The notes below the pieces were generated by a model. It made no database searches. It was not told where the DNA came from and saw only the letters and a list, made by a program, of their open reading frames with translations. A stretch of DNA of 64,000 nucleotides from Aliarcobacter cryaerophilus ATCC 43158 (GTDB lineage Bacteria > Campylobacterota > Campylobacteria > Campylobacterales > Arcobacteraceae), in the NCBI RefSeq assembly GCF_003660105.1, contig NZ_CP032823.1, positions 1,612,001 through 1,676,000 of the forward strand. The letters run 5' to 3'. The position numbers and the translations under genes are program-made. The stretch's first letter is position 1. Each line of letters begins with the position of its first letter. This document shows, piece after piece, positions 1 to 64,000 of this stretch.

Positions 1-636
1 ATCAGCCATTACAAATGAGCTATAATCTCCAACATTTACAACTCCTAGTTTCGGAGTCAATGTTGTAAACTCATAATTTGCTATTTCTGGAGTTGCATTT
101 GATGTTACAGATATTAAAGTAGATTTTCCAACATTTGGATAACCAACAAGTCCAACATCCGCAATTAACTTAAGTTCTAATCTTATATTTTTTGTACTAC
201 CTGGAAGCCCTGGTTGAAAATATGTAGGTCTTTGATTTCTTGAGTTTTTAAAATGAACATTTCCAAGTCCACCTTTTCCACCTTCAATAAATAAAAATTT
301 CTCACCATCTTCAAGTAAATCATATAAAACTTCATTCGTATTATCATCTATTATTTGTGTTCCAGGAGGTACTATTAAAAAAAGATGTTCTCCAGATTTA
401 CCAGTTTTTTGTCTTCCCATTCCTGGTTGACCTTTATCAGCTTTAAAAACTTTTTTTCCTTTATAAAAAGATAAAGTATCTGTATTGCTATCTACAACAA
501 AGTAAACATCACCACCTTTTCCTCCATCTCCTCCGTCAGGACCACCTTGAACAACAAACTTTTCTCTTCTAAAAGATGCACATCCTTGTCCACCTTTACC
601 ACTACTTACACTAAATCTTGCACTATCTATAAACAT
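1..636 (-). CDS. obg: GTPase Obg/CgtA, partial (C-terminal part outside the window)
   Basis: Ribosome-associated GTPase that acts in late assembly of the large ribosomal subunit and in stress control. The visible 212 residues begin MFIDSARF and contain the glycine-rich Obg fold, about residues 1-158, with runs such as [12 protein letters not shown]. The start of the G domain follows, with P-loop GYPNVGKST at residues 165-173 and the switch-I segment near TTLTPKLG. The reading frame is open at the left edge, so roughly 150 residues are missing. It follows rplU and rpmA on the same strand, the usual arrangement in bacteria and in keeping with a ribosome-assembly role. A hairpin lies between rpmA and this gene. 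Confidence 0.96.
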
Positions 637-654
637 AGTTTTCCTTTATAAATA

Positions 655-689
655 AAAAAAGGGTGTATGGCAAAACATACACCCTTTTT
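655..689. terminator. Hairpin with flanking A and T tracts between rpmA and obg
   Basis: Perfect 9-bp stem: GGGTGTATG at 661-669 pairs with CATACACCC at 676-684 around a 6-nt loop. An A-run precedes it and a T-run follows, so it could terminate transcription from either side. On the minus strand it lies after rpmA, so it may attenuate rather than abolish readthrough into obg. Confidence 0.7.
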
Positions 690-710
690 CAAAAAAACTA
701 AATCTCTTGC

Positions 711-965
711 TTACGAAGCGTAAACAGAAACTTTTTTTCTTTTTTTATCTTTAATTTCAAATTTAACAACACCGTCAATTAAAGAGTATATTGTATGATC
801 TTTTCCCATACCTACATTATTTCCTAAGTGAACCTTAGTTCCTCTTTGTCTAATAATGATATTTCCAGCAGTTACAACTTCACCACCATATTTCTTAACA
901 CCAAGTCTTCTACCAGCTGAATCTCTATTATTCTGAGTACTACCCTGTCCTTTTTTGTGAGCCAT
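711..965 (-). CDS. rpmA: 50S ribosomal protein L27
   Basis: Large-subunit ribosomal protein whose N-terminus reaches towards the peptidyl-transferase centre. The 84 residues match L27 throughout: [16 protein letters not shown] at the start, then [12 protein letters not shown], and [23 protein letters not shown] in the middle. The usual bacterial N-terminus is present; the cleavable extension known from Firmicutes is absent. It lies 28 bases after rplU, the conserved pairing, with an AAGGAG-type ribosome site just upstream. Confidence 0.97.
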
Positions 966-993
966 TTTATTTCTCCTTAAATTTTTTTAATGC

Positions 994-1311
994 TTAAGCA
1001 GCAATTTTTGTAATTCTAATTTTTGTGAAGCTTTTTCTAAAACCTCTTTTTAACTTAGAATCTTTTCTTCTTCTTTTTTTGTAAATAATAACTTTTCTAT
1101 CTCTATTTACACCTGTTCCATCTAAAACAACAACTGCTTCAACTTTAGCTTTTTCTACAGCTGTTCCTGTTTTTAACTCACCGTTATTAACTGCAAGCAC
1201 ATCAGTAATTTCTAAAGTCTCTTTAGCAGCTTTACCAGTGTAATCAATATCTATAATATCACCTTCTGATACTTTATACTGTTTTCCACCACATTTGATA
1301 ATTGCGTACAT
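994..1311 (-). CDS. rplU: 50S ribosomal protein L21
   Basis: Large-subunit protein that binds 23S rRNA. The 105 residues start MYAIIKCGGKQYKVSEGD, the family signature, and carry the basic stretch YKKRRRKDSKLKRGFR near the C-terminus that contacts RNA. A longer frame exists upstream to base 1371, but its extra 20 residues do not look like L21. An AGAGGA ribosome site lies about 8 bases before the ATG at 1311, so I start there. It leads rpmA and obg and lies about 100 bases after dnaG on the same strand. Confidence 0.97.
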   Translation of the reverse strand: MYAIIKCGGKQYKVSEGDIIDIDYTGKAAKETLEITDVLAVNNGELKTGTAVEKAKVEAVVVLDGTGVNRDRKVIIYKKRRRKDSKLKRGFRKSFTKIRITKIAA

Positions 1312-1418
1312 CTTTTCGTCCTCTTCTTGTTTATAAGCATAACTAGGGTTGTTTTTTATACTAATTTGCATTTTTCGAACGGGAATAATATCTAAGATTT
1401 TATTAAACTTTCTTTAAG

Positions 1419-3053
1419 TCATAAATTATAACTTACAAGTTTTCCTTGTTTTAATTGGTATAAATTATCCTTTACTTTTCTTATTTGGTTTACTTTCTCT
1501 TTAAAATTCATGCTATTGTCATAAGATAGTGTTAAAAGTTTATTTGAGTAAAACTTATGTAAAAGAACTAATAACTCTCTATTTAGTCGTGTTTCATCAT
1601 AGCTTTCTAGCTTATCATTTAATATAATCTTATTTAATGAGCTACTATTTATATCATTTAACAACTCTTCAAACTCTTCTTGATGATGCTCAAACATTGA
1701 TTTATCTATTTTATCTAAAACTATATCTAATCTTCTAGGCTCATCAAGTATTGATTTTATAATACAAAGCTCTGCAATATCAACTTTTGAAAGCTCAACA
1801 CTATTTTTTCTATAAATATTATTTGATGTTTTAATTAAACTCTCTTTTATATTTAATTTTTGAGCTAAGAATCTTTTATACTCTTCTTGGTAAAGTTGGC
1901 TTAAACTATTTAAATACTCATTTGCTTCAATTAATGCTTTTTGTTTCTCTACAGGATTACTTATATTATAACTTGAAACAATATAACTAATTGCAAAATT
2001 TGCAAAAGGAGTTGGATTTGAAAAAAGTTCTTCTAGTTCTTTAATTTTTCTATCTTTTACCATATCAGCTGGGTCTGCTCCATTTTCAAAAATAACAACC
2101 CCTCCATCAAAACCATTTTGACTAAGCATTACTGAAGCTTTAAAAGCTGCATTTTGTCCAGCTTTATCTCCATCATAAGATAAAATAATTCTAGGCTCAC
2201 CTCTTCTTAAAAGTGGTAAATGCTCTTTAGTAAGTGCTGTTCCCAAAGTTGCAACTGCACTATTAAATCCAGCTTGATGAAGCATTATTACATCCAAATA
2301 ACCCTCACAAACTATAATCTCTTTTGTTTTATATATTTTCTCTTTTGCTAAGTTATAACCATACAAAAGCTTCGATTTATTAAAAATTGGAGTTTGTGGA
2401 GAGTTTACATATTTTGCTCCGTGATTTGTAAGAGTTCTTCCTCCAAAACCAACAAGTTTTCCATTTATTGAATAAATTGGAAATATCAATCTATCAATAA
2501 ATCTTGAATATAGTCCATTTTCTCCTTGACTAATAACACCTTGCTCTATTGCATCATTTAAGTTGTAATGATTTGATTTCAAAAAATCTATTGTGCTATT
2601 AGAACTACTTGCATAACCTACTTCAAATTTTTCTATTGAAAGCTGAAAAACTCCTCTATCTTTTATATAGTTTTGTATATTTTCATCCAATAAAAACTGC
2701 TTTTGATAAAAAGCCTTTATATCTTCAAGAACTTTATTATCTGTTTTTTTTACACTACTTGTATCATACTCCAAAGTATAATTATACATTGAAGCTAATT
2801 TTTCAATAGTTTCAGGATATGAAAGTTTCTCATACTCCATCAAAAATTTAATACTATCTCCACCAACTCCACAACCAAAACAGTGATATATTTGTTTTGA
2901 TGGGCTAACAACAAAAGATGGTGTCTCTTCACCATGAAAAGGACAACAAGCTTTGAAATTTGCACCAGATTTTTTTAATTCTAAAAATTGTGAAATAACA
3001 TCAACAATATCAAGGTAATTTTTTAAACTCTCTATAGACTCTTTTCTTATCAT
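1419..3053 (-). CDS. dnaG: DNA primase
   Basis: Makes RNA primers for replication with the DnaB helicase. Numbering from ATG 3053, the CHC2 zinc-binding domain has Cys37, His40, Cys58 and Cys61. The catalytic core and TOPRIM domain follow, with the IIVCEGYLDVIML acidic motif and SYDGDKAGQ. The C-terminal 150 or so residues should form the DnaB-interacting domain and are diverged, as usual. A GTG at 3068 would add five residues (GTG TAT AAT CTC AAA). I prefer ATG 3053 because the TATAAT within that stretch looks like a -10 element. No clear ribosome site precedes either start. Confidence 0.95.
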   Translation of the reverse strand: MIRKESIESLKNYLDIVDVISQFLELKKSGANFKACCPFHGEETPSFVVSPSKQIYHCFGCGVGGDSIKFLMEYEKLSYPETIEKLASMYNYTLEYDTSSVKKTDNKVLEDIKAFYQKQFLLDENIQNYIKDRGVFQLSIEKFEVGYASSSNSTIDFLKSNHYNLNDAIEQGVISQGENGLYSRFIDRLIFPIYSINGKLVGFGGRTLTNHGAKYVNSPQTPIFNKSKLLYGYNLAKEKIYKTKEIIVCEGYLDVIMLHQAGFNSAVATLGTALTKEHLPLLRRGEPRIILSYDGDKAGQNAAFKASVMLSQNGFDGGVVIFENGADPADMVKDRKIKELEELFSNPTPFANFAISYIVSSYNISNPVEKQKALIEANEYLNSLSQLYQEEYKRFLAQKLNIKESLIKTSNNIYRKNSVELSKVDIAELCIIKSILDEPRRLDIVLDKIDKSMFEHHQEEFEELLNDINSSSLNKIILNDKLESYDETRLNRELLVLLHKFYSNKLLTLSYDNSMNFKEKVNQIRKVKDNLYQLKQGKLVSYNL

Positions 3054-3059
3054 TTTGAG

Positions 3060-3065
3060 ATTATA
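3060..3065 (-). promoter_or_regulatory. Candidate -10 element for dnaG
   Basis: The minus strand reads TGTATAATCTCAAAATG. TATAAT ends 6 bases before the ATG at 3053, so initiation at normal spacing would start on or next to the A of the start codon. Pattern only; no -35 is evident, as is usual in Campylobacterota. Confidence 0.35.
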
Positions 3066-3133
3066 CACTTTTATTTTTTTATATGTACTTTTATGTTAAA
3101 GTGTCGCTTAATTATTTTAAAAAGGTTATATAA

Positions 3134-4183
3134 TTGGATAATTTAGTTTTAGAGTATAGAGACCCTATTATTGGAATACTTTTATTAGTTTTTATGATTT
3201 TTTTAATATCTTTTTTTACATATTCATATGGTATTTACAAAGAAAAATCTGCAAGAAAAGATTATAGAAAACTATCTCGTAGATTTGAATTAGGAAATTT
3301 AAAAGAGAATGACTATATAAACCTTTACAAAACTTATAATCTACCATTTGACTCAATTTTACTTTTAGCATCTACTTTTTTACACAAAGGAGATAATAAT
3401 AAAGCTATAAGTGTATATTTAGCACTTCTAGAACATGTAAAAGATAGAGTTAAAAAAGAAGAGCTTCTTGAACTTCTTGGAAACACATATTTTAAAGGTG
3501 GTTTTTTACAAAGATCAAATGAGATATTTTTAAGAATTCTAAAATTTTCTCCTAGAAATAAAAATGCTCTAAAGAGTCTTTTACTAGTAAATGAAAAACT
3601 GAAAAATTTTAAAAAATCAAAAGAGATTGCTCAAGCTTTAGAAGAGTTAAATATTGATGTTAGTGTAGAAAAAGTTTACTTTGATACTTTAATTATATTA
3701 AATGACCCAATTTTATCTTATGAAAAAAGAACTGAACTTTTATTTGAAATTTTTAAAGAAAATAAAATTATTCAAAGAATTTTTGCAACTTTTTTAATTC
3801 AATTCAATAGAGATTTTTTATTCTCAAACATAGATAAGTTTGAATGTGAAAAATTAATAGATATTTTATGGTATCAAAAAAAAGAGGATATTGATTTTGA
3901 TAAAATCAAAAACAATCAGTTTTTAAATGAACTTTATAGTGCAAAAGATTATATAAATAGTGTTTCAACTAGTAATGATTTTGATTTAAATATTTTAATA
4001 CTAATAAATAAATATCAAAAAGATATAAAAACAAATTTAACTTTTGAATTTATTTGTAACTCTTGTAAGCACTCAAGCCCTTTTTATGAAGCTAGATGTC
4101 CAAATTGCCACTCTATTTTAACCTTGGAAGTAAAGCACCACTTGACAAAAGCTTATGAGCTTTCAAATCAATCACTGCAATAA
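3134..4183 (+). CDS. LapB/YciM-like membrane-anchored TPR protein with C-terminal zinc ribbon
   Basis: The 349-residue layout matches LapB (YciM): one N-terminal membrane segment (about residues 12-32), tetratricopeptide-like helical repeats (about 70-300), and a C-terminal rubredoxin-like module with CNSC and CPNC pairs. In gammaproteobacteria LapB scaffolds lipopolysaccharide assembly and presents LpxC to FtsH. Whether that role holds here is inference. Start is TTG with AAAGG nine bases upstream. It is divergent from dnaG and precedes rnc and aroC, where relatives also carry rnhA. An alternative is a generic TPR protein of unknown role. Confidence 0.6.
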   Translation: MDNLVLEYRDPIIGILLLVFMIFLISFFTYSYGIYKEKSARKDYRKLSRRFELGNLKENDYINLYKTYNLPFDSILLLASTFLHKGDNNKAISVYLALLEHVKDRVKKEELLELLGNTYFKGGFLQRSNEIFLRILKFSPRNKNALKSLLLVNEKLKNFKKSKEIAQALEELNIDVSVEKVYFDTLIILNDPILSYEKRTELLFEIFKENKIIQRIFATFLIQFNRDFLFSNIDKFECEKLIDILWYQKKEDIDFDKIKNNQFLNELYSAKDYINSVSTSNDFDLNILILINKYQKDIKTNLTFEFICNSCKHSSPFYEARCPNCHSILTLEVKHHLTKAYELSNQSLQ

Positions 4184-4209
4184 AATAAAATATATTTGTG
4201 TTATACTTT

Positions 4210-4215
4210 TATAAT
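4210..4215 (+). promoter_or_regulatory. Candidate -10 element for rnc-aroC
   Basis: TATAAT 20 bases before the rnc start codon, in the short gap after the LapB-like gene. Initiation would give a leader of about 14 bases that still contains the AAGGA ribosome site. Sequence pattern only. Confidence 0.4.
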
Positions 4216-4235
4216 TTTAAAATAAAGGATAAAAA

Positions 4236-4916
4236 TTGAGCGATTATTCAAATCTTGAAAAGTGTTTGGATTATCAGTTTAGAAATAAAAATCTGATAAT
4301 CGAAGCACTTACTCATAAAAGTTTCAAAAAACCATATAATAATGAAAGACTAGAGTTTCTAGGTGATGCTGTTTTAAACTTGATTGTAGGAGAGTATTTA
4401 TATACAAATTTTCCAAAATCAAATGAGGGTGAACTATCTAAAATAAGAGCTAGTTTGGTAAATGAAACTGGATTTACAAAACTAGCAAATGAGATAAATT
4501 TAGGTGATTATATATTTATATCAAACGCTGAAGAGAGAAACAAAGGAAGAACAAAATCTTCTATACTTTCAGATGCATTTGAAGCAATTATGGGTGCAAT
4601 ATATCTTGAAAGTGGCTTAGAAACACTAAAACCGATTATTTTGAATCTACTTGAAAATTGTTATGATAAAATAAATCTTGATGTACTATTTAGCGACTAC
4701 AAAACAGCTTTACAAGAGATAACTCAAGCAAAATTTGCATCAATTCCTGAATATATTGTTGAAGGTTCATACGGACCTGACCACAAAAAAGAGTTTGAAG
4801 TATCTATTTGGATTGATGGGAAAAATTTTGGAAAAGCTAATGGAAAAAGTAAAAAATTAGCTCAACAAGCAGCTGCAAAAATTGCTATTGCTAAACTAAG
4901 TGAGGAAGAGAATTGA
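4236..4916 (+). CDS. rnc: Ribonuclease III
   Basis: Double-strand-specific endoribonuclease that matures rRNA precursors and processes structured mRNAs. The 226 residues contain the catalytic signature [14 protein letters not shown] (residues 36-49) and the second acidic motif [14 protein letters not shown] double-stranded RNA-binding domain covers about 155-224 and ends in [16 protein letters not shown]. Start is TTG behind AAGGA. The stop overlaps the aroC start by four bases (TTGA), so the two are translationally coupled. Confidence 0.96.
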
Positions 4917-5989
4917 ATAGTTTTGGACATAGATTTAGATTTACAACATTTGGTGAATCTCATGGAAAAGCTCTAGGATGTATAGTTGATGGTGTTCCAG
5001 CTGGAATAAAAATTGATGAAGAGTTTATTCAAGCCGAAATGAACAGAAGAAAACCTGGACAAAATGAGTTTGCAACAAAAAGAAATGAAGGTGATATTGT
5101 TGAAATTTTAAGTGGTGTTTTTGAAGGATATTCAACAGGAACTTCAATTGCTATGATTATTTTTAATGAAAATCAAAAATCAAGTGATTATTCAAATATA
5201 AAAGATTTATTTAGACCAGGTCATGCTGATTTTACTTATTTTAATAAATATGGAATTAGAGACTATAGAGGAGGAGGAAGAAGCTCCGCTCGTGAAACAG
5301 CAGCAAGAGTTGCAGCTGGTGCTATTGCAAAACTTCTATTAAATGAATTAAATATCGATATAAAAAGTGGAATTTGTGAAATAAATGGTATAAAAGCAGA
5401 TAATTTTGACTTTGAAAATTCTAGAAATTCAGAAATTTTTGCACTTGATTCAACTGTTGAAGATGCTCAAAAAAATTCTATCTTAGAGGCCAAAAACTCT
5501 CACAATAGTGTTGGTGGTGTTGCACTTATAAATGTAAAAAATACTCCAATAGGTTTGGGAGAACCAATTTATTATAAATTGGATGCACAAATTGCAAATG
5601 CAATGATGAGTATAAATGCTGTTAAAGCTGTTGAAATTGGTGATGGAATCTTAGCATCTAGAGTTTTGGGATTTGATAACAACGACCAAATAAGAAAATC
5701 TGGATTTAAGACAAACCATAGTGGTGGAATTTTGGGTGGTATCTCAAATGGTGATGATATAAATGTAAAAGTATATTTCAAAGCAACTCCATCAATTTTT
5801 ATAGAGCAAGATACTATTGATAGCTTTGGAGATGAAGTTGTTTGTAAGCTAAAAGGAAGACATGACCCTTGTGTTGCGATAAGAGGAAGTGTTGTTGCTG
5901 AGTCTATGATTGCTCTTGTAATTGCAGATATGCTTTTATTAAATATGTCATCAAAAGTAGAAAATATCAAAAAAGTTTATGCGAAATAG
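4913..5989 (+). CDS. aroC: Chorismate synthase
   Basis: Last step of the shikimate pathway: 5-enolpyruvylshikimate-3-phosphate to chorismate, needing reduced FMN. The 358 residues show the family signatures [19 protein letters not shown] at the N-terminus, RPGHADFTY and [19 protein letters not shown]. The C-terminal [16 protein letters not shown] motif is also present. Start is TTG overlapping the rnc stop. Downstream, an M15 peptidase gene overlaps by 11 bases, so three genes form one unit. Confidence 0.97.
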
Positions 5990-6731
5990 AGTTTTATTTC
6001 TACTTTTACTATCTTTAAATCTCTTTGCAAATGAAAATATTGCAAAGAGGTTAATTCTTGCTTATCCTCTTTTTTTAGAAAAATATGAAGATAATTTTAT
6101 CTATTTTAAAGATGGTTCAAAACTACAATTTTCTACAAATAACAAAGACTTAAGTTATGAAGAGATTATTCAAAATAGTTCTTTGGAAAATCAAATGAGT
6201 ATGAAATATATCAAAATAGATGAAAATATAAACTATATTCCAAAAAAAAATGAAGATGCTGGAAGATTTAGAAATGAAGAGTTTTTCAAAAAAATATATG
6301 GTAAGAATAAACAAGAGATAGAAAAAAATCTTGTGAAAATAAAGTGGCTAGAAAAAAGTCAAAATAAAACTTTATGGGTTACAAAAATAAACGGTATAGA
6401 TAAAAAACTAGAAAAAATAAGTAATGAACTAGAAAATCTACCAAAAGAGTTTAAAAAATATATAATAAATCCAGATGGAGTTTATAATTTTAGAAAAATT
6501 AGCCAAACAAATAGACTCAGCACTCATAGTTTTGCAATAGCTATTGATTTAAATAAAGAGTATTCAAACTATTGGCTTTGGGACAAAAAAGGTAAAAATA
6601 TTGTATATAAAAACCAAATTCCTCTTGAAATTGTAAAAATATTTGAGAAATATGGTTTTATTTGGGGAGGGCGATGGTACCATTATGATACCATGCACTT
6701 TGAGTATAGACCAGAGTTACTTTTAGATTAA
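5979..6731 (+). CDS. Secreted M15-family peptidase (D-Ala-D-Ala carboxypeptidase-like)
   Basis: Probable zinc peptidase acting on peptidoglycan stem peptides in the periplasm. The 250-residue protein begins with a short signal peptide ([17 protein letters not shown]). Its C-terminal half carries the M15 zinc pattern: STHSFAIAID with His183 and Asp190, then YHYDTMHFEYRPELL with His240. The N-terminal 120 residues are charged and unassigned. It overlaps aroC upstream by 11 bases and meets the PPK2 gene tail to tail with a 9-base overlap. The exact bond cleaved cannot be read from sequence; endopeptidase activity is the alternative. Confidence 0.8.
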   Translation: MRNRVLFLLLLSLNLFANENIAKRLILAYPLFLEKYEDNFIYFKDGSKLQFSTNNKDLSYEEIIQNSSLENQMSMKYIKIDENINYIPKKNEDAGRFRNEEFFKKIYGKNKQEIEKNLVKIKWLEKSQNKTLWVTKINGIDKKLEKISNELENLPKEFKKYIINPDGVYNFRKISQTNRLSTHSFAIAIDLNKEYSNYWLWDKKGKNIVYKNQIPLEIVKIFEKYGFIWGGRWYHYDTMHFEYRPELLLD

Positions 6732-7628
6732 ACCTTGAGTGATTCCTGAATTTTTCTTATAATCCATAATTTCAAGCTCTTTTTCAGCAGTAATAACAAC
6801 ATCACTATCAACTGAAAAATCCAATCTTTCATCTCTACCTTCATAAGGAATTGAGTTTAAAATAACTTTTATAGAGTTAAGTCTAGCCAAAAACTTACTA
6901 TCACTTCTTATAATTGTCCAAGGAGATTTTGGAGTATTTGTGTACTTTAACATATCATATTTTTTTTGAGTAAACTCTTCCCACCTGCTTTGCATTTGCA
7001 TATCAATTTCACTTAATTTCCACTGTTTTAGAGGATTTTCTTCTCTTTCTTCAAATCTTCTTGCTTGCTCTTCTTTTGATACAGATAGATAAATTTTTAA
7101 AAAATGAAATCCATGATCGATTAAATCCTCTTCAAATCTTTGAACACTTCTCATAAAAACATCATACTCTTTTTGTGTACAAAATCCAAAAACAGGCTCA
7201 ACCATAGCCCTATTATACCAACTTCTATCAAATATAACTAGTTCTCCACCTTTTGGAAATTGCTCTACATATCTTTGAAAATACCATTGTGTTTTTTGAA
7301 CATCTGAAGGTTTTCCAAGAGCTACAACTCTATAATGTTTTTCATTCATATATCGTGTGATTCTTCTAATAGCCCCACCTTTTCCAGAAGCATCTCTTCC
7401 TTCCATAAGTATAATCATTTTTTCATTATGCTTTTCAAGATGCGATTGGAGCTTTATAAGCTCTACTTGATAAGGTTTTAATATATCATCTTTTGTTCTA
7501 TATATAAATTTTGAGTGCAAATCACTTACAAAACTACCATTTGCCTCTTTTAATTTTTCAATGAATTCATCTAAACTCATATTAGCATTTGCTATACGAC
7601 TTTTTTCATAAAACTTTTCGAACTTCAT
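6723..7628 (-). CDS. ppk2: Polyphosphate kinase 2
   Basis: Transfers phosphate between inorganic polyphosphate and nucleoside phosphates, usually favouring nucleotide synthesis from polyphosphate. The 301 residues carry the PPK2 Walker A, EGRDASGKGG at 76-85, and Walker B, VIFDRSWYNR at 131-140. The charged lid region EEQARRFEEREENPLKQWKLSEID follows about 65 residues later. One domain only, matching single-domain PPK2 lengths. Start ATG lies behind AGGGG. Which nucleotide it prefers is not decidable by eye. Confidence 0.92.
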   Translation of the reverse strand: MKFEKFYEKSRIANANMSLDEFIEKLKEANGSFVSDLHSKFIYRTKDDILKPYQVELIKLQSHLEKHNEKMIILMEGRDASGKGGAIRRITRYMNEKHYRVVALGKPSDVQKTQWYFQRYVEQFPKGGELVIFDRSWYNRAMVEPVFGFCTQKEYDVFMRSVQRFEEDLIDHGFHFLKIYLSVSKEEQARRFEEREENPLKQWKLSEIDMQMQSRWEEFTQKKYDMLKYTNTPKSPWTIIRSDSKFLARLNSIKVILNSIPYEGRDERLDFSVDSDVVITAEKELEIMDYKKNSGITQGLI

Positions 7629-7666
7629 TTTGCCCCTTTTTTGTTTGTAATTAAATTATACTAAAA

Positions 7667-7981
7667 CTATTTAGAAACTTTTCCTATATGGTTTTCAACT
7701 GATTTTATTTTTGTTTTTATTCTATTTTCACCACTTGTTCTTATATCAAAATTAGCAATTGCATATACTCTATTGCATCCTAACTCCTCAAGTTTTAAAT
7801 AGCAAAGATTTAGCAAATCCAATAGCTCTTTTAAGGTTTTTGCTTCAACGATTGTATTCATAGATGTTAGCTGATAATCTAAGCCACTATTTTTTATAAT
7901 CTCTAAAATCTGCGATACTTCTTTGCTTTTACTTCCTTTTGTATCCGTTGGGAACATTGCTAAACTCATTAAAATTGACAT
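7667..7981 (-). CDS. MTH1187-family protein (DUF77), thiamine-binding type
   Basis: Small 104-residue alpha/beta protein of the MTH1187/YkoF-related family; some members bind thiamine or related molecules, and the cellular role is not settled. The family look is clear: short N-terminal strand MSILMSLAMFPTD, then SKEVSQILEIIKNSGLDYQL, then TIVEAKTLKELLDLL. It lies 38 bases upstream of the PPK2 start on the same strand, with AAAGG before its ATG. Of contextual interest, an NMT1/THI5-like sensor kinase lies about 3 kb away, but no thiamine biosynthesis gene is in view. Confidence 0.8.
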   Translation of the reverse strand: MSILMSLAMFPTDTKGSKSKEVSQILEIIKNSGLDYQLTSMNTIVEAKTLKELLDLLNLCYLKLEELGCNRVYAIANFDIRTSGENRIKTKIKSVENHIGKVSK

Positions 7982-8026
7982 TTTTTATACCTTTTAAATC
8001 ATATTTTCAAATTTGTTTTGCTAGTA

Positions 8027-8032
8027 TATACA
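8027..8032 (+). promoter_or_regulatory. Candidate -10 element for the unknown gene at 8054
   Basis: TATACA in the divergent gap after the MTH1187-type gene, 21 bases before the ATG. Weak evidence, by spacing and resemblance only. Confidence 0.25.
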
Positions 8033-8053
8033 AATTTCATTAAAAGGATAAAT

Positions 8054-8395
8054 ATGAAACTAGATGTAACAGCTGAAGTTATAGTATCACAACTTGGTTA
8101 TTCAAACAACGACTCATCTTTAAAACAAGCTCAAAGAGCTATAGATGTAACAAAAGGCTATGAAAAATTTGCAAAACAGATAATAACTCTAAACGATCAC
8201 CTAAAAAAAATGAATGCCTATGTTGGTTTATCAAATAAAACTGATTTCTTTAAAATAAAATGCGATGAAAATGATTCAAAAGAGATAATTGAAGAGTTTC
8301 ATGATACTATTTGGAAATGGGCAGAAAAATATAATATAGAACTTGAAAGACTTGATAAAAAACCAATTTATTATATTTTAGGAGTTTCAAACTAG
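8054..8395 (+). CDS. Conserved-looking hypothetical protein, 113 residues
   Basis: I do not recognise this protein. It starts MKLDVTAEVIVSQLGY and is mostly charged helix, with no signal peptide, membrane segment or cysteine pair (one Cys). It contains a KQAQRAIDVTKGYEKFAKQI helix and ends in a hydrophobic PIYYILGVSN. A frame extends 12 codons further upstream, but AAAAGGA sits 8 bases before the ATG used here, so this is the likely start. A single gene between a divergent MTH1187-type gene and convergent msrBA. Its stop codon is inside a 13-bp hairpin. Coding is supported by start, ribosome site and codon use like its neighbours. Confidence 0.7.
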   Translation: MKLDVTAEVIVSQLGYSNNDSSLKQAQRAIDVTKGYEKFAKQIITLNDHLKKMNAYVGLSNKTDFFKIKCDENDSKEIIEEFHDTIWKWAEKYNIELERLDKKPIYYILGVSN

Positions 8396-8412
8396 ATTTT
8401 CTAGTTTGAAAC
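8384..8412. terminator. Perfect hairpin at the end of the unknown gene, possibly shared with msrBA
   Basis: GTTTCAAACTAGA (8384-8396) and TCTAGTTTGAAAC (8400-8412) form a perfect 13-bp stem with a 3-nt loop. The stop codon is within the left arm. No T-run follows on either strand at once, so it may stabilise mRNA ends or terminate inefficiently between two convergent genes. Confidence 0.45.
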
Positions 8413-8450
8413 ATATCATAGTTTTTCTAAAAATTTAACTTTTTTATATT

Positions 8451-9296
8451 TTAAAAAACTTTTCTATAACTATGACAGTATGGAGTTTTTCCAATCTTAT
8501 TATAATAATTTTGATGATAACTCTCTGCTTTATAAAATTTAACTTCAGGATATAAAGTTGTAGCAACTTTGTAACCTTTTTTCTCTAAATTCTGAATCAG
8601 ATTTTGTGCTATATTTTTTTGATTTTCATCACAATAAAAAATTGCACTTAAATACTGAGAACCTATATCTGGACCTTGTCCATTTGTTTGAGTAAAATCG
8701 TGAATTTCAAAAAAAAGTTTTGCTAAAGTTTCATAACTCACAATACTTTCATCAAAAACAACTTCTATAACTTCCAAATGACCACTAAAACCACTACAAA
8801 CTATCTCATATGTGGGATTCTCTATATGTCCACCCATATATCCTGAAACTACTTCTAAAACTCCTGATTGTTTTTGAAACAAAAATTCTACTCCCCAAAA
8901 ACATCCTCCAGCAAAATAAGCTTTTTTAAAATTTTCTTTTTGTGATTTAAAATTTAAAGATAAAGAGTTTACACAATGTCTTATATTTTTTGAAGTCAAA
9001 CCCTCTCCTTCAAAAATATGTCCCAAATGTCCACCACATTTTTGACAAACAATTTCAACTCTTCTTCCATCAATATCTGGAACTTTTTTAATAGCACCAA
9101 CTATCTCATCATCAAAACTTGGCCATCCGCAAGATGATTTGAACTTATCTTCACTTTTATACAAAGGTGCATTACATTTTTTACAAAGAAAAACTCCCTC
9201 TTCATAAAAATCATTATAAATACCACTAAATGGATATTCTGTTCCTTTTTGCTCTATTATATACTTTTCATCTTGTGTTAAATTATTAAATTTCAT
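8451..9296 (-). CDS. msrBA: Bifunctional methionine sulfoxide reductase, MsrB-MsrA fusion
   Basis: Repairs both epimers of methionine sulfoxide. The MsrB domain comes first (about residues 1-118), with two zinc CxxC pairs (Cys38/41, Cys84/87) and the catalytic Cys108 in RHCVNSLSL. MsrA follows (about 124-281), with GCFWG and catalytic Cys132, GGHIENPTYE, and a C-terminal Cys near residue 274 that could resolve the disulfide. There is no signal peptide, so the enzyme should be cytoplasmic, unlike secreted fusions such as PilB. The B-then-A order differs from the A-then-B order of H. pylori Msr. It stands alone. Confidence 0.95.
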   Translation of the reverse strand: MKFNNLTQDEKYIIEQKGTEYPFSGIYNDFYEEGVFLCKKCNAPLYKSEDKFKSSCGWPSFDDEIVGAIKKVPDIDGRRVEIVCQKCGGHLGHIFEGEGLTSKNIRHCVNSLSLNFKSQKENFKKAYFAGGCFWGVEFLFQKQSGVLEVVSGYMGGHIENPTYEIVCSGFSGHLEVIEVVFDESIVSYETLAKLFFEIHDFTQTNGQGPDIGSQYLSAIFYCDENQKNIAQNLIQNLEKKGYKVATTLYPEVKFYKAESYHQNYYNKIGKTPYCHSYRKVF

Positions 9297-9338
9297 AGAT
9301 TTATTTCCTTTAAAATAGTATTATACAAATTTAAAGAT

Positions 9339-9344
9339 TATAAT
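9339..9344 (+). promoter_or_regulatory. Candidate -10 element for the DsrE-like gene
   Basis: TATAAT in GATTATAATAAAGGC, 14 bases before the ATG at 9358. The predicted transcript would have a leader of only a few bases, so either the AAAGG here is the ribosome site of a longer transcript or translation is near-leaderless. Confidence 0.35.
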
Positions 9345-9357
9345 AAAGGCATTTAAA

Positions 9358-9696
9358 ATGAAAGAGAATTTACTTATAGTTTGGACCAATGGAGATATTG
9401 AAGTTGCAAATAATTTTCCTCTTCTATATTCAAGTGTAATTTTAGATAGAAAATATTGGAAAACAGCACATTTGATGATTTGGGGTCCATCTATTTTACT
9501 TGTAAAAGAGACTTTTATTCAAGAAAAACTAAAATATATCTTAAGTACAGGAGTAACAATGAGTGCTTGTATTGTTTGTGTAGAAGATTATGGAGCAAGA
9601 GATGAATTGGAAAAACTTGGTATTGAAATAACTCATACTGGTGAATTTTTGACAAATGCTTTAAAAGATGAAAGTTTTTCGGTTTTAACTATTTAA
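9358..9696 (+). CDS. DsrE-family protein
   Basis: Small cytoplasmic protein of the DsrE/DsrF-like fold; characterised members relay sulfur through a conserved cysteine. The 112 residues show the fold order: strand MKENLLIVWTNGD, helix VANNF, strand HLMIWGPSILLV, then GVTMSACIVCVEDYGARDELEKLGIEI. The latter holds two cysteines, candidates for sulfur transfer. It is divergent from msrBA and ends tail to tail with bioA (4-base overlap of stop codons). No dsr or tus genes are near, so its partner is unknown; function is inferred from fold only. Confidence 0.75.
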   Translation: MKENLLIVWTNGDIEVANNFPLLYSSVILDRKYWKTAHLMIWGPSILLVKETFIQEKLKYILSTGVTMSACIVCVEDYGARDELEKLGIEITHTGEFLTNALKDESFSVLTI

Positions 9697-10964
9697 GCTT
9701 GTTTTTCTAAATATTTTATTGCTTCTATCATGGTTCTTGTGATTTTTTTTAGCTCTTTTTTTGATATTGTGTATGCAACAATAGAGTAAAAAAGTTTTCC
9801 AAAAGGACGAAGCCAAACTCCATTTTTTATACAAAAATCTTGAAGTTGGGAAGCATAAACATTATCTTTTAGCTCTATTACTCCAATAGCTCCAATATTT
9901 CTTACATCTTGCACTAAAAAACTATCTTTTACTTTTTCTAACTCTTTTTTAAAGATTTTCTCAATTTTTAAAACTCTTTTTTTCCAATTAAAGTTTAAAA
10001 GCTCATCAATAGATGCATTTGCAACACTACATGCTAGTGGATTTGCCATAAATGTAGGTCCATGCATAAGAACTTTAATATCACTATTTGAAATAGTATC
10101 GCTTATATTTTTAGAAGTAATCATTGCAGCCATTGTTAAAGTTCCGCCAGTAAGACCTTTTCCAATAGTTAAAATATCTGGTTTTATATTTGTATGCAAA
10201 AAAGCAAACATCTCTCCTGTATGCCCAAAACCAGTTGCAATTTCATCTAAAATCATTAAAATATCATATTTTGTACAAATTGCTCTTACTTTTTCTAAGT
10301 ACTTTGGGTTATATATTCTCATTCCACCAGCACCTTGAACAACTGGTTCAAGAATGAACCCTGCAATTTTTTCATGATGTATTTGTAAAGTTTCCTCTAA
10401 ATCTTTCAAAGCTTCGCTAAAATCTGATTCAAAACCCAATCTTGGAGCTTCTACAAAAATATTAGAACTTAAATAATCCCCATATAATGAATGCATTGAA
10501 TTTTCAGGATCACAAACACTCATAGCGCCTAATGTATCACCATGATAAGCATTTTTTAAAGCTAAAAATTTAAATTTCTCTTTTCCTTTTGCTTTTTGAT
10601 ATAAAATTGCTGTTTTTAATGCAACTTCTACTGAAACTGAACCACTATCGCATAGAAATACAGAGTTTAAACCAGTTATCTGTACAAGCTTTTTTGCCAA
10701 AATTGAAGCTGGAGAATGAGTTAATCCACCAAACATAATATGAGGCATAGTTTTTGCTTGTTTTTTCAAAGATTTATATATTTTTTTATTGTTATAACCT
10801 AAAATTGCACTCCACCATGAACTCATTCCATCAATTAGAATATCTCCTTCTTCTAAAAAAATCTTACAATTTTTTGTCTTTTTAACACCCAAAATTGGAC
10901 TTATTGATGGTAAAGAGTTATAAGGATGCCAAAGATGATTTTTATCTATTTCTAAATAATTCAA
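9693..10964 (-). CDS. bioA: Adenosylmethionine-8-amino-7-oxononanoate aminotransferase
   Basis: PLP-dependent transaminase of biotin synthesis, converting 8-amino-7-oxononanoate to 7,8-diaminononanoate with S-adenosylmethionine as amino donor. The 423 residues begin with HLWHPYNSL and contain DGMSSWWSAILGY and DSGSVSVEVALK (106-117). LILEPVVQGAGGM-like and ILDEIATGFGHTG follow, with the PLP lysine Lys269 in LTIGKGLTGG. Start is TTG, sharing TTGA with the stop of the upstream sensor-kinase gene, so translation is coupled to it. No other bio gene is in the window. Confidence 0.94.
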   Translation of the reverse strand: MNYLEIDKNHLWHPYNSLPSISPILGVKKTKNCKIFLEEGDILIDGMSSWWSAILGYNNKKIYKSLKKQAKTMPHIMFGGLTHSPASILAKKLVQITGLNSVFLCDSGSVSVEVALKTAILYQKAKGKEKFKFLALKNAYHGDTLGAMSVCDPENSMHSLYGDYLSSNIFVEAPRLGFESDFSEALKDLEETLQIHHEKIAGFILEPVVQGAGGMRIYNPKYLEKVRAICTKYDILMILDEIATGFGHTGEMFAFLHTNIKPDILTIGKGLTGGTLTMAAMITSKNISDTISNSDIKVLMHGPTFMANPLACSVANASIDELLNFNWKKRVLKIEKIFKKELEKVKDSFLVQDVRNIGAIGVIELKDNVYASQLQDFCIKNGVWLRPFGKLFYSIVAYTISKKELKKITRTMIEAIKYLEKQA

Positions 10965-12901
10965 TTTTTTATCTCTTCTAATATATTTTTAGCTAAAACA
11001 ATAGTTGTAATAACACCTTTTTGCTGGATATTTTTATACTTAAAGCTACAATTTTTCATAAAGATATCTCCATTTAGATGTGTTTTTATAATCTGATTTG
11101 ACATATAAAGCCCTATGCCTGTTCCACTATATTGGTGTTTTGTAGTAAAGTATGGTTCAAATACCTTGTCTAAGATATCATCTTCTACTCCACCTGCATT
11201 ATCTTTTATTTCTATTAAAATTCTATTTGGGAAGTTTTTTATTGATATAAAAACAACCCTATCTTTGATTTTTTTCTCAATAAAAGCATCTTTTGAGTTA
11301 TTTATAATATTTATAAATACTTGCATAAGCTCTGTTTCATATGCAATAATATCAATATCTTCATAATCAAACTCAACTTTGATAGAGTTCTCTTTTAAAG
11401 TTGCTTCCAAAAAACTCAAGCTTTTTTCAATATTTTTTACCAAGCTAAACTTTGTTTTATCTTTTTGAGGTTTAAAAAAATATCTAAAATCATCTATTGT
11501 ATCAGATAGATATTTTGCTGTATCTACAATTTGCTCTATACTTTTTATAAGCTCTTCATCTTCCAAAATATTTAGCTGTTTTTTTAATTTTAATCCACTA
11601 GCACTTGTACTTATAACCGAAAGTGGCTGTCTCCACTGATGAGCTATATTTTCTATCATTTGACCCATTGCTACCATTTTTTGTTGTTGAGCTAAAATTC
11701 TATCTTTTTCTTGATGCTTATCTAACTCCTTTTTTATCCTTATTGCAAGTTTTTTATTCATTATTTTTAATCTATTTGTTTTTATATTTACAAGATTTTT
11801 TAATCTTTTGTTTAGCTTTATTATAAAATATTGTCTATATACAAAAATTGCTGTAATAACAAAAATAATTAATATAAGTTTCCATAAAAATGATAAATTA
11901 AAATGCTCTTCAAACTTAGAATACAACCATTTTTCTAGTCTACTTTTTTTATCAACTCCTATAAAATTGTCTATTTTAAATTCACTATTTATATATCCCA
12001 TAACATTATACAAATCATATATTCTTTGAACTTTTTCTTGTTTAATATCTCCTAATTTATTATCATTTAAATATGATAATTTTTTTAGCTCATTTGCTTC
12101 AAACAGAAGTTCATCTTTTGAAAGTTTTTGAGTATTATATTTTTCAAAAATAACATCAACACTTTTTTGTATGTTACTATAAGAATATTCCCATCCTTTT
12201 AAAGATGCTTTTTTAAATTTTTCAACAATACTATAATCATTGTTATATTTATCAATATTCGTTATCAAAAAATCACTGTACATATCAAAACCATAATCTT
12301 TTGGATAAAAAATATTATATTTTATCCCCTCTTTTTGTAATATAAATGGCGTTTTTGAAGTATAAGCAGAGATAATATCAACTTTTTTATCTATCAAATC
12401 ATAAATATTGTGTGAGTGTTCTACTTCAGTTATACTTTTTAAATCTATTTTACTAGCTGTTAACATAGCTTTTAATGACACTTCACTTCCATCATCTTTT
12501 GTTCTCATAAGTTTTTTATTTTCAAACTCATAAAAGGTATCTATTCCTGAATCTTTTGTTGTAAGAAGTACTAAAGGTGTCGCTTGAAAAATTGCAGCAA
12601 GAGCTATGATTTTTGGATATTTTGCTTTTTCAAGGATTAGATTTTCTCTTCCTATTGCAAAATCTACATTTCCATCGTTTACCATTTTGGGAATATTCAT
12701 ACCTAAAGAAAATGGCAAAATCTGAACATCAAGTCCAGCATCTTTGTAAAATCCTTGCTCTTTTGCCATATAATAACCAGCAAATTGGAACTGATCAAAC
12801 CAAGATAGTTGAATTGTAACTTTTGTTAAATCTTTTGAATATAAGTTTATATTTAAAAAGATTACTAAAAAAAGAAGTTTAAGATTTAAAAAAAGTCTCA
12901 A
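10961..12901 (-). CDS. Membrane sensor histidine kinase with NMT1/THI5-like periplasmic domain
   Basis: The 646-residue protein has a signal peptide (about 1-22) and a periplasmic NMT1/THI5-like substrate-binding domain (about 26-235, e.g. QLSWFDQFQFAGYYMAKEQG). A membrane segment follows at about 338-356, then a coiled coil. The kinase core has phosphoacceptor His421 in NIAHQWRQPLSV, N-box NIINNSKDAF, DNAGGV at 567-572 and GTGIGLYM at 593-600. Related binding domains recognise pyrimidine precursors of thiamine and similar small molecules; the ligand here is unknown. No response regulator lies nearby. Start is TTG behind AAAGG. It overlaps bioA by four bases. Confidence 0.85.
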   Translation of the reverse strand: MRLFLNLKLLFLVIFLNINLYSKDLTKVTIQLSWFDQFQFAGYYMAKEQGFYKDAGLDVQILPFSLGMNIPKMVNDGNVDFAIGRENLILEKAKYPKIIALAAIFQATPLVLLTTKDSGIDTFYEFENKKLMRTKDDGSEVSLKAMLTASKIDLKSITEVEHSHNIYDLIDKKVDIISAYTSKTPFILQKEGIKYNIFYPKDYGFDMYSDFLITNIDKYNNDYSIVEKFKKASLKGWEYSYSNIQKSVDVIFEKYNTQKLSKDELLFEANELKKLSYLNDNKLGDIKQEKVQRIYDLYNVMGYINSEFKIDNFIGVDKKSRLEKWLYSKFEEHFNLSFLWKLILIIFVITAIFVYRQYFIIKLNKRLKNLVNIKTNRLKIMNKKLAIRIKKELDKHQEKDRILAQQQKMVAMGQMIENIAHQWRQPLSVISTSASGLKLKKQLNILEDEELIKSIEQIVDTAKYLSDTIDDFRYFFKPQKDKTKFSLVKNIEKSLSFLEATLKENSIKVEFDYEDIDIIAYETELMQVFINIINNSKDAFIEKKIKDRVVFISIKNFPNRILIEIKDNAGGVEDDILDKVFEPYFTTKHQYSGTGIGLYMSNQIIKTHLNGDIFMKNCSFKYKNIQQKGVITTIVLAKNILEEIKN

Positions 12902-12959
12902 TTTTTGCCTTTAAAATCTATACCAAATTTTTTGGTATAGATAAGTTTAATATAAATAC

Positions 12960-14492
12960 TTAATGTAAAAAGTGTCTAATTCCTGAGAAATATAAAGCCA
13001 TATCATACTCATTTGCAGCTTCTATAATTTCATCATCTCTAATACTTCCACCTGGCTCAATTACGCACTTAACTCCAGCTTTTTGTGCCTCATCAATACT
13101 ATCTCTAAATGGGAAAAATGCTTCAGATGCTAATACAGCTCCATTTACATCAATTCCCATATCAAGAGCTTTTCTTAAAGCTGCTTTACTTGCATCAACT
13201 CTAGATGTCATTCCCATTCCAACAGCAACCATTGCAGAATTTTTAACATACACAACACAGTTTGATTTTGTTAAAGATGCAATTTTATAAGCGATTTCCA
13301 TATCTTTTACTTCTTGCTCGTTTGCTGCTCTTTTTGACATAAGCTTAGAGTTTCTAACCTCATCATTTGCAACTTTATCAGCTTCTTGATATACAAATCC
13401 ACCATCAACTCTTTTAAAATCAAAACTATCATTTGCTAGTTCTAAATATTTTGTTCCTTGAGAGAATAGTTTAATTCTTTTTTTAGTTTCAAAAACTTCA
13501 ACTGCATCTGCAGTGAAATCTGCTGCAAAAACAACTTCAAGGAAAATTTCATTCATTTTTACTGCAAGCTCTTTATCTACAGTTCCATTAACAGCAACAA
13601 CTCCTCCAAAAGCACTTACAGGGTCACATTTTAAAGCTTCAATATATGAGTCTAATAATGTATCTTTAATAGCAAATCCACAAGGATTTCCATGTTTTAC
13701 AATACAAACAGCATTATCTGTTCCAAACGATGCCGCAATTCTAGCAGCTCCACTAATATCACCCATATTATTAAAACTTGGCTCTCCTTTAATTACTTTA
13801 AATTTATTTGAAAATTGAGATTCAAACTCATATAAAGCACCTTTTTGATGTGGATTTTCTCCATATCTTGTATCAAATACTTTAGAACCTACAATAAATT
13901 GTTTTGCTCCAAAACCATTGTTAAATCTTTTATTCATATAATTTGCAATCATAGAGTCATAAGAGGCTGTGTGCTCATAAGCTTTAATCATCAAATCTCT
14001 TCTAAATTCAACTGTATTTGTCTTATTTTTAATATTATTTAAAACTAAATCATAATCAGCAACATCTGTTACAATAATTACTGAATCAAAGTTTTTAGCA
14101 GCACTTCGCACCATTGCTGGTCCACCAATATCAATATTTTCAATAATCTCTTCAAAATCAGTAGTTTTTTCAATTGTTGCTTTAAATGGATATAAATTTA
14201 CACAAACTAAATCAATCCCTTCTACACCTAACTCTTTTGCCTCATCAAGATGAGATTGTTTATCTCGCCTATGAAGAATTCCACCATGAATATATGGATT
14301 TAAAGTTTTTACTCTCCCTTCAAAACACTCAGGAAATTTTGTAACTTCATTTGCTTCAATTACAGCTATTCCTTCTTCTTTTAATTTACTATATGTCCCA
14401 CCTGTAGAGATTATCTCATATCCTAATTTTACAAGCTCTTTTGCAAAATTTACAACTCCACTTTTATCACTTACACTAATTAATGCTCTCAT
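12960..14492 (-). CDS. purH: Bifunctional AICAR formyltransferase/IMP cyclohydrolase
   Basis: Last two steps of de novo IMP synthesis. The 510-residue protein opens with the cyclohydrolase (MGS-like) domain [20 protein letters not shown] and TGGTYSKL. The transformylase domain follows, with [14 protein letters not shown] (the KHxNPCG motif) and [13 protein letters not shown]. It ends [13 protein letters not shown]-like, with [12 protein letters not shown] typical of the family. It lies 16 bases after purL on the same strand, so the two purine genes form an operon. Confidence 0.97.
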
Positions 14493-14508
14493 TTTTTACC
14501 TTATTGTC

Positions 14509-16722
14509 TTATTGATCTTGTTCTATTACTTCTTTAAATCTGTTAAAGTAAACTTTACTCAAATTATCTAACTCTTTAAAAATATCATTTATAATAACTT
14601 TGTCTCCACCTGTTTTTCCGATAGCTACATAAGAAACTCCATTTTTAGAAGCTAATTTTTCAAAAGCTTCACAATTATTTAACTGAACTTCAACAATTGC
14701 TCTACTTAAAGATTCACTAAAAATATCTTTTGAATCTTCAAGTGATATATTTGCCTCAACTCCAATATTTCCAACAACTGCCATTTTTGCTAGTGAAATA
14801 GCAACTCCACCAAGATTTACATCTTTAGCACTTTTTAAAAGTTTGGCTTTGTTTGCTTCAATTACTGTATTCCATAAAGCTAACTCTTTTTCAAAATCAA
14901 CCTTAGGATGAGTTCCAGCAACTTTTCCATAAAATTTTTTTAGATATAAACTTCCACCAAATTCACTATAAGTATCACCTAAAAGATACAATATATTTCC
15001 ATTTGCTTGAAATTTAGAAGGAAGCACATTTTGTGCATCTTCATTTATTCCAACCATTGCAATTGAAGGAGTAGGAAATACACTAACTCCATTTGTTTCA
15101 TTATATAGTGAAACATTTCCACCAATAACAGGAGTATTTAAAGCTCTACAAGCATTTTTAATACCTTCACAACTCTCTTTAAACTGCCACATAACTTCTG
15201 GATTTTGTGGATTTCCGAAGTTCAAACAATCTGTAATTGCTTTTGGAACTGCTCCACTCATAGCAACATTTCTACCACTTTCCATAACAGCTGCTGCTGC
15301 TCCTAATTGTGGGTTTATGTAACAAAATCTTGTATTACAATCTGCACTCATTGAAAGAGCTTTTCCAGTCTCTTTGATTCTAATTGTAGAACCATCTAAA
15401 CTTCCTGGACCTTTAATTGTATTTGTTTGCACCATTGAGTCAAATTGAGAATAAATCCAAGATTTATCTACAACTTCCATATCAGAAAATAGCTCATCAA
15501 AAGCAACTTGATTTGAAATTTGTTTATCTAATTTTATATTTTGAATAGTTTTTAAATACTCTGGCTCTTTTATAGGTCTATCAAGAACTGGCGCTTCTTC
15601 TGATACAGGTTGAACTGGAACATCTGCAACTTTTTCTCCATACCAAAATAGCTCCATGTGACCACTACTTGTAACTTCACCAATAACAGCAACATCTAGT
15701 TCCCATTTTTGGAAAATATCAATTATTTTTTGCTCACAGCCTTTTTTAGCACAAATTAGCATTCTCTCTTGAGATTCACTTAACATAAAGTCATAAGGAG
15801 TCATTCCTTCTTCTCGTGCAGGAACTTTGTCTAAATGCATAATCATTCCTGAACCACTTCTTCCTGCCATTTCAAATGAAGAAGATGTAAGTCCAGCAGC
15901 ACCCATATCTTGAATACCAACAATTAAATCAGCTTTGAACAGTTCTAAACAAGCCTCTAAAAGTAATTTTTCAGTAAATGGATCTCCAACTTGAACAGTT
16001 GGTCTTTTGCTTTCACTATCTTCCGTAAAAGAAGCACTTGACATAACTGCACCACCAAGACCATCTCGTCCTGTTTTACTTCCAACATAAATAACTGGAT
16101 TTCCAATTCCCTCAGCTCGTCCATAAAAAATTTCATCAGTTTTTGCAAGTCCTAAAGTAAATGCATTTACAAGATTATTTCCAGCATAACACTCTTCAAA
16201 ACTTGTCTCTCCACCAATAGTTGGAACTCCCATACAGTTTCCATATCCACCAATTCCAGCAACAACACCTTTTAGTAAGTATCTATGTTTTTTTGCAGCT
16301 TCACTATTACCTTCAATTGAAGCAAATCTAATAGAGTTCATACTAGCAATTGGACGTGCACCCATTGTAAATACGTCTCTTAAAATTCCTCCAACTCCAG
16401 TTGCAGCTCCTTGATAAGGCTCAATAAAGCTTGGGTGATTGTGTGATTCCATTTTAAATACAGCAGCATATCCATCACCAATGTCTATTACTCCAGCATT
16501 TTCACCAGGACCTTGAATAACCCATGGTGCTTTTGTTGGGAAACCACTTAAATATTTTTTACTTGATTTATAAGAGCAGTGTTCGCTCCACATTGCAGAG
16601 AAGATACCAACTTCAACATAGTTTGGTTCTCTTCCTAAGATTTTTTTTATATTCTCAAACTCATCTTTTGTTAAAGAGTGCGCTATTGCTATCTCTTCTA
16701 TATTCATATCTTTTTTTTGCAT
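14509..16722 (-). CDS. purL: Phosphoribosylformylglycinamidine synthase subunit PurL
   Basis: ATP-dependent amidation of FGAR to FGAM in purine synthesis. At 737 residues it is the small PurL, which works with separate PurS and PurQ subunits not seen here. Signatures: [50 protein letters not shown] and [14 protein letters not shown]. Start ATG 16722 is chosen because AAGG lies six bases upstream; a second ATG five codons later is possible. That ribosome site lies in the 3' arm of a 10-bp hairpin. purH follows after 16 bases. Confidence 0.97.
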
Positions 16723-16725
16723 TTT

Positions 16726-16757
16726 TCGCCTTAAATCTTTGTCAATTTTTAAGGCGA
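16726..16757 (-). promoter_or_regulatory. Hairpin sequestering the purL ribosome-binding site
   Basis: On the minus strand TCGCCTTAAA pairs with TTTAAGGCGA across a 12-nt loop, a perfect 10-bp stem ending three bases before the purL ATG. The purL Shine-Dalgarno AAGG is inside the 3' arm. There is no T-run, so a terminator for the upstream csd6-like gene is less likely than translational control, although both remain possible. Confidence 0.5.
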
Positions 16758-16785
16758 TTGTATCTAAAAAGAGTTAAAAATGTTT

Positions 16786-17757
16786 TTAATCTTCAGCTAA
16801 AATTTGTACTTTGTTATTTGCAATTTCAATAAAAAGCTCTTTTTTACCAACAAACTTAACAGATGGACTATAATATTCCTCATCCATAACAGCTCTATAT
16901 ATTTTTTTACCCAAAGAGTTTGGATAAGGACTTATATCCATATTATAAAGATTAATTACCTTATTCTCATTTTTAGCAAAAACTTGCTTTTTTTGATTTG
17001 CAAAAGTATTAAAATCACTTCTATCCGATCTTTTAAAATCTTTTGAATAAAAAGATAAGTACTCATTTATGTTTGATACTTTCCATGCATCTTTCCACTT
17101 GTATATTGAACTTAGAATAAGAGCTATATCGTCTTTTTTTGCTTTTTTAAACTCATCACTACTAGTTATTAATACAGTTTTTTTATAATCAATATTTTTT
17201 TCTAGTTCTTTTAATTTCTCATTATTTAGTGCTAAGCAGCCTTGAGTATAATTTTCTCTATCTCCATTTAAAGGCATTCCATGTATCCAAATTCCATGAC
17301 CTTTTTTATTTAAACTTTGGTCAAAATTATTCGGATATGAAGTAACAAGTGCTAAAGGTCCATAAAATTGGTCAAGCCCTGTTCTTTTTTGAACTAAATC
17401 ATAAGAACCTTCAGGAGTTTTTTTATCACCTTCTAAATATTTATCACCAGCTTTTTCACCAATAATCATATTATCTTTTGAGATTTTTTTAAAATCATCT
17501 CCATTTTTTGCAAACAAACTCATCTCTTTATTGTTTTTTTGCGCAACAATAACATACTCTTTTGTCTCATAAAAACCGTAATCTACATTTTTATTTTCAA
17601 GGTATTTTTTCCATGAGTTAACATCTCTTAAACTCTTTTCAAGTTCTTTTTCTACTGCGTTTATCCCTTGAGTTCTATACAACTCTAAAAAATCTTTAGA
17701 AAAAAGATTTACAGATAAAAATACTACAATAACCAACTTTAACAAATTATGCTCCAT
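16786..17757 (-). CDS. csd6: Csd6/Pgp2-type L,D-carboxypeptidase (YkuD fold), cell shape
   Basis: Periplasmic peptidoglycan-trimming enzyme; the H. pylori Csd6 and C. jejuni Pgp2 relatives cut tetrapeptides to tripeptides and are needed for helical shape. The 323 residues start with a signal peptide (about 1-20). A YkuD catalytic domain follows with His159 in IWIHGMPLNGD and Cys174 in YTQGCLALNN. The C-terminal domain (about 210-323) is NTF2-like, as in Csd6, with YLSFYSKDFKRSDR. It is divergent from a Csd3-like hydrolase with 67 bases between starts. An ordinary L,D-transpeptidase is the alternative, but the domain pair favours Csd6. Confidence 0.85.
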   Translation of the reverse strand: MEHNLLKLVIVVFLSVNLFSKDFLELYRTQGINAVEKELEKSLRDVNSWKKYLENKNVDYGFYETKEYVIVAQKNNKEMSLFAKNGDDFKKISKDNMIIGEKAGDKYLEGDKKTPEGSYDLVQKRTGLDQFYGPLALVTSYPNNFDQSLNKKGHGIWIHGMPLNGDRENYTQGCLALNNEKLKELEKNIDYKKTVLITSSDEFKKAKKDDIALILSSIYKWKDAWKVSNINEYLSFYSKDFKRSDRSDFNTFANQKKQVFAKNENKVINLYNMDISPYPNSLGKKIYRAVMDEEYYSPSVKFVGKKELFIEIANNKVQILAED

Positions 17758-17780
17758 TTTCTTTTTAAGTTTTGGGATTG

Positions 17781-17788
17781 TATAATAC
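17781..17788. promoter_or_regulatory. Overlapping divergent -10 elements for csd6-like and csd3-like genes
   Basis: GTATAATAC reads TATAAT on the plus strand (17781-17786, behind ATTG) and TATTAT on the minus strand (17787-17782). Both are at plausible distances from the two start codons, 17825 and 17757. If both work, polymerase can occupy only one at a time. Confidence 0.4.
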
Positions 17789-17824
17789 TTGTCCTAATTT
17801 TTTAATAAAAAGGGATTATAGATT

Positions 17825-19015
17825 GTGAAAAAAATTATTTTACTTATTTGCGTTTTATTTAATACACTATTTTCGGCTCAAATAGAAGAGCTTTCTTGGC
17901 AAAAAGGAGAAAGTTTTTTAACATTTTTAGAAAAAAATAAAATCCCTTTAAAGTTATACTATGACTTGGATAAAGAAGATCAAGAACTTTGTAGTGAAAT
18001 TCAATCTGGAAATAGATTTTTCTCATACACAGAAGATGATGGAAGTTTAACACAAGCTCTAATTCCTGTCTCACTAGATATGCAAATACATATTTATAAA
18101 GATAGTTCAAATGATTACAAATTTCAAACTCTACCTATTAACTATACTGAAAACTCTGAATTAATAGCTATTCCTATAACAGAATCTATATCAAATGATA
18201 TTTTAAAAGCAACAGGAGATGTTACAATAGCAGCTATTTTAAGCTCTCTATTTAGTAACTCAAATGCTGATTTTAAAAAAATGAAAAAAGGTGATTTTAT
18301 AGCTATTGAATACAATCAAAAAACTTATATGGGAAAACTTCATGGTATGCCTGAAATAAATGCTGCTATGATTCAAATAAATGGAAAACCATTTTATAGG
18401 TTTAGAAATAGCAAGGATGATAAATATTATGATGAAAATGGTATTGGGTTTACGAAAACTTATCTTTTTCAAATACCCCTTACATTTACAAGAGTTTCAA
18501 GTCCATTTACAAACAAAAGATACCACCCTGTTTTAAAAAGATATAGAGCTCATTTAGGTACAGATTTTGCAGCACCTACAGGAAGAAATATATATGCAGC
18601 AAGTGATGGGAGAGTTGAGTTTGTAGGAACTCAAAGTGGATATGGAAAAACTGTTATAATAAATCATCAAAATGGATATAAAACTTTATATGCACATCAA
18701 AATGGATTTGCAAAAGGTCTAAGACAAGGACAAATGATAAAAAAAGGTACACATATTGGATATGTTGGTTCAACTGGACTTAGCTCAGGACCACATTTAC
18801 ACTTAGGAATGTATAGAAATAATGTTGCAATTGATCCAATGACTGTTTTACAAAGACCAAAATTTGAAGGACTTGACCCAAAAGACAAATCTACATTTTT
18901 GGCAAATACTAAGGGTATTATATCTAAGTTTAATAAGCAAATAGAAAATGATAATAGAACAACTCCAACAAGATTAGATAGAATTTCAGATAGAAGTATT
19001 ATTAACCTATTTTAA
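17825..19015 (+). CDS. csd3: Csd3/Pgp3-type M23 peptidoglycan hydrolase, cell shape
   Basis: Periplasmic zinc metallopeptidase; H. pylori Csd3 (HdpA) and C. jejuni Pgp3 are D,D-carboxy/endopeptidases that set cell curvature. The 396 residues have a signal peptide (about 1-18) and an N-terminal region of about 200 residues that in Csd3 blocks the active site. The LytM domain follows: His243 and Asp247 in RAHLGTDFAAP, LYAHQNG with His291, and GPHLHLG with His324/326. Start is GTG with AAGGGA ten bases upstream. Divergent from the csd6-like gene. Confidence 0.85.
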   Translation: MKKIILLICVLFNTLFSAQIEELSWQKGESFLTFLEKNKIPLKLYYDLDKEDQELCSEIQSGNRFFSYTEDDGSLTQALIPVSLDMQIHIYKDSSNDYKFQTLPINYTENSELIAIPITESISNDILKATGDVTIAAILSSLFSNSNADFKKMKKGDFIAIEYNQKTYMGKLHGMPEINAAMIQINGKPFYRFRNSKDDKYYDENGIGFTKTYLFQIPLTFTRVSSPFTNKRYHPVLKRYRAHLGTDFAAPTGRNIYAASDGRVEFVGTQSGYGKTVIINHQNGYKTLYAHQNGFAKGLRQGQMIKKGTHIGYVGSTGLSSGPHLHLGMYRNNVAIDPMTVLQRPKFEGLDPKDKSTFLANTKGIISKFNKQIENDNRTTPTRLDRISDRSIINLF

Positions 19016-19047
19016 AACTATTTTATTTGTCAAATAATAAAATAGTT
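19016..19047. terminator. Hairpin between convergent csd3-like and nitrite/sulfite reductase genes
   Basis: AACTATTTTATT (19016-19027) and AATAAAATAGTT (19036-19047) form a perfect 12-bp stem with an 8-nt loop. On the minus strand TTTTAAAA follows, giving a weak T-run for the reductase gene. It starts directly after the csd3-like stop. Confidence 0.5.
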
Positions 19048-19097
19048 GCTAAAAAGTTGAGCTTTCAGGAAGAAAACTCACTTTATTAGCATAATTT

Positions 19098-20681
19098 TTA
19101 TTCACTATCTTCTACAAAACCAACTGGCTGTAAAACTGCTAAATAATCTTTAAATCTTACTTGTCCCAAATTATCATTTTTATAGTCATTAATAAGCTTC
19201 TCTATATAATCAACAACACCAGTTGAAGGAACTTTTACACCAATTTTTCTAGCAATTCTACTTTTGCTTGTACCTTCTAAATTTCCACCAAGAAGTACAT
19301 CATAACCCTCAACTCTTTCACCTTCGTGTCTAATCATAGCTCCAACAAATCCAATATCAGCAATTTGTGGATGAGAACATGTATTTCCACAACCAGAAAT
19401 AGCAATAGTTACATCTTCTTTGAAATCTGGAAATCTATTTTCAAGCTCAACAACAACTTTTTTTGCAAACTCTTTTGTTTCAGTTATACCAAATTTACAG
19501 AACTCTTTTCCTGTACATGATTGTAATCTTGCTCTAAATGGATTTGGTGCATATGGGTAACCTAAAGCTTCAAACTCCTCTGCCAAAGATTGAACTACCT
19601 CATTTTTTATATCATAAACTAAGAAGTTTTGAGTTGCTGTAAGTGCAACTCCACCAGCACCATATTTTTTACAAATTTCATAAAACTTTACGAAATCCTC
19701 TCCAGCAACTCTTCCTGAATTTGTTGCAAATCCAACATAAGAGAGTCCTGATTGTTTTTGTTTATTTATTCCAAAGTGATTTCTATTTTCAAAAGATGCA
19801 ACAACTGGAGCTGTAAAACCATCTTTAAGTTTATATCCAATAGCTTTTTCTATTGTCTCTACAAATTTTTCAATTCCCCAATCATTTAAAAGATGTCTAA
19901 CTCTTGCTTTGTTTCTATTATCTCTATTTCCATTATCTCTAAAAATTTCTGCACAAGCAACTGCTACATCTAAAACTTGATCTGGCTTTACATATTTATT
20001 TGCTCTTGTTGCTATTTGTTTTGATTTTGATAATCCACCACCAATAGTTAAATCAAATAAAACTTCACCATCTTCTGTTTTAAAAGCTGTAAAAGCAACA
20101 TCTTGAATCTCATGTGCTGCACAGTGGCATTTACAACCACTAATTCCTATTTTATATTTTCGTGGAAAGTTACAAAATCTATCATCATTCTTATCAAAAT
20201 ATGCATCAACCTCTTTTAAAAGATTTTGAACATCATAAATCTCACCTTCATCAATACCAGTAACAGGACAAGTCATAATAGGTCTTGGACCATCACCTGA
20301 TGCCATTCTTGAAGTTAGGTTTACACTATTTAGTAAATCAAAAATAGCTGGAATATCTTTTATTTCAATATAGTGGAACTGAACATTTTGTCTTGTTGTA
20401 AAATCAACCAAACCTTGAGCATATTTTTGCCCAATTTCTCCCATAACTCTTAATTGTTCTAAATTCATTCTAGCATCAACTAACTTTATTCTTTTCATAA
20501 AATATTTTTTATCTTCTAATCCATCTTTATTTATGTGAGGATACATTCCGTACCATTTTAAAAGTCCAATATACTCATCTTTCAAAGGAATCCCTTCTAA
20601 TGCTTCTTTGTATAAATCGTCTATTACTCTAAGCGGATTTCTTGAAGCTTTCAAAAGTTCAAGTTCTGATAATTGTGCCAT
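19098..20681 (-). CDS. Siroheme-[4Fe-4S] nitrite/sulfite reductase
   Basis: Assimilatory reductase, ferredoxin-type, catalysing a six-electron reduction of nitrite to ammonia or sulfite to sulfide. Numbering from MAQLSELELL, the 527 residues contain two ferrodoxin-like half-domains and a siroheme-binding repeat. The cluster motif is SCTGKEFC (C-x5-C) and SGCGNTCSHPQ (C-x3-C). The sequence upstream to 20741 is in frame, but AAGGA lies just before the ATG at 20681, so I start there. It stands alone, divergent from an M42-like gene. Substrate cannot be chosen by eye between nitrite and sulfite. Confidence 0.88.
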   Translation of the reverse strand: MAQLSELELLKASRNPLRVIDDLYKEALEGIPLKDEYIGLLKWYGMYPHINKDGLEDKKYFMKRIKLVDARMNLEQLRVMGEIGQKYAQGLVDFTTRQNVQFHYIEIKDIPAIFDLLNSVNLTSRMASGDGPRPIMTCPVTGIDEGEIYDVQNLLKEVDAYFDKNDDRFCNFPRKYKIGISGCKCHCAAHEIQDVAFTAFKTEDGEVLFDLTIGGGLSKSKQIATRANKYVKPDQVLDVAVACAEIFRDNGNRDNRNKARVRHLLNDWGIEKFVETIEKAIGYKLKDGFTAPVVASFENRNHFGINKQKQSGLSYVGFATNSGRVAGEDFVKFYEICKKYGAGGVALTATQNFLVYDIKNEVVQSLAEEFEALGYPYAPNPFRARLQSCTGKEFCKFGITETKEFAKKVVVELENRFPDFKEDVTIAISGCGNTCSHPQIADIGFVGAMIRHEGERVEGYDVLLGGNLEGTSKSRIARKIGVKVPSTGVVDYIEKLINDYKNDNLGQVRFKDYLAVLQPVGFVEDSE

Positions 20682-20823
20682 ACTATTCCTTATTATAATT
20701 GTAATTTTTATGAAATTATATCTCGAAAAGTTTAAATACAAATTAAAATAATCTTGATTAAATAACTATAGTAAATATGGCTAAATTTAAGCTACTTTTT
20801 AGATTAATATTTAAAATATAGTT

Positions 20824-20829
20824 TATAAT
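20824..20829 (+). promoter_or_regulatory. Candidate -10 element for the M42-like peptidase gene
   Basis: TATAAT 48 bases before the TTG start in a 195-base divergent gap with the reductase gene. The rest of this gap is AT-rich, and I see no clear operator in it. Confidence 0.4.
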
Positions 20830-20876
20830 TCCACAACAGAATAAACTTTTATTCTATAAAACTTTAGGAGAACAGT

Positions 20877-21965
20877 TTGAGTGCTTCATTTTCAAATGAG
20901 CCAAAAGATTTTACTCTATTTTTAGATTTACTAAAACAGCTTATTCGGGTTCCTTCTGTTACAGGAGCTGAGCACTCTTTTTTACTTTATTTAAAAAGAG
21001 AGCTTGAAGAGATTGGTATAAAAACAGAGCATTATGATGGACTTTTAGTCGCTAGTGGTAAAGAACCATCAAATGGTATATTAAGTGCACATATAGATAG
21101 ACACGGAGTTATTTGCACAGGTCCAAATGAGTTCCAATTTGCAGCTTTTTTAGCAAAAAATCGCTCTGATTTAAGAGGAAATTCACTTTCAGAACAAACT
21201 TTTCAACAAATTTCACAAAGATATATAAATCAAAATGTTCATGCTTACGAGCCATTTAGTGGAGGCTATTTAGGTATTGGAAAAATTACGGATGCTTTTT
21301 TAAAAGAAGAGATAAATAATTTAGTCTTTAAAATAGAAGGTTTAAATCACCTACTTCCTAGTACTCCAATTGCTTTTGTAGATAAACTCAAACAAAATGG
21401 CAACTTAATCTCTGCGCAACTTGACAATGTTTTAAGTGCAGCAATTATTTTATATCTTTATCAGCATGGATTTGCTGGAACTGCATTTTTTACAGCTCAA
21501 GAAGAAGCTGGTAAAAGTTGGAGATTTGTTCACGAATGGTTTAAAAAAAATAAAATATCAACAGATAAACTGGTTGTTCTTGACACAAGCCCTTATGAAA
21601 CTAGAGAAGAAGCCGATAAGCAACTTGTAGTTTTAAGAAATAAGGATGTAAATGCAAAGTTTAAATCACCTCTTTTAAAAGAGCTTAAACAATTTTGTAA
21701 GAAAAATAAAATATCATTTTCTTGTAAAGATAAGTTTATAATTGAAAAAAATAAATTAAGAGAAAAAGAGGGATTAAAACCTATTAGTATTGGAAGTACA
21801 GAGTTAGGAAGAATTGTTATGGAATCAAATGGACAAATTCAAGGTTCAACTTTGCAAATTCCAACTACTGGTTATCATACAGTTGATGAGACAGCATCTG
21901 TTGAATCTATTAAGGCAATTATTTTTATTTTGAGTAGTTTTTATATAAAAACTGTTAATATTTAA
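20877..21965 (+). CDS. M42-like zinc aminopeptidase
   Basis: Probable cytoplasmic metallopeptidase of the M20/M42 clan. The 362 residues begin LLKQLIRVPSVTGAEHSF and contain the metal ligands in SAHIDRHGV (His72, Asp74), SAQLDNVLSAA and TAQEEAGKSW. The late metal site is in DTSPYE and the last conserved His is in TTGYHTVDE. The HxDRHG spacing differs a little from typical M42 HxDE motifs, so the substrate class is uncertain. Start is TTG with AGGAG six bases upstream. A 75-residue unknown gene follows 20 bases later, probably in the same transcript. Confidence 0.75.
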   Translation: MSASFSNEPKDFTLFLDLLKQLIRVPSVTGAEHSFLLYLKRELEEIGIKTEHYDGLLVASGKEPSNGILSAHIDRHGVICTGPNEFQFAAFLAKNRSDLRGNSLSEQTFQQISQRYINQNVHAYEPFSGGYLGIGKITDAFLKEEINNLVFKIEGLNHLLPSTPIAFVDKLKQNGNLISAQLDNVLSAAIILYLYQHGFAGTAFFTAQEEAGKSWRFVHEWFKKNKISTDKLVVLDTSPYETREEADKQLVVLRNKDVNAKFKSPLLKELKQFCKKNKISFSCKDKFIIEKNKLREKEGLKPISIGSTELGRIVMESNGQIQGSTLQIPTTGYHTVDETASVESIKAIIFILSSFYIKTVNI

Positions 21966-21985
21966 TTTTAAAAAAGAAGGGAAAA

Positions 21986-22213
21986 ATGAATTTAGCTATT
22001 ATTTATGAATTAAGAGCCGCTGATGTACAAGAGGAACATATTGAGCAAATTATGGATAAAGTAAAAAATAGATTAAGTGAAGAAAATATCGATAAAGAGC
22101 TTGTAAAGTTGGGCTATCCTAAAATTTTTACTGTTGATTATAGTGAATATGATAGCTTTGATTATAACGATAGCTTTACACCGAATAATAAAGCAAGTTT
22201 AAAAGAAGATTGA
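21986..22213 (+). CDS. Small acidic hypothetical protein, 75 residues
   Basis: Not recognised. The protein begins MNLAIIYELRAADVQEEHIEQIM, is predicted helical in the first 45 residues, then has an aspartate- and tyrosine-rich tail (VDYSEYDSFDYNDSF). No cysteine, signal or membrane segment. Coding is supported by AAGAAGGG six bases before the ATG and by its tight placement 20 bases after the M42-like gene. A 13-bp hairpin follows. It may modulate the peptidase, but that is inference from neighbourhood only. Confidence 0.65.
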   Translation: MNLAIIYELRAADVQEEHIEQIMDKVKNRLSEENIDKELVKLGYPKIFTVDYSEYDSFDYNDSFTPNNKASLKED

Positions 22214-22235
22214 ATCAATAAAAAACCTTAGAATT

Positions 22236-22266
22236 TAAATTCATAAGCTACTTGCTTATGAATTTA
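22236..22266 (+). terminator. Perfect 13-bp hairpin after the small acidic gene
   Basis: TAAATTCATAAGC (22236-22248) and GCTTATGAATTTA (22254-22266) pair around a 5-nt loop. An A-run lies before it but no T-run follows. It probably marks the 3' end of the M42-like transcript, 36 bases before tex. Confidence 0.45.
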
Positions 22267-22301
22267 GCTACAATTTCCAAAAAATAAGAAAAGAAAAATT
22301 T

Positions 22302-24425
22302 ATGAATTTAATAGAACTACTAAAAGATAAAACAAATCTACCTATAAATATTATTGAAAATATAATAAAACTCCTTGAAGAAGGATGCACTATTCCTTTT
22401 ATTGCAAGATATAGAAAAGAGTTTACAAATGGTGCAAGTGATATTGAGCTTAGAGTATTTGAAGAAGTTTTTGAATATTCAAAAAAATTAATTCAAAGAA
22501 AAGATGAGATAAAAAATCTATTAAAAGAGAAAAACTTTTTAGATGAAAAACTAATAAAATTTTTGGATGAAGCTACAACTTTACAAGCTTTGGAAGATAT
22601 TTATGCACCATTTAAAGATAAAAAATCTTCAAGAACTACAACTGCTTTAGAAAATGGACTTGAACCATTATCAAATATTATTCAAAGTATGAAATATACA
22701 AAAGAAGAGTGTAATCAAAAAGCGAATCAATTTTTAAATGAAAATATCAAAACTATAAACGAAGCAATAAGTGGAGCGAAAGATATAATAGCTCAAAGAT
22801 ACGCAGATGATTTTAAGTCAAAAGAAGTTTTAAGAAATTTAATACAAAATTGGGGTGTTTTAGAAGTAACTCCTACAAAAGAGTTTGATAAAAATGGTCT
22901 TTATTCAAATTTTGCAAATACAAATGAAAAAATAAAATATATAAAATCTCATAGAGTTTTGGCAATTTTAAGAGCTGTAAATGAAAAGCAACTATCACTT
23001 AAAGTTGAAATTGATGAAAATCATATTTTAGAAAATATTAAAAAATACAAAATTCCTACAAATGCTTCTAGTTCAAAAGAGTTAGTATTTGATGCTTACA
23101 AAGATGGTTTAAAAAGATTGTTACTACCTACTTTAAAAAGAGAGGCTATTTCAAACTTAAAAGAGAAAGCTGGAATTGAAGCAATAGAACTATTTGGAAA
23201 AAATCTAAAAGAGCTACTTCTTACAGCTCCACTTGTAAATCAAGTAATTTTAGGAATTGACCCTGGATTTAAAACTGGTTGTAAACTTGCAGTTATTGAT
23301 GAAAATGGACATTTTTTAGATAGTTCTGTTATATATCCTACAAAACCTAAAGAGGATTTAATAAATTCATCAAAAACGGTACTAGAACTTATTAAAAAAT
23401 ATAAAATTACTGCTATTGCTATTGGAAATGGTACTGCTTCAAGAGAAACTGCAAATTTTATTGATGATTTATTAAAAAATGAAGAGTTAAAAAAAGATAA
23501 TTTTGAAGTCAAATATGCAATAGTTAGTGAAATTGGAGCTAGTGTTTATTCTGCTTCAAAAATAGCTTCGCAAGAGTATCCAAACCTTGATGTAACAATA
23601 AGAGGAGCTATTTCTATAGCACAAAGACTAAGAGACCCGATGGCAGCTTTAGTTAAAATTGACCCAAAATCACTAGGAATTGGTCAATACCAACATGATG
23701 TAAATCAAAAAGAACTAGAGAAAAAACTAGAAAATATCACAATAGATTTAGTAAATAAAGTTGGGATTGATTTAAACTCTGCTTCATATAAGCTTCTATC
23801 TTTTATATCTGGAATTAGTGAAAAATTAGCTCAGAATATAGTTGAGCATAGAGAAAAAATTAAAAAGTTTAATTCAAAAGAGCAACTTTTAAAAGTAAAA
23901 GGTTTGGGAGAAAAAGCATTTATTCAAAGTGTTGGATTCTTAAGAATTAAAAATGGTTTGTCTATTTTAGACAATACAGCAATTCATCCTGAAGATTATG
24001 AGCTTACTTCAATTTTACAAAAAAAATATACTATTAAAGAGCTAGAAGAGATAAAAGATTTTGAAACAATGGCACTTGAGCTAAATTGTTCTATATTAAA
24101 ACTAAAAGATATAGTAAATGAATTGCTAAAACCAGGATATGATGTAAGAATTGAATTTAACCAAGTCAAATTCTCAAATGATGTTTTAGATATAAACGAC
24201 TTAAAAGAGGGATTTATTTTGAATGGAATTGTTCGTAATATAACTGACTTTGGTGCTTTTGTAGATATTGGACTAAAAAATGATGCCCTACTTCATATTT
24301 CACAAATTAGTGAAAAAAGAGTTTCGCATCCAAGCGAAGTTTTAAGTATAAATCAAAACCTTGAAAATCTAAAAGTAATAAGTGTTGATTTTGAAAAACA
24401 AAGAGTTGGTATTAGCTTAAAATAG
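22302..24425 (+). CDS. tex: Tex-family RNA-binding transcription accessory protein
   Basis: Cytoplasmic nucleic-acid-binding protein related to eukaryotic Spt6. The 707 residues show the Tex order: N-terminal helical region with CTIPFIARYRKEFTNG, a YqgF-like domain with ILGIDPGFKTGCKLAV, and IAIGNGTASRET. Helix-hairpin-helix segments follow (GIDLNSASYKLLSFISG, LLKVKGLGEKAFIQ), then a C-terminal S1 domain (GIVRNITDFGAFVDIGLKND). It ends close to the S1 domain, slightly shorter than E. coli Tex. A T-rich hairpin follows. Its cellular target is unknown. Confidence 0.95.
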   Translation: MNLIELLKDKTNLPINIIENIIKLLEEGCTIPFIARYRKEFTNGASDIELRVFEEVFEYSKKLIQRKDEIKNLLKEKNFLDEKLIKFLDEATTLQALEDIYAPFKDKKSSRTTTALENGLEPLSNIIQSMKYTKEECNQKANQFLNENIKTINEAISGAKDIIAQRYADDFKSKEVLRNLIQNWGVLEVTPTKEFDKNGLYSNFANTNEKIKYIKSHRVLAILRAVNEKQLSLKVEIDENHILENIKKYKIPTNASSSKELVFDAYKDGLKRLLLPTLKREAISNLKEKAGIEAIELFGKNLKELLLTAPLVNQVILGIDPGFKTGCKLAVIDENGHFLDSSVIYPTKPKEDLINSSKTVLELIKKYKITAIAIGNGTASRETANFIDDLLKNEELKKDNFEVKYAIVSEIGASVYSASKIASQEYPNLDVTIRGAISIAQRLRDPMAALVKIDPKSLGIGQYQHDVNQKELEKKLENITIDLVNKVGIDLNSASYKLLSFISGISEKLAQNIVEHREKIKKFNSKEQLLKVKGLGEKAFIQSVGFLRIKNGLSILDNTAIHPEDYELTSILQKKYTIKELEEIKDFETMALELNCSILKLKDIVNELLKPGYDVRIEFNQVKFSNDVLDINDLKEGFILNGIVRNITDFGAFVDIGLKNDALLHISQISEKRVSHPSEVLSINQNLENLKVISVDFEKQRVGISLK

Positions 24426-24441
24426 ATATTTAATTACTTGT

Positions 24442-24486
24442 GATAAAGAAAGCTATTTTACTAGCTCTTTTTATCTTTTTTCTATT
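24442..24486 (+). terminator. Probable Rho-independent terminator of tex
   Basis: ATAAAGAAAGCTA and TAGCTCTTTTTAT pair with one mismatch and one wobble around a 6-nt loop, followed by TCTTTTTTC. It lies between the convergent tex and UbiD-family genes. Confidence 0.55.
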
Positions 24487-24487
24487 T

Positions 24488-26302
24488 CTAATACAATTGA
24501 TGTTTTTTTATAAACTCATCATCAATATCAATAATATTTCGCTCCCTTAAGCTATCAATCACAACTTTTGTGCAGTTTACATCTCCTGGCCATCTTCTTG
24601 TAAAACCATCTAAAGAGTTTTTATTTGTTCCATCCAGACAAAGCGTATTTGCTTCTACAAATAAATCTCTATTTGAATCAATATTATTTGTAACTCTCCA
24701 AATTAGCATATATGGATTTTCTAAATCATTTGCTTTTTCATCAACAATTACTAAAATTTTTATATGAGAAAATAGAGGTTTTAGCTCTTCAAAAAGATAT
24801 TTTTGACTTCTTGTTTTTTCTACACTTATAACACAAATTGGATTTTTTGTATCTGTATAGTATTGCTTAAGTCCTTTTATCTCTTTACTTATATTTTGCA
24901 TTTTGTTTAACAGTTCATTATCTTCTAAAAGTGTAATTCCTAGCTCATCTATCTCTTTTCCTGTACAATCTAGTCCAAGTTTTCCACCAACTGCAAATTT
25001 TTGACTTGAGTGGTCAAGATGATCTAAAACTCCTTTTGAAACTAAAATGTCCTCAATATTTATTCTGTTTAAAATATATTTTACAATCTCATCATGTGAA
25101 GTTAATTTTGGAGCATCATTATTTACAAAAATTGCATGTTTTACAAAACTCATTTGTCCAACTCCCCAAAATGCATGCATCATTTGGCTTGCATGTCCTG
25201 GATAAAAACTATTTATCTTTGCTAAAATAAGGTTATGATAAACACCATTTTCAGGCATATAATAATCTACTAAATCAGGAGCAGTTGTTTTTAAAAGTGG
25301 TAAAAATATTCTCTCTGTTGCATAACCCATATACTTATCTTCAAGTGGTGGTTTTCCAACAACTGTTGCTAGAAATACTGGATCTTTTTTAGATGTTATT
25401 GCACTTACTTCCATAAAAGGAAACTCTTCATCAAGAGTATAATAACCTGTGTGGTCTCCAAAAGGACCTTCAATTTTTAGTTTACTAGTATCTACAAAAC
25501 CTTCTATTATATAGTCATTATCTTCAGGAACCCATATATCATTTGTTATAGATTTTACAAGTTTTGCGGGACTATTTTTCACAAATCCATAAAGCATAAG
25601 TTCAAAAACTCCAATTGGAAGAGGTGCTTGTCCACACCAAATATACATAGGATCTCCACCAATTCCAATACTTACAGGCATCTTTTTACCAGCTTTTTTG
25701 TATTCATGGAAAAAATGATTACTATCTTTATGTATTTGCCAATGCATTCCAAGAGTATTATCAGGGAAAACTTGAAGTCTATACATTCCAAGATTTTTCA
25801 ACTCTCCATTTAAACTTTGAGTATAAACTTGCCCCATAGTAATAAATGGTCCAGCATCATCTTCCCAAGTTGTAAGAACAGGTAAATCAGTAAGTTTTGC
25901 ATCACTACCTATTTTTATAACTTCTTGACACTCTCCTTTTTTATTTAATTTTTTTGGGATTGTATTTTTAAGTGAGAATAATTTACCCAAAGTTGATAAT
26001 TTTTCACTAAAAGTAACAGGGGGTTTTAATTTTAATAAACTCTCTATTTCAGTTCCAATTTTATCTCCATCTCCAATAAAAAGTTTAACTGCATCTTCAT
26101 TACAAAAAACATTCATTAATAAAGGTTCTTTAAACTTTTTACCATTTTTTCTATCAACTACATTTGTAAATAAAATTGCTTTTGAATCAGGCTTTTTAAC
26201 CTCTATATATGCAATATGTGGTATTTCAAGATTTATATCTAATTCATCAGGAATTATTTTTAAAAGATTGTGTTTTTCTAAAAGGGCTATTGCTCTTTTC
26301 AT
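24488..26302 (-). CDS. UbiD-family decarboxylase, probably menaquinone biosynthesis
   Basis: Prenylated-FMN-dependent decarboxylase. The 604 residues have UbiD hallmarks: LPVLTTWEDDAGPFITMG, GMYRLQVFPDNTLGMHWQ, GIGGDPMYIWCGQAPLP, and KIEGPFGDHTGYYTLDEEFP with the acidic active-site region. Members annotated in Campylobacterota serve the futalosine route, decarboxylating a naphthoate intermediate before methylation to menaquinone. That assignment is inferred from lineage and from being divergent to the complex I operon, whose product reduces menaquinone. It needs a UbiX-type flavin prenyltransferase, not in this window. Confidence 0.85.
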   Translation of the reverse strand: MKRAIALLEKHNLLKIIPDELDINLEIPHIAYIEVKKPDSKAILFTNVVDRKNGKKFKEPLLMNVFCNEDAVKLFIGDGDKIGTEIESLLKLKPPVTFSEKLSTLGKLFSLKNTIPKKLNKKGECQEVIKIGSDAKLTDLPVLTTWEDDAGPFITMGQVYTQSLNGELKNLGMYRLQVFPDNTLGMHWQIHKDSNHFFHEYKKAGKKMPVSIGIGGDPMYIWCGQAPLPIGVFELMLYGFVKNSPAKLVKSITNDIWVPEDNDYIIEGFVDTSKLKIEGPFGDHTGYYTLDEEFPFMEVSAITSKKDPVFLATVVGKPPLEDKYMGYATERIFLPLLKTTAPDLVDYYMPENGVYHNLILAKINSFYPGHASQMMHAFWGVGQMSFVKHAIFVNNDAPKLTSHDEIVKYILNRINIEDILVSKGVLDHLDHSSQKFAVGGKLGLDCTGKEIDELGITLLEDNELLNKMQNISKEIKGLKQYYTDTKNPICVISVEKTRSQKYLFEELKPLFSHIKILVIVDEKANDLENPYMLIWRVTNNIDSNRDLFVEANTLCLDGTNKNSLDGFTRRWPGDVNCTKVVIDSLRERNIIDIDDEFIKKHQLY

Positions 26303-26536
26303 TATTTTTCCTTTAGGTTTAAATAAGATTTTACTCTATCATTATCTTCTTTAATATCTCTTGATGTTCCTTTTTGTAGCAAATTTAAATTAAGTTTTAA
26401 TTAAGAAAAATCTTATATTTTAGATATTTTATACATAGTTAATTTGTCAAGATTAGAAAGTATTACATTTTTTCACACTTATATTTTTAATTGATTATAA
26501 AACAGCATTAAAATTGTTTAGTTTAAAAAATTTGTG

Positions 26537-26542
26537 TACAAT
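26537..26542 (+). promoter_or_regulatory. Candidate -10 element for the nuo operon
   Basis: TGTGTACAAT, 38 bases before nuoA, fits an extended -10. It lies in the largest gap of the window, 277 bases between the divergent UbiD-family gene and nuoA. That gap is very AT-rich with TTAATTAA-like tracts, and I see no convincing operator there. Confidence 0.35.
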
Positions 26543-26579
26543 CAAAATCTGATTATATTTTATAAAAATAGGAAAAAAG

Positions 26580-26942
26580 ATGTCTGCTGAATTAATCTTA
26601 GCATCTGCTATATTTATTGCCATTGGGGTAATTCTTGCAGTTGTTTTTATGCTTACCAAATTTATTGGTCCTCAAAATAAAGACTCTGTTATGAAAAACA
26701 ATGTCTATGAAAGTGGAATTACAAATCCTATTGGAACAACAAACAATAGATTTTCTGTAAAATTCTATTTGGTTGCTATCTCATTTTTACTTTTTGATGT
26801 AGAAGTGATTTTTATGTTTCCTTGGGCTGTAAATGTTGTTGATCTGGGAGTTGCTGGACTATTTAAGATGTTTATCTTTATGGGACTGTTGTTTATTGGA
26901 TTAATTTATATCTATAAGAAAAAGGCTTTATCATGGGATTAG
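26580..26942 (+). CDS. nuoA: NADH-quinone oxidoreductase subunit A
   Basis: Membrane subunit at the junction between the peripheral and membrane arms of complex I. The 120 residues have three hydrophobic segments and the conserved loop [21 protein letters not shown] between the first and second, followed by [21 protein letters not shown] lies ahead of ATG. It is the first gene of the nuo operon and overlaps nuoB by 10 bases. Confidence 0.96.
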
Positions 26943-27448
26943 GAGTTGAATCAAGTTTAGGCGATAGCATACTTACTACAAAGTTAGATGCAGCTATTAA
27001 CTGGGGAAGGTCATATTCTCTTTGGCCTATGGCATTTGGAACTGCATGTTGTGGTATTGAGTTTATGGCAGTGGCTGCTTCAAGATACGATGTTTCAAGA
27101 TTTGGAGCCGAAGTTGTAAGATTTTCTCCAAGACAAGCAGATTTATTAATAGTTGCTGGAACTATTTCATACAAACAAGCTCCAATTTTGAAAAAAATAT
27201 ATGAGCAAATGTGCGAACCAAAATGGGTAATATCTATGGGAGCATGTGCTTGCAGCGGTGGATTTTATGATAATTATGCGACTGTTCAAGGAATTGATGA
27301 GATTATTCCAGTTGATGAGTACGTTGCTGGTTGTCCACCAAGACCAGAAGCTGTTCTTGATGCAATCATGAGAATTCAAGAAAAAGCTAAAAATGAGTCA
27401 ATTATTAAAGATAGAGTTAAAGAGTACAAAGGATTTTTAGATGCTTAA
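26933..27448 (+). CDS. nuoB: NADH-quinone oxidoreductase subunit B
   Basis: Carries the terminal [4Fe-4S] cluster N2 that passes electrons to quinone. The 171 residues contain the tandem cysteines Cys39-Cys40 in [26 protein letters not shown] with Cys105, and AGCPPRPEA with Cys134, which together provide the cluster ligands. Overlaps nuoA upstream and nuoCD downstream (8 bases), showing tight coupling. Confidence 0.97.
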
Positions 27449-29075
27449 GTGTGATTTATTAGTTGATTCAAAAGATTTAAGAGCTACTCTTTTAAGATTA
27501 AAAAAAGATGAAGATTTTACAATTCTTCTAGATATGACAGCAGTTGATTATTCAAAATTTCCAGACACTACACCATCAAGATTTGCAGTTGTTTATGTTT
27601 TAAGAAGCTCTGATTTCAAAAAAGAGACTACTGTAAAAGCATTTGTAAGTGATGAAAGTTTAAGTATTGATACAGTTTGTGATATTTTTGATTCTGCAAA
27701 TTGGGCTGAAAGAGAAGCTTATGATCAATATGGTGTTATATTTTTAAACCATCCAAATCTTAAAAGAGTTTTAAATCATAAACAATTTGTTGGACATCCT
27801 TTAAGAAAAGATTACAAAATAACTCAAGGACAAATTTGTACAGAAACCGAAGATTTAATGGATGAGATGTTACCTCTTCTTAAATCAAAAGGATATACAG
27901 ATGAAGAGATAGCTGATTTAATGCTTTTAAATGTTGGACCTTCTCATCCAGCAAGTCATGGAACTATAAGAAACTTTGTTGCACTTGAGGGTGAAACAAT
28001 AGCTGCTTGTGTAACTGAAATTGGTTATTTACATAGAGGTTTTGAAAAAGCTTGTGAACACCACACTTATTCACAAGTAATTCCATATACAGATAGATTA
28101 AATTATTGTAGTGCTATTTTAAATAATATCGGATGGGCAAAAGCTATTGAAGATATGATGAAAATTGAGATAACTCCAAGAGCAAAAATGATAAGAGTTG
28201 TTATTGGTGAGTTAAGTCGTATAATTGACCACTTTGTTTGTAATGCTGCAAATATGGTTGATTTAGGTGGTCTTACAAGTTTATGGTATTTATTTGGAGC
28301 AAGAGATCAAGCTTATGATTTGTTATCAAAACTTACAGGTGCTAGACTTACAAATACTTACACAAGAATTGGTGGTTTAGAGTTTGATTTATATGATGGT
28401 TTTGAAAAAGATTTAGAAGAAGTTTTAAAAACATCTGAAAAAGCTATAGAAGATGTTCTGTCTTTAATAGCTCATAATAAACTTTTCCATGATAGAACAC
28501 AAGATATTGGAGTTATAAAAGCTGATTTTGCACTTGCAAATGGTATTTCTGGACCAAACTTAAGAGCAGCTGGAGTTGCTCATGATTTAAGAAAAGATAA
28601 ACCATATTATGGATACGAAAACTTTGATTTTGATTTAGTTATAGGAAGTCATGGAGATGTTTATGACAGAATGATGTGTAGATTTGAAGAGTCAATTCAA
28701 TCTATAAAAATTATAAGACAAGCTATGAAAAATATGCCTGATGGTGCTATAAATGTTTATGCTCCAAATCTTATATTACCAAATAAAAAAGATGTTTATG
28801 GAAATATTGAAGGTCTTATGAATCAATTTAAACTTACATTTGAAGGAACTTTAGTTCCAAAAGGTGAGTACTATAGCTCAACAGAGGCTACAAATGGTGA
28901 ATTAGGGTTTTTTATCGTAAGTGATGGAAGCGGAAGACCATACAAAGTTAAATGTAGACCACCTTGTTTTTATTCTTTAGCTGCTTATTCAAAAATAGTT
29001 GAAGGTACAATGCTAGCAGATGCTGTTGTTACAATGGCAAGCTTGAATTTTATTGCTGGGGAGTTTGATAGATAA
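27441..29075 (+). CDS. nuoCD: NADH-quinone oxidoreductase fused subunit C/D
   Basis: One 544-residue chain combining the 30-kDa (NuoC) and 49-kDa (NuoD) subunits. NuoC covers about 1-130 with [20 protein letters not shown] and GHPLRKDY. A short linker (about 131-160) leads to NuoD with [42 protein letters not shown] and the C-terminal GEFDR. NuoD contributes to the quinone cavity. The frame is unbroken with no stop in the linker. C. jejuni has separate nuoC and nuoD genes; fusion is known from enterobacteria. It overlaps nuoE by one base. Confidence 0.96.
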
Positions 29076-29560
29076 TGAGTAGTTTTAAATATACACCGCA
29101 AAATGAAGCGAAATTTCAAGAGTATGCTTCTAGATATCCAAAAATTGACTCTTGTATGCTACCAGCTCTTTGGTTAGTACAAGAGCAAGAAGGTTGGGTA
29201 AGCCCAGAAGCTATGGTTTATGTAGCACAAAAAGTAGAAAAAAGTCCAATGCAAGTATATGAAGTAGCAACTTTTTATACTATGTTTAACTTAAAACCAA
29301 TTGGGAAACACCATATTGAACTTTGTAAAACAGTATCTTGTATGCTTATGGGTGCAAGAGAGTTAAAAGCTTACATAAAAGAGACTTTAGGATTAGAACC
29401 AGGTCAAACAAGTACAGATGGACTTTTTACTTTTAGTGAAGTAGAGTGCCAAGGTGCTTGTGGAGATGCTCCAATGATTGCATTAAACAATGTTTATCAC
29501 GGAAAACTAACAAAAGAGAAGTTAGAAAAAATAATCTGGGAGTGTAAAAATGATAACTAA
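29075..29560 (+). CDS. nuoE: NADH-quinone oxidoreductase subunit E
   Basis: Small [2Fe-2S] protein of the NADH-oxidising module (cluster N1a). The 161 residues contain the four ligands Cys84, Cys89, Cys125 and Cys129 in CKTVSCMLMGA and VECQGACGDAP. The preceding thioredoxin-like helices include EVATFYTMFNLKPIGKH. Its presence with NuoF means the enzyme should accept NADH directly. Overlaps nuoF by 11 bases. Confidence 0.96.
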   Translation: MSSFKYTPQNEAKFQEYASRYPKIDSCMLPALWLVQEQEGWVSPEAMVYVAQKVEKSPMQVYEVATFYTMFNLKPIGKHHIELCKTVSCMLMGARELKAYIKETLGLEPGQTSTDGLFTFSEVECQGACGDAPMIALNNVYHGKLTKEKLEKIIWECKNDN

Positions 29561-30803
29561 AATAGTAAGTAAAAATTTTGATATCCCAAATTCACATAAG
29601 CTAGAAGTTGCTCTTGCAAATGGAAGATACTCTTCTATAGATAAACTTTTTACTATGAAACCTGAAGATGTAACTGCTGAAGTTACTAAATCAGGTCTAC
29701 GAGGAAAAGGTGGAGGAGGAGCTGCTTGTGGTCCTAAATGGGAGCTAATGCCTCCTGTTGATGAAAGACCTAGATACTTAATAGTAAATGGGGATGAGAG
29801 TGAACCTGGAACTTTTAAAGATAGACAAATTTTTCAATACGATCCACACCTTTTAATTGAGGGAATTATCTGTACTTGTTGGGCAATTCAAGCAAATCAT
29901 GCTTATATTTATATAAGAGGTGAGTACAAGTTCTTTATTGACAGATTAAATGAAGCAATACAAGAAGCTTATAAAGCAAAAATTATTGGTGATAAAATCA
30001 TGGATAAATATGATTTTAAAGTTGATATTACAGTTCATAGAGGTGGTGGAGCATATATTTGTGGAGAAAAATCTGCACTTATTGAATCAATCGAAGGTAA
30101 AAGAGGACACCCAAGATTAAAACCACATGGAAAAGAGTGTGAGTGGTTTTATGGAGACCCTGCAACTGTAAATAATGTTGAAACTATATCATCGGTTCCC
30201 AATATTGTAGAAAATGGAGCTGAAGGCTATACAAAATATGGTACGCCAAAATCTCCAGGAACTATGCTTTTTGCTATTTCAGGACCTGTTAAAAATCCAG
30301 GAGTTTATGAACTTCAATATGGTAATAAAATGATTGACTTCTTAAATGAAGTTGGTGGTGGAATGCTTGAAGGTAAAAAACTAAAAGCTATTATTCCAGG
30401 TGGAACTTCATGTCCAATATTAACAGCTGATGAAGTAGAAAAAGCTGTATTGGATTATGAGTCTATGTGGGATATAGGTTCAACTTTAGGTACAGGAGGT
30501 ATGATTGTAATTGATGATAGCGCATGTATGGTTGAAGTTGCAAAAAACATTATTGAATTTTATCATCATGAGTCGTGCGGACAATGTACACCTTGTAGAG
30601 AAGGTTGTGGTTGGATTGATAAAATTATAAGAGATATTATAGAAGGTTGTGGGTCTTCAAATGATTTACAAACTATACTTGATGTTTGCGAAACTATGAA
30701 TGGAAAAACAGTTTGTGTTTTCGCACCTGCTGTTAAGGATATAATAGCAAGTATTGTAAAGAAATTTAGAAGTGAATTTGACGCTTATATTAAAAAAGCA
30801 TAG
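29550..30803 (+). CDS. nuoF: NADH-quinone oxidoreductase subunit F
   Basis: NADH- and FMN-binding subunit with [4Fe-4S] cluster N3. The 417 residues show GLRGKGGGGAACGPKW (residues 49-64) for nucleotide and flavin binding, NGDESEPGTFKDR, HRGGGAYICGEKSALIESIEG, and the cluster ligands ESCGQCTPCREGC (Cys343, 346, 349) with Cys389. All expected motifs are intact. A 32-base gap with no terminator separates it from gltA. Confidence 0.97.
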   Translation: MITKIVSKNFDIPNSHKLEVALANGRYSSIDKLFTMKPEDVTAEVTKSGLRGKGGGGAACGPKWELMPPVDERPRYLIVNGDESEPGTFKDRQIFQYDPHLLIEGIICTCWAIQANHAYIYIRGEYKFFIDRLNEAIQEAYKAKIIGDKIMDKYDFKVDITVHRGGGAYICGEKSALIESIEGKRGHPRLKPHGKECEWFYGDPATVNNVETISSVPNIVENGAEGYTKYGTPKSPGTMLFAISGPVKNPGVYELQYGNKMIDFLNEVGGGMLEGKKLKAIIPGGTSCPILTADEVEKAVLDYESMWDIGSTLGTGGMIVIDDSACMVEVAKNIIEFYHHESCGQCTPCREGCGWIDKIIRDIIEGCGSSNDLQTILDVCETMNGKTVCVFAPAVKDIIASIVKKFRSEFDAYIKKA

Positions 30804-30835
30804 ATTAGTTTTAAAATTAAAATAAGGAGAACAAA

Positions 30836-32122
30836 ATGGCAAAGAATACAATGACTTTTACTGACAATAGAAATGGTAAAACTTATGAGTACAATATTGT
30901 TGATGGTACAAGAGGACCATCTGTTGTAGATATTTCTACATTTTATAGAGATTCAGGAATGTTTACATTTGACCCTGGATATACTTCAACTGCTGCTTGT
31001 GAATCAAAAATTACGTTTATTGATGGTGAAAACTCGGAGCTTAAATATAGAGGTTATGATATAGCTGATTTAGCTGGTAAACACTCATTTTTAGATGTTT
31101 CTTTCTTACTTATGAATGGAAGATTACCAAATGAAACTGAATCAAAAAATTTAGATTTAGAGATTAGACATAGATCTTTTGTTGATGAGGGAATTATTAG
31201 ATTATTTGATGCTCTTCCTGATAAAGCTCACCCTATGGCAACAATGGCAGCTTCAACAATGGCACTATCTGCATTTTACAAAGATCATTTACATTTAGAA
31301 GATGAAGAAGAGTTCAGAACTATGCAAAATAGAATTATGGCAAAAATGCCAACTATTGCAGCTATGGCATATAGAAACTCAATTGGAACACCAATGATTT
31401 ATCCAGATATAGATAGATATTTCACAGAAAACTTCTTGTATATGTTAAGAGCATATCCAGGTGGAAAAATGAAATATTTAGGAAATGGAAAAAATCAAGA
31501 GATTACTCAAATCGAAGTTGATGCACTAGATGCTATTTTAACTCTTCATGCAGATCACGAACAAAATGCTTCTACAACAACTGTTAGAAATGTAGGTTCA
31601 ACAGAAGCTCACCCTTATGTTGCAATTGCATCTGGTATATCAGCACTATGGGGTGCAGCTCATGGTGGAGCAAATGAAAAAGTTATGGATCAACTAAGAA
31701 TGATTGGTGATGTTAAAAATGTTGCTAGTTTTATAGCAAAAGCAAAAGATAAAAATGATCCATTTAGACTTATGGGATTTGGACATAGAGTTTATAAAAA
31801 TAGAGATCCAAGAGCTGATACTTTAAGAGATTTACAAGGTAAATTAAAAGAGAAATTAAATCTTGATTCAAAATTAATTGACATTGCAACAGCTGTTGAA
31901 GAAGCTGCATTAAAAGATGATTACTTTAAAGAAAGAGGTTTATATCCAAATATAGATTTCTATTCAGGAGTAATTTTAACAGCTCTTAAAATTCCAGTAG
32001 AGATGTTTACACCTATTTTTGTTATTGGAAGAACTCCAGGTTGGATTGCTCAATGGGCAGAGTTTAAAAGAGATCCAAAACATAAAATTGCTAGACCTAG
32101 ACAATTATATACAGGTAAATAA
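30836..32122 (+). CDS. gltA: Citrate synthase, inside the nuo operon
   Basis: Condenses acetyl-CoA and oxaloacetate to citrate at the entry of the TCA cycle. The 428 residues are full length for the type II (NADH-sensitive, hexameric) bacterial family. The catalytic residues are His276 in LWGAAHGGANE, His317 in GFGHRVYKNRDPRA and Asp374 in NIDFYSG. The N-terminal part contains FDPGYTSTAACESKITFIDG. It has its own AAGGAG ribosome site and no visible terminator on either side, so it is probably read as part of the nuo transcript. Confidence 0.97.
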   Translation: MAKNTMTFTDNRNGKTYEYNIVDGTRGPSVVDISTFYRDSGMFTFDPGYTSTAACESKITFIDGENSELKYRGYDIADLAGKHSFLDVSFLLMNGRLPNETESKNLDLEIRHRSFVDEGIIRLFDALPDKAHPMATMAASTMALSAFYKDHLHLEDEEEFRTMQNRIMAKMPTIAAMAYRNSIGTPMIYPDIDRYFTENFLYMLRAYPGGKMKYLGNGKNQEITQIEVDALDAILTLHADHEQNASTTTVRNVGSTEAHPYVAIASGISALWGAAHGGANEKVMDQLRMIGDVKNVASFIAKAKDKNDPFRLMGFGHRVYKNRDPRADTLRDLQGKLKEKLNLDSKLIDIATAVEEAALKDDYFKERGLYPNIDFYSGVILTALKIPVEMFTPIFVIGRTPGWIAQWAEFKRDPKHKIARPRQLYTGK

Positions 32123-32143
32123 AAAATAAGGGGATATGAATTT

Positions 32144-33580
32144 ATGGCTGATCAAGTTAGTATAACAATTAATGGAGTTCAATTTCAAGCTGCCAAAGGT
32201 AGCTTGTTAATTGATAAACTATTGGATGAAAAAATCCATATCCCTCACTTTTGTTATCATCAAGCGTTGGGAAAAGATGGAAATTGTAGAATGTGTATGG
32301 TTGAAATTGAAGGTCAAAAAAGACCTCAAATTGCCTGTGACACACCTATAAAAGATGGAATGATTGTAAGAACAAAAGGTGAGAAAATAGAGAGTGTTCG
32401 AAAAGATATTTTAGAACTTGAACTTATAAATCACCCTATAGATTGTCCTACATGTGACCAAGCTGGTGAGTGTAAACTACAAGATTACTATATGGAATCT
32501 GGTTTTTATGCTTCAAGAGTAAATGTTGATGATAAAAATCATGCAAGGAAAAGAGTTGATTTAGGTTCAAACGTAATGTTAGATCAAGAGAGATGTGTAC
32601 TTTGTCTTAGATGTGTAAGATTTTGTAAAGATATTACAAAAACAGCCGAACTAGGAGTTATAGATAGAACAGATCACTCAGTTATTGGAACATTTCCAGG
32701 GCGACCTTTGGATAATCCATATGCTATGAATGTTGTTGATTTATGTCCTGTTGGAGCATTAACGAGTAAAGATTTTAGATTTAAACAAAGAGTTTGGTTC
32801 TTACAAAGTTTTGAGGCTATTTGTAATGGTTGTTCAAAAGGGTGTAACATAAATGTAGATCATAGAAAAGAGAAATATAAAGATGATATGATTTATAGAT
32901 TTAGACCAAGAACAAATAAAGCAGTAAACGGTTGGTTTATGTGTGATTATGGAAGATTATCTTATGAAAATGATGCAACAAATAGATTTACAACTGCATT
33001 AATTAATAAAAATGAGACAAATATTTCAAATGCTATTATTAATATCTTCAAAGAGTTATCAAGTCATGAAAATAAATTAATACTTTTAAGTCCTAATTTA
33101 TCTTATGAAGAGATGATAAATGTAAAAGCACTAGCAAGTAAATTAAATATCAAATTAAGTGGTTATTCTCCAAATAATATTGATGAATCTTTTGCAGATG
33201 ATTGGTTAAAAAAAGCTGATAAAACTGCTAATAGAGCATCTTTTAAAGAACTTGAAATAGATGAAACTAAAGAGTTTTTTGACAAAGCTTTAAGTGAAGC
33301 AAAAACTATTTTTGTTTTAGAAAATAGCTATTTTGAAGATAAGTTAAATTTACTTGAAAATAAAAAACTTATCTCTTTATTCTCTCACCACTGTTTAAGT
33401 GTAGGAAACTCTCATATTGCAATTCCTGTTGCATCTTTTTATGAAAAAAGTGGTTCATACATAAACTGTGATGGAATAAGACAAAAAGTTGTTTCTAAAT
33501 TAGATAAAAATAGTCCTATGCCTACAATTACAACAATTATAGAGAATATTAAATCTATGATTGAAAAAGGAACTATATGA
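32144..33580 (+). CDS. nuoG: NADH-quinone oxidoreductase subunit G, short form
   Basis: Iron-sulfur wire of complex I. The 478 residues hold an N1b [2Fe-2S] site (Cys37, 48, 51, 65) and N5 (His97, Cys101, 104, 110). N4 is Cys151, 154, 157 with Cys201, and the extra N7 cluster motif is Cys227, 230, 234 and 267. After about residue 280 only some 200 residues remain, in place of the 500-600 residue molybdopterin-like domain of E. coli or Thermus proteins. The tail still contains the family end (SVGNSHIAIPVASFYEKSGSY). It overlaps nuoH by four bases, so the end is genuine. Confidence 0.93.
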   Translation: MADQVSITINGVQFQAAKGSLLIDKLLDEKIHIPHFCYHQALGKDGNCRMCMVEIEGQKRPQIACDTPIKDGMIVRTKGEKIESVRKDILELELINHPIDCPTCDQAGECKLQDYYMESGFYASRVNVDDKNHARKRVDLGSNVMLDQERCVLCLRCVRFCKDITKTAELGVIDRTDHSVIGTFPGRPLDNPYAMNVVDLCPVGALTSKDFRFKQRVWFLQSFEAICNGCSKGCNINVDHRKEKYKDDMIYRFRPRTNKAVNGWFMCDYGRLSYENDATNRFTTALINKNETNISNAIINIFKELSSHENKLILLSPNLSYEEMINVKALASKLNIKLSGYSPNNIDESFADDWLKKADKTANRASFKELEIDETKEFFDKALSEAKTIFVLENSYFEDKLNLLENKKLISLFSHHCLSVGNSHIAIPVASFYEKSGSYINCDGIRQKVVSKLDKNSPMPTITTIIENIKSMIEKGTI

Positions 33581-34851
33581 GTACTACAATTATAATTATT
33601 GTAAATATTGCCTTATCAGTGGTTCTTGCCGTTGGGCTAACACCACTTTGGGTTTGGTGGGAAAGAAGAATTGCTGGATTTATTCAAGATAGAAGTGGTC
33701 CAAACAGATGTAGCATTGGAGTTATAAGACTAGGTGGTCTTGTTCAAGCAGTTGCTGATATGTTAAAACTTATCTTTAAAGAGGATTTCACACCTTCACA
33801 TATAAAACATAAGTTTTTCTTTACAATTGCTCCTGCTATTGTATTTATAGCTTCTTTTTTAACTTTTGCAGTTATTCCCTATGCTGATGTTTTAACAATA
33901 GATGGAAAAGCTCACATAATGCAAGCTATACCAAATGAACTTGGAATTATGTGGTTTTTAGCATTTGCTGGACTTAGTGTTTATGGAATTATTTTAGGTG
34001 GTTATTCATCTCAAAGTAAATATGGACTTCTAGGTTCAATTAGAGCTTCTGCACAAGTTATATCTTATGAAGCTGCTATGGGATTAGCAATTATTTCTAT
34101 GATTGTATCTTATGGTTCAATTCACCTAACTGATATTGTAAATGCACAAACAGGAACTTATTTGGGAGTTATTCCTATGTGGGGAATATTTATTCAACCT
34201 TTAGCTGCTATTATATTTATTGTTTGTTCATTTGCAGAGACAAATAGAGCTCCATTTGACTTAGCAGAAGGTGAGAGTGAAATAGTTGCTGGATATCATA
34301 CAGAATATAGTGCAATGAAATTTGGACTTTTTCAAGTTGGTGAATATGCAGCTATGAGTGCTTCAAGTGCATTAATAGTAACGCTATTTTTTGGTGGTTA
34401 TCAAATTCCTTGGATGGATACAGCAACTATTCAATCAAATATAAATTATGTTATTTTGGCAATAATTATTTTACTCCCTATTAAAATATTTATATTTACA
34501 AGATGGATGAAGAAAAATAACAAAAGAGTTGGAAACGATACAAGTAGAGAAAAAGAGACGAAAATATTAACTGTTATTTTCTGGTCATTGTGTTTAGTAA
34601 TCATGGGAGTTTTAATATCATTTTTAGTAACTGGGCTTGGAACAAATGGAGTAAATATTGCAACTGCAGTTCTTCAAGTTGGAACTTTTATGGTTAAATT
34701 TTTCATGATGGCTTTTGTTTATATGTGGGTTAGATGGACTGTTTTAAGAATTAGATATGACCAACTACAAATGCTAGGATGGAAAGTTTTAATACCTCTA
34801 GCTTTATTAAATATTGTAATAACAGCAATTGTTGTTGTGTTAGGAAATTAA
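33577..34851 (+). CDS. nuoH: NADH-quinone oxidoreductase subunit H, with insertion
   Basis: Membrane subunit forming most of the quinone tunnel. The hallmark loops are GPNRCSIG, GLLGSIRASAQVISYE and ETNRAPFDLAEGESEIVAGYHTEYSAMKFG. At 424 residues it is about 90-100 longer than E. coli NuoH. The extra part lies between GGYQIP and the last helices FFMMAFVYMWVRWTVLRIRYDQL. It includes a charged loop (MKKNNKRVGNDTSREKETK) and one or two added hydrophobic segments. Same frame and composition as its neighbours, so not an assembly artefact. Confidence 0.95.
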   Translation: MSTTIIIIVNIALSVVLAVGLTPLWVWWERRIAGFIQDRSGPNRCSIGVIRLGGLVQAVADMLKLIFKEDFTPSHIKHKFFFTIAPAIVFIASFLTFAVIPYADVLTIDGKAHIMQAIPNELGIMWFLAFAGLSVYGIILGGYSSQSKYGLLGSIRASAQVISYEAAMGLAIISMIVSYGSIHLTDIVNAQTGTYLGVIPMWGIFIQPLAAIIFIVCSFAETNRAPFDLAEGESEIVAGYHTEYSAMKFGLFQVGEYAAMSASSALIVTLFFGGYQIPWMDTATIQSNINYVILAIIILLPIKIFIFTRWMKKNNKRVGNDTSREKETKILTVIFWSLCLVIMGVLISFLVTGLGTNGVNIATAVLQVGTFMVKFFMMAFVYMWVRWTVLRIRYDQLQMLGWKVLIPLALLNIVITAIVVVLGN

Positions 34852-34852
34852 G

Positions 34853-35353
34853 ATGGCAATAAAAATAGTACCAAGATATGGAAGTTCATTTAGAGATAAG
34901 CTATACATTCCTGCTATTGCTGGTGGAATGAAAACAACTTTTAAGCACTTCTTTAAAAATCTAAGAGATGTAGAAGGATTAAATACTTTACAATATCCAG
35001 AGGTTCAACCAACAGATATAACAGAAAGATATAGAGGTGTTCATAGACTTACAAAACATGATGATGGAACAGAAAAATGTGTTGCTTGTTTTATGTGTGC
35101 AACAGCATGTCCTGCTGAATGTATATTTATAGAAGCTGAAGAAAGATTTGATGGTGTTGATGAAAAAAGACCAAAAGAGTTTAAAATAGACCTTCTTGAA
35201 TGTGTATTTTGTGGGTATTGCGTAGAAGCTTGTCCATGTGATGCAATTAGAATGGATACTGGAATTTTCTCTTTTACAGCTTCAACTAGAGAAGAGTTTG
35301 TATTAGATAAAAAAGCTCTTATGAAAAATGAGAGATCAAAGGATTTTGAATAA
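34853..35353 (+). CDS. nuoI: NADH-quinone oxidoreductase subunit I
   Basis: Two-[4Fe-4S] ferredoxin-like subunit (clusters N6a and N6b) linking NuoG to NuoB. The 166 residues contain CVACFMCATACPAEC (Cys76, 79, 82, 86) and CVFCGYCVEACPCDAI (Cys117, 120, 123, 127). The second motif has CPCD rather than the usual CPTD or CPEE, adding a cysteine next to the cluster. One base separates it from nuoH, and its stop overlaps nuoJ. Confidence 0.96.
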   Translation: MAIKIVPRYGSSFRDKLYIPAIAGGMKTTFKHFFKNLRDVEGLNTLQYPEVQPTDITERYRGVHRLTKHDDGTEKCVACFMCATACPAECIFIEAEERFDGVDEKRPKEFKIDLLECVFCGYCVEACPCDAIRMDTGIFSFTASTREEFVLDKKALMKNERSKDFE

Positions 35354-35874
35354 TGGCTGATATACTATTTATTGCTTTAGCATTTTTTGCAATTACTGGT
35401 GCTATTGCTATGCTAGTTTATAAAAGCCCAATGTTTAGTGCATTGGGACTTTTGATTACTATGCTAAGTGTTGCTGGAATGTTTGCACTTTTAAATGCTA
35501 CTTTATTGTTTATGGTTCAAATTATCGTTTATGCTGGTGCTATTATGGCTTTAATTCTATTTATTTTAATGTTTTTAAATATCAAAGAAGAGGATTTACC
35601 AAAAGAACCTAAAAAATTTATGCTTATAGGTTTTGGTGCAATTTTAATGATTCCTCTAAATCTTTTGGTTTTAAAAGCTGTATCAAATTTGCCTAGTAAA
35701 GATTTATATCCTATTGAAGGTGATTTTGGAACTATAAAACCGGTTGGACTTATTCTTTATAATGATTGGATTATAGCATTTGAGTTAATATCAATTTTGC
35801 TTCTAATTGCACTAGTAGGTTCTGTTGTTCTTGCAAAAAGAAGAAAAACTAAAATAACTTCAAAGGAGGATTAA
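35353..35874 (+). CDS. nuoJ: NADH-quinone oxidoreductase subunit J
   Basis: Membrane subunit of the proton-translocating arm near the quinone site. The 173 residues have five hydrophobic segments and the conserved third-helix region LLFMVQIIVYAGAIMALILFILMFLNI (split around YAGAIM). The start overlaps the nuoI stop (TAATG). Confidence 0.95.
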   Translation: MADILFIALAFFAITGAIAMLVYKSPMFSALGLLITMLSVAGMFALLNATLLFMVQIIVYAGAIMALILFILMFLNIKEEDLPKEPKKFMLIGFGAILMIPLNLLVLKAVSNLPSKDLYPIEGDFGTIKPVGLILYNDWIIAFELISILLLIALVGSVVLAKRRKTKITSKED

Positions 35875-35878
35875 AAAG

Positions 35879-36193
35879 ATGATATCACTAACTTCTTATG
35901 CTTTTGTATCTATGATTTTATTCTCAATTGGTGCGATTGGAGTAATTGCTAGAAGAAATATTTTTGTGATTTATATGTCACTTGAGCTTATGCTAAATGG
36001 TGTAAATCTATTTTTAGTGGCGTTTGCAAGATATCATTTTAATATTGATCCTCAAATTGTTTCAATTATGGTTATATCAATTGCTGCGGCTGAAGCTGCA
36101 ATATTCCTATCAATAGTAATATTGCTGTTTAGATCTAAAAAATCTTTGGATACAGATCTATTTACATCTCTATCTCAAGGAGAAAAAAGATGA
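35879..36193 (+). CDS. nuoK: NADH-quinone oxidoreductase subunit K
   Basis: Small membrane subunit with two conserved buried glutamates used in proton transfer. The 104 residues have three hydrophobic helices; the glutamates are in SLELMLNGVNL and AAAEAAIFLSIV. The spacing of four bases from nuoJ and a four-base overlap with nuoL place it firmly in the operon. Confidence 0.96.
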   Translation: MISLTSYAFVSMILFSIGAIGVIARRNIFVIYMSLELMLNGVNLFLVAFARYHFNIDPQIVSIMVISIAAAEAAIFLSIVILLFRSKKSLDTDLFTSLSQGEKR

Positions 36194-38076
36194 GTACAAA
36201 TCTTTTAGTTTGGATAATTTTAGCTCCTTTACTTGGAGCTATTTTAAATGGTGGTTTATATTTTTATAATATCAAAAAACAAAAAATATCAGAAAATTAT
36301 TTTGCAATAATTGGAACTTTAACTCCTTTAATTTCTTTTTTAATAACTCTTAGTCTCTTTTTAAGAATGATTGAAGAAAAAATTATATTTAAACAACATA
36401 TATTTACATGGTTAAATGTTGAAAACTTAAATGTTGACATGGCATTTTTAGGTGATAATTTATCTATTTTTATGTCAATGTTTGTAACTTTTGTTGGTTG
36501 GTTAATTCACATCTATGCTGTTGGTTATATGAAAGATGATGAAGGTTTTGGTAAATTTTTCGCTTACTTTAATCTATTCTTAGCATCAATGTTAATTCTT
36601 GTACTTGCAGATAATCCAATAATTTTATTTATAGGTTGGGAAGGTGTTGGAGTTTGTTCATACCTTTTAATCAAGTTTTATTATGGTGAAAAAAATAATG
36701 TTATTGCTGCAAATAAAGCATTTATTGTAAATAGAGTTGGAGATTTTGGATTCCTTTTAGGAGTTGCAACACTATTTTTTGCATTAGGTCAAGTTGACTT
36801 ATCTTTTTCTTCAATTGAAGCAAATTTATCAAATGCATCAAATGGTTGGCTTTTATTAGCTGGAGTATTATTATTTGTAGGAGCCATGGGAAAATCAGCT
36901 CAAATTCCACTATATACTTGGCTTCCAGATGCAATGGCAGGTCCAACACCGATTTCAGCATTAATCCACGCAGCAACAATGGTTACAGCTGGGGTTTATA
37001 TGGTTGCAAGATTCCATTTCTTATATACAGGAATAGAAGAAATTGGAATATTTATAGCATATATTGGAGCATTTTCAGCTCTTCTTGCTGCTATTATTGC
37101 AACAAAACAAACAGATATTAAAAAAATCCTTGCATACTCAACTATGAGTCAATTAGGTTATATGTTTATAGCTGTTGGACTTGGATTTTACTCAAGCGGA
37201 TTATTTCATGTTTTCACTCATGCATTCTTTAAAGCAATGCTGTTTATGGGTGCTGGTGGAGTTATAATTGCACTACATCATGAACAAAATATTTTTAATA
37301 TTGCTAAACATAGAGCAATATTGCCAATAATTTCTGCAACATTTTTAATAGGGGTTATTGCAATTTCAGGAATTCCACCGTTTTCTGGATTTTTCTCTAA
37401 AGATGCAATACTAGCAGCTGCATTTCAAGAAGGTCACTACTTAATTTATGGTATTGCTTTATTTACTGCATTTTTAACTGCATTTTATATGTTTAGACTA
37501 TATTTTGTAGTTTTTGTTACACCAAATCATCATAAAAAAGAGTACGTATATACAAGCAAAACTATTACATTTCCACTTGTAGTATTAGCAGTAGGTGCTG
37601 TTACAGCTGGGTTTTTAAATCTACCTTCTATATTTGGTGGAACACATATGGTAGATACTTGGCTTGGAAGCTTAAATTCAAAAACAATTACTCTATCTCA
37701 CAGTACAGAGTATATTTTAATGGCTCTTTCAGTTCTAGTTGCTTCTTTTGGTATATTTATTGCATACAAAAAATATGCAAGATTTGATTTAGAAAAACCT
37801 GAGCTTGAACTTGGTTTTGTTGGAAGAAAACTTTATGTTGATGAGCTTTATGATATTTTATTTGTTAAAACTTCAAAAGCAATATCTTGTTTTATTGATA
37901 AAGTTTTAGATGCAAAAATTATTGATGCATTTATTATGAAATCTTCAATCTATTTTGTAGCTATTGGAAGAAAAGTAGCATTAATACAAAATGCAAATGT
38001 ACGGTTCTATGCAGTATTTATGCTTGCTGGAATGACTTGTATATTTGTATATCTATATTTAAAATTAGGGTTATAA
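36190..38076 (+). CDS. nuoL: NADH-quinone oxidoreductase subunit L
   Basis: Largest antiporter-like proton-pumping subunit. The 628 residues show the family motifs FIGWEGVGVCSYLLI, NRVGDFGFLLG, TWLPDAMAGPTPISALIHAATMVTAGVYM and KILAYSTMSQLGYM. A C-terminal extension contains the lateral helix region (about 520-628). Full length. Start overlaps nuoK by four bases. Confidence 0.97.
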   Translation: MSTNLLVWIILAPLLGAILNGGLYFYNIKKQKISENYFAIIGTLTPLISFLITLSLFLRMIEEKIIFKQHIFTWLNVENLNVDMAFLGDNLSIFMSMFVTFVGWLIHIYAVGYMKDDEGFGKFFAYFNLFLASMLILVLADNPIILFIGWEGVGVCSYLLIKFYYGEKNNVIAANKAFIVNRVGDFGFLLGVATLFFALGQVDLSFSSIEANLSNASNGWLLLAGVLLFVGAMGKSAQIPLYTWLPDAMAGPTPISALIHAATMVTAGVYMVARFHFLYTGIEEIGIFIAYIGAFSALLAAIIATKQTDIKKILAYSTMSQLGYMFIAVGLGFYSSGLFHVFTHAFFKAMLFMGAGGVIIALHHEQNIFNIAKHRAILPIISATFLIGVIAISGIPPFSGFFSKDAILAAAFQEGHYLIYGIALFTAFLTAFYMFRLYFVVFVTPNHHKKEYVYTSKTITFPLVVLAVGAVTAGFLNLPSIFGGTHMVDTWLGSLNSKTITLSHSTEYILMALSVLVASFGIFIAYKKYARFDLEKPELELGFVGRKLYVDELYDILFVKTSKAISCFIDKVLDAKIIDAFIMKSSIYFVAIGRKVALIQNANVRFYAVFMLAGMTCIFVYLYLKLGL

Positions 38077-38077
38077 T

Positions 38078-39565
38078 ATGAGTGCAGATATTCTTTCATT
38101 TATTATATTTTTACCTGCTATTGTAGCAATAGGTTTAATGATAACAACTAGAGATGTAAATACTATTAGAAATATTGCATTTCTTACAACTACAGTTATT
38201 TTAGCACTTGTGCTTAAGCTTTATTTAGAATTTGAACCAAGTTCTGGAATGCAGTTTGTAACAAATGTTGCTTGGATTGAAACATATGGTATAAATTACT
38301 ATATTGGTTTAGATGGAATTTCATTAACAATTTTAATGATGATTGCAATTTTAATTCCAACTTCATACCTTCTTTTGTGGGAAGGTAAAACTAAAGGCTA
38401 TTGGATAAATATGCTTTTAGTTCAAAGTGGTGTTACAGGAACTCTTCTATCATTAGATGTTGTTCTTTTCTACTTCTTTTGGGAAATTATGCTTTTACCA
38501 GTTTTTCTTATGATTGGTCAATTTGGATTTGGTGATAAAGTTTTTACAACAATAAAAGTAACAGTTTATACAATGGCTGGTTCACTTTTAATGCTTGTTG
38601 CAATTTTATACCTAGGGGTTGCATATCATAGTGAGTTTGGTGTTTGGTCTTTTGCTTATGATAAACTAATGCAAATATCAATACTTGATTACAATACAAA
38701 AGTTTGGTTATTTTTAGCATTTTTAGTAGCATTTGCAATAAAAATTCCACTATTCCCTCTTCATACTTGGATTATGGAAACATATAAAAATGCTCCAACT
38801 GGTGCTGTATTTTTACTATCATCTATTATGGCAAAACTAGGAGTTTATGCTGTTTTAAGATTTATGATACCACTATTTCCAGAGGTTTATATTGAGTTTT
38901 CAACTTGGTTTGTAATTATTGGTCTATTCGGTCTTGTATACTTTGGAATAGCTGCACTTATGCAAGATGATATTAAAAGAATGTTTGCATACTCTTCAGC
39001 ATCTCACTTAAGTTTCATAGCTGCTGGTATTTTTTCACTAAACTCTTATGGTATAAATGGGGCATTATATTTAATTATTGCTCACGCAATAGCAACTGGA
39101 GCACTATTTTTACTTGTAGGATTAATGCAAGAGCAAACTGGATTTAAAACTATAAAAGATTTAGGTGGAATTGCAAAAAAAGCTCCTATTTTTACATTTG
39201 TTTTTGCTGTTATGCTTTTTGCAAATGTTGGGCTTCCAGGTACAAATGGATTTGTTTCTGAATTACTTATAATATTTGGTGTATTTAACTTTAATATTTA
39301 TCTAGGAGCTATTGCTGCTTTATCAGTTATTATTGGAGCTTCTTATATGCTTTGGATGTTTCAAAGAGCAATTTTGCAAGATAGACCAGAAGGTTCGCCT
39401 GAGCTTACTATGAGAGATTTAAAAATAAAAGAGATTGTTGGACTTGTTCCATGGGTTGTTTTAGTGTTTATTATGGGATTTTATCCAGAAGTTTTTATAG
39501 ATAAATTTGAACCAACAGTTACACACTACTTACAAGATATTTTACAAATTGGAGCAACAAGATGA
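38078..39565 (+). CDS. nuoM: NADH-quinone oxidoreductase subunit M
   Basis: Antiporter-like proton-pumping subunit of the membrane arm. The 495 residues contain [39 protein letters not shown] and [19 protein letters not shown], and end with the conserved [15 protein letters not shown]. It follows nuoL after one base and overlaps nuoN by four. Confidence 0.97.
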
Positions 39566-41079
39566 GTAATTTTATTTATTTAATTCCAACTTTACTGGTT
39601 TTATTTGGAGCTATTGCTCTACTATTTATGAGTATGTATGAAAAAATTAGTGTAAAAAGTCATATTTTTGTATCATCACTATTTTTAGTTGTAGCATTAG
39701 TATTTGCACTTTTAAATGCAAATACTCTATATTCTATTCAACCTTATGATAGTTTTTTAAACAATGTTTTAACTTTTGATACTTTCTCAAATTTCTTTAA
39801 TATTTTATTAATTTTAGGTACTTTATTAACAATTTTAATTGGTGAACACTATTTACAACATAGAAGTTATTTCAAAGGTGAATTTTTTAGTATTTTACTT
39901 TTTGCTCTATTTGGAATGATGGTTTTAGCACAAGCAAATGAACTAATAACTGCATTTATTGCATTAGAAATTGCATCATTTAGTGTATATATCATGGTTG
40001 GTTATAATAGTGATGATTCAAAAAGAGTTGAAGCTATCTTTAAATATTTAGTGCTTGGTGCATTTATTGGTGCATTTTTCCTTTTAGGGCTTGTTTTAGT
40101 TTTTGGAACTGTTGCAAGTACAAATTTAGCAGATATTTATTCATATATTCAAGCAAGTAATGGTTCAAACCTTGAGCTTTTATATGTTGGTTTAACTCTA
40201 ATTTTATTTACTTTTCTTTTCAAAATTGCAGCATTTCCTTTCCAATCTTGGGTACTAGATATCTATAGAGGTGCTCCTATGATTATTACAGCATATATGG
40301 CATCTACATTTAAAATTGCTATATTCTCATTTTTTATGAGATTAATCTTAGATTACATAGCTCCAATAATAGATTTCTGGGACACTATTTTGCAAGTTGT
40401 AATTATTCTAACTCTTCTATTTGGAACTTGGCTTGCTATTACACAAGATATTGTAAAAAGAATGTTAGCAGCTTCTTCAATAGTTCACACAGGTTATTTA
40501 CTTCTTGCGTTTATATCTTTAAGTTATGCAAATAATTCAATATTAAACATTGAAGCAGCATACTCTATAATGTTTTATTTAATAGCTTATTTGGTATCTG
40601 CATTAGGTGCATTTGGATTAGCTTCTCATATTATTTCAGAGACAAATATTAAAGTTACTTTTGATGACTTTAAAGGTTTAGCAAAACAAAGACCATTTTT
40701 AGCTGCAATGATGACAATATTTATGTTATCACTAGCAGGAATTCCTGGAACTATTGGTTTTATAGGAAAAGTTTATGTATTTACAGAAGCATTAAAAGCT
40801 GGATATGTTGCATTAGCAATTTTTGCAATTTTTGCAACAATAGTTTCAATGTACTACTATTTAAGATTAATTGCTGTTATGTATTTTTATCCTCCAAAAG
40901 AAGAGTGCATAAGCGAAGATTTCAACGACAGTAGAGTTTCTACTTATGCAATACTTTTTGTTGCAATATTAACTGTTGTTGGTGGTATTGGTTCTGCTGT
41001 TGTATTCTTTATTCCTGTATTAAATATAGATACTTTAATAAACTTTGCGCAACTAGCTGTAAAATCTCTATTTTTATAG
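39562..41079 (+). CDS. nuoN: NADH-quinone oxidoreductase subunit N
   Basis: Third antiporter-like subunit. The 505 residues show [60 protein letters not shown] and the late [19 protein letters not shown]. Last gene of the nuo operon, followed by a hairpin and then the frd promoter region. Confidence 0.97.
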
Positions 41080-41114
41080 TGAGTATTTTAGTAACACTAT
41101 AAAACTTTATTTTA

Positions 41115-41150
41115 ACATTTAGTCCAGTAATAATGGGCTAAATGTCACTT
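41115..41150 (+). terminator. Hairpin after nuoN, probable operon terminator
   Basis: ACATTTAGTCC (41115-41125) and GGGCTAAATGT (41135-41145) form an 11-bp stem with one G-T pair and a 9-nt loop, followed by CACTTTTC. The T-run is short, so the terminator may be partial. Confidence 0.5.
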
Positions 41151-41208
41151 TTCTACAATCTTTTATATTTTTTTAACAAAAAGCTTTTTTATTGATTAAT
41201 TTTAAACC

Positions 41209-41214
41209 TATAAT
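41209..41214 (+). promoter_or_regulatory. Candidate -10 element for frdCAB
   Basis: TATAAT 45 bases before the frdC start, preceded by T-rich tracts with no -35 consensus, as is typical for Campylobacterota sigma-70 promoters. It lies in the 180-base gap after the nuoN hairpin. Confidence 0.5.
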
Positions 41215-41259
41215 TTGATATTATGTTGTGAAATCTAAATCTAAAGAAAAGGATAGCAA

Positions 41260-42060
41260 ATGAGTGACCTAGTAGAGGGTTATTTAGGGAAAACCGAAGA
41301 AGGGAAAAAAAGTAGATTACCTGCAAAACTTGACTTTATTCAAAGTTTTACAGGTGGTTTTTTAGCTTTATTTATGTGGGCGCATATGATGCTTGTTGCA
41401 TCAATATTGGTGTCAAATGATTTTATGTACCAAGTTACAAAATTATTAGAAGGTAGCTTTATATTTGAAGATGGAAATCCTCTTTTAGTATCTATTGCTG
41501 CACTTGTTATTTTTGTTATTTTTATTGTTCATGCAGCTTTAGGAATGAGAAAATTACCAGGTAACTTTAAACAGTATCAAGTAATAAAAGCTCATGCAAA
41601 AAGTATGGGACATGATGATACAAAATTATGGTTTACACAAGCATTTACAGGATTTGCAATGTTCTTCTTAGGATCAGTGCATTTATATGTAATTATGACA
41701 CACCCAGATCAAATAGGTCCTTACGAAAGTAGTGCAAGAGTTTGGGATGAATATATGTGGCCACTGTATATTCTTTTATTATTAGCTGTTGAATTCCATG
41801 GAACAATTGGTCTTTATAGACTTTGTGTAAAATGGGGATGGTTTGATGGTGAAAATCCAAAAGCAACAAGAAAAGCACTTAAAAAACTTAAATGGGCATT
41901 AACAGTATTTTTCTTAGTTTTAGGATTTGCATCACTTGCTGCTTATATGAAAATTGGTTACGAAAACTCTAAAAATAATGTTCCTAGAGATTCATTTAAA
42001 CCATCTGCACATATTATGAATTATGACTTAAAAACTAAAAGTGTTGGAGGAATCGCATAA
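41260..42060 (+). CDS. frdC: Fumarate reductase/succinate dehydrogenase cytochrome b subunit
   Basis: Dihaem membrane anchor of a Wolinella-type quinol:fumarate reductase. The 266 residues keep the four axial histidines, here His42, His91, His141 and His180. They also keep the glutamates equivalent to E66 and E180 of W. succinogenes FrdC (here Glu64 and Glu178), which take part in compensating transmembrane proton transfer. Five membrane segments are visible. Gene order C-A-B and near-identical stretches such as [13 protein letters not shown] support the call. AAAGGA precedes ATG; its stop overlaps frdA. Confidence 0.96.
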
Positions 42061-44045
42061 TGAAAATTAATTACTGTGATGCATTAGTAATTGGTGGTGG
42101 ATTAGCAGGTCTTAGAGCTGCAGTTGCTGCACAAAAAAAGGGATTAAGTACAATTGTTTTATCTTTAGTTCCAGTTAAAAGATCTCATAGTGCTGCTGCT
42201 CAAGGTGGGATGCAAGCATCTTTAGGAAACTCTAAGATGTCTGATGGAGATAATGAGGATTTACACTTTGCAGATACTGTAAAAGGTTCTGACTGGGGAT
42301 GTGATCAAGATGTTGCAAGAATGTTTGTTCACACTGCACCAAAAGCAATTAGAGAACTTGCAAGCTGGGGTGTACCTTGGAGTAGAGTTGAAAAAGGTAC
42401 AAGAGAAGCTGTTATAAATGCTAAAAAAACAACTATAACTGAAGATGAAGATAGACATGGATTAATCACATCAAGAGACTTTGGTGGTACTAAAAAATGG
42501 AGAACTTGTTATACAGCTGATGCAACTGGACATACTATGTTATTTGGTGTTGCAAATGAAGCTTTAAGACATGATGTTGATATTAGAGATAGAAAAGAAG
42601 CTTTAAGCATAATTCATGAAAATGGAAGATGTTATGGAGCAATTGTTCGAGATTTAATTACTGGTGAATTAGAAGCTTATGTTGCAAAAGGTACATGTAT
42701 CGCAACTGGTGGATATGGAAGAGTATTTAAACAAACAACAAATGCTGTTATTTGTGAAGGTACAGGTGCAGCAATTGCTCTTGAAACTGGAATTGCAACT
42801 TTAGGAAATATGGAAGCTGTTCAGTTTCATCCAACACCAATCGTTCCTTCTGGAATTCTTTTAACAGAAGGTTGTAGAGGAGATGGTGGAATCTTAAGAG
42901 ACGTTGATGGTCATAGATTTATGCCTGATTATGAACCTGAGAAAAAAGAATTAGCATCAAGAGACGTTGTTTCAAGAAGAATGATTGAGCATATTAGAAA
43001 TGGTAAAGGTGTTCCTTCTCCTTATGGATATCACGTATGGTTAGATATTTCTATTTTGGGAAGAGAGCATATTGAGAAAAACTTAAGAGATGTTCAAGAA
43101 ATTTGTCAAATTTTTAACGGTATTGATCCAGCTGATGAAGGTCCAAAAGGTTGGGCTCCAGTTCTTCCAATGCAACACTACTCAATGGGTGGAATTAGAA
43201 CAAAACCAACAGGAGAATCTCAAAATCTAGCAGGACTATTTGCTTGTGGTGAAGCTGCTTGTTGGGATATGCATGGATTTAATAGACTTGGAGGAAATAG
43301 TGTTTCTGAAACAGTTGTTGCTGGTATGATTATTGGTAACTATTTTGCAGATTATTGCTTATCAAATGATGTAACAATTCCTACAGCAACTGTACAAAAA
43401 TTCTTAGATGCGCAAGATAAATATTTAGATGAACTTTTAGCTTATGAAGGTAATGAAGATATTTTCAAAATAAAAAATAGAATGAAACAACTAATGGATG
43501 ATAAAGTTGGTATTTTTAGAAGTGGAGAACCACTAAAAGAAGCTGTTGAAGAATTAAAAGAACTTTTAGCTAAAACTAAAAAAATCAATATTAAATCAAA
43601 AGAGAGAGCTGGAAATCCTGAACTTGAAGAGGCTTATAGAGTTCCTAAAATGTTGAAAATAGCACTTTGTGTTGCTAAAGGCGCAAGAGAAAGAACTGAA
43701 TCAAGAGGTGCTCACTATAGAGAAGATTTCTTAATGAGAGATGATAAAAATTGGTTGAATAGAACTCTTACATCTTGGGCAAATCCAAATGATATGGAAC
43801 CAACTATTACTTATGAACCACTTGATATTATGAAAATGGAAATGCCTCCTGCATTTAGAGGATATGGTGCAAAAGGTATGATTATTGAGCATGAATTATC
43901 AGCAGTTAGACAAGAGCAAGTTGATAGTATAAGTGAGAAAATGGAATCTGAAGGAAAAGATAGACATCAAATTCAAGATGCATTAATGCCATTTGATTTA
44001 CCAATGAACTATAAAGAGAAAAATGAAAGAGCAGGAGATAAATAA
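42060..44045 (+). CDS. frdA: Fumarate reductase/succinate dehydrogenase flavoprotein subunit
   Basis: Catalytic subunit that interconverts fumarate and succinate. The 661 residues have the FAD-binding start [12 protein letters not shown], covalent-FAD histidine His43 in [22 protein letters not shown] and [39 protein letters not shown] and [13 protein letters not shown] follow in the capping and FAD domains. Full length for the epsilon-type enzyme. It shares one base with both frdC and frdB, so the three are coupled. Direction in vivo cannot be read from sequence. Confidence 0.97.
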
Positions 44046-44776
44046 TGAGCACGCAAAAAGGTAGAGAAATTACAATTTCAGTTCTTAAATATAATCCTAG
44101 AAGTAAGGTTTCAAAACCTCACTTCGTTGAATATAAGTTAGAAGAGACACCAGGTATGACTCTTTTTATTGCTCTAACTCAAATAAGAGAGTTTCACGAT
44201 CCTGATTTATCTTTTGACTTTGTTTGTAGAGCTGGAATTTGCGGAAGTTGTGGAATGATGGTAAATGGAAAACCTGCATTAGGTTGTAGAACATTAATCG
44301 CAAACTATCCAACTGGAAAATTACAATTAATGCCAATGCCTGCATTTGAACTAATCAAAGATTTATCAGTAAATACTGGAAAATGGATGGATAGTATGAG
44401 TAAAAGAGTTGAATCTTGGGTTCACTCAGATCATCAAGTAGATATATCAAAACTTGAAGATAGAATAGAACCAAAAGTTGCAAATGATACTTTTGAGCTT
44501 GATAGATGTATTGAGTGTGGTATTTGTGTTGCATCTTGTGGAACAATGTTGATGAGACCAAATTTTGTTGGACCTGTTGGACTAAATAGAGTTGCAAGAT
44601 TTGAAATAGATCCACACGATAGCAGAACAGCTGAAGATTTCTATGAACTAATCGGTGATGATGATGGAGTATTTGGTTGTATGTCACTTATGGCTTGCGA
44701 AGACCATTGTCCAAAACATTTACCATTACAAAATAAAATTGCTTACTTAAGAAGAAAATTAGTAGCACTTAGATAG
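44045..44776 (+). CDS. frdB: Fumarate reductase/succinate dehydrogenase iron-sulfur subunit
   Basis: Carries three clusters between flavin and haem. The 243 residues hold a [2Fe-2S] site (Cys61, 66, 69, 81 in [13 protein letters not shown] and LGC) and a [4Fe-4S] site ([11 protein letters not shown], Cys155, 158, 161). The [3Fe-4S] cluster is expected from Cys165, Cys212 and Cys218 with Cys222 ([16 protein letters not shown]) sharing ligands in the usual way. It ends the frd operon; two hairpins and then a dynamin-like gene follow. Confidence 0.97.
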
Positions 44777-44778
44777 TT

Positions 44779-44805
44779 ATTTATGAAGGTTTTACCTTCA
44801 TAAAT
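44779..44805 (+). terminator. First hairpin after frdB
   Basis: ATTTATGAAGGT (44779-44790) and ACCTTCATAAAT (44794-44805) form a perfect 12-bp stem with a TTT loop, starting two bases after the frdB stop. No T-run follows; probably a 3'-end stabiliser working with the next hairpin. Confidence 0.5.
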
Positions 44806-44816
44806 CTAAATAATAG

Positions 44817-44854
44817 AAAAAGTTAAATATCATTAGGGATATTTAACTTTTTTT
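44817..44854 (+). terminator. Strong Rho-independent terminator between frdB and the dynamin-like pair
   Basis: AAAAAGTTAAATATC (44817-44831) and GATATTTAACTTTTT (44838-44852) form a perfect 15-bp stem with a 6-nt loop, merging into a T-run. Only 16 bases separate it from the next start codon, and these hold the AGGAG ribosome site. Confidence 0.8.
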
Positions 44855-44870
44855 ATTTAGGAGAAAATGG

Positions 44871-47213
44871 ATGAGTTTATCAAATGACTACTTTTTGTTG
44901 TACCATGGTATTAGTTTTCAGAAAAATTTAGAGCTTGAGCCTCTTGATGTAATTTTAGATGATAACTCTTTTACAATATTTGGATTGATTATTAGTGCAA
45001 ATAGAAAAAACTACGATAAATACTTAAATTTAAACTCATTTAAAACACTTTGCCAACAAATAAATATTAAAACTCCATCAAATATAAATGAGTTTCACAA
45101 TATTCAAAACAGTATTGTTGAATTAATATATGAAAAAAGTTCTAAAGATTTAATAACAACTTTAATTGAGTCATTTGAGTATTTAAATAATCAAAATATA
45201 TTAAATACAGAAGGTTTTAAAAAACTAATATCATTATTTGAAAATAAAAATATAGAAGACAGTGATTTAGAACATATAAAAAAAATTGAAAATGATAGTA
45301 AAAAACCATTTAAAGATTTAAAAGTTATTATAGAAAATACTTTAAATGAACTAAAAAAAGAGCTCAAAAGTAAAGAGATTTTACTAGAACTTGAAGATAT
45401 CAACTCTTATATGAATAATCAAAAATTCTCTATTGGAATAACAGGTGTTATGAATGCTGGGAAATCTACAATGTTAAATGCACTTATGGGAAAAGAGATT
45501 TTAGGAAGTGCTGTTGTTCCTGAAACTGCAAATTTAACAATTGTAAAACATAATACAACTGATAATGCAAAAGTATTTTATTGGAATAAAAAAGAGTGGC
45601 AAAAAATTGAAGATAGTGCAAATAGTTTAGAAAGTATGAGAGATTTTGTAGATGAAACAAATAGAGTTTTTGGTGAAAATCTAAAAAATTATGTACGAGA
45701 AACTTCAAGATTTGATGAAGTTGATATAAATGATTTAAAATCTTATACTTCAGCCGAACATAGTGCAAAAAAGTGTAACCTTGTAAAATATGTTGAACTT
45801 GGGAGCAATCTTAAATTTTTAAGTGATGGAATAGAAATAGTTGATACTCCAGGTCTTGATGACCCTGTTATTCAAAGAGAAGAGATTACAAAAGAGTACA
45901 TAAGTAAGTGTGATATGATGATACATCTTATGAATGTATCTCAAAGTGCAACTTTAAAAGATGTTGAATTTATTATAGATGCAGTTTTATATCAAAATAT
46001 ATCAAAGCTTTTGGTTGTAATTACAAGAGCTGATACTGTAACTAAAAAAAATCTAGATGAAGTTATACAATATACTAAAACTTCAATACAAAGACAACTA
46101 AAAGCTCAAAATAAAGACTCGCAGTTAGATCATATTTTAAAAACTATAAAATTTATTCCAATATCAGGTTACATGGCACTTTTGCATAGAACAGGAAGAG
46201 AAAAAGAAGCACTAGAAGCTGGATTTACTTTAGAAGATACAGGAATTTTAGAGATAGAAAATTACCTAATGGAGAGTTTATTTGGGACTTCTTCTGCTAA
46301 AGGAGATTTAGTAATTCAATCAGCAAAAACTCAAATTAATAGAGTTCTAGAGAAACAAATAGGATTTAATAACTATGAACTAACTTTATTAAATAAATCA
46401 AAAGATGAGCTTGAACTAGAATTAATAGAATTTAATAAGAAAAAAGATACAAATAAAAGAGTTCTTTCTTCTATGAATGAAGATATAAATTACTACAAAA
46501 ATGATGCTAAATCATATATAGACTCTTTAGAAACATTTTTACAAAGTGAGCTATTTGAACTTCAAAATATAATAAAACAAAGGGTTGTAAATGATACTAG
46601 ATACTCTTTGGAAAAAACAAAAAAACGACCTGAAAATGCAAGAGTAAAAGTTATTGTTGAAACTGCAATTAAAGATGGAATTATTGATGTTATAAGAGAT
46701 TATAGATATAAATTTATCAAAAAATCTCAAACAATAGGTGAACAATGTGAACAAAAATATCATGATTTAGGTTTTTTAATTGGACACAAAAATGAAAATT
46801 TTGATGCTAGAGGATTTTTTCAAGAAGATTTTAAAAGTGGTTTTTTAACTTCAAACAATGAAATTATGGTTAATCAAATAATTTTAGCTGTAACAAATGC
46901 AAAGGAGACAAAACTAAATGAGCTTGATAAAAATATTGAAGATATAGTGAAAAGTCAATTTAAAGCTATTGAAGAAGATATTAAAATAAAAGCAAAAAAA
47001 GTTAGTTCACTTTTAATTGAAAACTTTTTTGCTACACTAAATGCTCCACTAAAAGAGTTTGAACAAAGATTAAAAAAGGAAGAGGAAACTCTTGAGGAGA
47101 AAATCTCAACATTTGAAGATAATGAAAAAAATAAAGCTGAATTATCTATAAATTTACACAAAAATATCAAAAAACTTGAAAGTATTATGTTAAATATAAA
47201 AGGATTAAACTAA
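44871..47213 (+). CDS. Dynamin-like GTPase, first of a pair (Cj0411-like)
   Basis: Large GTPase predicted to act at membranes; the C. jejuni homologous pair forms heterotetramers that tether membranes. The 780 residues have a unique N-terminal region (about 1-180). The G domain follows with P-loop GVMNAGKST (192-200), switch I around VPETANLT, G3 DTPGLDDP and G4 TRAD. Long helical and coiled-coil segments (about 490-780) form the stalk. No signal peptide. AGGAG precedes ATG. It shares one base with the second GTPase, and both follow frdB as in C. jejuni. Confidence 0.9.
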   Translation: MSLSNDYFLLYHGISFQKNLELEPLDVILDDNSFTIFGLIISANRKNYDKYLNLNSFKTLCQQINIKTPSNINEFHNIQNSIVELIYEKSSKDLITTLIESFEYLNNQNILNTEGFKKLISLFENKNIEDSDLEHIKKIENDSKKPFKDLKVIIENTLNELKKELKSKEILLELEDINSYMNNQKFSIGITGVMNAGKSTMLNALMGKEILGSAVVPETANLTIVKHNTTDNAKVFYWNKKEWQKIEDSANSLESMRDFVDETNRVFGENLKNYVRETSRFDEVDINDLKSYTSAEHSAKKCNLVKYVELGSNLKFLSDGIEIVDTPGLDDPVIQREEITKEYISKCDMMIHLMNVSQSATLKDVEFIIDAVLYQNISKLLVVITRADTVTKKNLDEVIQYTKTSIQRQLKAQNKDSQLDHILKTIKFIPISGYMALLHRTGREKEALEAGFTLEDTGILEIENYLMESLFGTSSAKGDLVIQSAKTQINRVLEKQIGFNNYELTLLNKSKDELELELIEFNKKKDTNKRVLSSMNEDINYYKNDAKSYIDSLETFLQSELFELQNIIKQRVVNDTRYSLEKTKKRPENARVKVIVETAIKDGIIDVIRDYRYKFIKKSQTIGEQCEQKYHDLGFLIGHKNENFDARGFFQEDFKSGFLTSNNEIMVNQIILAVTNAKETKLNELDKNIEDIVKSQFKAIEEDIKIKAKKVSSLLIENFFATLNAPLKEFEQRLKKEEETLEEKISTFEDNEKNKAELSINLHKNIKKLESIMLNIKGLN

Positions 47214-49237
47214 TGAGCGCAAATTATAATATCCTAAAAAGCTTCGCTAATGAATACCATGAAAACAACTCAATAAAAGAGATAATTTATGAAGATGGAC
47301 TAGTTGGTGAAATCCAAAAAACAGTAGATAAACTTTTAGATGAAAAATTCCATCCATCAATTCAATTTCATACAATTTTAAATAAACAATTAAAAAGAGC
47401 TAGATATCCTATGGAAGTTGCAATTACTGGACAATTTAGTGCTGGAAAATCTACATTTTTAAATGCCCTACTCTCAAGAAATATTTTACCAACTGGGATT
47501 ACTCCAGTTACTTCTAAAGTAAATTTTATAAATTATGGTGAAGATTTTAAACTTAAAATTACATATTACTCTGGAGCAACAGAATTTGCACCAATAGAAA
47601 GCATTGCTGATTTTACAGACCAAAGACAAGATGAGATGCAAAATATAAAATATCTTACTCTTTATGCTCCAATGCCTATTTTAAAAGACATCTCGTTTGT
47701 TGATACTCCAGGACTTAACTCTCAGTCACAAAGTGATACAGATGTTACTAAAAGAGTTTTAAAAGATGTTGGTGGAATTATTTGGCTAACACTTATTGAT
47801 AATGCTGGAAAACTATCAGAAGCTCAAGTTTTAGAAGAGTATATGCAACATTTCAAAAATAAATCTTTATGTGTTTTAAATCAAAAAGATAAATTAACTC
47901 CTGAACAAGTAGATACAACTACAAATTATGTAAAAGATAAATTTGGTAAATATTTTGCAAAAGTTGTACCAATTTCAGCAATAAAAGCATTAGAAGGAAG
48001 AGCAAAAGAGAAAGATATTTTAATTGAAGATGAAAATATAAATCTATTATCTGAATTAAAAAAAGAGCTTTTAACAAGTGATATTGAAAATAACAATAAC
48101 ATTGAAAAACTTTTATCTGAGCATAAAAATAGAATAAAATCTATTAAATTAGCTGATACAACACATAATACAAAACTTTTAGAGGACTCAAATATTCAAG
48201 AAGTTTTAGATTTCATTGAAACTACTATTAGACCACAAGCTGCTGAAGCAAAAGAGTTTGCTATAAAAAAAGATTTAAGAAGTTTTTGTGATATTTTAAT
48301 AAAAGAGTATGAAACAATAATAAAAGTTTATGATGCTTTAGTTGAAATTTTGGAGTCTTGTGAGCCTAGAGTCCTAGAGTCCTTTGATAATATTTATAAA
48401 CAATACTCAAATGAACTATTTACTATATACAATTCTCTAGAGAGTATCATGGATAAAATTGCACATGAAACATTTAAAAATATAAAAAGAAAAAAATCTA
48501 CAAGATTTGAGATTTCAAAATCACTATTTGGTGAAAAAATAGAAAAATTCGATTTTGAAACTTTTTGGGTAGATAGTGATGCTATTTATAAAGCTTTATT
48601 TTACGATGACCAAACTATTGATAAAATGTTTAAAAGATCAATGAAACTTCTTAAAAATGTTGAGCTAGATACTGATGAATCTTTTAGAGAAGTTTTTAGA
48701 ATAGTAAAAAATGATATTGTAAAATGGCAAGAAAACTATGAACTTATAAGAAAAAATAGAGAAATAGCCTCAGATATTGAGTTTTCAAATACAAGACACT
48801 TTGCTGCAAAAGTTTATGAAAATGTTATAAGAGTCTTCTATAAAGCAATTTTAGAAAATATTTCAGCTTTAAGAAAAAAATTTGGATATTTTAATGGTGC
48901 ACTATCTTATTCATATATTCAAATTACTCAAGCAACTATTGCTCATTTTGAACAACAAATAGTAGAAAGTGAAGAGTTATACAAAAAAGAGCCAAGTAGA
49001 TTTTCTATAAATTGTCCAAGAGAAGATGAAATAGTTGGAAAACTAAAAGCAAATTTTGGTTTTGAAAAAATAGAAGATTTTTTAACTTCAAAAAGAAACT
49101 ATCTTTTTAAAATTATAAAATACTCAAAAGAGCAATATTTAGAGATAAATAAAGATAGAATACTTTTTGTAAAAGATAAAAAAGAGCAATTTATAACAAA
49201 AATAGAAGAGCTTGAAAAAATAAAAAATGAGATATAA
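47213..49237 (+). CDS. Dynamin-like GTPase, second of a pair (Cj0412-like)
   Basis: Partner of the preceding GTPase. The 674 residues have a short N-terminal helical part, P-loop GQFSAGKST (73-81), TGITPVTSKV as switch I and G3 VDTPGLNSQSQ. In place of the usual NKxD the G4 reads NQKD (in LCVLNQKDKLT). Helical stalk segments with a more hydrophobic region make up the C-terminal half. Coupled to its partner by a TAATG junction, in keeping with stoichiometric assembly. Its role (division, membrane repair or trafficking) is unknown. Confidence 0.9.
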   Translation: MSANYNILKSFANEYHENNSIKEIIYEDGLVGEIQKTVDKLLDEKFHPSIQFHTILNKQLKRARYPMEVAITGQFSAGKSTFLNALLSRNILPTGITPVTSKVNFINYGEDFKLKITYYSGATEFAPIESIADFTDQRQDEMQNIKYLTLYAPMPILKDISFVDTPGLNSQSQSDTDVTKRVLKDVGGIIWLTLIDNAGKLSEAQVLEEYMQHFKNKSLCVLNQKDKLTPEQVDTTTNYVKDKFGKYFAKVVPISAIKALEGRAKEKDILIEDENINLLSELKKELLTSDIENNNNIEKLLSEHKNRIKSIKLADTTHNTKLLEDSNIQEVLDFIETTIRPQAAEAKEFAIKKDLRSFCDILIKEYETIIKVYDALVEILESCEPRVLESFDNIYKQYSNELFTIYNSLESIMDKIAHETFKNIKRKKSTRFEISKSLFGEKIEKFDFETFWVDSDAIYKALFYDDQTIDKMFKRSMKLLKNVELDTDESFREVFRIVKNDIVKWQENYELIRKNREIASDIEFSNTRHFAAKVYENVIRVFYKAILENISALRKKFGYFNGALSYSYIQITQATIAHFEQQIVESEELYKKEPSRFSINCPREDEIVGKLKANFGFEKIEDFLTSKRNYLFKIIKYSKEQYLEINKDRILFVKDKKEQFITKIEELEKIKNEI

Positions 49238-49248
49238 AAGGATATAAT

Positions 49249-49683
49249 TTGACACAAAATATTACAGAAAATATAGAATTTCAGGAATTGATACAAAATC
49301 ATTGTAAAGAACAAATTAATTTTTTTATATCAAAAGGTATTGATTTTAGTGTTATTGCAAATATTTCAAATATAACTTTTAATCCAGATTTACCAAATGA
49401 CTTAAAAAATAATTTAAGTAAATTCTCACTATTTACTTTAGCTGGTTATACATTTCAATCGGCACATATAAAAGATGAAAGCTTGTATTTTGAAGCTGGT
49501 TTTGGAAAAGATAACTTTGGAAGTTTAGTTGAAATACCATTTAACTCTATTTTTCAAATTATTAAAAATGATAATATTGTTTTTATAAATATAAGTGCAA
49601 CTTTGGAAAATAGCAATAAAAATCCAAAAAATAAGTCAATGAATGTATTTAAAAAGAATCCAAATAATAGTAAATTTAACTAA
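49249..49683 (+). CDS. SspB-like small protein in the dynamin cluster
   Basis: I recognise only a resemblance. The region SLYFEAGFGKDNFGSLVEIPFNSIFQIIKN matches by pattern the SspB core, where a strand ending in ARFGG is followed by a strand with VPxxAVxAI. An upstream LPNDLKNNLSKFSL segment and a flexible basic Asn/Lys-rich C-terminal tail also fit that layout. SspB proteins deliver ssrA-tagged substrates to ClpXP and dock by their tail. The 144-residue protein has no signal or membrane segment. Start is TTG with AAAAGGA upstream, 11 bases after the second GTPase. Function is inference. Confidence 0.5.
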   Translation: MTQNITENIEFQELIQNHCKEQINFFISKGIDFSVIANISNITFNPDLPNDLKNNLSKFSLFTLAGYTFQSAHIKDESLYFEAGFGKDNFGSLVEIPFNSIFQIIKNDNIVFINISATLENSNKNPKNKSMNVFKKNPNNSKFN

Positions 49684-49708
49684 AAAATAGTTTAAATAAC
49701 TATTTTTT
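49682..49708. terminator. Bidirectional terminator between the SspB-like gene and fabH
   Basis: AAAAAATAGTT (49682-49692) and AACTATTTTTT (49698-49708) form a perfect 11-bp stem with a 5-nt loop. A/T runs within the arms provide a T-tract on both strands. The right arm includes the fabH stop codon. Confidence 0.7.
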
Positions 49709-50698
49709 AGGTGCAAACTTAAACAATGCACAACCCCAAGTTAATCCACCACCAAATGCATCAAAAAGTATAGTATCTCCTGCTTTTATTCTACCTTCTT
49801 CAAAGGCATAATTCATAGCCATAGGAATTGATGCAGCTGATGTATTTCCATACTTGTCAACTGTTACAACAGTTTGCTCATCACTTATATTTAAAGCTTC
49901 ACCAACAGCTTTTATGATTCTATAGTTTGCTTGATGGGGAATAAAATGAGTAATATCTTTATTTGAAAGATTATGCTTTTCTAATATTTTTACAACATCT
50001 GAAGTCAATGTTTTAACAGCAAGTTTAAATGTTTCATTACCCTTCATTGAAATACAAGCCAATTTTGCATCTACAACTTCTTGGCTACACGGATGCTTAC
50101 TCCCACCACCAGTAGTTTTGATTAAGTCTTCGTAAGTTCCATCACTAGAACAACTAATATCAATTATTGCTTCGTTTTTATCATCTGTCGCACTAATTAT
50201 TGCAGCTCCAGCTCCATCTCCAAAGATAAAACAAGTTGTTCTATCTTCATAATTCAAAATAGAGCTATATTTTTCAGCTCCAATAATTAAAACATTTTTC
50301 TTTAAACCTGACTCAATAAAAGCTTTTGCAATATTTAAAATATATACAAAACCTGTACATGCAGCACTTACATCAAAAGCCATAACATCTTTTATATCTA
50401 GCTTTGAAGCAATTAAACAAGCAGTTGAAGGCATACATAAAAAATCAGGAGTAACTGTTGCACAAATTATTAAATCTATCTCATCTTTAGAAATATTTGC
50501 TCTTTTTATTGCAACTTCTGCAGCTTTTGCACCTAAATCAGAAGATGCTTCGTTATCTTCAGCTAATCTTCTCTCTTTTATACCTGTTCTTTTTGTAATC
50601 CACTCATCATTTGTATCAATTATCTTCTCAAAATCTGCATTTGTCATTATCTTTGATGGAATATAAGCACCAATTGACCTAAAAGCCGCATATTTCAT
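49700..50698 (-). CDS. fabH: 3-oxoacyl-ACP synthase III (KAS III)
   Basis: Starts fatty-acid chains by condensing acetyl-CoA with malonyl-ACP. Numbering from MKYAAFRSIGAYIP, the 332 residues have the catalytic triad Cys114 (DVSAACTGFVY), His255 (HFIPHQANYR) and Asn285 (DKYGNTSAAS). A longer frame reaches 50740, but AAGGA lies 7-8 bases before the ATG at 50698 and the family begins here. It follows plsX after 10 bases in the conserved rpmF-plsX-fabH order. Confidence 0.97.
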   Translation of the reverse strand: MKYAAFRSIGAYIPSKIMTNADFEKIIDTNDEWITKRTGIKERRLAEDNEASSDLGAKAAEVAIKRANISKDEIDLIICATVTPDFLCMPSTACLIASKLDIKDVMAFDVSAACTGFVYILNIAKAFIESGLKKNVLIIGAEKYSSILNYEDRTTCFIFGDGAGAAIISATDDKNEAIIDISCSSDGTYEDLIKTTGGGSKHPCSQEVVDAKLACISMKGNETFKLAVKTLTSDVVKILEKHNLSNKDITHFIPHQANYRIIKAVGEALNISDEQTVVTVDKYGNTSAASIPMAMNYAFEEGRIKAGDTILFDAFGGGLTWGCALFKFAPKK

Positions 50699-50708
50699 AT
50701 CATTTTCC

Positions 50709-51731
50709 TTAAAGAGTAGGCTCTTTGCTACTACTTTCATTTATTAAATATTTCTCTAATCTTTGCTCAATTACAGAATCTAAATTTGAGCTAGCACTAT
50801 TAATTGCTTGAAAAATTGCATTTTTTATAGCTTTTGGATTTGATTTACCATGAGATATTATCACAGGTGCTTTTACTCCTAAAAGTGGAGCTCCACCATA
50901 TTCAGCATAATCAACTTTTAATTTTAGATTTTTAAAAACTTTTCTCATTAAAACTGCACCAGTTATTGAAATAAGAGATCTTTTTAAATCTTTTTTCATA
51001 ATTTTACTAATAGTATCAGCAACACCCTCGGCTGTTTTTAGTAGGATATTTCCTACAAAACCATCACAAACAACAACATCTACTGTTCCTTTAAAGATAT
51101 CATTTCCTTCAACATTTCCAGCAAAGTTTGGAACTTTTGAAATTAACTTATAAGCCTCTTTAGTTACTTCATTGCCTTTACTTTCTTCTTCTCCATTGCT
51201 TAAAAGCCCAATTATTGGTTCATCCAGCCTTAGTACAACTTGTGCATAAGCTTGACCCATAATTGCAAATTGAAATAAGTTTTTCGCATCACTATCTACA
51301 TTTGCTCCAACATCTAATACTAAAGTATTTTGATTTTCACTCGTAGGCATAAGTGTTGCAATAGCAGGTCTTGAAACACCTTTTAATCTTCCAATTTTCA
51401 GTGTAGCCAAAGACATAGAAGCTCCAGAGTGACCAGCTGATACAACTGCATCTGCCTTACCATCTTTTACAAGTTCTATTGCTTTATAAATAGTTGATTC
51501 TTTTCTTTTTAAAGCATCAGTTGCACTATCATGCATACTAATAACATCTTTTGTATCCAAAATTTCTATTCTGTCGTTAAAAGTAGGTGGTATAAGTTTT
51601 GAAAGTTGTTCTTTATCTCCTACAGCTATTGCTGTAAAATTGTTATTGTTTCTAATGGCTAGAATAAGCCCTTCTATTATTGGTTCGGGACCAAAGTCCC
51701 CTCCCATTGCATCTATTGCTATTTTTATCAT
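50709..51731 (-). CDS. plsX: Phosphate acyltransferase PlsX
   Basis: Makes acyl-phosphate from acyl-ACP for phospholipid synthesis. The 340 residues open with [18 protein letters not shown] and contain [29 protein letters not shown] and [13 protein letters not shown], all PlsX signatures. Its ATG shares one base with the rpmF stop (TAATG on the minus strand), linking lipid synthesis and ribosomal protein genes as in many bacteria. Confidence 0.97.
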
Positions 51732-51883
51732 TAGTTTTTGTATTCACCAGTGTTTGGATTAACCATATGAGGCATTTTCCAAGAACCATCACTATCTTTT
51801 ACTGGTCTTTTTAATGCAATCTTATAATGAGTTCTTCTCATTGCTGATCTTGAATGAGATACTCTTCTTTTTGGTACTGCCAT
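51731..51883 (-). CDS. rpmF: 50S ribosomal protein L32
   Basis: Small large-subunit protein of 50 residues: [20 protein letters not shown] then IALKRPV and a short tail ending TGEYKN. No cysteine, so this is the zinc-free form. AGGAG lies upstream in the gap after yceD. Order yceD-rpmF-plsX-fabH is conserved widely. Its stop overlaps the plsX start by one base. Confidence 0.96.
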
Positions 51884-51898
51884 AATTATTCTCCTATT

Positions 51899-52276
51899 TT
51901 AAAATTCTTGTTCAAATATACTACTATTTCCATCACAATCTTTACAAAGTAAGTAGTCACTTCTTATGCTGTTTAATTCACTTTGAATTATTTCATCAAA
52001 GTCGATCAAACTATTTTCAATCTCTATTACTAAAAATTCATCTTCGTTTCCTTTAAATACTCCATCACTTAAAAGAAGTTTTAAATCTTCATTTATATCC
52101 AAAGTCTCTAAAGTTCCACATCTTGAGCAATCTATTTCAATATTACCTATCAAATTTGCTTCAATTTTTACTAACGATGACGAAATTCTACAAAAAGTAC
52201 CTTCAATTTTAACTGAATTTAAAGAAGTATTAAACTCTTTTTTTTCTTGAGGTATTTTTTTAAACTCTATTTTCAT
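51899..52276 (-). CDS. yceD: YceD family protein (DUF177)
   Basis: The 125-residue protein sits just before rpmF, the hallmark place of YceD, which is linked to 23S rRNA accumulation in other organisms. It has two CxxC pairs, Cys50/Cys53 (IDCSRCGTLE) and CKDC near residue 114. The acidic C-terminal third fits the family. The start ATG lies 6 bases after the ndk stop. Molecular role is not settled. Confidence 0.88.
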   Translation of the reverse strand: MKIEFKKIPQEKKEFNTSLNSVKIEGTFCRISSSLVKIEANLIGNIEIDCSRCGTLETLDINEDLKLLLSDGVFKGNEDEFLVIEIENSLIDFDEIIQSELNSIRSDYLLCKDCDGNSSIFEQEF

Positions 52277-52282
52277 TTTAGA

Positions 52283-52696
52283 TTAACAAATTTCTCTTTG
52301 TGCAAAAAAGAAATCAATTTCAATAGCTGCATTTTCTAAAGAGTCACTTCCGTGTACTGCATTCGCATCAATTGAATCTGCAAAATCAGCTCTAATTGTT
52401 CCAGCTGCAGCCTCTTTAGGATTTGTTGCACCCATTAAATCTCTATTTTTTGCCATTGCATTTGTTCCTTCTAAAACAGAAACTACAACAGGTCCACTAA
52501 TCATAAATTCAACTAAATCTTTGAAGAAAGGTCTAGCAGCATGAACTGCATAAAAAGCTTCAGCATCCGCTTTACTTAATTGTAGTTTTTTTGTAGCTGC
52601 AATTCTTAATCCAGCACTTTCAAATCTATCTAAAATTTTACCAACTACATTTTTTGCAACTGCATCTGGTTTTATTATCGATAATGTTCTTTCCAT
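52283..52696 (-). CDS. ndk: Nucleoside diphosphate kinase
   Basis: Equilibrates nucleoside di- and triphosphates by a phosphohistidine intermediate. The 137 residues start [16 protein letters not shown] and carry active-site His115 in [12 protein letters not shown] with [17 protein letters not shown] upstream. AGAGG precedes the ATG. It lies between fdx and yceD on the same strand, and six bases separate it from yceD. Confidence 0.97.
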
Positions 52697-52770
52697 AATA
52701 TATTCCTCTTTGTTTTTTTAGTCGCGGATTTTATCTAAAAAAAGATAAAAAAGCAAGTTTTCGAACTTTA

Positions 52771-53043
52771 TTACTCTACAACAGGTTCTCCAACCTCTCC
52801 TCTATCATCTTTTTCTATCTTACTAGAACCAACTTCATCCCAAACTATACAACCCTCAGTAGGACATGCATCTGCGCAAGCTGGTGCATCATTATGCCCA
52901 ACACACTCAACACATTTGTCTTTATATACAAAATATACATCTTCCCCTGTTGGGTTATCATCATTATCTACTATTGCTCCAACTGGACACTCATCTAAAC
53001 ATGCATCACAGCTAATACAAATATCAGTAATTTTTACTGCCAT
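52771..53043 (-). CDS. fdxA: 2[4Fe-4S] ferredoxin (FdxA-like)
   Basis: Small electron carrier. The 90 residues hold CISCDACLDECP (Cys9, 12, 15, 19) and an Alvin-type second site with eight residues between the second and third ligands (Cys44, Cys47, Cys56, Cys60). An extra Cys65 and an acidic tail follow. Its place divergent from an AhpC-type peroxiredoxin matches C. jejuni fdxA, which is iron-induced and contributes to aerotolerance. Redox partners here are unknown. GGAG precedes ATG. Confidence 0.9.
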   Translation of the reverse strand: MAVKITDICISCDACLDECPVGAIVDNDDNPTGEDVYFVYKDKCVECVGHNDAPACADACPTEGCIVWDEVGSSKIEKDDRGEVGEPVVE

Positions 53044-53102
53044 ATTTATTCTCCATAAAAAATTTTATAAAACTCTATCAAAGTAAAAATAAATCTATTA
53101 TT

Positions 53103-53121
53103 AAAGATAAATATTATCTTT
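53103..53121. promoter_or_regulatory. Fur/PerR-like palindrome between fdxA and the peroxiredoxin gene
   Basis: AAAGATAA-ATA-TTATCTTT is a perfect 8-bp inverted repeat with a 3-base centre. Its core AGATAAATATTATCT matches the 7-1-7 Fur-family operator TGATAATNATTATCA at 11 of 14 defined positions. It lies 45 bases upstream of the peroxiredoxin -10 and 60 bases from the ferredoxin start. The region is AT-rich, which lowers certainty. Confidence 0.5.
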
Positions 53122-53165
53122 TAAAAAATATTTTTCTTTTTAAGCTTTCTCTAAAAAAATAGTGA

Positions 53166-53171
53166 TATAAT
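53166..53171 (+). promoter_or_regulatory. Candidate -10 element for the peroxiredoxin gene
   Basis: TATAAT in AGTGATATAATTTC, 39 bases before the start codon, with a TG two bases upstream resembling an extended -10. AAAAAGGA ribosome site follows within the leader. Confidence 0.5.
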
Positions 53172-53209
53172 TTCAACATTAAATTTTAAAAAAATAAAAA
53201 GGATTAAAT

Positions 53210-53806
53210 ATGTTAGTAACAAAAAAAGCTCCAGATTTTACAGCAACAGCTGTATTAGCAGATGGTCAAATTTCAGAAGATTTTAACTTATATAAAAATA
53301 TTGGGAAAAATGGTGCAGTATTATTTTTCTACCCATTGGATTTTACTTTTGTTTGTCCATCTGAAATAATTGCATTTTCAAACAGAATCAAAGATTTTGA
53401 AGATAGAGGAATTCAAGTAATTGGTTGTTCGGTTGATTCTCAATTCTCACACTTTGCATGGAGAGAAACTCCAGTTGAAAATGGTGGAATTGGAAGAGTT
53501 AAATTTCCATTAGTTGCAGATATTACAAAACAAATTTCAAAAGATTTTGATGTTTTATTTGGTGATTCAGTTGCATTAAGAGGTTCTTTTTTAATTGATA
53601 AAGATGGAACAGTAAGACATGCAGTTATCAACGATTTACCACTAGGAAGAAACATAGATGAGATGATTAGAATGGTTGATACTATGTTATTTACAAATGA
53701 GCATGGTGAAGTTTGTCCAGCTGGATGGTCAAAAGGTGACGAAGGAATGAAAGCTGATAAATCTGGTGTTGCTGAATATTTAGCTAAACACTCTTCTGAT
53801 TTATAA
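53210..53806 (+). CDS. ahpC: AhpC/TSA-type 2-Cys peroxiredoxin
   Basis: Reduces hydrogen peroxide and organic peroxides. The 198 residues have the peroxidatic Cys49 in DFTFVCPSEI and resolving Cys169 in GEVCPAGW. NGGIG and a C-terminal EYL stand in for the GGLG and YF motifs of peroxide-sensitive members, so inactivation by overoxidation may be intermediate. No AhpF is nearby; reduction by thioredoxin is likely. Divergent from fdxA, as in C. jejuni. Confidence 0.95.
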   Translation: MLVTKKAPDFTATAVLADGQISEDFNLYKNIGKNGAVLFFYPLDFTFVCPSEIIAFSNRIKDFEDRGIQVIGCSVDSQFSHFAWRETPVENGGIGRVKFPLVADITKQISKDFDVLFGDSVALRGSFLIDKDGTVRHAVINDLPLGRNIDEMIRMVDTMLFTNEHGEVCPAGWSKGDEGMKADKSGVAEYLAKHSSDL

Positions 53807-53824
53807 TTAATATAAAATCAAATT

Positions 53825-53856
53825 AAAAAGAGAGTGATTTTTTACTCTCTTTTTTA
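53825..53856 (+). terminator. Rho-independent terminator of the peroxiredoxin gene
   Basis: AAAAAGAGAGT (53825-53835) and ACTCTCTTTTT (53844-53854) form an 11-bp perfect stem with an 8-nt loop, and the T-run continues to 53855. The 115 bases after it, up to rho, are AT-rich without a clear promoter match. Confidence 0.75.
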
Positions 53857-53971
53857 CTTTTCTTGACAAATTTATAAATATTAACTAAAATCACATTTCA
53901 CTTTTTTTAAAAGCTACAAAAACTACAAAAAAATACATATATTTTATGTAAATTCAAAGGTAAAAAAACTC

Positions 53972-55294
53972 ATGGAAGAGTCAAAAGAAGATTTAAAATC
54001 AAAAAATAGTAAAAAAACAAGAACTCATATACCAGTAGATGGATATAAAATTGAGCAGCTAAGAGAACTTCCAATTGAAACTCTAATCGATATAGCAAAT
54101 GATTTAGATGTTGAAAACCCACAAGAATTAAAAAGGCAAGATTTAATGTTTATGATACTTGCTTCTCAAATAGATGCAGGTGGTTTTATACTCTTTACTG
54201 GTATTTTAGAAATAAAAGACGGTGGATTTGGTTTTTTAAGAGCAATTGATGGAAACTTTTCTGATACTTCAAATGACTCATACGTAAGTGCCACACAAAT
54301 TAAAAAATTTGCACTAAGAACTGGAGATATTGTAACAGGACAAGTAAGACCCCCAAACAAAGATAGCGAAAAATATAATGCTTTACTTAAAATAGAAGCT
54401 ATAAATTATCTACCTGTAAAAGATTCAAAAAATAGACCACTTTTTGACAACTTAACTCCACTATACTCTACAACAAAATTTAAATTTGAGTTTGATAGTC
54501 AAAAATTAACAGGTCGTGTACTTGACTTATTTGCTCCTATGGGAAAAGGTCAAAGAAGCTTAATAGTAGCACCTCCAAAAACTGGTAAAACAGAACTTTT
54601 AAAAGAACTAGCTCATGCAATTAGCAAAAATCACCCCGAAGTTACTTTGATGGTTTTATTGATTGATGAAAGACCTGAAGAGGTTACAGATATGCAAAGA
54701 AGCGTTAAAGGAGAAGTTTATAGTTCTACTTTTGACTTGCCAGCTCATAATCATGTAAGAGTTGCAGAAATTGTTATTGAAAAAGCAAAAAGACTTGTAG
54801 AAATGAAAAAAGATGTTGTAATACTTCTTGATTCAATTACAAGATTAGCAAGAGCTTACAATACAGTAACACCATCTTCTGGAAAGGTTCTTTCAGGTGG
54901 AGTTGATGCAAATGCTTTACATAAACCAAAAAGATTTTTTGGAGCAGCTAGAAATATTGAAGAGGGTGGAAGTCTTACAATTATATCAACAGCTTTAATT
55001 GATACTGGTTCAAAAATGGATGAAGTTATTTTTGAAGAGTTTAAAGGTACTGGAAACTCTGAAGTAGTTCTTAGTAGAAATGCATCAAATAAAAGAGTTT
55101 ATCCTGCTATTGATATTGTAAAATCAGGTACAAGAAAAGAAGAGCTACTTTTAACTCCTGATATTTTACAAAAAACTTGGATTTTAAGAAATGCTATGAG
55201 TGAAATGGATGAAGTTGATGTTTTAAAATTCTTATATCCAAAAATGCAAAAAACAAAAAACAATGATGATTTTTTTGCTTCAATGAACGAATAA
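53972..55294 (+). CDS. rho: Transcription termination factor Rho
   Basis: Hexameric RNA helicase that ends transcription at unstructured RNA. The 440 residues show the N-terminal Rho region ([24 protein letters not shown]), a cold-shock-like RNA-binding domain ([15 protein letters not shown]), Walker [16 protein letters not shown] and [24 protein letters not shown] and the R-loop region [11 protein letters not shown] follow. Full length. AAAGG lies upstream. An imperfect stem of AGGTAA/TTACCT follows the stop in the 137-base gap before gdhA. Confidence 0.97.
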
Positions 55295-55416
55295 ATTACT
55301 TAAAATCTACTTAAAAATGAAAAAAAAGGTAATATTTTTATAAATTTGTAAAGATTTTACCTAAATTTAAACAAAATCAAATAATTCTTCTGGTAAACTC
55401 CTTTCCCGAAATTTGA

Positions 55417-56784
<1,368 letters not shown>

Positions 56785-56793
56785 TAAAAAATA

Positions 56794-56820
56794 AAACTTA
56801 AGGATTTTTCCTTAAGTTTA
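56794..56820 (+). terminator. Rho-independent terminator of gdhA
   Basis: AAACTTAAGGA (56794-56804) and TCCTTAAGTTT (56809-56819) form a perfect 11-bp stem with a TTTT loop. It starts 9 bases after the gdhA stop. The next 160 bases hold no gene that I can support. Confidence 0.7.
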
Positions 56821-56985
56821 CAAAAACTTACTTTTATATATAACCACCCACAAAATACACAATAATCATTTAGAAAACTTAAAATTTATTTTCCTTTTAT
56901 TCAATTAAAATTTTAAGTTTTCGCATTATCAATAAAAAAGATTTTAAATAGCTCTTGCTTAACATTTTAGTTATATGTTTTTAGT

Positions 56986-56991
56986 TATAAT
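56986..56991 (+). promoter_or_regulatory. Candidate -10 element for murI-dnaX
   Basis: TATAAT in TTAGTTATAATTTCG, 32 bases before the TTG start of murI, in the 233-base gap after gdhA. Confidence 0.45.
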
Positions 56992-57017
56992 TTCGCAAAT
57001 TTTCAGTAAGGAAAAAG

Positions 57018-57803
57018 TTGAAAGTAGGAGTTTTTGATTCAGGTCTTGGCGGGTTAACTGTACTAAATGCAATTGTCAAAAATCTAAAAGGTGCAGATAT
57101 ATTTTATATAGCTGATACTTTATATGCGCCTTATGGTGATAAGAATAAAGATGAAATATTTTCAAGATCTGAAAAAATTGCAAATTATTTATTAAAAAAT
57201 TATGAAATAGATGCGCTTGTAATTGCTTGTAATACAGCTACATCAGTTGCAATAAAGCATTTAAGAGAAGTTTTCCCATCTTTAATAATTATTGGTACCG
57301 AACCTGGAATAAAACCAGCAATAAATAATACAAAAACACGAAATATTGGTATTTTAGCAACTGCTTCAACTCTCAAAGGTGAAAAATATCAAATTTTAGC
57401 AAATGAATTAACAACCAAAAGTGAAGTAAAATTATACGAACAAGCATGTATTGGTTTAGTTGAACAAATTGAAAATGGTGAGATAAATAGTTTAAAAACT
57501 TATACTATGCTTGAGAACTGGCTAAAACCAATGCTTCACAACAAAGTTGATACAATAGTTTTAGGTTGTACTCATTATCCTTTGGTAAAAAGAACAATTC
57601 TTGATATTGTTGGAGAAGATGTTCTTTTAATTGATACAGGTGATGCAATTGCAAAAAGAGTTGTAGCTCTAAGCCAAGATTTACAAAATAATAATAAAGA
57701 TGAGTTAAATATAGAGATTTTATACACTGGAAAGATAAATTCTGATATGGTAAAAATAATTTTAGGGAAAAACAAATTTGAAATGAGGAAATGTGAACTA
57801 TGA
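57018..57803 (+). CDS. murI: Glutamate racemase
   Basis: Supplies D-glutamate for peptidoglycan. The 261 residues have Asp7-Ser8 in VGVFDSGLGGLTV, catalytic Cys71 in VIACNTATS and catalytic Cys184 in VLGCTHYPLV. ADTLYAPYGDK near residue 40 is also conserved. Start is TTG behind AAGGAAA. Its stop overlaps dnaX by four bases (ATGA). Confidence 0.97.
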   Translation: MKVGVFDSGLGGLTVLNAIVKNLKGADIFYIADTLYAPYGDKNKDEIFSRSEKIANYLLKNYEIDALVIACNTATSVAIKHLREVFPSLIIIGTEPGIKPAINNTKTRNIGILATASTLKGEKYQILANELTTKSEVKLYEQACIGLVEQIENGEINSLKTYTMLENWLKPMLHNKVDTIVLGCTHYPLVKRTILDIVGEDVLLIDTGDAIAKRVVALSQDLQNNNKDELNIEILYTGKINSDMVKIILGKNKFEMRKCEL

Positions 57804-59494
57804 GTGCAAATATAAAAGACGATAGGGTTTTAGCTCTTAAATATAGACCTGAAAGATTCGAAGACTTAATAGGACAAAATACTATTTCTCAAACTCTAAG
57901 TCTTGCTCTTGACAGTAAAAGATTATCTCATGCTTATTTATTTTCTGGACTTAGAGGAAGTGGAAAAACTTCAACAGCTAGAATTATGGCAAAAGCACTT
58001 TTATGCGAAAATGGACCATCTTCAAAACCCTGTGAAGTTTGTGAAAATTGCCTTAGTGCAAAAAGTGGAAAACACCTCGATATTATTGAAATGGATGCTG
58101 CAAGTAATCGAGGAATTGATGATATAAAAGAATTAATAGAGCATACAAAATATAAACCAAATATAGCTAGATATAAAGTTTTTATCATTGATGAAGTTCA
58201 TATGCTTACAACTCAAGCTTTTAATGCTCTGCTTAAAACTTTAGAAGAACCTCCATCTTTTGTAAAATTTATACTTGCTACAACTGATGCTCTAAAACTT
58301 CCAGCAACAATTCTTAGTAGAACTCAACACTTTAGATTTAATAAAATATCACAAAATGATGTAGTTCATCATCTTTCTCATATTTTGAATATAGAGAATA
58401 TAGAGTTTGAAAAAGATGCCTTGGAAATACTTGCAAGAAGTGGTCAAGGAAGTTTAAGAGATACTTTGACTTTACTTGACCAAGCTATTATTTTCTCGAA
58501 AGGAAGAGTTGCAACTTCTAGTGTTGTTGATATGCTAGGATTAATAAATCCAGCTTTAATGGAAAAAATTTTTAAAGTAATCTTGAATAAAGAAGATATA
58601 AATCCTTTACTTCCAGAACTTCAAGAATATGAAGTTGGTCAAATTTGTGATGAAATTGCAATTTTTTTAAAAGATAAAATGATTTCAAAAGATGTTAGAT
58701 TTGATGTTACTTTATTTGATAGATTTTTTAGAATTTTAAGTGAAGCAAAATATCTTTTAGTTTTAAATAGTGACGATGGATTTGTATTAATTTTAACTTT
58801 ACTTAAGTTAATTGAAGCAACAAATCTAAAAAGTATAGATGAAATCATAGAACAAATAGAAAAAACTCCTACAAAACCTGAAACTAAAAATGAGATTAAT
58901 ATAGAATCAAAATCTGAAATAAAGAAAGAATCAAAGAATCAAGAAACTGTTTTAGAAAATAATATTATAGAAAATATTAGTTTTGAAGATATATCTTATG
59001 TACCTTTTGAAGAAGAGACAAACAAAGATAGTGATAAATATCAAATATTAATAGAAAAAGTTTATGACAGGGACCCAATTTTAGGAGAATGTTTTGAAAA
59101 GAATTTTATTTTTGCTGGATTTTCAAACAATATTTTAAATATTATCTCTTATGCAAAAGATGAAGAGAGGCAACTACTATTCAAATATTTTGGGCTCATT
59201 AAAACATTTGCACAAGATATTTTTGGCTCAAATATTGAGTTAAATTTCAAAAAGGAGGAGGCCACCTTATTAAATGAGCCTACAAAAGAAAATGATAGTT
59301 TTTTAAATGAAACTGGTTCAATGATTGAAGATATAGAGTTAGGAAGTGGATGTGTTGCAGATATTACAAAAAGTAATAATGAAACAATATCTTCAAAAGA
59401 GTTACAAATTGATGATATTTTAAATTCAAAAATGCTAAATAAAGCAAAAGAGTTATTTGATATTAAAAAGATTAAAGTAAAATCGAGAAGTTGA
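57800..59494 (+). CDS. dnaX: DNA polymerase III subunit gamma/tau
   Basis: Clamp-loader ATPase. The 564 residues open with VLALKYRPERFEDLIGQ. Walker A is GLRGSGKTSTA (50-60), the zinc cysteines are Cys69, 78, 81 and 84, VFIIDEVHMLTTQAFNALLKTLEEPP is split across the Walker B region, and the SRC-equivalent reads SRTQHF. The C-terminal half, about 360-564, is charged and low in conservation, as for tau-type tails. Near codon 485 an unusual purine- and G/C-rich run includes an AAGGAGG. Coupled to murI by overlap. Confidence 0.95.
   Translation: MSANIKDDRVLALKYRPERFEDLIGQNTISQTLSLALDSKRLSHAYLFSGLRGSGKTSTARIMAKALLCENGPSSKPCEVCENCLSAKSGKHLDIIEMDAASNRGIDDIKELIEHTKYKPNIARYKVFIIDEVHMLTTQAFNALLKTLEEPPSFVKFILATTDALKLPATILSRTQHFRFNKISQNDVVHHLSHILNIENIEFEKDALEILARSGQGSLRDTLTLLDQAIIFSKGRVATSSVVDMLGLINPALMEKIFKVILNKEDINPLLPELQEYEVGQICDEIAIFLKDKMISKDVRFDVTLFDRFFRILSEAKYLLVLNSDDGFVLILTLLKLIEATNLKSIDEIIEQIEKTPTKPETKNEINIESKSEIKKESKNQETVLENNIIENISFEDISYVPFEEETNKDSDKYQILIEKVYDRDPILGECFEKNFIFAGFSNNILNIISYAKDEERQLLFKYFGLIKTFAQDIFGSNIELNFKKEEATLLNEPTKENDSFLNETGSMIEDIELGSGCVADITKSNNETISSKELQIDDILNSKMLNKAKELFDIKKIKVKSRS
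59246..59276 (+). other. Internal Shine-Dalgarno-like, G/C-rich stretch within dnaX
   Basis: AAAAAGGAGGAGGCCACC lies in frame (codons AAA AAG GAG GAG GCC ACC). It contains a perfect AAGGAGG, an imperfect AAGGAGG/CCACCTT hairpin with a 3-base loop, and GCC/ACC codons rare in this AT-rich DNA. A -1 shift at AAAAAG would meet TGA at 59274; a +1 shift would meet TAA at 59269. Confidence 0.3.
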
Positions 59495-59554
59495 AAATTA
59501 ACTTTCAATTAATCAAAAAAAGATAGACTATAAAATTATTTAAAAGGAAAAAAT

Positions 59555-60388
59555 ATGAACAAACTTACAAAACTATTAGTTTTAAGCTCAATAGCAAGTG
59601 CATCTTTATTTGCAAATGACAATTTAGTAATTGATTTTGAGAAAAAAAGATTATCACAAAATCCAAATGTTAAAGCGAGTAATATAAAGATTTTTTATAA
59701 AAAAGAGCTTGAAATAAAAGGTTGGTATGGTTATATTTTGGATTTTGATGCCATAATTCAAGATAAAAATATGAAAGTTAAAGATACTTTATTTAGTGAT
59801 GGAAAAGTTGTAGCAACAGATTTATTTGATATAACAACATCAAAATCACTTAAATCTACTATTGTTCCAAGTATAACAGATAAATACTACCAAAAATCAA
59901 AACTAATAGCTGGAAGTGAAAAAGCAAAAGATAAAATTGTTGTTTTTTCAGATCCTCTTTGCCCATTTTGTGCACAATATGTTCCAGAAGTTATTGAATT
60001 CGTAAATAAAAATAGTGATAATATTGCACTTTATTACTATGCTTTTCCTCTAACTCATATACATCCAGCATCTACAACTTTATCTAAATTGATTGATATA
60101 GCAAAAACGAAATTAGGACAAGAAGTTGTTTTAAAAGCATATAAAATTGACTGGTCAAAACATTTTGAACCATCAACAACAGATGAAAAAACTATTTTAG
60201 AAGCATTCAACAAAGAGTTACAAACAAATATTAAAATTCAAGATTTAAATAAAAAAGATATTATTAGTAATCTTGAAAAAGAGATATCATTTGGTGATAA
60301 TCTTTTAGTTGGTGGAACTCCAACTATATATGTTAATGGTGAGATTGACCCAACTAAAGAGTTATATAAATCTTTAATTAAAAAATAA
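59555..60388 (+). CDS. Periplasmic thiol-disulfide protein (DsbA/DsbC-like, CPFC)
   Basis: Exported thioredoxin-fold protein. The 277 residues begin with a signal peptide (MNKLTKLLVLSSIASASLFA) and an N-terminal region of about 100 residues that recalls the dimerisation part of DsbC/DsbG. A thioredoxin-fold domain follows with Cys136-Pro-Phe-Cys139 in FSDPLCPFCAQY and the cis-proline loop GGTPTIYVNG. CPFC in this family often goes with oxidase or isomerase activity; which one is unknown. AAAAGGA precedes ATG; hemC follows after nine bases. Confidence 0.82.
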   Translation: MNKLTKLLVLSSIASASLFANDNLVIDFEKKRLSQNPNVKASNIKIFYKKELEIKGWYGYILDFDAIIQDKNMKVKDTLFSDGKVVATDLFDITTSKSLKSTIVPSITDKYYQKSKLIAGSEKAKDKIVVFSDPLCPFCAQYVPEVIEFVNKNSDNIALYYYAFPLTHIHPASTTLSKLIDIAKTKLGQEVVLKAYKIDWSKHFEPSTTDEKTILEAFNKELQTNIKIQDLNKKDIISNLEKEISFGDNLLVGGTPTIYVNGEIDPTKELYKSLIKK

Positions 60389-60400
60389 AAAGAGGAAATG

Positions 60401-61339
60401 ATGGATAAACTTGTAATTGCAACCAGAAGAAGCCAACTAGCACTTTGGCAAAGTGAGTATATAAAAGCAGAGCTTTTAAAACACTATCCAAATATGGAAG
60501 TTGAGCTTCAAGAATTTGTTACAAAAGGAGACAAGATTCTAGATGTTCCTTTGGCAAAGATTGGAGGAAAAGGTCTTTTTACAAAAGAGCTTGAAGTTGC
60601 AATGCTTGAAGGAAGTGCTCATTTAGCTGTTCACTCTTTAAAAGATGTGCCAACACAGTTTGAAGATGGACTTGTTCTTGCTGCTGTTTCAAAAAGATTT
60701 AATCCTCAAGATGCACTTTTAAGTAACAAATACAAATCAATTGAAGAGTTACCAAAAGGTGCAGTTGTTGGAACTACAAGTTTAAGAAGAAGAATGGCTA
60801 TTAAGATGTTAAGACCTGATATTGAACTTAAAGATTTAAGAGGAAATATCAATACAAGAATAGCAAAACTAAATGCTGGTGAGTATGATGCAATAATTCT
60901 TGCAGCAACTGGAATTGAGAAATTAAATCTTCAAAATGAAGTAAAATATTTTTCACCAATTTCAACAGATGTTATGATTCCATCTATGGGGCAAGCAACT
61001 TTAGGAATTGAAACAACAAATGATCCAAAAATTATTGAGATAGTTAAAGTTTTAAATGACAAAGATGCTCAAATTGAATCAACAATTGAAAGAGGTTTTG
61101 TTGATGCTCTACAAGGTGGTTGTCAAGTCCCAATTGGTGTAAAAGCTACAATACAAGATGAAAAATCTGTAAAAATATCTGCAATAGTTGGGCTTCCGGA
61201 TGGAACAGAATATATAAAAGATGAAAAAATTGTAGACATAAATAGTTTTGAAAATGCTGGAAGAGAGTTTGCAAATGAGTTTATAAAAAAAGGTGCTGTT
61301 GAGCTTCTAAAAAGAGCTGAAACTATGGCTTTTAAATAG
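60401..61339 (+). CDS. hemC: Hydroxymethylbilane synthase (porphobilinogen deaminase)
   Basis: Joins four porphobilinogen units in haem and siroheme synthesis. The 312 residues begin MDKLVIATRRSQLALWQ and carry FTKELEVAMLEGSAHLAVHSLKD split over the active site, LRGNINTRIAKL, and the dipyrromethane-cofactor cysteine in QGGCQVPIGVKA. An ATG directly upstream (60398) would leave only two bases to GAGG, so I start at 60401, which gives five. Nine to twelve bases from the thiol-disulfide gene suggest one transcript. Confidence 0.96.
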   Translation: MDKLVIATRRSQLALWQSEYIKAELLKHYPNMEVELQEFVTKGDKILDVPLAKIGGKGLFTKELEVAMLEGSAHLAVHSLKDVPTQFEDGLVLAAVSKRFNPQDALLSNKYKSIEELPKGAVVGTTSLRRRMAIKMLRPDIELKDLRGNINTRIAKLNAGEYDAIILAATGIEKLNLQNEVKYFSPISTDVMIPSMGQATLGIETTNDPKIIEIVKVLNDKDAQIESTIERGFVDALQGGCQVPIGVKATIQDEKSVKISAIVGLPDGTEYIKDEKIVDINSFENAGREFANEFIKKGAVELLKRAETMAFK

Positions 61340-61347
61340 AAATAAAA

Positions 61348-61362
61348 AGCTAGTTTCTAGCT
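61348..61362 (+). terminator. Short hairpin after hemC
   Basis: AGCTAG and CTAGCT pair around TTT. The stem is only 6 bp and no T-run follows, so this is a weak candidate for a hemC 3' end. Confidence 0.25.
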
Positions 61363-61406
61363 ACACAATTATGATATATTATCTCTTTTAATTTTAAGGA
61401 GATACT

Positions 61407-61949
61407 ATGAGAATAAATTTAGAAGAGACACTCTTTTGTTTAGTTGATGTTCAAGAAAAACTTTTTCCGCATATTGGAAATAAAGATGAGTTAGAGAGAA
61501 CTCTTCCAATACTTGTAAAAGGTATGAAAACTTTAGATATTCCTATTATTGTAAATGAGCAGTATAAAAAAGGGATAGGTGAAACAATTCCTGTTTTAAA
61601 AGAGTTGGTTTCTGAATATACAGCTTATGAAAAAACTACATTTTCAGGATGCCAGTCAGATGAAATTTTAAATGCCTTTAAAAAATCTGGTAAAAATAAT
61701 ATCGTTGTTGCTGGAATAGAGACTCATGTTTGTGTTCTTCAAACTTGCATAGATTTACTTGAAAATGGTTTTAATGTAATTTTAGTAACAAACTGTTGTG
61801 GAAGTAGAACAAAGCTAGACCATAAAATTGCTATAAAAAGACTAGTTCAAGCAGGAGTAGTTCCTACAACTTATGAGTCGATTTTATTTGAATTAACTTT
61901 AGATGCAAAAAATCCAAACTTCAAAGCAATATCTTCACTTATAAAATAG
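61407..61949 (+). CDS. Isochorismatase-family cysteine hydrolase
   Basis: Cytoplasmic hydrolase of the isochorismatase/nicotinamidase superfamily. The 180 residues show the triad Asp14 (FCLVDVQEKLF), Lys76 (AYEKTTFSG) and Cys109 (VAGIETHVCVLQT). Family members of this short YcaC-like type act on diverse amides, and the substrate cannot be told here. AAGGAG lies seven bases before ATG, and a TATATT about 25 bases upstream may serve as -10. It ends tail to tail with the AddB-like gene. Confidence 0.88.
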   Translation: MRINLEETLFCLVDVQEKLFPHIGNKDELERTLPILVKGMKTLDIPIIVNEQYKKGIGETIPVLKELVSEYTAYEKTTFSGCQSDEILNAFKKSGKNNIVVAGIETHVCVLQTCIDLLENGFNVILVTNCCGSRTKLDHKIAIKRLVQAGVVPTTYESILFELTLDAKNPNFKAISSLIK

Positions 61950-61980
61950 TTTAAAATTGGGTTGAAAAACCCATTTTAAA
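61950..61980. terminator. Shared terminator between isochorismatase-like and AddB-like genes
   Basis: TTTAAAAT-T-GGGTT (61950-61963) pairs with AACCC-ATTTTAAA (61968-61980) with a one-base bulge and a GAAA tetraloop. It fills most of the 33-base convergent gap. Confidence 0.65.
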
Positions 61981-61982
61981 AA

Positions 61983-64000
61983 CTAATCTCTATTACAAAT
62001 AGTTTTATAAAAACAATAAGTACAAATAGTTTTATCTTCTGTTTTACAAAAATTAATCTTATCTTTACTGTGAATTTTTAAATCATCAAAAATTGTTCTT
62101 AAGAGTTCTAATTTTTCATTTAAAACAACTTCTTGCTTCAAAGAATTTTCAAAGATATCATAATAAAAAGCTTTTATATTTGCAGATTCATACAAATTTT
62201 TTATTGCTAAGAAATAAAATTCTAGTTGAAAATCACATGATTTGTTATAAGTATTAATAGTATCAATTTTTAAACTTCTAGAAGTTTTATAATCTATTAG
62301 TTCATAACTATCTTCAAATTTATCAACTCTATCTATAACTCCAATTAATTCAAATCCATTAAAACTTATAGAAAATTTCTTTTCAATATCAACTATTTGC
62401 CTAGTTTTCAATCTATTTTTATCATCATCAAGAAGCTTTTTAATATTATGTTTAAAAATCTCTAAATCAAGAATTAAAAAAGGGTTATCACTTTTGTACT
62501 TTAAAAAAATCTCATCTATATTTGAATTTTCATTTTTATAATACTCTTCAAGAATACTATGAACTATATTACCCAGTTCAAAACTCTTTGGAAGCTTTGA
62601 AAGTGTATGTTCTTTTAGCTTTAAAATATAGTTTAAGTACCACTTTCTTTTGCACTCTAAAAACATTTTTAATCCACTTGCTGACCAAGACTGCTTTGTT
62701 AAATCAATACTTAACAAAATCTCTTCATCTTTATATTCAAGCTTTCTACTATTATATAAAATATCTTTGTATTCATTATCATTTGATGAAATTTTTATAT
62801 CTCTAAACAACTCATAAGCAAACTTAGAAATATCCTCTTCTTTAGATTCAACATAAGAGATAAATATATTTTTTGAAGAATCAATCAATCTTTTATAATA
62901 GTATTTTTGAAGATTCTCTCTATCAATTTTTGTTGGTAAATTTGCTAAATATTTTACTTTAGTAGATAAAAACTTATCTTTTAATGAAATTTTTGGAATA
63001 AAAGAGTTATTAAAATCACAAATAATAATAGCATCAAAATCTATAAGTCTTGTTTCGAGAAGTCCCATAACTGTTATTTTTCCAGAATGTGCATCATCTA
63101 AAGATATTTTTGCTAATTTTTGAAGAAAAATTTTATAAATATCTTTTAGTCTCAAATCAAAATTTTGTGAAAAAAGTACAAAATTTAACTTATATATCAT
63201 CTCATCATATTTTTCCAAAAGATCAATATTTTGCTCATTATTTTTCAAAAAATCTGTTATTTGTATAAATTTCTCTTTTTTACAAGGTTTATTCCAAAAA
63301 TGTTTAATCTCTTTTTCTATAAATTCAAAATCCAAATCCAAGAACTTTAGATTTTCTATATTTTTTTGCTCATTTTCTAATATAAAATTATATATCCCAT
63401 TTGCTTTTTGATATATATTTTTATTTAAAATACTCTTTCCCATAGAAAAGTTAAAATAGTTTTCTTTGTCAAAAAGCTCTAAAGTTGCAGCAAAACTCTC
63501 ATCAGGTAATATTACTGCAATTTTATTTGGATTTATACCTAAATTAACACAATTAGCTATTGATGATTTTATATATGAAATTTGATTTAATCTTGAAGAG
63601 AAACCTTTAATTTCGATGTTTCTATTAACTTCTTCCGATAATAGTTCATTTATTATCTCTTTTCGAGAAAGATTAATCATATATTTATGATTAATCTTTA
63701 ACTCAAAATCAATATTTTTAAATACTTGAAGAGATTTTTGATTATAAATATTTGAAAAAAAGTTTATTTTTAAATCTTTAGCTTGAGAAATTTTTATAAT
63801 AATTTCAAACTCTTGTTTTGTAAAATACCCTTCAAAATATATTGTAATGTCTTCAAAAAGTTCTAAATAATCTAGATTTATCTTATAATTATCTTTTAAA
63901 TTTAATCTATCAACAAATAAATTCTTATCCAAAAGTTCTTTATAATTTTTTAAAATTTCACCTAATATTTCCAAATGCTCTTTATAAAACTCATAAGTAT
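61983..64000 (-). CDS. addB: AddB-like PD-(D/E)XK nuclease, partial (N-terminus outside the window)
   Basis: Likely the AddB subunit of a RecBCD-type AddAB recombination nuclease. The frame is open through the right edge (upstream codons read TYEFYKEHLEI), so a TTG at 63974 is not the true start. The visible 672 residues have a helicase-like but degenerate N-terminal part and ITVMGLLETRLIDFDAIIICDFN. The C-terminal nuclease has GVIDRVDKFEDSYELIDYKT. Cysteines in FLECKRKWYL and CTYCFYKTIC suit the AddB iron-sulfur site. No addA is in view. Confidence 0.82.
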   Translation of the reverse strand, partial: TYEFYKEHLEILGEILKNYKELLDKNLFVDRLNLKDNYKINLDYLELFEDITIYFEGYFTKQEFEIIIKISQAKDLKINFFSNIYNQKSLQVFKNIDFELKINHKYMINLSRKEIINELLSEEVNRNIEIKGFSSRLNQISYIKSSIANCVNLGINPNKIAVILPDESFAATLELFDKENYFNFSMGKSILNKNIYQKANGIYNFILENEQKNIENLKFLDLDFEFIEKEIKHFWNKPCKKEKFIQITDFLKNNEQNIDLLEKYDEMIYKLNFVLFSQNFDLRLKDIYKIFLQKLAKISLDDAHSGKITVMGLLETRLIDFDAIIICDFNNSFIPKISLKDKFLSTKVKYLANLPTKIDRENLQKYYYKRLIDSSKNIFISYVESKEEDISKFAYELFRDIKISSNDNEYKDILYNSRKLEYKDEEILLSIDLTKQSWSASGLKMFLECKRKWYLNYILKLKEHTLSKLPKSFELGNIVHSILEEYYKNENSNIDEIFLKYKSDNPFLILDLEIFKHNIKKLLDDDKNRLKTRQIVDIEKKFSISFNGFELIGVIDRVDKFEDSYELIDYKTSRSLKIDTINTYNKSCDFQLEFYFLAIKNLYESANIKAFYYDIFENSLKQEVVLNEKLELLRTIFDDLKIHSKDKINFCKTEDKTICTYCFYKTICNRD

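Follow-up and report, generated by a model that had tools for sequence, protein, structure and literature searches.

We analyzed a window of 64,000 nucleotides (the whole stretch of DNA under study) from Aliarcobacter cryaerophilus ATCC 43158, in which the fumarate reductase genes frdCAB are followed, on the same strand, by two genes for dynamin-like GTPases (Table 1). The start codon of DLP2 overlaps the stop codon of DLP1. Judged by sequence similarity, DLP1 is the ortholog of Cj-DLP1 and DLP2 that of Cj-DLP2, and the closest named relative found for DLP1 is the 97% identical protein of A. cryaerophilus gv. crypticus LMG 9065.

Table 1. Genes and intergenic features of the frd-DLP locus (window coordinates)
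Feature	Position	Strand	Description
frdC	41260-42060	+	Fumarate reductase subunit; Pfam Sdh_cyt
frdA	42060-44045	+	Fumarate reductase subunit; Pfam FAD_binding_2, Succ_DH_flav_C
frdB	44045-44776	+	Iron-sulfur subunit of fumarate reductase, closes frdCAB; Pfam Fer2_3, Fer4_8
HP1	44780-44804	+	11-bp hairpin (fold), begins 3 nt past the frdB stop, without U tract
HP2	44812-44857	+	Terminator-like hairpin (fold); predicted 20 pairs including A/U flanks (44812-44831/44838-44857)
TATCAT	44828-44833	+	Sole -10-like hexamer (5 of 6) inside HP2; candidate only
Shine-Dalgarno site of DLP1	44859-44863	+	AGGAG; comparable purine-rich site before the start in relatives
DLP1	44871-47213	+	Dynamin-like GTPase; Pfam Dynamin_N, 3.2e-27; PDB 5owv chain A, E 2.3e-72
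DLP2	47213-49237	+	Dynamin-like GTPase; Pfam Dynamin_N, 1.3e-30; PDB 5owv chain C, E 4.1e-72

The gap between the frdB stop and the DLP1 start measures 94 nt and holds two hairpins, the first of which, HP1, had been missed in an earlier note on this DNA. The second, HP2, begins ∼36 to 41 nt past the frdB stop and has a core of 15 perfectly complementary base pairs (arms 44817-44831 and 44838-44852, loop 44832-44837) with a tract of seven T's (44848-44854). Between the end of HP2 and the DLP1 start lie 16 nt (44855-44870), which contain AGGAG and no other recognized element. The earlier note had described both a 15-bp hairpin with a T tract 16 nt before DLP1 and an intervening space holding only the ribosome site, and sequence, folding, and shuffling agree with it on these points. 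The segment 44777-44890 folds at -34.5 kcal/mol (z -5.99), with none of 200 shuffles equally stable, and none of 2,000 dinucleotide shuffles of the 94-nt gap reached -18 kcal/mol with a hairpin resembling a terminator. HP2 thus has the form of an intrinsic terminator, a stable stem-loop followed immediately by a U tract. It was not listed by a consensus terminator scan because that scan needs at least 3 G-C pairs and the HP2 stem has 2.

How unusual this arrangement is within the genome was gauged on 444 kb (the window plus 19 other stretches), in which simple open reading frame calls gave 273 codirectional gene pairs, 112 of them separated by 30 nt or more. A hairpin with a T-run was found in 22 of the 112 gaps (shuffle mean, 8.9) and reached -10 kcal/mol or lower in 13 (shuffle mean, 0.475). 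Only 2 of these 13 hairpins, HP2 and one at L127:1108, leave no more than 20 nt before the gene that follows, and the HP2-DLP1 spacing is therefore unusual in this genome. Under a stricter filter, which retained 5 of the 112 gaps, the distances from hairpin to gene were 12 (HP2), 62, 84, 107, and 195 nt. The second tight junction (L127, ∼1108-1160) carries the hairpin AATATACACACTTTTAAAGTGTGTATATT, which ends ∼13 nt before the next start and has no proper U tract.

The junction was then compared across the Arcobacteraceae, with junctions of identical intergenic letters counted once and loci without a readable DLP1 start (e.g., L047) omitted. In all 79 distinct junctions, frdB is followed by DLP1 in the same direction, which is the conserved gene order expected around an intra-operon terminator, and HP2 is present in 78 of them. 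The sole junction without HP2 belongs to a single genome of genus g8 (L045/L106) and has a 56-nt gap with no obvious promoter. Two genomes of genus g82 (L102 and L103) lack HP1, as judged by eye, and both retain HP2. Across 61 junctions measured as one set, HP2 follows the frdB stop by 41.2 nt (standard deviation, 5.3), versus a range of 16 to 157 nt from HP2 to DLP1. The hairpin thus belongs to the junction and keeps its place relative to the frdB stop; it is not part of a leader whose position is set by DLP1. The HP2-to-DLP1 distance is tight (≤31 nt) in 56 of the 78 junctions with HP2 and long (44 to 157 nt) in the other 22, where HP2 is nevertheless kept; the two states have changed into each other at least five times on the DLP1 tree, and genus g9 contains both.

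Five copies of frdB that have no DLP1 behind them (L107 to L111), all of them paralogs or a duplicate (one at 88% identity, four at 57 to 66%), carry no HP2. This argues against a terminator that accompanies frdB everywhere, and the label "frd terminator" therefore applies at the DLP1 junction only. The 88% copy (L111; G029:C1:2910671-2914399) carries a different hairpin, and the gene 49 nt downstream of it is presumably chemotaxis receptor-like. An exact search for the HP2 pattern was positive in 72 of 104 genomes of the family, mostly once or twice per strand. We also built a covariance model, for which 5 of the 24 training rows came from this genus and 150 candidates per genome were scored; its best match was the frdB-DLP1 junction in 31 of 31 genomes of the genus, with an additional weaker match elsewhere in 10 of the 31 (E 8e-5 to 9e-3). 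In the genome studied here, the next-best place after the junction had an E value of 0.016. The few pattern matches per strand and the best covariance match at the junction weaken the idea that the HP2 motif is a genome-wide repeat.

Comparison of the stems shows HP2 to be an RNA structure. In an alignment of 24 distinct HP2 stems, 96.5% of the cells are paired, 8 of 19 pairs are altered on both sides, and 39 compensatory cells are found versus 12.8 (standard deviation, 3.6) in shuffles. Among 239 cells in 24 distinct 10-bp stems, the non-Watson-Crick cells comprise 18 G-U versus 1 A-C and 1 other, and the sense RNA is therefore the form of HP2 that must pair, as is the case for an intrinsic terminator acting through the transcribed RNA. 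The loop varies in length (the matched hairpin spans 31 to 48 nt), and this variation, together with the sense-RNA type of wobble, speaks against a DNA operator. Positions G10, A13, A14, and A17 and their partners are invariant in all 24 distinct stems, and the tail reads CTTTTT in 24 of 24 aligned rows.

Within the genus, the HP2 stem is 98.6% identical, with 2 distinct 9-mers among 31, and the HP1 stem is 58% identical over 9 nt, with 11 distinct among 31. As a control we used the terminator between prx and rho in the same genus, taken from 22 of 30 loci after leaving out six prx copies that lack rho behind them and two in which the script called no hairpin; the base of its 5′ arm has 54% ungapped identity and 13 distinct 9-mers among 22. 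The nuoN-frdC hairpin, compared in the eleven named loci whose sequence covers that gap, likewise varies freely. HP2 is not the stronger hairpin, with 2.0 versus 3.5 G-C pairs and a core of -8.6 versus -9.6 kcal/mol relative to prx-rho, and its core free energy spans -6.7 to -16.7 kcal/mol while the stem sequence stays constant. On a d'Aubenton-Carafa type score, HP2 of the window scores 11.2, tight junctions average 4.1, long junctions 9.5, and prx-rho terminators 18.0; the U-tract values are alike. These predicted values suggest a positive-scoring terminator of modest strength, below the control terminators. The HP2 stem is far more conserved than theirs. So long and nearly invariant a stem exceeds what a plain terminator requires, which raises the question of why a modest predicted terminator is kept letter by letter throughout the genus while its neighbors' terminators drift.

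One answer would be that HP2 is mainly a processing or stabilizing hairpin, such that frdCAB, DLP1, and DLP2 form one mRNA that is cut or trimmed at the A/U stem (e.g., by RNase III) to give frd and DLP messages that differ in how stable they are. A long perfect stem of ∼20 pairs, the tandem arrangement of HP1 and HP2, the conservation far above that of the controls, and a strength that varies where the sequence does not would all suit such a role, which we nonetheless consider distinctly improbable in view of the conserved U tract, placed exactly where a terminator tail belongs, and of the resemblance of stem and tail to an ordinary terminator. A second answer, which we hold to be quite unlikely, is that a trans-acting factor, either an RNA-binding protein or a double-strand RNase, recognizes the HP2 consensus AAAAAGTYAAnTA:TAnTTRACTTTTT and controls the share of frd transcription that gets as far as the DLP pair. 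This would extend to a second set of loci. An outer stem like that of HP2 (AAAAAGTCAAG.../...CTTGACTTTTT) lies between two genes in 10 of 22 loci of relatives (L200:1960-1987, L201, L206, L208, L210 to L214, and L221), 18 to 29 nt past one stop and 22 to 66 nt before the next start, in a cluster of what we take to be sox-type genes. Under such a factor, the sox and frd stems would form one class linking respiratory operons to promoterless downstream genes. We treat the recurrence as a lead, not as proof, and it may point either to sequence-specific recognition or to a habit of the lineage.

The earlier note had further argued that no room for a promoter remains after the hairpin and that transcription of the pair must therefore pass through it. 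The first part holds for this genome and for the 56 tight junctions, in which the HP2-to-DLP1 distance leaves no promoter space; in the window, a consensus scan of the + strand came up empty for sigma70-type sites from 44467 to 45174. For the second part, "must" is too strong. A promoter could overlap HP2 itself. Its -10 element would span the upper part of the 5′ arm and the loop (here TATCAT) or, in species other than this one, fall in the tail (TATATT), and transcription would begin at the Shine-Dalgarno site or already in the 3′ arm. The DLP mRNA would then never hold the whole hairpin; a start from TATCAT, if that candidate is real, would bypass it. Hexamers matching the -10 consensus at 5 of 6 positions do occur in or after HP2 in 43 of the 56 tight junctions, where 32.9 were expected, and the Campylobacter sigma70 promoter described in PMC3656092 (an extended -10 with A/T-rich sequence upstream and no -35 box) is easily matched in such DNA. 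However, the hexamer switches position between clades (26 of the 56 have it in the stem and 24 in the tail), no position is common to all tight junctions, and 13 of the 56 have none at all. The hexamers are by-products of the stem and tail sequences, conserved even where DLP1 is far away, and no TG extension was seen in addition to the empty consensus scan. Taken together, we judge an overlapping promoter to be unlikely.

Other places for a promoter were also considered. Between the frdB stop and HP2, -10-like hexamers occur in 6 of the 56 tight junctions versus 23.5 expected from shuffles, a count to be read with the constraint that HP1 itself places on that sequence. Toward the 3′ end of frdB, synonymous variability in the genus is 0.057 over the final 13 degenerate codons that were scored (window 44738-44776), versus 0.133 overall; this is a weak lead to a promoter possibly hidden in the end of the gene, where no conserved extended -10 was recognized. 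Among the long junctions, 7 of 22, all from genus g9, have a common block behind HP2 in which TTAAAGTCAT precedes a TATNAT-like hexamer, as would be expected if those lines own a separate promoter.

A different proposal of the earlier note was that the hairpin is an attenuator in the leader of the DLP pair, and this found no support in the comparison. In a true conditional attenuator, a signal would shift HP2 between terminator and antiterminator forms, and the position of HP2 immediately upstream of the ribosome site of the gene to be regulated is what one would look for. Neither an upstream antiterminator structure nor a fixed relation to DLP1 was found, however. When the HP2 5′ arm was searched against the upstream 120 nt of frdB plus the gap, no partner exceeded mononucleotide shuffles (mean, -4.3 versus -5.0 kcal/mol in 61 junctions), which leaves an attenuator with a competing upstream antiterminator unsupported. 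The distance from HP2 is conserved to frdB and not to DLP1, with the hairpin persisting even at 44 to 157 nt from the latter, and a ribosome at the frdB stop would reach over HP1 but leave HP2 free. An Rfam search of the whole window gave no family at gathering score, the best weak match (E 0.022) being far below the cutoff; HP2 thus matched no known RNA family at that score, the matches being weak and of the kind expected by chance. We therefore regard a conditional attenuator as very improbable.

Outside the family, 20 outgroup stretches were inspected, 7 of which have no usable frdB-DLP1 junction (L138, L139, L141, L142, L144, L145, and L146). Family f10, apparently comprising Campylobacter relatives, is represented by 12 stretches: 8 with frdB before DLP1, 2 with DLP1 and no frdB, and 2 with no match. 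In 6 of the 8 frdB-linked junctions, the start codon of DLP1 falls within frdB or no more than 30 nt behind it, and a C/G-rich hairpin lies in that space; the other 2 have longer gaps. In this tight group (L132, L133, and L135, together with L134, L136, and L137), DLP1 apparently starts within frdB, at a TTG codon, or ≤30 nt past the stop, and the hairpin occupies the expected position of the ribosome site. Family f20 has a hairpin of its own and a shared promoter-like block. Family f9 is represented by two loci, and in L147 a hairpin without a U tract (∼28 to 70 nt past frdB) directly precedes the DLP1 Shine-Dalgarno site.

Since no room for a promoter is left after HP2 in the 56 tight Arcobacteraceae junctions, nor between frdB and DLP1 in the 6 tight f10 junctions, DLP mRNA is most simply explained by read-through from frd. 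From the anatomy of the junction and its comparison among relatives, cotranscription of frd and DLP through such read-through emerges as the likeliest account, and we consider it slightly better supported than its denial that HP2 is a modest intrinsic terminator and that read-through of frd transcripts supplies most of the DLP1-DLP2 mRNA. Most RNA polymerases leaving frd would stop at the U tract of HP2, while a fraction of frd transcription would pass it and yield the main DLP1-DLP2 mRNA. On this read-through mRNA, DLP1 would be translated from the AGGAG just behind HP2, which has a mean pairing probability of 0.63 computed for the read-through leader. The DLP pair would thereby form a throttled tail of the frd operon, expressed at a low level that rises and falls with frd transcription.

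Published measurements in other bacteria allow several of these steps to be judged by analogy. In an E. coli test (PMC4824070), a terminator located 28 bp away from a stop codon worked with ∼90% efficiency and one at 5 bp with less than 10%; given the distance of HP2 from the frdB stop, translating ribosomes should by this analogy not disable it. Terminator read-through is common in E. coli and uncorrelated there with hairpin free energy (PMC6131387). In A. butzleri, fumarate reductase activity is several-fold higher without oxygen (PMC2147049), and if the pair is fed by read-through from frd, DLP mRNA should rise likewise. The earlier suggestion that DLP levels are tied to respiration may be kept as a possibility. 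We also asked whether stem strength is tuned to whether a promoter is present, in which case tight junctions should have the weaker stems. The raw means of tight and long junctions lie in that direction (2.2 versus 3.5 G-C pairs; -9.3 versus -11.4 kcal/mol), but neither difference holds in phylogenetic contrasts (P = 0.10 for G-C pairs and P = 0.14 for free energy); genus medians give no relation for free energy (P = 0.76) and P = 0.04 for G-C pairs. Such tuning is thus unsupported after phylogenetic contrasts. If the read-through account is true, the bacterial mitofusin-like DLP pair, whose role is still speculative, gains an expression context as the throttled extension of an anaerobic fumarate reductase operon.

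The locus can be set beside several known systems. Cj-DLP1 and Cj-DLP2 of Campylobacter jejuni are likewise an adjacent pair, represented by chains A and C of PDB 5owv, but they are placed in an operon, cj0411-cj0413, that includes an HcpA-like gene (PMC6104087). The passages of PMC6104087 considered here mention neither frd nor a promoter or terminator. Literature searches on Cj0411, the Cj0409 operon, and Arcobacter transcription starts, fumarate reductase, and dynamin-like proteins gave no description of the frdB-DLP1 junction that we recognized among the matches listed.

Like transcription attenuators, HP2 is a terminator-like hairpin directly before a Shine-Dalgarno site; unlike them, it came with no antiterminator, leader peptide, or ligand-binding RNA that we could find, and what stays constant is its distance to frdB, whereas that to the gene behind it varies. 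The prx-rho hairpin of the same genus and family shares with HP2 a hairpin and U tract between codirectional genes, and the nuoN-frdC hairpin also sits between codirectional genes. In both, unlike at HP2, the stems drift, and the next gene is preceded by ample space (often ∼100 nt or more) with promoter-like sequence. In the prx-rho gap (window 53807-53971), for example, the terminator is followed in many members of the genus by a promoter-like TTGACA...TAAAAT/TACAAT.

The intra-operon terminators with read-through that were mapped in E. coli by SMRT-Cappable-seq (PMC6131387) have the same hairpin and U tract between codirectional genes. As may also hold at HP2, the downstream gene has no obvious promoter, and its level would follow read-through. 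HP2 differs from these sites in a stem that is nearly invariant across the genus and strongly conserved across the family, and in that its read-through is predicted, from sequence, where theirs was recorded. The frd-DLP junction is plausibly a case of this known way of keeping a downstream gene low.
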